IMG/VR virus record: IMGVR_UViG_3300049846_000961
Location: 1 to 25,004 of that record
Reading direction: 5' to 3' (one strand)
From: a virus
Length of the DNA stretch: 25,004 nucleotides
In this document: positions 1-25,004 of the stretch, piece after piece
Numbering within the stretch: position 1 is the first letter of the stretch
How the letters are laid out: each line of letters begins with the position of its first letter
Program-made: the position numbers and the translations under genes
Notes under the pieces: model-generated
The model's input: only the letters and a program-made list of their open reading frames with translations
What the model was told of the DNA's origin: nothing
Database searches by the model: none

Positions 1-1047
1 ATTTAAAGAAGTTCCATTTTCAAGATCTATAGTAATATTTCCATTTGTTTTTGGAAATCCAACAGTAGAATCCACATCTAAGGTATTAGAACCAGAAAGT
101 GTTGTTAGAATAGTCTTTGTTTTGGGGTGAATAACAAAATTTCCATAAACAGTGCCATTTGCGCCAATATCATTATTATACGCAGAATCTAAAGATAATG
201 TATAATAATTTTTTGATCCCCTTCTAATTTTTTCGACTTTTGAGACAGTTCCTTGTGCAATTATCTCATCATCACTATTTTTTTGGTAAATTGTTGTATT
301 AACAAGATTCTCTAGATTTCCTTCAATTTCTTCTACAACTAAATCCGAAGTAATTCTATATTGTGCATCAGATGGTTGAATTAAATAATCTCTAGGTTTA
401 ATAACTTCAACTTCTTGTCCATATAAGGCACCAAAAAGAATTTTAAAAGAATTATCAGTTCCTTTTGAGGAATAAAAATCTATAGACTGTTTAATAAAAA
501 GATTTTCATTTAATTCAGAATATAACTCTCTTTCTTCAAATCCAGGAGTTACTTGTTTTTTGACCTTAATTAAAAATTCTTTTAGAAAAAGAATACTTAA
601 ATTTGTTACAGTTGCAGAAGCAATGTGCTCTTGTGACTCAGTTTCTGTAAAAGTTAATTCATCTTTTATTTTATAAGAAGTTACGCCACTAAAACCACGA
701 ATACATCCTTCAAAAGTTGTAGGGGTTTTTGAAGTATATGTAATGATTTCGGAATCAATTAATAAAAGACCGTAAGAATTTGGAAATCCTGCAGTAGAGG
801 AGACATTAATCGTAGAATCAAAAAAAGTTACATCAGATGTTAAAACTGTCGATTCTACTAAATTTGTTAATTGATCAACTTTGATATATTGATCAATATT
901 TTGAAGTATATCACTTACATTTCCTTGACTTTCTAAGGAAATGTAATACTGTGATAAAAATTCGGAAACAAGAGGAAACTCTTCTAAAACAAACTGAGGT
1001 AGTTGATTTTCAACGATGGAACTGATTTTAATTCTGGTTTCTGTCAT
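1..1047 (-). CDS. Virion structural protein next to gp6, C-terminal end cut off by window
   Basis: The reading frame opens at ATG 1047 and runs without a stop to base 1, so 349 residues of the N-terminal part are visible. It begins MTETRIKISSIVENQLPQFV and at about residues 185-215 has FYSSKGTDNSFKILFG, followed by a P-R-D stretch. I recognise that SKGT..SF..LF pattern from virion proteins of T4-like cyanophages, where a large structural protein follows gp6. The start lies 4 bases past the gp6 stop, so the two are very likely co-transcribed. Role in the baseplate or tail is inferred from position; no enzymatic motif is seen. Confidence 0.7.
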   Translation of the reverse strand, partial: MTETRIKISSIVENQLPQFVLEEFPLVSEFLSQYYISLESQGNVSDILQNIDQYIKVDQLTNLVESTVLTSDVTFFDSTINVSSTAGFPNSYGLLLIDSEIITYTSKTPTTFEGCIRGFSGVTSYKIKDELTFTETESQEHIASATVTNLSILFLKEFLIKVKKQVTPGFEERELYSELNENLFIKQSIDFYSSKGTDNSFKILFGALYGQEVEVIKPRDYLIQPSDAQYRITSDLVVEEIEGNLENLVNTTIYQKNSDDEIIAQGTVSKVEKIRRGSKNYYTLSLDSAYNNDIGANGTVYGNFVIHPKTKTILTTLSGSNTLDVDSTVGFPKTNGNITIDLENGTSLN

Positions 1048-1051
1048 TTTA

Positions 1052-2962
1052 TTATATTCTTACGAGGTCTCCGTTAGTGTAGCTTGATGTAACTTTATAT
1101 GTTGATCCAGATACATCTGAACCAGAAGAAATTTCATCCGATAACATATTTAATACACTTTTATTGACATCTAATTGCAAGTATAAATCTTGCAATCCAA
1201 TCACATCATTTGATTTTGGAATGACAGAAATTTCAATTATTGGTTGAGAAAAAGAAGTTTTTGAAGTAGAACTTATATTTACTGGATATAATCTAATTTC
1301 TCCTTTAACATAATCAATTGTTCCGACATTTTTTCTTACAATTATTGGTTGTGTCGTTGATTGTAATTTAAAAAAGAAAATACTTCCAGTTAATCCATTT
1401 GAATTTGGAAGGTCTGACATATAAAGGGTATCATTCACCCCTGCAATACGAAATCCTGATGATTTAATATTATATCCATTGATATTTTTAATGTGAAACT
1501 GATTTCCATAACAAATTTCATAATCAGCAAACTTATTTAACGCTGCCCCCAAATCACGTCTCATTACAACTTTGGTAATATTGGAAGTGATTGCGCTATT
1601 TGAATCATCAATTATTTTGAGATATTTACTATATTTAAATCTTGCACCATACTTATTAAGTTCCTTTGAATTTGCATAATTTTTAATATTGTTGAAAATA
1701 GAATCTTTTAAATTATTTGAATTATTTGTAGAATTTGAGTTATAATAAGCAGTTGTATCTGTTTCTAAGTAAAGATACTTTAAATCAATAATTTCAGGAA
1801 CTATACCTGCAACTGCATACCTTCTTAAGTCTCTTTCAATATTATCTTTAACCTGACTTGAAACAAATGGCCCATTAATTGGTTTAATACTTATAAAAAC
1901 CCTTCCATACTTTGGTGGATTAAGATCTTCACCACCAAACACAGAAATTGATTCTGCTTCTGGATAGATTGTTGGTATTATAGTTTCGTAATCTGTGGCA
2001 GTAACTGCACGATTTTGTGCAGAATACTTTCTTGGTGCATATTTCTTAATTGACTCAACAGATTCAATTTCTCTTCCATTTTGTGATGGAGAATTTGTTG
2101 TGATTAAAGAAATACCAGTTGTAACTACTCTGTTATTATTATCTACAATACGTCCATTAAAATTAAAAGAGGATATTCCATTTCCACTCTCCCCATTAGT
2201 AATATTATAAGAAACTTCAATATAATTTAAATTTTCAAGTTTTTTACCAAACACTCCATCACCAAAAATTAATTCATATCTTTGATCTTCTATTTCTTGG
2301 ATAAAGAAAACTCTTGATTCTGAAGTAATTTCAAAAAGATTTTTGGATAATTTATATACACTCTTAACTGTACTGGACTGAGTGTTTCGTACAAAAACAC
2401 GAATTGAATCTACATCAATATTTGCGTTGTCTAAAATAAATTTTTGATTTGGATTGTTGGCATCAACCGTAAAACTATTAACAACGTAAGTTCCTTCATA
2501 AACATCAATATTTTCAAATAAAGCAATACCATTTACTACAGGAACAGTAATATCTTGTGGAATTGTAAATGAGAAACTTTGATTTCCAAAAGAACTACTT
2601 GAAGTGCAAATAACTCCATTTTTAATTGTTAGTGTAAGTGGATTAGTAGTAAATCCTGTCGTATCTACAAAAAATGAGATATTTGCTTTTGATGATGCGC
2701 GAGAATGTGGAACATATCCAATATTTCTTGCAAGAGAAACTACATTTTCTCTGAGTGTCGCACCATCAATAAAAACCTCATTGCTAATCATATTAGCATT
2801 ATATGAGGAAATATATGTATTGTATGCTAAGACATCAACCAAAGTTGAAAGATTCGATCCTTCAAAATCATAATCAGTAAAGTTCGAATTCGCTCTTAGA
2901 TATTCGCGAATTGAACTTTTTATTTGATCGAAGTCTAAATTAGTAAAATTAACTAATGCCAT
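1052..2962 (-). CDS. 6: Baseplate wedge subunit gp6 (baseplate J-like)
   Basis: The 636-residue product is close in length to T4 gp6 (660). The N-terminus has the typical YDFEGSNLSTLVDVLAYNTY segment (about residues 31-50), followed by EVFIDGATLRENVVSLARNIGY. The baseplate-J core lies near residues 300-360, with KKYAPRKYSAQNRAVTATDY and FGGEDLNPPKYGRVFISIKP. In T4, gp6 dimers link neighbouring wedges into the inner baseplate ring. ATG follows the gp25 stop with no gap (TAAATG), so translation is probably coupled. Identification rests on motifs, length and the gp25 neighbour. Confidence 0.93.
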   Translation of the reverse strand: MALVNFTNLDFDQIKSSIREYLRANSNFTDYDFEGSNLSTLVDVLAYNTYISSYNANMISNEVFIDGATLRENVVSLARNIGYVPHSRASSKANISFFVDTTGFTTNPLTLTIKNGVICTSSSSFGNQSFSFTIPQDITVPVVNGIALFENIDVYEGTYVVNSFTVDANNPNQKFILDNANIDVDSIRVFVRNTQSSTVKSVYKLSKNLFEITSESRVFFIQEIEDQRYELIFGDGVFGKKLENLNYIEVSYNITNGESGNGISSFNFNGRIVDNNNRVVTTGISLITTNSPSQNGREIESVESIKKYAPRKYSAQNRAVTATDYETIIPTIYPEAESISVFGGEDLNPPKYGRVFISIKPINGPFVSSQVKDNIERDLRRYAVAGIVPEIIDLKYLYLETDTTAYYNSNSTNNSNNLKDSIFNNIKNYANSKELNKYGARFKYSKYLKIIDDSNSAITSNITKVVMRRDLGAALNKFADYEICYGNQFHIKNINGYNIKSSGFRIAGVNDTLYMSDLPNSNGLTGSIFFFKLQSTTQPIIVRKNVGTIDYVKGEIRLYPVNISSTSKTSFSQPIIEISVIPKSNDVIGLQDLYLQLDVNKSVLNMLSDEISSGSDVSGSTYKVTSSYTNGDLVRI

Positions 2963-3364
2963 TTATCGTGTTGGCTGAAGTGCAAATGATAACTGTTGAG
3001 GTAAAACATCAATACCTACAATTCTATAATTTATGGTTACGTTAAACTCGCCTTGATCATAATCTGGAGATATAATTACTGAAATTAAATTCACTCTTGG
3101 CTCATAACTTCTAATAGTATTTTCAATTTCGTCTTTAATTATTGATGAAGATATTTCATCAATGTTTTCAAAAAGAGAACGACTTACTTTTGAACCTAAA
3201 TTTTCGTTAAAAAAGCGTTCTCCTGGATAAGTTAATACTAAATTTCGAATAGAGCGAGCAATAGCAGTCTCATTTTTGAGTGCAATAAGGTCATAGTTGA
3301 GTGGATTGGCCTGAAAGGTCATACTCAGGTCTTTAAATCCTTTACTGACCCGCTCTAGAGGCAT
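2963..3364 (-). CDS. 25: Baseplate wedge subunit gp25 (lysozyme-like fold, non-enzymatic)
   Basis: The 133 residues match T4 gp25 (132). The GPW/gp25 domain spans about residues 28-125: NETAIARSIRNLVLTYPGER, then FNENLGSKVSRSLFEN, and a C-terminal VNLISVIISPDYDQGEFNVT strand region. In T4, gp25 sits in the core of the baseplate wedge with gp6 and gp53 and helps start sheath assembly. No clear Shine-Dalgarno is seen. A T4-type late promoter core (AATAAATA) lies 20 bases upstream of ATG, so gp25 heads a late transcription unit running through gp6. Confidence 0.93.
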   Translation of the reverse strand: MPLERVSKGFKDLSMTFQANPLNYDLIALKNETAIARSIRNLVLTYPGERFFNENLGSKVSRSLFENIDEISSSIIKDEIENTIRSYEPRVNLISVIISPDYDQGEFNVTINYRIVGIDVLPQQLSFALQPTR

Positions 3365-3384
3365 AAAAAGTACAAAATCTGTAT

Positions 3385-3392
3385 TATTTATT
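3385..3392 (-). promoter_or_regulatory. T4-type late promoter for gp25-gp6
   Basis: The minus strand reads AATAAATA, matching the NATAAATA late core known for T4-like cyanophages (T4 itself uses TATAAATA). It ends 20 bases before the gp25 ATG and overlaps the stop codon of the upstream gene (GAA TAA ATA). The same spacing occurs at 14762-14769 and 17932-17938. Confidence 0.7.
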
Positions 3393-3645
3393 CGGGTTTT
3401 TTGGATTCATAGAGAGGTTCTGTCCCATAATCCCAGTCATCATAGTCCTCATCATTGCGTATTTTTGAATGAATTTCATTTTGATGGTAAAAATCGTGTT
3501 TTTTGGGAGTTAATTCATCGTTTGCAATCTCACGAAGCATTTTTTGCTTCTGAATTTGAGTTTCCCACCCATATTCACTGCTCAAATATTGAGTTCCCCA
3601 CTCATTTCGCATAAAATTTTGATCTTTATCGACTTTTTTGGTCAT
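3388..3645 (-). CDS. Conserved cyanophage-type hypothetical protein, 85 aa
   Basis: Starts at ATG 3645 with an AGGAG ribosome site about 6 bases upstream. The product is hydrophilic, rich in D, E, K, W and Y (MRNEWGTQYLSSEYGWETQ, DDWDYGTEPLY), with no membrane segment or known motif. It overlaps the upstream gene by 20 bases, and its stop codon forms part of the gp25 late promoter. Its place just ahead of gp25-gp6 suggests late expression and perhaps an assembly role, but function is unknown. Confidence 0.75.
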   Translation of the reverse strand: MTKKVDKDQNFMRNEWGTQYLSSEYGWETQIQKQKMLREIANDELTPKKHDFYHQNEIHSKIRNDEDYDDWDYGTEPLYESKKPE

Positions 3646-4297
3646 TGTTTGCTCCTGATTCGTTAAAATCAGAACTTTTTACGGGGTTGCTATCCCGAGT
3701 ATCGATATAAAATCCTTTTCGAAGGTAATCTTGATCATCAACAAATATAAAACTATCTATTTTCTCTAATTCTTCTCCTTTCCAAACAGGGATTGCAACA
3801 GAATTACCATAACGAAAGTCTGGATTACGTCTAAAATGGACTTCTATGAGTTTATTTCCAATAAATTCACAATTAATCCATTCATAATTTCCTTTTAGGT
3901 TGTTTAATACCTCTGGAAATTGAACTTCTTTCTCTATCTTAGTCCACTTTTCCCATTTATACAACAAATTGTCATCATCTCGTTCACCTAATACTACAAG
4001 TTCTGCTTTTTTATCTCTAAAATCAACACTTATATGATTACCATAGAACCTCTGACACCAAAATTCTGATGGATGAAAGTGATCAGTATATTTGTAAATC
4101 CATTCAATACGAGAAAATCGTCCCATACCCAGCAAATTAATACTTGGTCGGACGATATAATGATCTGGAGATGGAACAGAAGTCCCCACAGGACCACACA
4201 GATACCCTAGAGAGTGTGATAAAAAGAGTTTGTTATATACCCACAAATCATCTTTATGAATTGAATTCCATTCATCTACTGGATCTGTGTAGTACAT
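3626..4297 (-). CDS. Conserved phage protein, possible ATP-grasp-like enzyme
   Basis: The 223-residue product starts at ATG 4297 with AGGA upstream. It has YIVRPSINLLGMGRFSRIEW (about 48-67), HPSEFWCQRFYGNHISVDF (75-93), and NCEFIGNKLIEVHFRRNPDF (about 143-162) followed by IPVW. The last block resembles the ATP-grasp metal site, in which an acidic residue is followed by E-x-N/H-x-R. That comparison is mine from pattern alone. It lies among small accessory genes before the baseplate genes and overlaps the upstream gene by 22 bases. If ATP-grasp, it would ligate an acid to an amine or thiol; substrate unknown. Confidence 0.75.
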   Translation of the reverse strand: MYYTDPVDEWNSIHKDDLWVYNKLFLSHSLGYLCGPVGTSVPSPDHYIVRPSINLLGMGRFSRIEWIYKYTDHFHPSEFWCQRFYGNHISVDFRDKKAELVVLGERDDDNLLYKWEKWTKIEKEVQFPEVLNNLKGNYEWINCEFIGNKLIEVHFRRNPDFRYGNSVAIPVWKGEELEKIDSFIFVDDQDYLRKGFYIDTRDSNPVKSSDFNESGANNDQKSR

Positions 4298-4503
4298 ATT
4301 GGTAATCCTGATGGATTGTTTCTATGAAGAGTATAGTTCTTCTGAATGCGAATATCAGAATTTTTAAAAGTCCAACATTCCCCATTACTATCTAGAAAGA
4401 CAACCCATTCAAGATCGTGTTCTTGAGATCGATCGATCATAAAAAAAGCCCAACCATTACCTTTGGGAGTAATGACTGGGATTTGAGGATTAAGTTGAAT
4501 CAC
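4276..4503 (-). CDS. Conserved cyanophage-type hypothetical protein, 75 aa (GTG start)
   Basis: Begins MIQLNPQIPVITPKGNGWAF and continues with EWVVFLDSNGECWTFKN. I recognise this style of protein from cyanomyovirus genomes, where it has no known function. Its GTG start (4503-4501) overlaps the TGA of the upstream basic-protein gene as GTGA, which indicates translational coupling. It looks like a small beta-rich soluble protein; no catalytic motif is visible. Confidence 0.8.
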   Translation of the reverse strand: MIQLNPQIPVITPKGNGWAFFMIDRSQEHDLEWVVFLDSNGECWTFKNSDIRIQKNYTLHRNNPSGLPICTTQIQ

Positions 4504-4640
4504 CGACCTTGACCGCGATACCTTTTCTTACGTCCATTACGAGAGGTCGCACTGAGTAGTGTACGAGCAGACCGTCCTTGACGAGTCTTCTTTGGTGCTC
4601 CTGGTTCAAAAATAGTCTTATTACTTCCACCTTTAGCCAT
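4500..4640 (-). CDS. Small, very basic conserved phage protein, 46 aa
   Basis: ATG at 4640, stop TGA at 4502-4500. The sequence begins MAKGGSNKTIFEPGAPKKTR and ends in an R/K/G-rich tail (SRNGRKKRYRGQGR); about a third of residues are K or R. The start lies 8 bases inside the end of the upstream gene, with GGAGG about 11 bases before ATG. Such a charge pattern suits nucleic-acid binding or ordering of a larger complex, but no family function is known to me. Confidence 0.8.
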   Translation of the reverse strand: MAKGGSNKTIFEPGAPKKTRQGRSARTLLSATSRNGRKKRYRGQGR

Positions 4641-4794
4641 TTGTAATTTCCTCCATTTCAATTAAATTAGGATCAATATCTTCTCCCGAGTAAAAACGCT
4701 CAGAGAAGTCTTGTAAAATCTCACTACAGTCTTCCATAGTGAGATTAGTATAAATTTTACGCCCTTTATATAAAAGATTGTAAAGAGTACTCAT
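4633..4794 (-). CDS. Hypothetical protein, 53 aa
   Basis: ATG 4794 overlaps the stop of the glycosyltransferase-like gene by one base (TAATG), and its own end overlaps the next gene by 8 bases. The product is MSTLYNLLYKGRKIYTNLTM followed by an acidic helix-like stretch (EDCSEILQDFSERFYSGEDI). It is a small acidic soluble protein in a tight translationally coupled run. Function unknown. Confidence 0.75.
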   Translation of the reverse strand: MSTLYNLLYKGRKIYTNLTMEDCSEILQDFSERFYSGEDIDPNLIEMEEITNG

Positions 4795-5561
4795 TAGATT
4801 ACGCGAGTTTTTTCATGTCCGACTCTAATACGAGGATCGCACCAGATTTCAAAGCCTGCCTCTTTTGCATCAAGACAGAATGAAACATCTTCTCCACACA
4901 TATCCTGAACTTGTCCAGATTCAAACTGTTGCATCTTAGGTGCAAACCAAGGATACTCAAGATTCTCAAAGACACCCTTCTTAATCAATACCCAACCAAA
5001 ACCAGTGTAATCAACTGTGAAAGGCTTACGACGCTTTGAGATAGACTCAACGGTCTCATGATTCATCACACCACCATTCTTGCGGAAATCTTCTTCTTCT
5101 AACCAGTGTGCTACTGAGGTTGTGTGACCATCTTCTGTGGCATACCAACCAGCAACAACTTCTTTCTCTTCTCCTTCTTCATTCAGAGCCATATCACAGA
5201 GTTGCCAGAACTTTTCTGTGTTAAAGACAATATCCGAGTCAATCCATAGTTGATAATCATATTCTAGTTTACCATCCCAAGGAATCTGCTTCGGACCACG
5301 GAGAACATTTGCTCCAAGAACTTTACAACGTGCAAAGTTCACCATTGAAGAATAATCTTGAGAAATTTGAATACTCATTCCATTTTGTACAAGATCAAAA
5401 CAAAGTTGTACAAATGCTTTTAGAAAAATAAATGAACATCCTCTACCAGGAAGACAGAAAACAATCGACTTACCTTTCATTCTTTCTTTAATCGCATCAT
5501 AATCCCAATCTTCAGTTTTGGGTTTAGGTGCTGTTGCTTTTACTGTAAATCCTTTTGCCAT
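4794..5561 (-). CDS. GT-A-fold glycosyltransferase-like protein
   Basis: The 255-residue product has a Rossmann-like start (SIVFCLPGRGCSFIFLKAFV, residues 32-51) and SSMVNFARCKVLGANVL (71-87). A DxD-type motif LWIDSDIVF lies at 105-113, and the acceptor-side blocks are VDYTGFGWVLIKKGVFE (183-199) and CGEDVSFCLDAKEAGFEIW (222-240). This order fits family-2-like GT-A glycosyltransferases, which move a sugar from a nucleotide-sugar using a metal held by DxD. It lies in the late structural block, so a virion protein or phage DNA could be the acceptor. Acceptor and sugar cannot be read from sequence. Confidence 0.75.
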   Translation of the reverse strand: MAKGFTVKATAPKPKTEDWDYDAIKERMKGKSIVFCLPGRGCSFIFLKAFVQLCFDLVQNGMSIQISQDYSSMVNFARCKVLGANVLRGPKQIPWDGKLEYDYQLWIDSDIVFNTEKFWQLCDMALNEEGEEKEVVAGWYATEDGHTTSVAHWLEEEDFRKNGGVMNHETVESISKRRKPFTVDYTGFGWVLIKKGVFENLEYPWFAPKMQQFESGQVQDMCGEDVSFCLDAKEAGFEIWCDPRIRVGHEKTRVI

Positions 5562-5584
5562 AAGTTAAATGAACCTTCAGATCA

Positions 5585-5614
5585 ATTTTATCAGTCTATA
5601 TATGCTTTTGTCAA
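5585..5614 (-). promoter_or_regulatory. Possible sigma70-type promoter upstream of glycosyltransferase-like gene
   Basis: The minus strand reads TTGACA (5614-5609), an 18-base spacer, then TAAAAT (5590-5585), 24 bases ahead of ATG 5561. The -35 is perfect, the -10 fair and the spacer one base long. GAAGG near 5573 may serve as ribosome site. Confidence 0.4.
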
Positions 5615-5620
5615 TTCGAC

Positions 5621-5815
5621 TCAATGAGAAGAATTGAGAACTATTTCCTTATTTACATAAAGTTCTTCATAACTTAAATCTTCTTTTGTAAGATCTAAAT
5701 CAAGCAGATCAATCATTCTGTGCATCATCTCCCATGTCTCAGAGAATTTACTCTCTGATAAACTGTGATAAATGCACCGATCCTTTGCATAAATGTGATA
5801 AACCTTTTCAGTCAT
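5621..5815 (-). CDS. Conserved cyanophage-type hypothetical protein, 64 aa
   Basis: Product MTEKVYHIYAKDRCIYHSLS, then EDLSYEELYVNKEI near the C-terminus. I recognise the opening (MTEKVYH.YAKD.C) from cyanomyovirus genomes, where the protein is uncharacterised and sits near structural genes. It has no membrane segment. The upstream spacer (5816-5846) is AT-rich with a CCGGAA stretch; no strong ribosome site is seen. Confidence 0.8.
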   Translation of the reverse strand: MTEKVYHIYAKDRCIYHSLSESKFSETWEMMHRMIDLLDLDLTKEDLSYEELYVNKEIVLNSSH

Positions 5816-5846
5816 AAAAATATTTTCCGGAATTTTTTCAGTGCTT

Positions 5847-5990
5847 TTATTTCGTTACCGCATTATATATCAGTACTAATAAAAATCCAATAGTACCTCC
5901 GAAAATCGTAAAGCACTGTCGTGGATACCTTATTAACCATCCTGCAAAGACTACCTTCCAGAAATTCCAATAGGGGGATTTTCGTCTCAC
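5847..5990 (-). CDS. Small membrane protein, 47 aa (GTG start)
   Basis: I place the start at GTG 5990, because it overlaps the TGA of the upstream basic gene as GTGA. Longer starts would run through that gene. The product is MRRKSPYWNFWKVVFAGWLI then RYPRQC and a hydrophobic segment at about residues 28-44 (FTIFGGTIGFLLVLIYN). The positively charged start followed by one strong helix suggests a single-span inner-membrane protein. Stop is TAA at 5847. Function unknown. Confidence 0.65.
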   Translation of the reverse strand: MRRKSPYWNFWKVVFAGWLIRYPRQCFTIFGGTIGFLLVLIYNAVTK

Positions 5991-6124
5991 TTTTTCTTTC
6001 TTTTTGAAGAGGATCTTTTTTGTGCAGGAGTTCGGAAAATACCAGTGGCGCAACTTTTATTTCTTTTGTGCTTTCCTCCAAAGATTCCCCATCCGTGACA
6101 GTTTGCTTTCTTTTTAGGTGCCAA
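5987..6124 (-). CDS. Tiny basic protein, 45 aa (TTG start)
   Basis: TTG 6124 is preceded by GGAG 8 bases upstream and opens MAPKKKANCHGWGIFGGKHK, ending in a serine/lysine run (QKRSSSKRKKK). It has two Cys and two His residues, a net strong positive charge and no hydrophobic segment. Its stop overlaps the start of the next gene (GTGA). Evidence for coding is the ribosome site, the coupling and the clean charge pattern. The unusual start codon makes it easy to miss. A nucleic-acid-binding role is only a guess. Confidence 0.6.
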   Translation of the reverse strand: MAPKKKANCHGWGIFGGKHKRNKSCATGIFRTPAQKRSSSKRKKK

Positions 6125-6357
6125 TTTTTTTACTCCGGAAAATTTTTATGAAATTGATATATCGTTCGCGTTTTGTCACCTCTGTAGGTTAGGGTAGTGA
6201 GACGTTTTTATATACGCAACGCCCGCTATAAACAATAACAAACAACATAAATTAACTGCTAATTCACTATACTGTCAAATCACGATTGTCACTATAAAGA
6301 ATCAACAACTCACAAAGTAATTATAATACACAACTGCTCCGATAACAATATAAAAAA
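6125..6357 (-). other. Noncoding spacer between early and structural blocks
   Basis: About 230 bases without a supported gene on either strand. Apart from the GGAG site near 6137 I see no clean promoter; TTGACA-like and TATATAAAAA stretches exist but do not form a well-spaced pair or a canonical late core. Confidence 0.5.
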
Positions 6358-6394
6358 CTGTGCGACCCCTAAGTATAACTCAGAGACCGCACAG
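6352..6394 (-). terminator. Intrinsic terminator ending an early operon
   Basis: On the minus strand a 16-bp stem (CTGTGCGGTCTCTGAG with CTTAGGGGTCGCACAG, including four G-U pairs) closes a 5-base loop and is followed directly by TTTTTT (6357-6352). It begins 7 bases after the stop of the 46-aa gene. This is the strongest terminator in the left half. Confidence 0.9.
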
Positions 6395-6401
6395 TAACTG
6401 A

Positions 6402-6542
6402 TCAGAACTCGATGCTATCTGCAGTGGGTTCGTTAATCGAATCACTTGCAGATTCACTCTCCACGATTACATCCAGAATGGACATAATTTCGCTGCCAGT
6501 GTTACCTTGAGCAAGCAGAGAAAGCATCATCGACTTAGACAT
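6402..6542 (-). CDS. Small acidic early protein, 46 aa
   Basis: ATG 6542, TGA 6404-6402. Product MSKSMMLSLLAQGNTGSEIM, then SILDVIVESESASDSINEPT and an acidic tail. It has the look of small cyanomyovirus early proteins of the type MSK..L..A..G..G.EIL..LD, all uncharacterised. It is the last gene before the 6358-6394 terminator. Upstream (6543-6617) is a spacer with a TATAAA box but no clear -35. Confidence 0.7.
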   Translation of the reverse strand: MSKSMMLSLLAQGNTGSEIMSILDVIVESESASDSINEPTADSIEF

Positions 6543-6617
6543 AATCAAGAAGAAAGAATAAGGAACTGTGTGTGGGTTAGTTTATAGTCATAACCCAGGA
6601 CTGTTTGTGTAACTAAC

Positions 6618-6809
6618 TCAGCGAACTTGTGTCACAAAGTTAGTGCCACTGGAGCGGTTAGTTCTACAACGATTCCCCTTGGTTTGTGTCATCACCAGGT
6701 GAGACTTACGGGGTTTGACTGTTGCTAACCGTGTGACCTTTACTTTACCTTGAACCTCAGCAATCACGAGATCCAGTGTAGACAACGAAGCAAACTCAGA
6801 GACTGTCAT
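6618..6809 (-). CDS. Small basic hypothetical protein, 63 aa
   Basis: I choose ATG 6809 (MTVSEFASLSTLDLVIAEVQ) over a GTG two codons upstream because ATG is the usual start here. The N-terminal 25 residues look helical; the rest is basic (TRLATVKPRKSHLVMTQTKG, NRCRTNRSSG). No ribosome site is evident. The final codons contain GTGGCAC and GTGACAC words that recur in intergenic hairpins of this window. Function unknown. Confidence 0.6.
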   Translation of the reverse strand: MTVSEFASLSTLDLVIAEVQGKVKVTRLATVKPRKSHLVMTQTKGNRCRTNRSSGTNFVTQVR

Positions 6810-6846
6810 AATCACGAAGAAGTGAAGTGGTTACTGATAACGAAGA

Positions 6847-7095
6847 TCAGAAATCGAACACGTCAGAGTTAATCTGAATCACGTTGATTGCAGGATCGTT
6901 CCATTCAACACCATCAGGAGTTTGTGTCTTAAACTCACTGATGTATTCAACGAACTGCTTATAATCAACACAACGACGAGCGATGTCATAAAGACTCTGA
7001 TCATTGTCGATCCAGAGTGCAACATTCCAGGTCTCATAATTCTCCCAACCGTTATACTCAGTGGAGAGAACATTGTGCTGGTAAGTGGTGCTCAT
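6847..7095 (-). CDS. DUF7249-like small early protein, 82 aa
   Basis: Start ATG 7095 is chosen over an upstream in-frame start because the product then begins MSTTYQHNVLSTEYNGWENY, and the conserved core NYETWNVALWIDNDQSLYDI follows at once. The YNG(W)ENYETWNVALW pattern is shared by small proteins of many phages and plasmids (DUF7249, from memory); function unknown. It leads a three-gene operon that ends at the 6358-6394 terminator. The -10-like TATTCT at 7148-7143 and the hairpin at 7182-7205 lie upstream. Confidence 0.8.
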   Translation of the reverse strand: MSTTYQHNVLSTEYNGWENYETWNVALWIDNDQSLYDIARRCVDYKQFVEYISEFKTQTPDGVEWNDPAINVIQINSDVFDF

Positions 7096-7142
7096 TGTTC
7101 TGAAGATCGGGTGTGATTTGTGTGATTGATCTCTCAACCACA

Positions 7143-7148
7143 AGAATA
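7143..7148 (-). promoter_or_regulatory. TATTCT -10 element related to the repeated cassettes
   Basis: The minus strand has TTGTATTCTTG with TAAATGAGCACAGTCC upstream (about 7168-7183). Both blocks also occur at the five repeated promoter cassettes further right. The palindrome and leader of those cassettes are absent here. No good -35 is seen. Confidence 0.4.
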
Positions 7149-7177
7149 CAATAACAGATTTTTGGGACTGTGCTCAT

Positions 7178-7516
7178 TTATTGTGACACTTCTACATCTG
7201 TCACATCACTGATACGATGTGCAAGAAGTTCCACCTGATTGTAGATAGAAACCGTTGCAGCATAAAGTTTATCAAACAGACCAGTGCGGTTGTTGATAAA
7301 CAGAACTGCACGATTGATATAATTCACCAGCAGTTCTTTACCACCGTTGTTATACCATTGTGCAGTCTTAGTGTATAAGAACTGCAGCACACCCACAGTG
7401 ATACCCAGAAGCGTCGCAGAGAGCATCACAAACTGTTGCAGGTGTTTCTTATAGTCAACACTGCTAATCATCTCCAGAAGAGCATCAGCAGGAGGGAAAC
7501 CGATTGTGTTGTTCAT
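7178..7516 (-). CDS. Membrane-associated hypothetical protein, 112 aa
   Basis: ATG 7516 gives MNNTIGFPPADALLEMISSV. An in-frame start 13 codons upstream would lie in the promoter leader, so I reject it. A hydrophobic helix lies at about residues 31-48 (FVMLSATLLGITVGVLQF), followed by YTKTAQWYNNGGKELLVNYI and a long helical tail. Probably a single-span inner-membrane protein with a cytoplasmic C-terminus. The last codons form part of a hairpin (7182-7205). It is a one-gene unit with its own promoter at 7561-7589. Confidence 0.75.
   Translation of the reverse strand: MNNTIGFPPADALLEMISSVDYKKHLQQFVMLSATLLGITVGVLQFLYTKTAQWYNNGGKELLVNYINRAVLFINNRTGLFDKLYAATVSIYNQVELLAHRISDVTDVEVSQ
7182..7205 (-). 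repeat. Hairpin TGTGACA/TGTCACA with conserved 10-base loop
   Basis: Minus strand: TGTGACA, loop GATGTAGAAG, TGTCACA. It overlaps the last codons of the 112-aa gene. The same stem and loop recur at 7602-7623, and a variant with loop GATGTGAAAG at 20333-20360. There is no T-run, so it is not a classical terminator. Confidence 0.7.
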
Positions 7517-7560
7517 TGGAAGAATGTGTGGTGAGTTTGTGTAGAGGTGTCTCAACCACC

Positions 7561-7589
7561 CTTATACTATTGCACACATCGAGGCACAA
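7561..7589 (-). promoter_or_regulatory. Promoter for 112-aa membrane protein gene
   Basis: TTGTGC (7589-7584), 17-base spacer, TATAAG (7566-7561). The untranslated leader to ATG 7516 is about 40 bases. It sits directly downstream of the 7602-7623 hairpin. Confidence 0.5.
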
Positions 7590-7601
7590 TGGTATTTTAT
7601 A

Positions 7602-7623
7602 GTGACACTTCTACATCTGTCAC
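7602..7623 (-). repeat. Hairpin GTGACA/TGTCAC with conserved loop
   Basis: Second copy of the stem-loop seen at 7182-7205, with identical loop GATGTAGAAG. It lies between the 57-aa gene (stop at 7666) and the promoter at 7561-7589, so it marks an operon boundary. Confidence 0.7.
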
Positions 7624-7665
7624 ACATTCTTTATAACAACTCACAACACGTTCGTTATACCTAAC

Positions 7666-7839
7666 TCACCAACGGTCAGGACAACTTAGATCTTCCACGT
7701 ATGCTCTACACTTTTCTGCAGGTTCCAGTTTGAATAACTTTTCCCAGTCAAGTTGATGCGGATCGAAATCACCTAGAACATCCAATTCAAGAGTGATCCT
7801 ATAACGCTGCTTCTGCGCTTGTTGATATGCAACTGACAT
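7666..7839 (-). CDS. Conserved small early protein, 57 aa
   Basis: ATG 7839 gives MSVAYQQAQKQRYRITLELD, then FDPHQLDWEKLF and a C-terminus AYVEDLSCPDRW. The FDPH.(I/L)DW and VEDLS.PDRW blocks are familiar to me from small cyanophage and cyanobacterial proteins of unknown function. GGAG lies about 8 bases before ATG. A consensus promoter at 7867-7895 reads straight into it, so the longer frame reaching 8064 is rejected. Confidence 0.8.
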   Translation of the reverse strand: MSVAYQQAQKQRYRITLELDVLGDFDPHQLDWEKLFKLEPAEKCRAYVEDLSCPDRW

Positions 7840-7866
7840 AAGTACGCTCCGTTGGTGTATGTGAAC

Positions 7867-7895
7867 ACTATAAGATGCCTGGGAGAACTTGTCAA
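7867..7895 (-). promoter_or_regulatory. Consensus sigma70 promoter for 57-aa gene
   Basis: TTGACA (7895-7890), spacer of exactly 17 bases, TATAGT (7872-7867), about 28 bases ahead of ATG 7839. One of the best early promoters in the window. It is divergent to the plus-strand promoter at 7966-7994. Confidence 0.85.
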
Positions 7896-7965
7896 GTCCT
7901 GGTGGATATTTATTCGGGGTCTGTGTATTTTTTGCGGGGATTGTGGGGATTTTGTGACCCGGGAG

Positions 7966-7994
7966 TTGACAAATTGCGTTCGTTAGTGTATGCT
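7966..7994 (+). promoter_or_regulatory. Plus-strand sigma70-type promoter with no gene behind it
   Basis: TTGACA (7966-7971), 17-base spacer, TATGCT (7989-7994) on the plus strand. No open frame longer than a few codons follows before 8222, so any transcript would be noncoding. It would be antisense to the 8223-8567 gene if it ran on. Confidence 0.55.
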
Positions 7995-8196
7995 CTGTAA
8001 GATCACAAGACTCTGGAAGGTTTATAAGGTAATAGAGAGGATTAAAGCACTTAATTCTCAACAATAAACACTATTGATTCTCAATAAACATACACTTATT
8101 GAGAATGATTTAAACAACGCATATACATTTAAAAACACATTTAATCAATAAAAAAACGTTTTTTAACGTTATTTTGACCATAAAAACAATAAAAAA
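7995..8196. other. AT-rich noncoding region with short repeats
   Basis: No gene on either strand. It contains repeated TTCTCAA(CA)ATAA words near 8053-8090, an 11-bp inverted repeat at 8077-8106, a 14-base palindrome AAAAAACGTTTTTT at 8151-8164 and a second AACGTT close by. The composition and half-sites could suit a regulatory site, a small RNA or a replication origin; none is proven. Confidence 0.5.
8077..8106. repeat. 11-bp perfect inverted repeat
   Basis: ATTCTCAATAA (8077-8087), 8-base loop, TTATTGAGAAT (8096-8106). The left arm also overlaps a smaller dyad TATTGA-TTC-TCAATA (8073-8087), so two alternative hairpins compete. Confidence 0.75.
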
Positions 8197-8216
8197 GAGA
8201 GGAAATAACTCCTCTC
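8190..8216 (-). terminator. Intrinsic terminator after the 8223-8567 gene
   Basis: Minus strand: GAGAGGA, 6-base loop GTTATT, TCCTCTC, then TTTTTTATTG. It begins 7 bases after the stop codon of the 114-aa gene and closes the operon that starts at 9465. Confidence 0.9.
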
Positions 8217-8222
8217 TGTGTA

Positions 8223-8567
8223 TCATTGAATTGCATAACTTTCAAACAAAATACTAATCTCATCTCTGCAAATATAATCACTAATCACCTTATCAATTCT
8301 CAACTGATTTAGATAATCAAAGAACCTTACATATGTTTCTTCTACACAATACAATCCTTTCACTGGTCGATGTAATTGAATACCAAGAAAAGAGCAAATA
8401 GATCTAATAGTAGAAACAGAGAAAAGATTACAAGAACTCACCATACTATGATCTTCATACCTTAACTTCAGTGCTTTGATTGGAATCAATTTGTGTTCAT
8501 CAATCTCAATACTATCAGGAAGATTGTTGTAACCGAAGAATGAAGAATCAAAGATGGAAGTGTTCAT
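8223..8567 (-). CDS. Hypothetical protein, 114 aa
   Basis: Product begins MNTSIFDSSFFGYNNLPDSI. It has SSCNLFSVSTIRSICSFLGI near residues 44-63 and ends DEISILFESYAIQ. No membrane span and no motif I recognise; codon use is more AT-rich than its neighbours. It is the last gene of the 9465-8223 operon, just before a strong terminator. The middle could be a helical DNA-binding region, but that is speculation. Confidence 0.7.
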   Translation of the reverse strand: MNTSIFDSSFFGYNNLPDSIEIDEHKLIPIKALKLRYEDHSMVSSCNLFSVSTIRSICSFLGIQLHRPVKGLYCVEETYVRFFDYLNQLRIDKVISDYICRDEISILFESYAIQ

Positions 8568-8585
8568 TTTGTCGAAGACAGAGCG

Positions 8586-8714
8586 TTAGCGTGATGACTG
8601 AATAGCGAACGATTCAATGGTGTTTACTGTACGATTTCCAAGATTTGCTATACCTTGAAACCCAACAGTAGAAAGAACAATACCAGTGATGATTCCAATG
8701 ATAAAGTTGTTCAT
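8586..8714 (-). CDS. Tiny membrane-anchored protein, 42 aa
   Basis: ATG 8714 overlaps the previous stop as ATGA. Product MNNFIIGIITGIVLSTVGFQ then GIANLGNRTVNTIESFAIQS. Residues 4-24 form one hydrophobic helix with small residues. Similar MNRFI.G...G...CTVG.QG.A proteins occur in cyanophages and cyanobacteria (from memory), with no known function. Confidence 0.75.
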   Translation of the reverse strand: MNNFIIGIITGIVLSTVGFQGIANLGNRTVNTIESFAIQSSR

Positions 8715-8977
8715 TGATAAACTTTCATACCTTTACGCATACGAATTGCATCATCAATCACCTCACCAATCTGTTCGTAAATGTAGTCAGAACCTCCTGC
8801 ATCAGCGAGCACATCATCTGTGAGTTCTTTAGAGAAACGCACTTCATCGCAGTTTTCACCAACGATCTCAAATACATCATCTTGAGTGAACACGAACGCA
8901 GCACAAACTGCGTCCTCACCTTGACGCTCAATCAGTTGGTTGATTGAATCACGAAGTTCGGAAAGTGTGCGGTACAT
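8711..8977 (-). CDS. Conserved cyanophage-type early protein, 88 aa
   Basis: Product MYRTLSELRDSINQLIERQG, then EDAVCAAFVFTQDDVFEIVG and a helical acidic C-terminus (GSDYIYEQIGEVIDDAIRMR). The M.RTL..LRD.IN.LI...GE.A.CAAF.FT.(D/N)DV pattern is one I associate with small cyanomyovirus proteins of unknown role. It is soluble, acidic, and followed by an ATGA-coupled membrane-protein gene. Confidence 0.85.
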   Translation of the reverse strand: MYRTLSELRDSINQLIERQGEDAVCAAFVFTQDDVFEIVGENCDEVRFSKELTDDVLADAGGSDYIYEQIGEVIDDAIRMRKGMKVYQ

Positions 8978-8983
8978 AATAAC

Positions 8984-9112
8984 TCAAACAAGATTTGCAG
9001 GTGAACCACAAGAACGATAGAAATCTACCATTCTTTTTGCCTCTTCAAGTGTAGAGAAACTTTGTGTTCTCCACTGTTGCTGATACGGTGTGAAGTAACG
9101 AATCGTGAACAT
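8984..9112 (-). CDS. Small hypothetical protein, 42 aa
   Basis: ATG 9112, TGA 8986-8984, 6 bases before the next start. Product MFTIRYFTPYQQQWRTQSFS, then TLEEAKRMVDFYRSCGSPAN. The pattern of a short beta hairpin followed by a helix (F.TLEEA..MV.FY) recurs in small phage proteins. AAGGA lies near 9117. Second gene of the 9465 operon. Confidence 0.7.
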   Translation of the reverse strand: MFTIRYFTPYQQQWRTQSFSTLEEAKRMVDFYRSCGSPANLV

Positions 9113-9150
9113 TGAAGGAATGAAGAGTGAGGATTACTTAAGAGTTGTAC

Positions 9151-9465
9151 TCAGTTCAGACGCATACCAGAGAAGAAAGGAAGTGGTGCTCCTTGATAGT
9201 TAATAAACCATTCAAAGTTCTTCTGGAAAATATATTCATCACCTACACCGTGTGCTTGAAGAAGTGCATTAAGACGCGACTTTGTGGTGTTAGATTGCCA
9301 ACCACCATCAAACAGTTGCATCCAAGTGTCACCAATCTTTGCGATCAGATTGTTGTGCAAATAGACTTCAGATACACCGTCATTGTTAATTACTTCGGTG
9401 TTTGTTGATTTCCAATCACGCTCTTGAATGATTGCTTCATTCATCTGGAGTTCGATCTTTCGCAT
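9151..9465 (-). CDS. Hypothetical early protein, 104 aa
   Basis: ATG 9465 is the first codon after the repeated promoter/leader cassette (CACCAATG), which fixes the start. Product MRKIELQMNEAIIQERDWKS, then VYLHNNLIAKIGDTWMQLFD, GGWQSNTTKSRLNALL and FEWFINYQG. The middle part (LH...IA.I....M.L..GGWQS.TT..RLNA.L) is a pattern I have seen in phage and plasmid proteins that may bind nucleic acid; no firm family name. Confidence 0.8.
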   Translation of the reverse strand: MRKIELQMNEAIIQERDWKSTNTEVINNDGVSEVYLHNNLIAKIGDTWMQLFDGGWQSNTTKSRLNALLQAHGVGDEYIFQKNFEWFINYQGAPLPFFSGMRLN

Positions 9466-9502
9466 TGGTGAAATCCCTTGAACTTCTTAAGAATACAGGA
9501 TC
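9463..9502 (-). promoter_or_regulatory. Repeated promoter/leader cassette, copy 1
   Basis: Minus strand: TGTATTCTTAAGAAG, then TTCAAGGGATTTCACCAATG. The -10 TATTCT is 9495-9490 and overlaps the dyad TTCTTAAGAA (9493-9484). AAGGGA about 9 bases before ATG can serve as ribosome site. There is no recognisable -35, so an activator may be needed. Other copies start at 10235, 11350, 12546 and 13089. Confidence 0.75.
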
Positions 9503-9523
9503 TTGAGTGCTGTGGTGAAAACA

Positions 9524-9547
9524 GTGGACAGTGTTTGAACCGTCCAC
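9524..9547 (-). repeat. Intergenic hairpin GTGGAC/GTCCAC
   Basis: Minus strand GTGGACGG and TGTCCAC arms around a short loop (8 pairs with one wobble). It lies between the stop of the 45-aa gene and cassette copy 1. No T-run follows. Confidence 0.6.
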
Positions 9548-9559
9548 ATTCTTTACATT

Positions 9560-9697
9560 TTAGAGAAACACATCCTCACTTTCAACCTCACAAAACTCCA
9601 TTAGAAAATAATCTAAAGAAACATCCAATTCCTCAGCATTGTTACAACACTGAACATAAAGATCAGTTGGAAGAATAAAATAATCAGTTTCAATCAT
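9560..9697 (-). CDS. Small acidic hypothetical protein, 45 aa
   Basis: ATG 9697 lies within the last codons of the upstream gene, which shares 8 bases (ATGATTGA). Product MIETDYFILPTDLYVQCCNN, then AEELDVSLDYFLMEFCEVES. Acidic and soluble, with a YF.L.......C pattern and no known motif. Last gene of the 10237 operon, followed by the 9524-9547 hairpin. Confidence 0.65.
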   Translation of the reverse strand: MIETDYFILPTDLYVQCCNNAEELDVSLDYFLMEFCEVESEDVFL

Positions 9698-9839
9698 TGT
9701 CGATTTCTCCACCTTTCAATTCAATGTTATCTAATACTGTGATGATTTGTTGTGTGGGAGTAAGATAATCAATTTGCACAATGTTTGGTGCAATTTGAGT
9801 TGAACCAACAATCGTTGAAGCAAGCAGAAGTTCAATCAT
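9690..9839 (-). CDS. Small protein with hydrophobic N-terminus, 49 aa
   Basis: I choose ATG 9839 (MIELLLASTIVGSTQIAPNI) over an upstream in-frame start, as the shorter form keeps a compact hydrophobic N-terminus. It continues VQIDYLTPTQQIITVLDNIE. Cyanophages carry similar MIELL...A...P..V.IDY.(T)P proteins (from memory), unknown in function. The first 12-15 residues could be a short membrane anchor. Confidence 0.65.
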   Translation of the reverse strand: MIELLLASTIVGSTQIAPNIVQIDYLTPTQQIITVLDNIELKGGEIDND

Positions 9840-9910
9840 TTCAGTGGTGAAAGTAATAACGAAGAAGAACAGATGCAAACAATGAAAAACTCAACATTGA
9901 TTTCTTTAGA

Positions 9911-10237
9911 TCACCTCAACGCAAATACTTCAGTTTCAGAAACACTACCTTCTGGGAGTTTTGTAGTTTCAGCACAGAAAACTGCATCAGCAAAAGTGTT
10001 AAACTTACCAAAGTTCATTTGATTACCGTGCCAGCAACCTTTGTATTCATAAATCATTGCTTGCACAGAAAACTCATCACCTTTTGTTTCCTGATTCACA
10101 GAATGACGAATCTCAATGTTGTTTCCTTCCTGAGAATACATATCGAAACTGTTACTCTTAAAACGACGATTCCAAGTAGGAAAACCTACCGAAGCATCAA
10201 TGTTTTCAGCAAACAGATTTGCGAAGTGAGCAGTCAT
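9911..10237 (-). CDS. Hypothetical early protein, 108 aa
   Basis: Begins directly after cassette copy 2 (CACCAATG). Product MTAHFANLFAENIDASVGFP, a polar middle with NNIEIRHSVNQETKGDEFSV, then MIYEYKGCWHGNQMNFGKFN and TFADAVFCAETTKLPEGS. Looks like a small alpha/beta soluble protein of the 'F.TFA.AV' type often seen in cyanophage early genes. Function unknown. First gene of a three-gene operon. Confidence 0.8.
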   Translation of the reverse strand: MTAHFANLFAENIDASVGFPTWNRRFKSNSFDMYSQEGNNIEIRHSVNQETKGDEFSVQAMIYEYKGCWHGNQMNFGKFNTFADAVFCAETTKLPEGSVSETEVFALR

Positions 10238-10313
10238 TGGTGAAATCCCTTGAACTTCTTAAGAATACACGATTTTGGACGCTGGAGAGATTTATTGTGC
10301 CACCTTGTGAACT
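10235..10313 (-). promoter_or_regulatory. Repeated promoter/leader cassette, copy 2
   Basis: Identical to copy 1 through the core: TATTCT at 10267-10262, dyad TTCTTAAGAA, AAGGGATTTCACCAATG. Upstream the minus strand carries GTGGCACAATAAAT and CAGCGTCC, the same blocks as copy 3. A weak hairpin (GACAGTT with GTGGCAC-like words) lies at the upstream end, after the stop at 10325. Confidence 0.75.
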
Positions 10314-10324
10314 GTCATATGATA

Positions 10325-10477
10325 TTAGTTTCGACGCTGCAATTCTTTGATAAGTTGATTCAAATACTCATCTGCTTCTGGTGTCTTTAACAGTGCTGTA
10401 TCTGCAATCTCAAAAGATAAATCAGAATCAGCAAGTTCAGTGAGTTCTTGTTGTGAATAGAAACCATAATCAGTCAT
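10325..10477 (-). CDS. Small acidic hypothetical protein, 50 aa
   Basis: ATG 10477 is preceded by a strong GGAGG within the last codons of the upstream gene. Product MTDYGFYSQQELTELADSDL, then SFEIADTALLKTPEADEYLN and a helical end. All-helical, acidic, soluble; no motif recognised. Last gene of the 11352 operon. Confidence 0.7.
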   Translation of the reverse strand: MTDYGFYSQQELTELADSDLSFEIADTALLKTPEADEYLNQLIKELQRRN

Positions 10478-10479
10478 AA

Positions 10480-10734
10480 TCAACCTCCACCATACACATA
10501 AGAAACAACACCAGCAGGATGATTCACACCTTCGATAACTTTAACTGATGCAGAATCAAACTCTTCTTGACGACGTTCTTTCAAATAATCAGAATCATCA
10601 GGATGACCAAACTCCTCCATAAAGATTTGATTACACTGTTCTTTAGATTCGGCAGCGATTACACACATTCCATCAGTGTAATCATACAGCACTTCATTGA
10701 GAATGTAGAGGTTCATTGTTTCAGTTGCGTTCAT
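10480..10734 (-). CDS. Conserved-looking early protein, 84 aa
   Basis: Three starts are possible. I prefer ATG 10734 because GGAG lies 10 bases upstream; ATG 10722 (MNLYILNEV) is the alternative. The product has MNLYILNEVLYDYTDGMCVI, then AAESKEQCNQIFMEEFG and VKVIEGVNHPAGVVSYVYGG. The layout 'L..DYTDGM.V..A.S.E.C' followed by a 'VSYVYGGG' end is familiar from cyanophage early genes (unknown function). It overlaps the upstream gene by 14 bases. Confidence 0.75.
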   Translation of the reverse strand: MNATETMNLYILNEVLYDYTDGMCVIAAESKEQCNQIFMEEFGHPDDSDYLKERRQEEFDSASVKVIEGVNHPAGVVSYVYGGG

Positions 10735-10924
10735 AAACAAGATTCTCCAATTCGATTAGAAGTTCGGGCGTGAAGTTTTCTACAATGGGGACTGGTTCTT
10801 CATCCTCATTGCAATCATAATACAATTCACATTCGTACTGATAAGCAAGGTCATCATCCAACAACATTAGATTCTCAAGTTGTTGTTCAATGCTGCGAAT
10901 CAGTTTTTCTTGAGTTTCAGTCAC
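10721..10924 (-). CDS. Acidic helical early protein, 67 aa
   Basis: ATG 10924 overlaps the previous stop as ATGA. Product MTETQEKLIRSIEQQLENLM, then YQYECELYYDCNEDEEPVPI and a helical end. Likely helical bundle or short coiled coil; strongly acidic. No known family function. Confidence 0.7.
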   Translation of the reverse strand: MTETQEKLIRSIEQQLENLMLLDDDLAYQYECELYYDCNEDEEPVPIVENFTPELLIELENLVYERN

Positions 10925-11109
10925 AGTTCAATGCTCCAATCAGAATCGTTGTTGAGATTAACCCAGAAAAAGTTCTTTCCATTCAGTGAACGTAAAAATA
11001 CACGATCACCTTTCTGTTGTTCAACAATACACTCCGATTCTGATTGCATCAAGTTACAGAATCGGTTCTTTGCTTTCTTACTCTTAGGAGAGACAAATGC
11101 AGTGTTCAT
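10921..11109 (-). CDS. Small early protein, 62 aa
   Basis: Product MNTAFVSPKSKKAKNRFCNL, then IVEQQKGDRVFLRSLNGKNF and FWVNLNNDSDWSIEL. The pattern KAKNRF.N.M.....C.VEQ...D..FL.S.NGK..FWV has a cyanophage early-gene flavour to me. Basic N-terminus, acidic C-terminus, beta-rich centre. It starts 3 bases after the upstream stop and overlaps the next gene as ATGA. Confidence 0.75.
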   Translation of the reverse strand: MNTAFVSPKSKKAKNRFCNLMQSESECIVEQQKGDRVFLRSLNGKNFFWVNLNNDSDWSIEL

Positions 11110-11112
11110 TGT

Positions 11113-11352
11113 TCAGAAGTGTGATTCGGACCAGTCAAGTTTGTCACTGTACTTTGCGATACCATCGTAACAACGACCTGCCATCAGATCGTCACCTTCA
11201 GCAACATAACCTTTGAGAAACTCAAAGCAATACTTGATACGCAATTCGGGAGCAACTGCATCAAGTTGTTGTTGCTTACGCTGCTGATAGTTTGCATTGT
11301 AAGCAAACATCTCACGATCTTCGATGCTGATGGGATGAAACTTGCGATCCAT
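11113..11352 (-). CDS. Hypothetical early protein, 79 aa
   Basis: Begins after cassette copy 3 (CACCCAATG). Product MDRKFHPISIEDREMFAYNA, then a Q/K-rich helix and YCFEFLKGYVAEGDDLMAGR. Probably all-helical and soluble. Heads a five-gene operon running to 10325. Function unknown. Confidence 0.75.
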   Translation of the reverse strand: MDRKFHPISIEDREMFAYNANYQQRKQQQLDAVAPELRIKYCFEFLKGYVAEGDDLMAGRCYDGIAKYSDKLDWSESHF

Positions 11353-11435
11353 TGGGTGAAATCCCTTGAACTTCTATAGAATACACGATTTTGGACGCTG
11401 TGCTCATTTACTGTGCCACTTATTCAACTGTCCAC
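11350..11435 (-). promoter_or_regulatory. Repeated promoter/leader cassette, copy 3
   Basis: -10 TATTCT at 11383-11378. The dyad here reads TTCTATAGAA instead of TTCTTAAGAA: two central bases differ, yet the palindrome is kept. AAGGGATTTCACCCAATG follows. Upstream: GTGGCACAGTAAATGAGCAC, CAGCGTCC, and an imperfect GTGGACA/GTGGCAC hairpin (11413-11435) that runs into the end of the preceding gene. Confidence 0.75.
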
Positions 11436-11681
11436 ATTTACTACACTTTCTAGCATTTCATTCACATAATCCTCATCATAGAACTGTGAAATCTCTTCGA
11501 TCAATTCATCTGGAGTTGAGCAACTTTCACGCAGATTCATTTCAATTTGTTCAGATACAAACTGAACCAAACTGTCTAAATCCATTCCATCAACCAACTG
11601 CTCAACATAGTTGGCAAGCAGTTTATCGTACTGATCTTGAGTAAGTTCCATTTTGTTTGTGAAGTTAGGAAGGGAAATCAT
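11424..11681 (-). CDS. Acidic early protein, 85 aa
   Basis: ATG 11681 overlaps the previous stop as ATGA; ATG 11651 (MELTQDQYDKLLANYVEQLV) is an alternative that gives a more typical beginning. The remainder is MDLDSLVQFVSEQIEMNL and a helical acidic end with a recurrent E-E/Y-D-E-D pattern. This all-helical small protein type (L...QYD.L...YV.....DMD.L.QFV) is common in cyanophage early regions; function unknown. Confidence 0.75.
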   Translation of the reverse strand: MISLPNFTNKMELTQDQYDKLLANYVEQLVDGMDLDSLVQFVSEQIEMNLRESCSTPDELIEEISQFYDEDYVNEMLESVVNVDS

Positions 11682-11911
11682 TTTTGAAAATAAAAACCTG
11701 CAGATTTGTTCATTGCAATCAATTTATCTTGAATCTCTTGCAACTCTGGTTCATAACAAATACCTTCAACGCTTTCTAGATTGTCAAAATCTACTTCTGC
11801 AGTTTCCTCCAGATAGAGTGTTCCACCTTCAAGAAGTGGAGTGTAATACATTGCACCTTCCGAATCAATAGAATAGGCGCAACCGTGACCTTCAGGAATG
11901 TAGAGAATCAT
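11678..11911 (-). CDS. Hypothetical early protein, 77 aa
   Basis: Product MILYIPEGHGCAYSIDSEGA, then MYYTPLLEGGTLYLEETAEV and a helical C-terminus ending FYFQK. The first half is beta-rich (Y.ID.EG.MYYTPL..GG), the second acidic and helical. It starts 3 bases after the upstream stop. Unknown function. Confidence 0.75.
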   Translation of the reverse strand: MILYIPEGHGCAYSIDSEGAMYYTPLLEGGTLYLEETAEVDFDNLESVEGICYEPELQEIQDKLIAMNKSAGFYFQK

Positions 11912-11914
11912 TGT

Positions 11915-12151
11915 TCAGTGAGTGTTAAGAACGTGAACGAAATCAAGACCGCAGACACACCAACCAGTGTAATCTGTCACCTCTTCGACTAATACTTGAG
12001 CGATGTTTTCATCATCATCGTCATCATCAACTTCAACCTCAAAGACATTACCAACAACAGAATCTATCACAGATTGTTGTTCATCAACACTGAAGTCTTG
12101 ATCATCAAAATCAAACGAAACTTCAGTAACTTGCAGTGTTAAAGTTCTCAT
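11915..12151 (-). CDS. Acidic early protein with poly-Asp run, 78 aa
   Basis: ATG 12151 shares one base with the previous stop (TGATG), so I choose it over an in-frame TTG just upstream. Product MRTLTLQVTEVSFDFDDQDF, then FEVEVDDDDDDENIAQVLVE and TDYTGWCVCGLDF. The six-Asp run is encoded by a GAT/GAC repeat that may vary in length between phages. The D..GW(C)V...DF end recurs in small cyanophage proteins. Function unknown. Confidence 0.75.
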   Translation of the reverse strand: MRTLTLQVTEVSFDFDDQDFSVDEQQSVIDSVVGNVFEVEVDDDDDDENIAQVLVEEVTDYTGWCVCGLDFVHVLNTH

Positions 12152-12297
12152 CAACCTTCGGAGGAATGGGTAAGCATATCACACAATTTGTTGTGAAGAG
12201 GTTCTAAATCAAACCCCCACACTTCTTTGACTTCATCCCAATCATCGTGAAAATCAATCAAGGTCAGAATGTTCTGAATGTCGTTAGGAGTAAGCAT
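12151..12297 (-). CDS. Small acidic hypothetical protein, 48 aa
   Basis: ATG 12297, TGA 12153-12151. Product MLTPNDIQNILTLIDFHDDW, then DEVKEVWGFDLEPLHNKLCD and an 8-residue tail. Helical and acidic. It starts 2 bases after the upstream stop and overlaps the next start (TGATG). No known family. Confidence 0.65.
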   Translation of the reverse strand: MLTPNDIQNILTLIDFHDDWDEVKEVWGFDLEPLHNKLCDMLTHSSEG

Positions 12298-12299
12298 AA

Positions 12300-12548
12300 T
12301 CAAACTGCACCTTGCATAAAGTTGTACTCTTGAACCAGATCAATGTTATCACCAGTGATCATATAATCAAGTGCGAGACGTTCATCAATCTCACGGATTG
12401 CATCTTTCTTGCTGATGCACTTGCGGGAGATTGTATCAACACCCTTCCAAGAAAGAATCTTGAGAGTGTGAGTGGAGCAATCTTCAATGGGATAGAATCC
12501 CACGAGCATTGTTCCATCCTTTGACTGAAGTGTGGGAAACTCGATCAT
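12300..12548 (-). CDS. Hypothetical early protein, 82 aa
   Basis: Start ATG 12548 follows cassette copy 4. A longer frame reaching 12632 would translate the promoter and hairpin and is rejected. Product MIEFPTLQSKDGTMLVGFYP, then TLKILSWKGVDTISRKCISK and LALDYMITGDNIDLVQEYN. Beta-rich beginning, helical end. Heads the five-gene 12548-11424 operon. Function unknown. Confidence 0.75.
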   Translation of the reverse strand: MIEFPTLQSKDGTMLVGFYPIEDCSTHTLKILSWKGVDTISRKCISKKDAIREIDERLALDYMITGDNIDLVQEYNFMQGAV

Positions 12549-12592
12549 TGGGTGCGATCCCTTGAACTTCTTAAGAATACACGATTTTGGGT
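12546..12592 (-). promoter_or_regulatory. Repeated promoter/leader cassette, copy 4
   Basis: -10 TATTCT at 12579-12574, dyad TTCTTAAGAA, then AAGGGATCGCACCCAATG (two leader bases differ from the other copies). The AAAATCGTG block just upstream is identical to copies 2 and 3. Confidence 0.75.
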
Positions 12593-12606
12593 CAGGAAAC
12601 CAGAGC

Positions 12607-12632
12607 GTGTGCCAGAAATCAAACTGGCACAC
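12607..12632 (-). repeat. Perfect 9-bp intergenic hairpin
   Basis: Minus strand GTGTGCCAG, 8-base loop, CTGGCACAC, between the 147-aa gene (stop at 12648) and cassette copy 4. No T-run follows, so it may end transcription weakly or protect RNA ends. Confidence 0.75.
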
Positions 12633-12647
12633 CTCTCTTAGTTTATA

Positions 12648-13091
12648 TCAACGAGCGTACAAATATCCTCCCGACCAATCGCAATTCTCAAGCACATATT
12701 CACGATCAGTAATCAATCGCAGATCATAACGAACACCTTTAGCAGGTGCTTTCCAAGTAGCAGATTTATAAACTTCTCCAGTTTGCTTGTCGATGAAGCA
12801 ATGAACCGAACGAGATCCACCACCATCAACAAATACAACTTTGTGATACTTTTTACCAGATTCAATCACATAATCAATCGGACAATCACCATTCTTCAGT
12901 TCTTCAATCTTGCGCTGATGATACTCTTGGGTATCAGCATCATTCATAAACTTTTGATGTCCGCGAATAGCATACTCAACATAATTCTGTTTGAGTGCTT
13001 CAATCAGCATTTGAGTGTACTTAACAACATTCTCAGCAATTTGTTGCTTTGCTTGTTGTTGAGCAGGAAAATCAACGAAAGCAGTTGTCAT
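12648..13091 (-). CDS. Conserved cyanophage-type early protein, 147 aa
   Basis: Starts after cassette copy 5. The N-terminal half is a long helix (AQQQAKQQIAENVVKYTQML). The C-terminal half is KYHKVVFVDGGGSRSVHCFI, then DKQTGEVYKSATWKAPAKGV and DWSGGYLYAR. I recognise the VHCF(V/I)DK.TGEVYK.A..KAPAKGVR block as conserved in many cyanomyoviruses, always of unknown function. It is the only gene between two hairpin/promoter units, so it has its own transcript. Confidence 0.88.
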   Translation of the reverse strand: MTTAFVDFPAQQQAKQQIAENVVKYTQMLIEALKQNYVEYAIRGHQKFMNDADTQEYHQRKIEELKNGDCPIDYVIESGKKYHKVVFVDGGGSRSVHCFIDKQTGEVYKSATWKAPAKGVRYDLRLITDREYVLENCDWSGGYLYAR

Positions 13092-13150
13092 TGGGTGAAA
13101 TCCCTTGAACTTCTTAAGAATACATCATTTTGAGCACTGTGCTCATTTAC
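13089..13150 (-). promoter_or_regulatory. Repeated promoter/leader cassette, copy 5
   Basis: -10 TATTCT at 13122-13117, dyad TTCTTAAGAA, AAGGGATTTCACCCAATG. Upstream it has TAAATGAGCACAGTGCTC; the last 13 bases (GAGCACAGTGCTC) are themselves a palindrome around the -35 position. Confidence 0.75.
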
Positions 13151-13151
13151 T

Positions 13152-13173
13152 GTGCCACTTGTAGAAGTGTCAC
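13152..13173 (-). repeat. Intergenic hairpin GTGACACTT/AAGTGGCAC
   Basis: Minus strand GTGACACTT, loop CTAC, AAGTGGCAC with one mismatch in nine pairs. It overlaps the stop codon of the 84-aa gene and precedes cassette copy 5. Confidence 0.65.
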
Positions 13174-13424
13174 CATTTGTTTTGTTGAATGAGGATCTTT
13201 TTGATCTCCTGATAAATGAACTGACGAAGTTTAGGTTCGGTAGTGTTATCAAAAGCATAATACAGTCGATTCAGATATTCATTTTGTGTTGCACCAATGT
13301 TACCATCACCACCAATGTCATTGAGTGAAGAACCACCTTTCGATTTTGGTTTGCCAAAGTTGCCTGTGATGTTACCTTGAGTCCTCAATTTAGGACGAAT
13401 CTTTGAGAGATTAGAGTAAGTCAT
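13170..13424 (-). CDS. Hypothetical early protein, 84 aa
   Basis: ATG 13424 overlaps the previous stop as ATGA. Product MTYSNLSKIRPKLRTQGNIT, then a Gly/Asn-rich stretch (GGSSLNDIGGDGNIGATQNE) and a helical end YLNRLYYAFDNTTEPKLRQF. The Gly-rich centre is probably disordered. Last gene of the 14011 operon. Function unknown. Confidence 0.7.
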   Translation of the reverse strand: MTYSNLSKIRPKLRTQGNITGNFGKPKSKGGSSLNDIGGDGNIGATQNEYLNRLYYAFDNTTEPKLRQFIYQEIKKILIQQNKW

Positions 13425-13564
13425 TTGAAAGTTGCGTTCACTCCCATAACTTTTGCTGTAGGATTGCGTGCTTGTGCAGTTTCGCGGGCATCTTTTGGAG
13501 AGTTAGCATACACTTCCTCTTTGAAGACTTTGCCACCAACGTAGAGTTGAACTTCGTATTTCAT
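13421..13564 (-). CDS. Small early protein, 47 aa
   Basis: ATG 13564 and TGA 13423-13421 both overlap neighbours (ATGA). Product MKYEVQLYVGGKVFKEEVYA, then NSPKDARETAQARNPTAKVM. The pattern 'Y.V.LYVGGK.F.EEVYA..P.DAR.TA.ARNP.A.V' suggests a small beta-beta-alpha-beta fold; cyanophages carry many proteins of this type with no known role. Confidence 0.8.
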   Translation of the reverse strand: MKYEVQLYVGGKVFKEEVYANSPKDARETAQARNPTAKVMGVNATFK

Positions 13565-13746
13565 AGTGTTTGAAACTCCTGTGCTTCTTTAATGTCAGAA
13601 TCGTAATACTTTTGAATGATAGAGTTAATTACTGGATACCATTCTTTGTCACATTCAGGATGCACTGCTTCACGCAACAAACGAAGAATACAAGTTTCTT
13701 CATTCTTTGTGAACTTAACGCGGTTGAGAGTATAACCAGTGTTCAT
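13561..13746 (-). CDS. Hypothetical early protein, 61 aa
   Basis: Start ATG 13746, chosen over a TTG two codons upstream. Product MNTGYTLNRVKFTKNEETCI, then LRLLREAVHPECDKEWYPVI and a helical end. Small helical protein with two Cys; no motif I can name. It starts 2 bases after the upstream stop. Confidence 0.7.
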   Translation of the reverse strand: MNTGYTLNRVKFTKNEETCILRLLREAVHPECDKEWYPVINSIIQKYYDSDIKEAQEFQTL

Positions 13747-13748
13747 AA

Positions 13749-13916
13749 TCAAACAGGGGTAACTTCAACGGAACGAATAAGATTTGTGCGATCTTGTGCT
13801 AGGTAATCATCAGCGATTTTACCACAAGATGAACGAGACTGAATGAACTTCTCTTCATAGTAAGTCTCTGCACTGTTGGGAACTCGATACTCAACCAGAA
13901 GACGATAATTGTTCAT
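13749..13916 (-). CDS. Small early protein, 55 aa
   Basis: ATG 13916, TGA 13751-13749. Product MNNYRLLVEYRVPNSAETYY, then EEKFIQSRSSCGKIADDYLA and a C-terminal strand. It may have the same small beta-alpha-beta layout as the 47-aa gene two places downstream. Starts 2 bases after the upstream stop. Function unknown. Confidence 0.7.
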   Translation of the reverse strand: MNNYRLLVEYRVPNSAETYYEEKFIQSRSSCGKIADDYLAQDRTNLIRSVEVTPV

Positions 13917-13918
13917 AA

Positions 13919-14011
13919 TCAAATAACACCTTTCCGAGACAGATACTGAATCAGGAAAACATTTCCTGCTCCCATACAGTAACCAATCAAGAAGAAAACA
14001 CCAGTTGACAT
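13919..14011 (-). CDS. Tiny membrane protein, 30 aa
   Basis: ATG 14011, TGA 13921-13919. Product MSTGVFFLIGYCMGAGNVFL then IQYLSRKGVI. Residues 4-24 form one hydrophobic helix with small residues, ending in a positive tail. First gene of the 14011-13170 operon, which starts after the large 14057-14093 hairpin. Short, so coding is supported by spacing and composition only. Confidence 0.55.
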   Translation of the reverse strand: MSTGVFFLIGYCMGAGNVFLIQYLSRKGVI

Positions 14012-14048
14012 AATCAATTAAGGTTGGGTGGTTTGACTCAACAAAGTT

Positions 14049-14093
14049 AGTATAAGGGTGCCACAGACGCTTCTGGGTGGGTCTGTGGACACC
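14049..14093 (-). terminator. Strong hairpin with -10-like TATACT directly downstream
   Basis: Minus strand GGTGTCCACAGAC, 12-base loop, GTCTGTGGCACC (12 pairs, one bulged T), 17 bases after the stop of the late gene 14110-14742. There is no T-run. TATACT at 14054-14049 may be the -10 of the 14011 operon, with only a poor -35 inside the hairpin. Confidence 0.55.
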
Positions 14094-14109
14094 TTTTCAA
14101 CTGGAACAC

Positions 14110-14742
14110 TCAGGGAAGGTAACTGAAGTGTGAACTATCCTTTTTCTTCCCTTTTCTGATGTCTGCTAAATCTTTTCTTCTTTCATCTGCAGTTCTATGT
14201 GCTCCACGTCTTTCATAATCTGCGTGAGGACCAGTTAAACCACTTCTTGCAGTTCTGATTGCTCTTTTCTCTTCTTTACTTTTTCCTGCTTCTACTTTTG
14301 CTTCATCTACATACTCTTCCCTTACACCAGTTTCTACATCTTGTCTCTTTTGAGTGCCAACAACTGCACTTGCTCTTGATTTTAACTTTTTACCTGCAGT
14401 TGGTCTGTCACCCCATTCTGTCGATGGTTTATCTTTCCAATCATCGTGTTTTCCAACATTTGCTTCACGACTTTTTGGAAGTGCTGTTGGTTTGGGTGAT
14501 TGTGGTTTTGATGTATCTGCTGCCATTGAAAACTTTTCAGTAAGTTCTAGAAACTCTCTAAAAGTTCTTGCTCTTGGATTGTAATATGGATTTACATCAG
14601 ATTTGTATTGTGTTCCACCAACATTCTTACCAAGATGCTTTTCCATTCTTCTCTTCTTCTCAAGTTCATACTGTTGTTTAGCAGTTCTTGGTTTGGGAAC
14701 AGGTTTACCAGTGATTCCTACTACAGTTTGATCCTTTGCCAT
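14110..14742 (-). CDS. Late basic low-complexity phage protein with FREF motif, 210 aa
   Basis: I start at ATG 14742 (MAKDQTVVGITGKPVPKPRT) because a TATAAATA late promoter ends 20 bases upstream; a longer frame would cross that promoter. After a basic helix (QQYELEKKRRMEKHLGKN) comes PRARTFREFLELTE at about residues 57-70, then a long K/R/E/P-rich disordered part. Many cyanophage virion proteins carry a short 'TF.EFL...E' segment; its role is unknown. Late promoter plus basic composition suggest a virion or DNA-packaging-related protein lying among early genes. Confidence 0.75.
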   Translation of the reverse strand: MAKDQTVVGITGKPVPKPRTAKQQYELEKKRRMEKHLGKNVGGTQYKSDVNPYYNPRARTFREFLELTEKFSMAADTSKPQSPKPTALPKSREANVGKHDDWKDKPSTEWGDRPTAGKKLKSRASAVVGTQKRQDVETGVREEYVDEAKVEAGKSKEEKRAIRTARSGLTGPHADYERRGAHRTADERRKDLADIRKGKKKDSSHFSYLP

Positions 14743-14761
14743 TTTACGAATACTTTTTGAG

Positions 14762-14769
14762 TATTTATA
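14762..14769 (-). promoter_or_regulatory. T4-type late promoter TATAAATA
   Basis: Exact T4 late core TATAAATA on the minus strand, 20 bases before ATG 14742. The leader (CTCAAAAAGTATTCGTAAA before ATG) closely resembles that of the 17911 gene. It overlaps the end of the upstream methyltransferase-like gene's spacer. Confidence 0.85.
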
Positions 14770-14774
14770 AGATG

Positions 14775-15329
14775 TCAATCAATAGGGAGTCTTGCGATAG
14801 AATTACTCTTGGGAACTTGCAGTTCTTCCATAATAATTTGTTTGGGAAGAAAGTTCCAGCAATAGTAACTAGAACTGAAGGTAATCTTGTCATTTGGACG
14901 ACCATCAGGACTATGAAACTTCATCCGCTTATCAAACATCAGCAGTTGCAAGTCCTTATCCTTGAACAACTGCTTGGGAGCACTATCATTCAACCAAGTG
15001 TTAGTCATAATGAGAGCAAATGGTTTCCCAAATGACAATGCTCGCTCAAAGAACTTACGCTTGTTTGTGAATGGTGGATTGGATACAATTACATCCCAAT
15101 GGAGTGGTTCATAGGTGAAAAAATCTTTACCTTCACTGATATGCGAATAAACTACACTATTCTGTTGAGAGATTTGCTTTACAAACTCACTCTCTGCAGT
15201 ATCAAATGGACACCAAACTTTTGCATCTTTGGGAATGTACTTGAGAATCGGAGTTACACCGTATGGAGGAGTATAACATTCGTCATTGTTACCCTCAGAA
15301 TACATCAGTTTTCCACTATCAAGCGTCAT
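14775..15329 (-). CDS. DNA adenine-N6 methyltransferase-like protein
   Basis: The 184-residue product has NNDECYTPPYGVTPIL at residues 14-29, resembling the (D)E(W)YTP start of phage DNA N6-adenine methyltransferases. VWCPFDTAESEFVKQI (38-53) stands in the AdoMet-loop position, and the catalytic DVIVSNPPFTNKRKFFERAL is at 79-98, with NPPF at 84-87. NPP(F/Y) is the signature of amino methyltransferases acting on adenine. No target-recognition domain is obvious, so it is compact. ATG overlaps the stop of the nuclease-like gene as ATGA, pointing to a modification partner. Confidence 0.8.
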   Translation of the reverse strand: MTLDSGKLMYSEGNNDECYTPPYGVTPILKYIPKDAKVWCPFDTAESEFVKQISQQNSVVYSHISEGKDFFTYEPLHWDVIVSNPPFTNKRKFFERALSFGKPFALIMTNTWLNDSAPKQLFKDKDLQLLMFDKRMKFHSPDGRPNDKITFSSSYYCWNFLPKQIIMEELQVPKSNSIARLPID

Positions 15330-15826
15330 ACAATGCGAGTCCCAAACTGTTGGATTTCTTTCTTAGTCAGGTTACCAGAAAGGCGTGGATCTTTGTGCTT
15401 ACCGTGAATCTTACGCTCCCAATCTTTCTTGAGTTTTGGAAGAAGAATCATCAGCACATCGTTACCAGTGAGTTTCCACACTTCCACCACTTTTCCACCC
15501 TCATAACGGGCAATGTAGTGGTTAGAGTATTTACCAAGTTTCTCCTCAATTAGATAACGCTCCTGCTCTTCCCAAGTATCCTGAACACTGATACCATTAT
15601 ACGTCCCATTGATAGAATTGGCAATGGTAGATTTATACTCACATTCACCATCATCATCCACAGCATCAGCACCAGAATAGGTTTCTGCTACTTTATGTCC
15701 AAGAATACCAGCAAGATGAATCTCACGAGAGCGAGCATAGGAGAATGGATCGCCCCAACCTTGTTCTTCACAGAGTTGATACATTTGCTCAAACAGTTCT
15801 TGAAACTTTTGTTCAGGAGTTGTCAT
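15326..15826 (-). CDS. PD-(D/E)xK-type nuclease-like protein (possible restriction endonuclease)
   Basis: With ATG 15826 the product is 166 residues; GTG 15835, overlapping the previous stop as GTGA, is an alternative giving 169. Residues 31-68 read ARSREIHLAGILGHK, then GADAVDDDGECEYKST, placing Asp54 and Glu63-Tyr-Lys65 as a D...ExK catalytic set with Glu35 ahead. That spacing fits PD-(D/E)xK enzymes such as type II restriction endonucleases. The rest (WEEQERYLIEEKLGKYSNHY, LLPKLKKDWERKIHGKHKDP) could hold DNA contacts. Location directly before a methyltransferase gene supports a restriction-like role. Cleavage and specificity are inferred. Confidence 0.65.
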   Translation of the reverse strand: MTTPEQKFQELFEQMYQLCEEQGWGDPFSYARSREIHLAGILGHKVAETYSGADAVDDDGECEYKSTIANSINGTYNGISVQDTWEEQERYLIEEKLGKYSNHYIARYEGGKVVEVWKLTGNDVLMILLPKLKKDWERKIHGKHKDPRLSGNLTKKEIQQFGTRIV

Positions 15827-15831
15827 TTGAT

Positions 15832-16725
15832 TCACCAGTTTTTAGCGATAGTAAAGTTGTTGTAAGAGAACTCTTCTCTGTTCACGATCTTGTAACTTCC
15901 AAACTCATTGTGCATTACATAACCTTCGTGATCGCTGATTTGTCCATCAATCTCACAGGTAATGTCAGTGGAAGATTCAATGAAGCAGAAAAGATCCATC
16001 TTAATAGACTCAACAAGTTTCCACAATCTCATCAAGTTGATGTCAACATCATAATTTTCTGCAATTTCGTGTTCGTCAACCTCCCTACCCTCGCGGATGT
16101 AAGAATTGATCACTTTTTTGAGTTCTCTTGCTTGTTTATCATTGACGAAAGTGCAAAGTGTGCTCATTTGCTTAGCAAACTTGCAGAAGTCTTCAATGTC
16201 ATCACGATAAGGACAAATAGATGCTTCAGGTTGCACCCACTTTACATCCAAAGTATCAATGAACTGCTTGCTGATAGGATGTGCAACAGCATTGCGAAGA
16301 TCATCCTCACATTCATACTCAGTATGAGGAGCAATGATTACACTTTGCTCAATCACCTCAGGGAACTTGTAAGTGATCGTATTGGGGCGATAAGTATCAT
16401 CACCACCAAAACCGATAAAATCACCTTGATAGACATAATTTGTGCGAGGTAGACTATCAAAGCAAGCGTGAAGAATAGACGCAACTTTACCTTCGTGGTT
16501 CTGATCAATTTCATCGTGAGAATGATTGATTTTGATTTTTACTTTGTTGAAGACACTTTTTGTTCCAACAAAGAACTTACCGTTAGCAGGATTGCGACCC
16601 CACACAATAGCAGGAGCACCATCAATCTTTACGCTGACATAAGAATCAGCAGTGAACCAATCTAACACCGAAAGATCACCAGTCAAGATGGTATCTTCTG
16701 GATGTTCGATGTGTTTGTTTTGCAT
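15832..16725 (-). CDS. Nucleotidyltransferase/RNA-ligase-like protein
   Basis: ATG 16725 gives 297 residues (MQNKHIEHPEDTILTGDLSV); a GTG further upstream lies inside a hairpin and is rejected. Motif I of covalent nucleotidyltransferases is visible as VSVKIDGAPAIVWG (about 30-43, Lys of KIDG). Then come VYQGDFIGFGGDDTYRPNTI (about 97-116, motif III-like), HEGYVMHN (motif IV-like) and SYKIVNREEFSYNNF (motif V-like, about 278-292). Such enzymes (RNA/DNA ligases, capping enzymes) bind AMP or GMP on that Lys. It heads the nuclease/methyltransferase operon and overlaps or abuts the next gene. Substrate unknown; I place it in the superfamily, not in a named family. Confidence 0.75.
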   Translation of the reverse strand: MQNKHIEHPEDTILTGDLSVLDWFTADSYVSVKIDGAPAIVWGRNPANGKFFVGTKSVFNKVKIKINHSHDEIDQNHEGKVASILHACFDSLPRTNYVYQGDFIGFGGDDTYRPNTITYKFPEVIEQSVIIAPHTEYECEDDLRNAVAHPISKQFIDTLDVKWVQPEASICPYRDDIEDFCKFAKQMSTLCTFVNDKQARELKKVINSYIREGREVDEHEIAENYDVDINLMRLWKLVESIKMDLFCFIESSTDITCEIDGQISDHEGYVMHNEFGSYKIVNREEFSYNNFTIAKNW

Positions 16726-16746
16726 TGGTTTGGTGTCAACTTTAAT

Positions 16747-16785
16747 AATATAGAACCACTCCAGCACCTTTGAGCACTGGAGTGG
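16747..16785 (-). repeat. 9-bp hairpin followed by TATATT box
   Basis: Minus strand CCACTCCAG (16785-16777), 12-base loop, CTGGAGTGG (16764-16756), after the stop of the 68-aa gene. TATATT at 16752-16747, 21 bases before ATG 16725, may be the -10 for the nucleotidyltransferase operon; the -35 is poor. Confidence 0.55.
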
Positions 16786-16793
16786 ACACTTTA

Positions 16794-17000
16794 CTAATTG
16801 TCTTCCTTTAGTTTATCCTGAGCAGATTTGCTAATTTTACATACCATATCGTTGTCATAAAAATACTTCACACGTTCACGACGAGCAGCAAGTAAGAGAT
16901 TATATTCTTCTTGCTGTTGTTTAGTAAAGGTAAAATCTTGACGACGCCAAGCATCTTTCAGTTCTTTCAGATGCGGAAGAACATTTACAGTGTCAGTCAT
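16794..17000 (-). CDS. Conserved small early protein, 68 aa
   Basis: Product MTDTVNVLPHLKELKDAWRR, then QDFTFTKQQQEEYNLLLAAR and RERVKYFYDNDMVCKISKSA. The pattern V.V..HLKEL..AW.RQDFTFTK.QQE.Y..L...RRERV...Y is one I know from several phages; it looks like a helical DNA- or protein-binding module without known function. It starts 5 bases after the upstream stop. Confidence 0.8.
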   Translation of the reverse strand: MTDTVNVLPHLKELKDAWRRQDFTFTKQQQEEYNLLLAARRERVKYFYDNDMVCKISKSAQDKLKEDN

Positions 17001-17005
17001 TGATT

Positions 17006-17146
17006 TCAGTAATCGTAGTTAGAGTTCAGGAAAGAATTGAAAGATTTGTCTTCATCTTCGACTTCATCGAAGAGTTCATCGTAAGATGCTTCTGCAAAGT
17101 CAAAACCAGCAGATTCTTCAATCTGAATGTCATCAAAGTGGTTCAT
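17006..17146 (-). CDS. Small acidic early protein, 46 aa
   Basis: ATG 17146 (CACCAATG context as in the cassettes), TGA 17008-17006. Product MNHFDDIQIEESAGFDFAEA, then SYDELFDEVEDEDKSFNSFL. Very acidic (about a third D/E). Could mimic nucleic acid or bind a basic partner, but no family is recognised. First gene of a two-gene operon. Confidence 0.65.
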   Translation of the reverse strand: MNHFDDIQIEESAGFDFAEASYDELFDEVEDEDKSFNSFLNSNYDY

Positions 17147-17171
17147 TGGTGTTTTTCAACTGAACAAATGT

Positions 17172-17200
17172 AATATACAGGAAATTGGAGTGCTTGTCTG
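17172..17200 (-). promoter_or_regulatory. Sigma70-type promoter for 17146 operon
   Basis: CAGACA (17200-17195, four of six -35 bases), 17-base spacer, TATATT (17177-17172). It is just downstream of the 17207-17230 hairpin, the usual arrangement in this window. Confidence 0.45.
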
Positions 17201-17206
17201 TGATCA

Positions 17207-17230
17207 GTGGACGGTTTCCAAACTGTCCAC
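17207..17230 (-). repeat. Intergenic hairpin GTGGACAGTTT/AAACCGTCCAC
   Basis: Arms of 11 bases around a 2-base centre, with one wobble, so 8-9 pairs in practice. It begins next to the stop of the late coiled-coil gene and resembles the 9524-9547 hairpin. Confidence 0.7.
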
Positions 17231-17911
17231 TCAACGTGCAAGAATTGCTCTCATTCTTGCACGTTTTGCTGATTGTTGTGCTTGTGCTTCGTGTTCCATT
17301 TCCCTCTGAGCGTGTGCTTCTCTTGCTCTTTTTCTTGATAATTGACTTTTTGCAATCATCTGACTATAAAGATTTGGTTCCATTGTTGGAGTCTGTTCTG
17401 TCTGCAATTCTTCATCAATTTTAGAGTTTAATGCTTCTGCTGCTTCTCTTGCTTTTTGTCTTCTTTCTTCTCTTTTGGATGCTTCTCTTTGTTTTCTTTC
17501 TACTTCTTTTTCCTTTTGTGTTGCTTGCCTTTCTGCAGCATTTTGCTTTTGCAGTTCAATTTGAGATGCTACCTTTTCTTTCTGTGCTGCCTGATATTCA
17601 GCAACTCTACCCTTTTGTGCTGCTATTTGATCTAGTTGCCTCTGACGGAGTTCTTGTCTTCTTTGTTGCAGATCTTCTTTGATTTTTTGTACTTTTTTTA
17701 CATATTTTTTAACTGCTTGTCCACCACTGCGCTTTACAATCAACTTCTCAATTTCTTTCTTTTTTGGTTTACCTTCTGGTCCTTCATATTTTTGAAGAGT
17801 ATAAGTTTGCATACCACCAGGATGTCTTACATAAGTTCCAGGAACTGCGTGTGGTGGAGTGTCTGGTTTTTTTCCTTCACAGATTTCGTAGAACTCTCTA
17901 AATGTTAGCAT
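17231..17911 (-). CDS. Late coiled-coil phage protein with FREF motif, 226 aa
   Basis: Begins MLTFREFYEICEGKKPDTPP, so the FREF segment is at the very N-terminus. A short globular part (GTYVRHPGGMQTYTLQKYEG) and a K-rich linker follow. Residues 75-165 then form a long Q/E/K/R/A-rich coiled coil (e.g. QQRRQELRQRQLDQIAAQKG), with a second coil from 190. A CTAAATA late core lies 20 bases upstream, and the leader matches that of the 14742 gene. Likely a late virion or assembly protein; the low-complexity coil hinders homology search. The last codons form part of an inverted repeat (17234-17264). Confidence 0.75.
   Translation of the reverse strand: MLTFREFYEICEGKKPDTPPHAVPGTYVRHPGGMQTYTLQKYEGPEGKPKKKEIEKLIVKRSGGQAVKKYVKKVQKIKEDLQQRRQELRQRQLDQIAAQKGRVAEYQAAQKEKVASQIELQKQNAAERQATQKEKEVERKQREASKREERRQKAREAAEALNSKIDEELQTEQTPTMEPNLYSQMIAKSQLSRKRAREAHAQREMEHEAQAQQSAKRARMRAILAR
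17234..17264 (-). repeat. 12-bp inverted repeat inside gene end
   Basis: ACGTGCAAGAAT, 7-base loop, ATTCTTGCACGT: a perfect 12-bp stem formed by the last codons (ARMRAILAR) of the late gene, next to the 17207-17230 hairpin. Possibly an unusual terminator or RNA-end protector. Confidence 0.7.
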
Positions 17912-17931
17912 TTTACTTATACTTTTTTAGA

Positions 17932-17938
17932 TATTTAG
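17932..17938 (-). promoter_or_regulatory. T4-type late promoter CTAAATA
   Basis: Minus strand CTAAATA (AACTAAATATCT), 20 bases before ATG 17911, followed by the leader AAAAAAGTATAAGTAAA. It begins 3 bases beyond the stop of the upstream gene. Confidence 0.65.
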
Positions 17939-17940
17939 TT

Positions 17941-18207
17941 TTACTCAAACTCAAAAGAACTATTAGATACTTTCATTGGAGGAGTGTGATACTCTGGAAT
18001 GTTGGAGGTTTCAACAAATACTTCAATCTTAGTCTCATCATTCCAGTGACGAATCACACCAGCACAAATAAAAGCATTAGTGATCAAATAAGTTGCAAAT
18101 ATAAAGGTGCGAATAATTGCAACCTTATCAGATTCTTTATCACATTTAGATGCTTTTTCACCCAACGCTTTTGCCCACCATCTCCAAGCAGTTTTGTTCT
18201 TCTTCAT
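17941..18207 (-). CDS. Conserved membrane protein, 88 aa
   Basis: Starts are ATG 18207 (MKKNKTAWRWWAKALGEKAS; AGAG upstream) or ATG 18231, 8 residues longer; I prefer the former for its typical cyanophage beginning. A transmembrane helix lies at about residues 29-51 (AIIRTFIFATYLITNAFICA), followed by a polar C-terminal domain (IRHWNDETKIEVFVE). Probably a single-span inner-membrane protein with N-terminus inside. The start lies inside the end of the upstream gene (50 bases). Confidence 0.75.
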   Translation of the reverse strand: MKKNKTAWRWWAKALGEKASKCDKESDKVAIIRTFIFATYLITNAFICAGVIRHWNDETKIEVFVETSNIPEYHTPPMKVSNSSFEFE

Positions 18208-18433
18208 AGATTGATTCTCTTGATTTAACATACTTTAACTGTTTCCAATCTTCTTTATAACAAACCACAAGCAATCTTTCATTTGCGTGAATGGGACAGC
18301 ACTGATAATTTACTTGGTCTTTTGGACGTACAATATATTCAATCGTTATATATTGGTCATCAACAAAATAAACCCAACCTTCAACACCTTTTGTCCATTC
18401 AACATAATCATTGACTTGTGGTTTGTATGTCAT
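18158..18433 (-). CDS. Conserved cyanophage-type protein, 91 aa
   Basis: ATG 18433 overlaps the previous stop as ATGA. Product MTYKPQVNDYVEWTKGVEGW, then VYFVDDQYITIEYIVRPKDQ, C..H.NERLLVVCYKEDWKQL and KYVKSRESIYEE. I recognise the YVEW....GWVYF....YITIE..VRPK block from many cyanomyoviruses. Beta-rich, SH3- or OB-like layout by guess; function unknown. Its last 16 codons overlap the membrane-protein gene. Confidence 0.85.
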   Translation of the reverse strand: MTYKPQVNDYVEWTKGVEGWVYFVDDQYITIEYIVRPKDQVNYQCCPIHANERLLVVCYKEDWKQLKYVKSRESIYEEEQNCLEMVGKSVG

Positions 18434-18711
18434 ACAAAGAACGCATCCAATGGAGACTGCTTGATAGGCATTGCTGTGTAGTTTCTCGTGTCCTTGATAT
18501 TTACACGAGAACCGATGGACTTACTATTGATGGGGGCGAAGTATTCTCTGGTTTTGGATTTATAGAATCCCCAGATAGTTTTTGTTGCAGCACCATTATT
18601 GTAATCAAACTTGCGATGGCAATGCAACCATATAGCAATAACTCCACGCTTGAACTCTTCAAACTCATAAGAATACCCCTTTGGTGCTTTGTGTGGAAAC
18701 TCAGCAATCAT
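18430..18711 (-). CDS. Conserved hypothetical protein, 93 aa
   Basis: I take ATG 18711, because the longer frame reaching 18801 overlaps the 45-aa coiled-coil gene entirely. Product MIAEFPHKAPKGYSYEFEEF, then KRGVIAIWLHCHRKFDYNNG, TIWGFYKSKTREYFAPINSK and IKDTRNYTAMPIK. The 'FPHKAPKGY.YEFEEFKR.VIAIW..' block is a recurring phage pattern, and the C-terminal 'TRNYTAMP' too. Function unknown. Confidence 0.8.
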   Translation of the reverse strand: MIAEFPHKAPKGYSYEFEEFKRGVIAIWLHCHRKFDYNNGAATKTIWGFYKSKTREYFAPINSKSIGSRVNIKDTRNYTAMPIKQSPLDAFFV

Positions 18712-18838
18712 AGAACTTGTCACGCGACATATACTCAATTTGTTTCTGCAGTTGTGAGATTTCGTGTTCTTGTTCTGCAATTTTACTTTGCAGTTGTTCA
18801 ATACGTTCTTGGTACTGTTTCTTCAAATCAAACACCAT
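18701..18838 (-). CDS. Small coiled-coil protein, 45 aa
   Basis: ATG 18838, TGA 18703-18701. Product MVFDLKKQYQERIEQLQSKI, then AEQEHEISQLQKQIEYMSRD and a short tail. Four to five heptads with I/L at core positions give a clear coiled coil, so it probably dimerises. It shares 11 bases with the next gene. No known family. Confidence 0.65.
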   Translation of the reverse strand: MVFDLKKQYQERIEQLQSKIAEQEHEISQLQKQIEYMSRDKFYDC

Positions 18839-18867
18839 TTTATTGGTGTGAGTAACGTGGTGAGTCA

Positions 18868-19110
18868 TCAGGTTGTAAAGGATTCAACTACTGCAGATTC
18901 TACATCCTCAGCAAGAGCATAAGTCCTTGCACTTAACACATTTTCACGAAGAGTAGTGTAATACTGTTCATAGAAGTTTCCGTCGTCTTCTGCAGCAATA
19001 AGATCGAAACATTCATCATCGTCTTTTGCGATTACATTCCAAAGTCCACCATATTCACTGGAAGGAAAAGGAATATAGTGGTCAACCAGATAAAGAAACT
19101 TTTGTGTCAT
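18868..19110 (-). CDS. Acidic early protein, 80 aa
   Basis: ATG 19110 is preceded by AGAGG and a consensus promoter at 19134-19162. Product MTQKFLYLVDHYIPFPSSEY, then GGLWNVIAKDDDECFDLIAA, EDDGNFYEQYY and a helical tail with VESFTT. The 'YLVDHY.PFPSSEYGG.W.VIA..D.ECFDL' pattern is one I know from cyanophages. It heads the 19110-17941 operon. Unknown function. Confidence 0.82.
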   Translation of the reverse strand: MTQKFLYLVDHYIPFPSSEYGGLWNVIAKDDDECFDLIAAEDDGNFYEQYYTTLRENVLSARTYALAEDVESAVVESFTT

Positions 19111-19133
19111 TTGTTTGTGTAAATTACCTCTTT

Positions 19134-19162
19134 AGTATAGTGTCAGTTAATAGGATTGTCAA
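19134..19162 (-). promoter_or_regulatory. Consensus sigma70 promoter for 19110 operon
   Basis: TTGACA (19162-19157), exactly 17 bases, TATACT (19139-19134), with AGAGG ribosome site downstream. The -35 overlaps the stop codon of the upstream 26-aa gene. Confidence 0.88.
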
Positions 19163-19239
19163 TCATCATCAGCAGCAACTAAAAATGCAAAACCAATGGT
19201 GAGAAGAGATCCTAGTCCCATTCCTAGTAGAAAAGTCAT
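19159..19239 (-). CDS. Tiny membrane protein, 26 aa
   Basis: ATG 19239 shares one base with the previous stop (TGATG). Product MTFLLGMGLGSLLTIGFAFL then VAADDD: one hydrophobic helix with an acidic end. Last of a six-gene overlapping cascade. Coupling supports it as real despite the length. Confidence 0.6.
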   Translation of the reverse strand: MTFLLGMGLGSLLTIGFAFLVAADDD

Positions 19240-19376
19240 CAATAAAACTCCGCAAGATAATAGTCAACTGTAACTTCAAGTTTCGCTGCTTCGCGTTCAA
19301 CTTCTTTCCAGAACTCTTCTGCTACTTTGTCCATTTCTGCTTGTTTAATAAGGTCACGGAGTCGTTTGGGGATCAT
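19239..19376 (-). CDS. Small soluble helical protein, 45 aa
   Basis: ATG 19376 overlaps the previous stop (ATGA), with AAGGAG 8-10 bases upstream. Product MIPKRLRDLIKQAEMDKVAE, then EFWKEVEREAAKLEVTVDYY. Charged amphipathic helix. The only soluble protein in the downstream half of the cascade. Unknown function. Confidence 0.7.
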   Translation of the reverse strand: MIPKRLRDLIKQAEMDKVAEEFWKEVEREAAKLEVTVDYYLAEFY

Positions 19377-19498
19377 TTGGATTTCTCCTTAAGTTTTGCT
19401 TCTTCGCGTGGATACATTACTTTTAAGTAATATAGCATAATGGAGGATACAAATGCAACCAGTGCTGCGTAGATTGCTACACCGAGTACAATACTCAT
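19373..19498 (-). CDS. Tiny membrane protein, 41 aa
   Basis: ATG 19498 overlaps the previous stop (ATGA). Product MSIVLGVAIYAALVAFVSSI, then MLYYLKVMYPREEAKLKEKS. One transmembrane helix (about residues 3-25), then a charged helical tail on the cytoplasmic side by the positive-inside rule. Confidence 0.7.
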   Translation of the reverse strand: MSIVLGVAIYAALVAFVSSIMLYYLKVMYPREEAKLKEKSK

Positions 19499-19653
19499 CT
19501 GATTTCTATAGAGGGTGGTTTCTTGAGATTCTCTATTGCCTTAGAGCGATAGTAAGCATCATACATTTTGTCATCACGCTGGATTAGAAAGACATTCCAA
19601 CCAAGAATGACTGCAAAACCAATCAATCCAACGCTAAGATACTTGCGGTTCAT
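19495..19653 (-). CDS. Small membrane protein, 52 aa
   Basis: ATG 19653 overlaps the previous stop (ATGA). Product MNRKYLSVGLIGFAVILGWN, then VFLIQRDDKMYDAYYRSKAI. One hydrophobic helix (about 5-24), then a polar tail. The MN.KY..VG.IGFAV..GWN..LI.RD opening recurs in small cyanophage membrane proteins, function unknown. Confidence 0.72.
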   Translation of the reverse strand: MNRKYLSVGLIGFAVILGWNVFLIQRDDKMYDAYYRSKAIENLKKPPSIEIR

Positions 19654-19841
19654 TTAGCAGAAACTCCTGTGGGTTTGAAGATAAGATTAGCAAGAGCGAT
19701 TATAGCAAAGTTCTGCCAGAAGGTCAGAGATACATTGAACCAAGACAGAATGAGTCCAAGCAACCACGCTTCAAAGAATAGACTTGCGGTTACAATAACA
19801 ACAGCAATAAAAAGAACACCAAAAGCAGTAGAAGTTTTCAT
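19650..19841 (-). CDS. Membrane protein with two helices, 63 aa
   Basis: Product MKTSTAFGVLFIAVVIVTAS, then LFFEAWLLGLILSWFNVSLT and FWQNFAIIALANLIF. Two or possibly three hydrophobic helices (about 6-31 and 40-55). Starts 3 bases after the upstream stop and is coupled to the next gene (ATGA). A holin-like role could be imagined from size and helices, but location in an early operon argues against it. Confidence 0.72.
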   Translation of the reverse strand: MKTSTAFGVLFIAVVIVTASLFFEAWLLGLILSWFNVSLTFWQNFAIIALANLIFKPTGVSAK

Positions 19842-19844
19842 AGA

Positions 19845-20270
19845 TCAAACAGCAAGAGCAGCAGAGGGGATTTCAACAACTTCAGGAAGTTTGTTATCAT
19901 CGAACTGATTCATATTATAGCATACCCATTCGCCATTACGGAAGACATAGTGGAACTCTTCACTGTTACCAGGCAGAAGATACTCACAAAGGTCAGCATC
20001 AAGGCGAGGAGGAGTATCTTCACCACGCTCAGAATAATACTGAGGACCATACTCTACCTTATTCTCTACACCTTCAGCAGTGCGGAACTTTTCATCAGTC
20101 CAACAGCAAGACATATCACCACCATCAATCAACTCTGATGCTTTCTCATAAGAGTTATAATGAGTTTTCAGGATGCGACCCAACCAAGATTCATAACTGT
20201 CCCAATGGTGATACGATGAGAGAATAGAACCATCGGAAAGTTCGATACCAATGCGACCTCGCGTTGCCAT
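19845..20270 (-). CDS. Conserved MATRGRIGIEL-type protein, 141 aa
   Basis: I start at ATG 20270 (GGAG 8 bases upstream), not at the in-frame start 29 codons earlier, which would lie in promoter DNA. Product MATRGRIGIELSDGSILSSY, then HHWDSYESWLGRILKTHYNS, ELIDGGDMSCCWT and a C-terminal HYVFRNGEWVCYN. The RGRIG.EL.DGS..S.YHHWD.Y..WLG..L..HY pattern is conserved in cyanophages and other phages; function unknown. First gene of the membrane-protein cascade operon. Confidence 0.88.
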   Translation of the reverse strand: MATRGRIGIELSDGSILSSYHHWDSYESWLGRILKTHYNSYEKASELIDGGDMSCCWTDEKFRTAEGVENKVEYGPQYYSERGEDTPPRLDADLCEYLLPGNSEEFHYVFRNGEWVCYNMNQFDDNKLPEVVEIPSAALAV

Positions 20271-20299
20271 TTGGAGTTGTCTCCGTTGATTACCTTGTA

Positions 20300-20330
20300 A
20301 GTATAGGGTCTCCTGCGACCCCTGCGACAA
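20300..20330 (-). promoter_or_regulatory. Possible promoter for 20270 operon with tandem GTCGCAGG repeat
   Basis: TATACT at 20305-20300 is a good -10. The nearest -35 (TTGTCG, 20330-20325) has a long 19-base spacer. The spacer holds GTCGCAGG twice in tandem, a possible operator. Confidence 0.45.
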
Positions 20331-20332
20331 AC

Positions 20333-20360
20333 CTTGTGACACTTTCACATCTGTCACAAG
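20333..20360 (-). repeat. 9-bp hairpin with conserved GATGTGAAAG loop
   Basis: Minus strand CTTGTGACA, loop GATGTGAAAG, TGTCACAAG. Third member of the GTGACA/TGTCAC family (also 7182-7205 and 7602-7623), with a longer stem and a two-base loop variation. Confidence 0.72.
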
Positions 20361-20363
20361 AAT

Positions 20364-20387
20364 AAAAAAAGGGGTGCATAAGCACCC
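20364..20387 (-). terminator. Intrinsic terminator of ParB-like gene
   Basis: Minus strand GGGTGC, loop TTAT, GCACCC, then CTTTTTTTATT. It begins 12 bases after the stop codon at 20400. The clearest terminator in the right half. Confidence 0.92.
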
Positions 20388-20399
20388 TTGAATAGTTAC

Positions 20400-21398
20400 T
20401 CAACTATTGACGATAATCATATCAGTCTCAACATTAGTAACTTGACCCATCCATTTCTCAAGTTTAAGAAGTTTGAACTCTTCACCATCAGTTTCTGCTG
20501 CTTTATAAAGCATCAAAACATTGTTGATTTTTTTGTTATATTCATCAACAATTTTTTTCATTTTTTGACGCTCATTATCAGCATCTTCTGCTTCACAGTT
20601 ACTAAGGAATCCAACAAGTTCAGGAAGTTTGCCTGTTTTGTTATATGTGTCAATAACATTGATAACTTCACGACAAAAATAGTGCATAGAACTGCGACTA
20701 TCTTTTACATTTACGTGCAAAGGCAACAGTGTTGTGTTGGAATCAAGATTCCTCTGTTTAATGTAATCAGAAACAGTTTTTTTGTTATAAGGTGACATTG
20801 TATCAGATACACGTTTACCTTGAATAACTGATTTAACTGCATCTGCAATTTCTTTATCGGAGAAACTGTGATTAAAAGTATTAAACCATTCAATACCCTT
20901 TACAGCATCAAATTGGTCAATCCGAACAAAATACTTTTGAAGGCGGATTTTACAATCTTTCATAGTCATTGGTTTTGAGACAAGGTGATTGTTCATACCC
21001 AAACCAACCTCATCATAGACATCATCAATCGTAAAACCTTCGTTAATTTCTACACAATATACAACAACATATTGTGCTCCAATTTGACGATATGCTTCAA
21101 CACGGTTGTTACCATCAATAACAATCCCATCAGGAAGAATGATAGGAGGCATAATAGAAGTATCAACACCCTGATTAACAAAACTATATTGAAGAGTATT
21201 GACGTTATTATAGTCAATACCTTGAGAACGTGCAGGATTCAATTTTTGACCTGCATCATTCTCATTCTTTAGTTCTCCAATCTCACGGACTTGAAACCCA
21301 ATAGAATAGACGCTGTTAAACTTAGGAGTCTTACATTCATCCAAATACCATTTTACTTCTGGTTTGCCGCAAGGGAAATCAATTTTACGAAAAGTCAT
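20400..21398 (-). CDS. ParB/Spo0J-fold protein (ParB-like nuclease or NTP-binding domain)
   Basis: 332 residues. The ParB-type core is at 84-118: PPIILPDGIVIDGNNRVEAY then RQIGAQYVVVYCVEI, the D-G-N-(N/H)-R motif that in ParB/Srx-fold proteins lies at the nucleotide-binding site. Residues 138-160 (HLVSKPMTMKDCKIRL) and 178-215 (FSDKEIADAVKSV ... KTVSDYIK) may be helical DNA-binding segments. A lysine-rich helix follows near 275-300. In phages such proteins can be DNA-binding, nicking or modification accessory factors. It lies after the Dam gene but has its own promoter and terminator. Not a full chromosome-partition ParB. Confidence 0.72.
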   Translation of the reverse strand: MTFRKIDFPCGKPEVKWYLDECKTPKFNSVYSIGFQVREIGELKNENDAGQKLNPARSQGIDYNNVNTLQYSFVNQGVDTSIMPPIILPDGIVIDGNNRVEAYRQIGAQYVVVYCVEINEGFTIDDVYDEVGLGMNNHLVSKPMTMKDCKIRLQKYFVRIDQFDAVKGIEWFNTFNHSFSDKEIADAVKSVIQGKRVSDTMSPYNKKTVSDYIKQRNLDSNTTLLPLHVNVKDSRSSMHYFCREVINVIDTYNKTGKLPELVGFLSNCEAEDADNERQKMKKIVDEYNKKINNVLMLYKAAETDGEEFKLLKLEKWMGQVTNVETDMIIVNS

Positions 21399-21456
21399 TA
21401 AGTTAAAAGCAATTTGCTAAGGAATGTTGGAGTGACAACTGCCTTCCAACAAAACC

Positions 21457-21485
21457 AATATAGATCAAATGAGAGAGAAGCGCAA
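21457..21485 (-). promoter_or_regulatory. Promoter for ParB-like gene
   Basis: TTGCGC (21485-21480), 17-base spacer, TATATT (21462-21457), with about 50 bases of leader. It follows the 21493-21514 hairpin. Confidence 0.6.
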
Positions 21486-21492
21486 GAGTCAT

Positions 21493-21514
21493 AGGACAGT
21501 TCTCCAACTGTCCT
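21493..21514 (-). repeat. Perfect 9-bp hairpin after Dam gene
   Basis: Minus strand AGGACAGTT, loop GGAG, AACTGTCCT, beginning at the last base of the Dam stop codon. No T-run, as with most operon-end hairpins here. Confidence 0.78.
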
Positions 21515-22350
21515 CAGTACAATAAACTCTCTAAAGCATTTGGATTAGATTCCACCTTCACTTCTGGATATTTGATGATAATGAGTTCTGTTTTCTTTCC
21601 TCTGCAACTTACATCTCCTGCCATCTGATAATCAAACTCCAAATAGCGAAACTCAGTCCAATCTTTATAAAGATCTTTAAGGTAATCTGTGTTGTCATAA
21701 GACATCACGAACCCACCTTTATGTTCCTTCAAGACATCAGCAAGTTTATCGTGATTGAATCCTTCGTGAGTGCTTCCATCAATACCATAATAATATGATG
21801 TAGTTTTATAGTAAGGAGGATCCAAATACATAAAATCATTCTGATGCTTTGGGATTGTGTCAAAACAATTCCCAAAGGAGAATGAGAAGTTTGGATTGTA
21901 GAATCCGATTAACTTATGAATACCAGCAAGATTTAGATTCTTTCTGGAGGATTCTGATGTATGACCAAGATCTCCACTAAATGCACCTTTGATACAAATG
22001 TAAAACGCCCAAGCGCGAGTGAACTTATCATCACTCTCTAAAAGAGGAAGAAAAGACTTATAGTGTTCTCTATCTTTTAGAGGATAATGCTTTGCTGCTT
22101 CTTCACCCAATCTTTTTCCACCTTCTGTTGTTAGAATCTCCCAGAAGTCAGCAAGTGGTTGAAATAGATCATATGCTTGAACTTTTACACCTCTTGCTGC
22201 AAGAGCAAGTTCAATACAACCTCCACCCATAAAAGGTGACATCATATGCGTAAGATTAGGATGAATCTCATCAATAATCTTAATGATCTCATCTTTCATA
22301 GTGTTTTTACCACCAGCATAGCGGTATAAACTTGTAGAGGTATATCTCAT
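21514..22350 (-). CDS. dam: Dam-type DNA adenine-N6 methyltransferase (D12 class)
   Basis: 278 residues, usual for the Dam family (about 270). RYAGGK at 10-15 is the typical substrate/AdoMet start, and SPFMGGGCIELALAARG (38-54) is motif I. NDFMYLDPPYYKTTSYYYGI (171-190) carries the catalytic DPPY at 177-180. The C-terminus has GGFVMSYDNTDYLKDLY and a MAGDVSCRGKKTELII block (243-258). It transfers a methyl group from AdoMet to N6 of adenine, most likely in GATC or a related site. Start ATG overlaps the 59-aa gene as ATGA, so it is coupled to the helicase/nuclease operon. Confidence 0.92.
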   Translation of the reverse strand: MRYTSTSLYRYAGGKNTMKDEIIKIIDEIHPNLTHMMSPFMGGGCIELALAARGVKVQAYDLFQPLADFWEILTTEGGKRLGEEAAKHYPLKDREHYKSFLPLLESDDKFTRAWAFYICIKGAFSGDLGHTSESSRKNLNLAGIHKLIGFYNPNFSFSFGNCFDTIPKHQNDFMYLDPPYYKTTSYYYGIDGSTHEGFNHDKLADVLKEHKGGFVMSYDNTDYLKDLYKDWTEFRYLEFDYQMAGDVSCRGKKTELIIIKYPEVKVESNPNALESLLY

Positions 22351-22526
22351 ATTGGTAACTTTGCTACAGATTTTCCTTTCTTATGATCAGCAATATACTT
22401 TCGTGCAGATGATTCTGTTCTGCAAATTTTTTCTAATTGCTGACCATTATGGATAATTATATATCCTTTTTTACCAAATGGCACTGCAGCATATTCACCG
22501 TTCTTACCAACAATAAATCCTTCCAT
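22347..22526 (-). CDS. Small basic hypothetical protein, 59 aa
   Basis: ATG 22526 shares one base with the nuclease-like gene's stop (TGATG). Product MEGFIVGKNGEYAAVPFGKK, then GYIIIHNGQQLEKICRTESS and ARKYIADHKKGKSVAKLPI. A beta hairpin followed by a basic helix; may bind DNA or a partner subunit. Position between nuclease and methyltransferase suggests an accessory or specificity role, but that is inference. Confidence 0.75.
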   Translation of the reverse strand: MEGFIVGKNGEYAAVPFGKKGYIIIHNGQQLEKICRTESSARKYIADHKKGKSVAKLPI

Positions 22527-23038
22527 CAAAACCCCCTTACATATTGATAATCAAACTCTTCTGCTTCTGTAAAATAGTCTTTTTCGTATTGTTCTTCATA
22601 TCCGTGAAGGAAAAAATGATCCTGTTGTGGATTACAACTTCCAGTAAGAACTGCACCAGTAAACTTAGTGTTGTAAATCATATTTGAAGGAACACAACAC
22701 GCTTTCCCAAGTTTCACATCAGTAAAAATAAAAAAGTCGGCAAGTTTTTCGTTGACAGAACTACTTGCGCGACTGTTTTTTAGAATTACACCTCTCACTG
22801 CTTCTTTTGAGACATTTTTGAACTGAATCACTTTTGATTCATATGTATGACCATCTGTTCCAATCAAATCTACACCAGGAAGATTGACACGTTTAAGTTG
22901 TCCTTTGCTATAGACATCATAACCAATCTCTACAAGTTCTCCTGCTTTTGGGAAGCGAAGATTGTTAGTAGTATAACCTTTCAAACTCCACAAGAGTTTA
23001 GAAAGTCGATCCAATTCAAATGTGTTAAAGTCGATCAT
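22526..23038 (-). CDS. PD-(D/E)xK-type nuclease-like protein, 170 aa
   Basis: The catalytic set is readable at residues 53-74: LPGVDLIGTDGHTYESKVIQ, giving Asp57 with Glu67-Ser-Lys69 (D-x9-ExK), the spacing of PD-(D/E)xK enzymes. The N-terminus is helical (FELDRLSKLLWSLKGYTT), and residues 98-110 (KLADFFIFTDVKL) supply the conserved beta strand seen after the ExK strand in many restriction enzymes. It lies 2 bases after the helicase stop and is coupled to the 59-aa gene. Likely a DNA endonuclease; specificity and activity unproven. Confidence 0.75.
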   Translation of the reverse strand: MIDFNTFELDRLSKLLWSLKGYTTNNLRFPKAGELVEIGYDVYSKGQLKRVNLPGVDLIGTDGHTYESKVIQFKNVSKEAVRGVILKNSRASSSVNEKLADFFIFTDVKLGKACCVPSNMIYNTKFTGAVLTGSCNPQQDHFFLHGYEEQYEKDYFTEAEEFDYQYVRGF

Positions 23039-23040
23039 AA

Positions 23041-24285
23041 TCAGCGTTTAATTGTAGAAATTGCAGGTTCCCCCTGTTGAAATACAGTATCGACAACACT
23101 CTGGATCTTCTTAGCAGTAGAGATTCCCACAGAGTTGAAGGTCGGGATGATGACCAGACCATACGACTTATGATAATCTTCCAATCGTCCAGGTGTCAAG
23201 TCTCCAGAGCGAAGTCGTGCAGCATCCTTGTGATGCAGTCGCACAACCCGTCCAATCGTCTGACAGATACCAATGGCATCCATAGATCGCATAAAGATTA
23301 CTGCTTCGAGTCCAGATACATTGATACCCTCAGACAGGATAGAATAATGAAGCAAAACAAACTTCTTAGAGTCATCACGACTCCAATCGTGCAAAGTATC
23401 AAAGAACTGCTCACGATTTACCTTCTGTCCATCAATGATTGCACCAGTCTTAGATGTAATGACCATCCAAGAATATCCACGATCTTCGAGTTCCTGACAG
23501 AACCCAGTTTGTGAGATTAGATTGGTGATTTGTTTGGTTGCTTTGGCACACACAAGCACCTTAGAAACTTCTGCTTCATCAATACTTTCCAGCAGATGAT
23601 TACAGTCACGCTCAAATACATTATTGCTGTCCAAAGACACTTGTTTGGCAACAATCTTGGGAGGGATAATGTAACCTTCTCGCACCATACGGGGAGCGGG
23701 AACATTTGCGATGATGTTACCATAAACCTGAGTATTGTTCATCCCAGGTTTTTTGGGAGTGGAAGAATACTTTGGAGTTGCAGTGTAGAAATAGCAACGA
23801 TCCGCTTTCCTGCTGAAGTATTCAGTAGCAACATAGAAGTTCTTCTGCACACTGTTATGTGCTTCATCAAAGTGAATTGTGTTCACCTTGATTCCTGCTT
23901 CCATAATTTTATGAAGGGAATGATATGTGGTGAAGATTAGTTTGTGTTTAGGAGCATCAGGATTAAATGCAACTCTCACTATCTGATCCCAGTGCTGAAT
24001 CTCTGCAGGTTTAGTGGTGCTGAAATGATGCGTTTCTCCAGAGTGAACGTGAAGAACAGCAACATTATCAATGTGCTCAAGATACTCAGAAGAGAGTTGA
24101 TTCGCAAGCAAAATGCGAGGAGCAACAACAACAACAGTTTGTGGAGTTTCTTTCAAGAACTCTCTTATTGTGTCACCAATACCCACAAGAGTCTTACCTG
24201 CTCCTGTCGTTGCACAGATAATACCTTTAGGATGAATCTCAGTCGCATCAAGACATTCATTCTGATGATCGCGAAAGGGAATCAT
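23041..24285 (-). CDS. Superfamily 2 DEAH-box helicase, type III restriction-like
   Basis: 414 residues. FRDHQNECLDA (4-14) is a Q-like motif; ATTGAGKT (25-32) is Walker A; VAPRILLANQ (55-64) is Ia. HFDEAHNS (138-145) is Walker B (DEAH), YTATPK (167-172) is motif III, SEGINVSG (318-325) is motif V and QTIGRVVRL (342-350) is motif VI. This is a complete ATP-driven DNA/RNA helicase or translocase core of the type found in restriction R subunits and in phage UvsW-like proteins. First gene of the operon leading to the nuclease and Dam genes, so a translocase for that nuclease is plausible. Confidence 0.9.
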   Translation of the reverse strand: MIPFRDHQNECLDATEIHPKGIICATTGAGKTLVGIGDTIREFLKETPQTVVVVAPRILLANQLSSEYLEHIDNVAVLHVHSGETHHFSTTKPAEIQHWDQIVRVAFNPDAPKHKLIFTTYHSLHKIMEAGIKVNTIHFDEAHNSVQKNFYVATEYFSRKADRCYFYTATPKYSSTPKKPGMNNTQVYGNIIANVPAPRMVREGYIIPPKIVAKQVSLDSNNVFERDCNHLLESIDEAEVSKVLVCAKATKQITNLISQTGFCQELEDRGYSWMVITSKTGAIIDGQKVNREQFFDTLHDWSRDDSKKFVLLHYSILSEGINVSGLEAVIFMRSMDAIGICQTIGRVVRLHHKDAARLRSGDLTPGRLEDYHKSYGLVIIPTFNSVGISTAKKIQSVVDTVFQQGEPAISTIKR

Positions 24286-24306
24286 AAATTAAGAATCAAT
24301 GAAGTA

Positions 24307-24335
24307 ATCATACCAGGAATTTGGTGCTGTGGCAA
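24307..24335 (-). promoter_or_regulatory. Extended -10 sigma70 promoter for helicase operon
   Basis: TTGCCA (24335-24330), 17-base spacer ending in TGG, then TATGAT (24312-24307), so an extended -10 (TGGTATGAT). Only about 21 bases separate the -10 from ATG 24285; no ribosome site is seen, so initiation may be near-leaderless. Confidence 0.7.
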
Positions 24336-24352
24336 GTCAGTGTGCCAGTTGC

Positions 24353-24508
24353 TTAAGTGTCCTCAATATAATCCCATTCAATAATTCCAGGATTATCTTC
24401 TGGGATTTTATCTACTGCTTGATTAAAATTATCCGCTTCACAATTAAATTCAAAAATTTCCCCATCCTCATCTAAATCAGATTTTGTGTAGAGTATTTTG
24501 AATTTCAT
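24353..24508 (-). CDS. Small acidic protein, 51 aa
   Basis: ATG 24508, TAA 24355-24353. Product MKFKILYTKSDLDEDGEIFE, then FNCEADNFNQAVDKIPEDNP and IIEWDYIEDT. Beta-alpha-beta layout with a strongly acidic character, like other small phage early proteins. It has its own promoter at 24531-24559. Downstream is a short imperfect hairpin (CTGGCA/TGCCACAG) before the helicase promoter. Confidence 0.72.
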   Translation of the reverse strand: MKFKILYTKSDLDEDGEIFEFNCEADNFNQAVDKIPEDNPGIIEWDYIEDT

Positions 24509-24530
24509 TTTACTATTCAACTACTTTTAT

Positions 24531-24559
24531 ACCATATCACACCATAGGTTTTTTGTCAA
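24531..24559 (-). promoter_or_regulatory. Promoter for 51-aa gene
   Basis: TTGACA (24559-24554), 17-base spacer, TATGGT (24536-24531). A second -10-like TATAAA lies a few bases downstream. Directly follows the stop of the truncated gene at the right edge. Confidence 0.6.
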
Positions 24560-24562
24560 GTG

Positions 24563-25003
24563 TCAATTACCAACCTTAACATATATCGGAGTTTTAAGAT
24601 TCTCTGCATAAATGTCATCGATTTTAAATCTTCTCCCACTAAAAATAATAAACCCCCTTCCAGTTGCTAAAGAATATAAAGACAAGATCAATTTCTTTTT
24701 AAGTATCTTTTTAATCTGCAAATTGTGCTTAGCAAAAATATATCCAAATTCAGCATTACTTAACAAAGCATATGATTTTTGTATTTTTCCAACTGCTTTT
24801 TTCATAATTTTATCAGTTTCATTTTTATCTTTTGCTTTAGTTGCTTCTGATATTAAACTATTCATTTCATTTAAAGTAGTATTTTTTAAACTTACAAATT
24901 TCCCCATATTACTACTTTTTGACAAATATTGGGTATATTCTTCATAAAATTGTTCTATAACTTTTAGATAATTCGTTTCTACTGATTCATACTTTGTTTG
25001 ATA
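24563..25003 (-). CDS. C-terminal part of a hypothetical protein cut by right edge
   Basis: The frame is open from base 25003 (YQTKYESVETNYLKVIEQFY) to TGA 24565-24563, giving 146 residues. The start lies beyond the window; an internal TTG near 24925 is not a convincing start. The visible part is lysine-rich and mostly helical, with a central SYALLSNAEFGYIFAKHNL, then SLATGRGFIIFSGRRFKIDD and a C-terminal strand. Low GC and K/N/I-rich composition resemble the left structural block more than the early genes. No family recognised. Confidence 0.65.
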   Translation of the reverse strand, partial: YQTKYESVETNYLKVIEQFYEEYTQYLSKSSNMGKFVSLKNTTLNEMNSLISEATKAKDKNETDKIMKKAVGKIQKSYALLSNAEFGYIFAKHNLQIKKILKKKLILSLYSLATGRGFIIFSGRRFKIDDIYAENLKTPIYVKVGN

Positions 25004-25004
25004 A

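What the first reader, a model, noticed from the sequence alone, without database searches (positions are those of the whole stretch)
21514..24285. Four-gene phage operon: SF2 helicase, PD-(D/E)xK nuclease, 59-aa protein, Dam methyltransferase
Seen: complete helicase motifs, a D-x9-ExK nuclease signature, and RYAGGK/DPPY of Dam, all packed with 1-4 base overlaps or a 2-base gap and one promoter. Known: helicase-type R subunits, nucleases and methyltransferases work together in restriction-modification. Inference: the phage carries a compact split R-M-like system to attack unmodified host or rival DNA while Dam protects its own. The order and the small partner protein do not match a standard type I, II or III system that I can name.
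Basis: partly seen in the sequence, partly recalled or inferred. Interest (0 to 1): 0.78.

Follow-up and report, generated by a model that had tools for sequence, protein, structure and literature searches.

The report
Phage nuclease beside helicase and methyltransferase
A marine cyanobacterial virus carries a restriction-type DNA-cutting enzyme of a poorly known family beside a helicase and a DNA methyltransferase, at a place where related viruses often keep such cutting and protecting enzymes, which suggests a built-in weapon against unprotected DNA that has not been tested.

Summary
The four genes exist: a UvsW-type SF2 helicase (HEL), a 170-aa nuclease (NUC), a 59/60-aa protein (S59) and a D12-class adenine methyltransferase (DAM), in a cyanomyovirus. 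NUC matches no listed family; its predicted fold and invariant E37/D57/E67-x-K69 support a restriction-type PD-(D/E)xK nuclease. The four genes are not a fixed unit: all four occur in 9 of 25 first NUC loci, in 7 with a gene inserted. HEL is a second UvsW-like helicase, also found without detected nuclease or methyltransferase. NUC and a distant sister family sit, often with a 4-base overlap, directly after HEL (86 loci) or directly before a dam gene (65); one locus shows neither. In 22 named genomes, 9 of 29 methyltransferase matches lie within 3 kb of HEL (1.2 expected), and other restriction-enzyme families sit there too. Best reading: NUC is a type II-like restriction enzyme, held off by phage methylation, in an exchangeable restriction-modification site anchored on HEL. 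A mobile homing-type nuclease or a HEL-NUC recombination nuclease remain possible. No activity or shared specificity was tested.

The parts
23041..24285 (-). HEL: second UvsW-like SF2 helicase (T4-GC36 of cyanophages), 414 aa, no nuclease domain found
   Evidence: PF04851/PF00271, phrog_16; a separate, higher-scoring UvsW-type gene exists in S-SM1, S-SCSM1 and contigs G002, G004, G005
22526..23038 (-). NUC: 170-aa PD-(D/E)xK-type nuclease of an unlisted family; E37, D57, E67, K69
   Evidence: no hit in PHROGs, PADLOC, NCBIfam and only chance-level Pfam hits; alignment A3; AF2 model and PDB comparison
22832..22930 (-). codons of the catalytic signature: E37 (22928-22930), D57 (22868-22870), E67 (22838-22840), K69 (22832-22834)
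   Evidence: invariant columns of A1 and A3
22347..22529 (-). S59: small beta-beta-beta-beta-alpha protein (phrog_33194), companion of HEL in this clade
   Evidence: phrog_33194 2e-6; 46 of 49 loci of the HEL scan; 69 of 80 S59 loci have HEL upstream; AF2 model pLDDT 80
21514..22350 (-). DAM: D12-class N6-adenine DNA methyltransferase, about 30% identical or less to its best named phage relatives
   Evidence: PF02086 2.1e-19; PADLOC MTase_II 1.8e-31
20400..21398 (-). ParB-like 332-aa protein (phrog_27790), possible fifth gene of the transcript; relatives lie between NUC and S59 in 7 loci
   Evidence: phrog_27790 4.7e-35; PF18763 5.8e-4, below its cut-off
20372..20387 (-). terminator-like hairpin followed by a T run, after the ParB-like gene
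   Evidence: 4 such sites in the region, 2.0 in shuffles
24307..24335 (-). promoter-like TTGCCA-17-TATGAT upstream of HEL (weak)
   Evidence: 16 promoter-like sites, 14.9 in shuffles

Best explanation
NUC is a type II-like restriction endonuclease of an unlisted PD-(D/E)xK family. It cuts DNA at a motif that a phage adenine methyltransferase protects: the neighbouring DAM here, or the dam gene near gp44 in other cyanomyoviruses. It sits in an exchangeable restriction-modification site anchored on the conserved helicase HEL, where related phages carry different methyltransferases and restriction-type nucleases. Likely use: destroying unmodified DNA (host chromosome or a rival phage) during infection. 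HEL is mainly the anchor and has a job of its own. Shown by sequence: catalytic signature, gene positions, co-inheritance with HEL, purifying selection, clustering of methyltransferases and other restriction-type genes at HEL. Inferred: cleavage, shared specificity with a methyltransferase, target.
For: PD-(D/E)xK signature invariant in 37 aligned sequences; top structural matches are restriction enzymes (NaeI Z 8.3, DpnI 8.0, NhoI 7.9). NUC and the sister family NUC77 (hhalign probability 96.5, E 1e-9) stand beside HEL in 86, before a dam-like gene in 65 and beside neither in 1 of 152 classified loci, of 161 loci taken. The overlap is 4 bases in 56 of 86 HEL cases and about 44 of 65 dam cases. 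The tree needs 4 changes between the two positions, of which well-supported branches force 2. In 22 named genomes 9 of all 29 PF02086/PF01555 matches lie within 3 kb of HEL, 1.2 expected, P 2e-6; leaving out one presumed core dam per genome, 9 of 12, 0.5 expected. Restriction-type neighbours of HEL: S-RIM14 gene directly after HEL, PADLOC REase_II 9.4e-23; GC495 upstream of HEL in S-SM1, REase_II 9.5e-16; a MutH-like gene between Dam and HEL in S-RIM8, 1.2e-7; PDDEXK_5 directly after HEL in S-BM1, 1.2e-3, below its cut-off. GC495 scan: HEL in the flank of 15 of 22 loci, a methyltransferase in 17; MutH-like scan: 5 and 7 of 8. NUC is under purifying selection.
Against: No cleavage or shared specificity is shown. 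A D12 dam-like gene is present in 17 of 22 named genomes, so its presence with NUC is weak evidence. 10 of 22 named HEL loci show neither methyltransferase nor restriction-type nuclease by annotation, the two Pfam models or my query set, 11 if the motif-only ACG-2014d gene is not counted; in the HEL scan 20 of 56 loci have a methyltransferase and 12 have NUC or NUC77 within 3 kb. HEL and NUC distances agree over 37 loci (Mantel r 0.83, 0 of 5000), which equally fits a HEL partner. GIY-YIG, HNH and endonuclease VII genes use the same HEL-S59 slot, which fits homing. 16 of 25 NUC loci show no DAM relative, though several end early. Two GC495 loci (L403, L407) and one S-RIM14-type locus (L380) have 4 kb on both sides and no HEL. 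GATC is neither specially depleted nor kept (o/e 0.70 in the window). The 22 genomes are related and the scans partly hold the same named phages, so the P values overstate. Structural matches are modest (best Foldseek E 4e-3, none under 1e-3).
Confidence: 0.47

Rival explanations
1. NUC is a free-standing PD-(D/E)xK homing-type endonuclease: a mobile gene that cuts alleles lacking it, inserted between HEL and S59 or just before dam. The four genes are then neighbours by insertion only.
For: Empty sites exist: S59 follows HEL directly with a 4-base overlap in 10 NUC-less loci. The slot also takes GIY-YIG, HNH and endonuclease VII genes; HNH-like genes also lie near the dam-side copies L126 and L165. 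L102: HEL differs by 41% from the window-type contig but NUC by only 15%. Against L004, NUC dS is 0.75 while HEL, S59 and DAM are 0.23-0.29. I-Ssp6803I, a PD-(D/E)xK homing enzyme, is in the match list, Z 6.5. Among 50,697 phage records only S-SM1 (two records) has NUC and none NUC77. Homing genes are reported to sit near essential phage genes (PMC10448857, abstract and passages).
Against: Frequent 4-base overlap, unlike the GIY/HNH/EndoVII genes, most of which start about 60-120 bases after HEL. Co-inheritance with HEL, purifying selection, few broken copies seen, and the clustering of methyltransferases and restriction-type families at the same place.
Confidence: 0.26
2. HEL and NUC form a structure-specific helicase-nuclease pair for branched recombination or replication intermediates (like Hef, or an Hjc-type resolvase with a branch-migration motor).
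For: HEL is UvsW-like; NUC or NUC77 directly follows HEL in 86 loci, with matching distances in 37; Hjc resolvases are among the structural matches, Z 6.2.
Against: 65 loci have NUC or NUC77 beside dam, not HEL; the 207-kb contig G005 has HEL elsewhere without NUC. HEL relatives match 421 phage records, NUC two records of one phage. It does not explain the methyltransferases.
Confidence: 0.15
3. A helicase-powered split restriction system (type I/III-like), with S59 as a connector.
For: Window order HEL-NUC-S59-DAM with overlaps; HEL matches ResIII.
Against: The four genes are rarely together (9 of 25); HEL-S59 occurs without NUC and DAM; HEL is 414 aa with only helicase domains matched.
Confidence: 0.07

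Closest known systems
Type II restriction-modification with a PD-(D/E)xK enzyme (DpnI, NaeI, NhoI, PvuII by fold)
   Same: Predicted fold and E/D/ExK signature; nuclease gene beside an adenine methyltransferase gene; the HEL site is shared with genes that PADLOC calls type II restriction enzymes
   Different: No sequence match to any listed family; anchored on a phage helicase; specificity and cleavage unknown
Virus-carried R-M of chloroviruses and marseilleviruses (PMC7253447, abstract and passages)
   Same: A virus codes for both a restriction enzyme and an adenine methyltransferase, used against host DNA (chloroviruses) or, as that paper suggests, against competitors (marseilleviruses)
   Different: Those infect eukaryotes; here bacterial viruses with several versions at one helicase locus, untested
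I-Ssp6803I (PD-(D/E)xK homing endonuclease) and free-standing phage homing genes
   Same: Fold match Z 6.5; optional gene between two conserved genes
   Different: Frequent 4-base overlaps, two preferred neighbours (HEL, dam), long co-inheritance with HEL
T4-type UvsW helicase
   Same: HEL matches the same PHROG (phrog_16)
   Different: HEL is a second gene; S-SM1 and other genomes also have a higher-scoring UvsW-type gene
P-SSM2 HEL(GC36)-58-aa gene(GC37)-dam(GC38); S-SSM5 and P-RSM4 GC495-GC467-GC622-HEL-GC38
   Same: HEL flanked by methyltransferases, with small or nuclease-type genes
   Different: GC38 matches PF01555, not D12; GC37 did not match the S59 profile; no NUC

Membership tests
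PD-(D/E)xK nuclease superfamily | conserved acidic residues and ExK motif in the restriction-type alpha/beta core | tested here: met
   E37, D57, E67-x-K69 invariant; fold matches at modest scores
Type II restriction-modification | restriction-type nuclease gene beside a methyltransferase gene | tested here: met
   window; 65 of 152 classified NUC/NUC77 loci directly before a dam-like gene
Type II restriction-modification | nuclease and methyltransferase share one DNA motif; the nuclease cuts only unmodified DNA | not testable with these tools
   needs methylome and cleavage assay
Type I or III restriction | motor and nuclease domains in one R/Res subunit | tested here: not met
   HEL 414 aa, helicase domains only; NUC is a separate gene
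Type I restriction | specificity subunit HsdS | tested here: inconclusive
   no such family among the 10 window proteins scanned; the other window ORFs were not scanned
Free-standing homing endonuclease | optional gene between two conserved genes, with empty alleles | tested here: met
   HEL-S59 with and without NUC
Free-standing homing endonuclease | cuts the empty allele and is copied into it | not testable with these tools
   needs cleavage assay and mixed infection
I-Ssp6803I-like homing enzymes | same fold subgroup | tested here: inconclusive
   2ost Z 6.5, below several restriction enzymes
Holliday-junction resolvase Hjc | same fold, cleavage of four-way junctions | tested here: inconclusive
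   2wj0 Z 6.2; no activity test
Known anti-phage defence systems (PADLOC-DB 2.0.0) | match of the nuclease to a system component | tested here: not met
   NUC: none at E up to 1; HEL best PbeA 2.9e-10 over part of the profile
Dam family (TIGR00571) | score above the curated cut-off | tested here: not met
   57.3 bits against 114.85
UvsW (T4) | the phage's UvsW gene itself | tested here: not met
   S-SM1, S-SCSM1 and contigs G002, G004, G005 carry a separate, higher-scoring UvsW-type gene beside HEL; the window's own genome is a fragment

The most novel reading that the evidence does not exclude
Cyanomyoviruses share one modular weapon in which the conserved helicase HEL is the common motor and exchangeable nucleases (NUC, NUC77, MutH-like, REase_II types) and methyltransferases are its swappable target-choosing parts, so that competing phages carry different cut-and-protect specificities on the same chassis.
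Probability: 0.12. Interest if true: 0.88.

Novelty: new variant of a known kind. Interest (0 to 1): 0.62.

Why it matters
If NUC is a restriction enzyme, tailed phages of abundant marine photosynthetic bacteria carry cut-and-protect enzyme pairs, in several versions at one genome site. That would give a direct route to host-DNA breakdown (nucleotide supply) or to killing of co-infecting phages, and a reason for the adenine methyltransferases that many cyanomyoviruses carry. It also marks out a small nuclease family, 161 loci taken here, that the four family libraries searched do not hold. Named isolates (S-SM1, S-RIM14, S-RIM8, S-SSM5) make it testable with laboratory strains.

Tried and rejected
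Rejected: HEL as the phage's UvsW (a separate UvsW-type gene exists in relatives). Rejected: the four genes as a fixed operon. Rejected: S59 as a dedicated nuclease adaptor (in the HEL scan it follows HEL mostly without NUC). Left open: homing, resolvase. GC37 of P-SSM2 as an S59 relative: no match at E up to 10; the 74-aa protein of S-SCSM1 looked similar by eye but the profile gave E 0.51.

Led nowhere: NUC and NUC77 profiles against PDB sequences (best E 0.25 and 0.18, unrelated); HEL by phmmer (none); S-BM1 and S-RIM8 nucleases by phmmer (none); S59 structure comparison (best Z 4.8, no clear relative; T4 UvsW.1, which I had in mind from memory, is not listed); genome-contig scans with A4 and A3 (88 and 192 stretches, no relative confirmed); NUC77 in phages (none); palindrome counts as a hint of specificity (not informative). 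Nine literature searches showed no title on this locus; I saw listings (15 of 22 hits, all hits in the others), and most subscription journals are not held.

Limits: loci within one set include near-identical phages, and the GC495 and MutH-like scans include copies of named isolates. The 22 named loci are S-SM1, S-SCSM1 and 20 that I chose from the 60 rows shown of 421. 'Core dam' was checked between gp44 and gp62 only in S-SM1 and S-SCSM1 and read in some dam-side contigs; elsewhere it is presumed, hence the count over all 29 matches. GC467 is annotated as a methyltransferase but had no Pfam hit and is not in these counts. The nuclease reading of the ACG-2014g, ACG-2014d and S-BM1_185 genes rests on motifs recalled by me (REase_II 0.03 for S-BM1_185); Syn33's gene is called endonuclease by its record and phrog_3978. 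In making this final version I corrected a count (16, not 13, of 25 NUC loci without a DAM relative) and added the count over all methyltransferase matches; I moved the odds of the restriction reading from 0.48 to 0.47 and of homing from 0.25 to 0.26.
Full report
What is there. The window is a 25,004-base virus record with T4-type baseplate genes; its best DNA matches are Synechococcus and Prochlorococcus phages. The four genes of the finding exist at the stated coordinates with the stated packing. HEL matches ResIII, Helicase_C and phrog_16. DAM is a D12-class adenine methyltransferase that does not reach the curated Dam cut-off; its listed phage matches are about 30% identical or less. NUC has no family in PHROGs, PADLOC or NCBIfam and only chance-level Pfam hits. 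A ParB-like gene follows, with a terminator-like hairpin after it, so a five-gene transcript is possible.

NUC is a restriction-type nuclease by signature and predicted fold. E37, D57, E67 and K69 are invariant in 37 aligned sequences, window included. The AF2 model has mean pLDDT 81 and pTM 0.81, though only two of five models reach that level. Structural matches are NaeI 1iaw (Z 8.3, 139 residues, rmsd 4.1), DpnI 4kyw (8.0, 118, 2.9), NhoI 8rpx (7.9, 106, 3.2), I-Ssp6803I 2ost (6.5, 109, 3.8) and Hjc 2wj0 (6.2, 94, 2.9). The tool warns that Z under 8 may mean only a common arrangement; Foldseek's best E is 4e-3. The list is coherent for the fold but does not choose between restriction, homing and resolvase.

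HEL is not UvsW. S-SM1 has a UvsW-type gene at 117353-118927 and HEL at 42272-43519; S-SCSM1 and contigs G002, G004 and G005 also have both. HEL relatives match 421 phage records; of the 60 rows shown by even steps, all but the last are at 40% identity or more.

The four genes are not a unit. In the first NUC scan (25 loci) all four genes occur in 9 loci, in 7 of them with a ParB-like gene between NUC and S59; 16 show no DAM relative, several because they end early. Where NUC is absent, S59 follows HEL directly with a 4-base overlap (10 loci), or GIY-YIG, HNH, endonuclease VII or other genes lie between. S59-like genes lie within 3 kb after HEL in 46 of 49 loci of the HEL scan, 55 of 70 of the second NUC scan and 2 of 10 of the NUC77 scan; HEL lies upstream of 69 of 80 S59 loci, 8 of the other 11 having little sequence upstream. 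In contigs L026 and L027 only the two ends of NUC remain.

NUC has two addresses. A second NUC scan (best 80 of 84 kept) plus S-SM1, and a scan with the distant family NUC77 (best 80 of 84 kept; homology by hhalign 96.5%, E 1e-9 over 111 columns) gave 161 loci. Of 155 with a full-length gene, 86 have it directly after HEL, 65 directly before a dam-like gene, 1 neither (L264), and 3 end too soon to say. The start overlaps the HEL stop by 4 bases in 56 of 86; the dam start overlaps the NUC stop by about 4 in 44 of 65. In S-SM1 and S-SCSM1 this dam lies between gp44 and gp62. On a 69-row tree the HEL/dam label needs 4 changes; well-supported branches force 2. Over 37 dereplicated HEL-side loci, HEL and NUC distances agree (Mantel r 0.83, 0.80 without S-SM1, 0 of 5000 shuffles), with one clear transfer, L102. 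dN/dS of NUC is 0.055-0.141 in 6 comparisons. Against L004, NUC has dS 0.75 while HEL, S59 and DAM have 0.23-0.29, and the last part of HEL is also less alike, so this stretch has partly its own history.

The HEL site is a restriction-modification site. I looked at HEL in 22 named phages. PF02086 and PF01555 over the whole genomes gave 29 matches (21 and 8); 9 of these 29, in 9 phages, lie within 3 kb of HEL, 1.2 expected (P 2e-6 if independent, which they are not fully). Leaving out one presumed core dam in each of 17 genomes (83 kb or more from HEL in linear coordinates), it is 9 of 12, 0.5 expected. In the IMG/VR HEL scan 20 of 56 loci have a methyltransferase of my query set within 3 kb and 12 have NUC or NUC77. 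Nucleases beside HEL: S-RIM14_056 directly after HEL (REase_II 9.4e-23); GC495 in S-SM1 (REase_II 9.5e-16), with relatives just before GC467 in S-SSM5 and P-RSM4; a MutH-like gene between Dam and HEL in S-RIM8 (1.2e-7); PDDEXK_5 in S-BM1 (1.2e-3, below cut-off); an 'endonuclease' PHROG in Syn33. In contig L106 HEL-NUC is followed by a gene weakly like HinfI (0.024) and a D12 methyltransferase. Scans: GC495 family 22 loci, HEL in 15, methyltransferase in 17; MutH-like 8 loci, HEL in 5, methyltransferase in 7; S-RIM14 type 3 loci, HEL in 1, methyltransferase in 1; of the 12 loci without HEL, 3 (L380, L403, L407) have 4 kb on both sides, the others less on at least one side. 10 of the 22 named loci show neither a methyltransferase nor a restriction-type nuclease by annotation, the two models or my queries, so HEL seems to have a life without them.

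Reading. NUC beside dam in one set of phages, and in the HEL site with other restriction-type genes in another, is what one expects of a restriction enzyme whose protecting methyltransferase is either next to it or elsewhere in the genome. Virus-coded R-M is known in chloroviruses and marseilleviruses (PMC7253447, abstract and passages). The homing reading keeps real support, because the same slot takes homing-type genes and because homing genes lie near essential phage genes (PMC10448857, abstract and passages; PMC6083498, passages). A table in Sullivan 2010, seen as a passage, appears to list an N6A-methylase and a helicase among genes found in 14 of 16 cyanophages (PMC3037559). A passage view of the S-CREM2 paper (PMC10665884) mentions its dam but no such locus. 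None of the titles listed in nine searches was on this locus.

Noticed in passing
window 1-25004: AGCT occurs once and CATG three times in the whole window (observed/expected 0.02 and 0.05), a strong avoidance that hints at host or rival restriction of these motifs.
   Followed up: no
window 20400-21398; L004 5335-6336: A ParB-like family (phrog_27790) recurs around HEL: after DAM here, between NUC and S59 in 7 loci, before HEL in P-SSM2 (GC35).
   Followed up: partly
L026 8001-8176, L027 2248-2423: NUC reduced to its two ends, a broken remnant directly after HEL.
   Followed up: no
L081 4173-4709 and relatives: A 179-aa family of unknown function is the nearest recognised gene before S59 in 20 of 80 S59 loci, 17 of them with HEL visible upstream.
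   Followed up: no
L373 1442-2927 (S-RIM8): Dam followed by a MutH-like gene directly before HEL: a possible cut-and-protect pair in a named isolate.
   Followed up: partly
L016 9285-10385: A second SF2 helicase (34% to HEL) lies about 1.3 kb after HEL in this contig.
   Followed up: no
L264 2998-3513: A NUC77 relative (58%) in a different-looking phage, near a gene that I read as RecB-like, without HEL or dam found nearby.
   Followed up: no
L038 2779-3366: A 196-aa protein after S59, related to NUC77 (33% over part), with an ExK motif.
   Followed up: no
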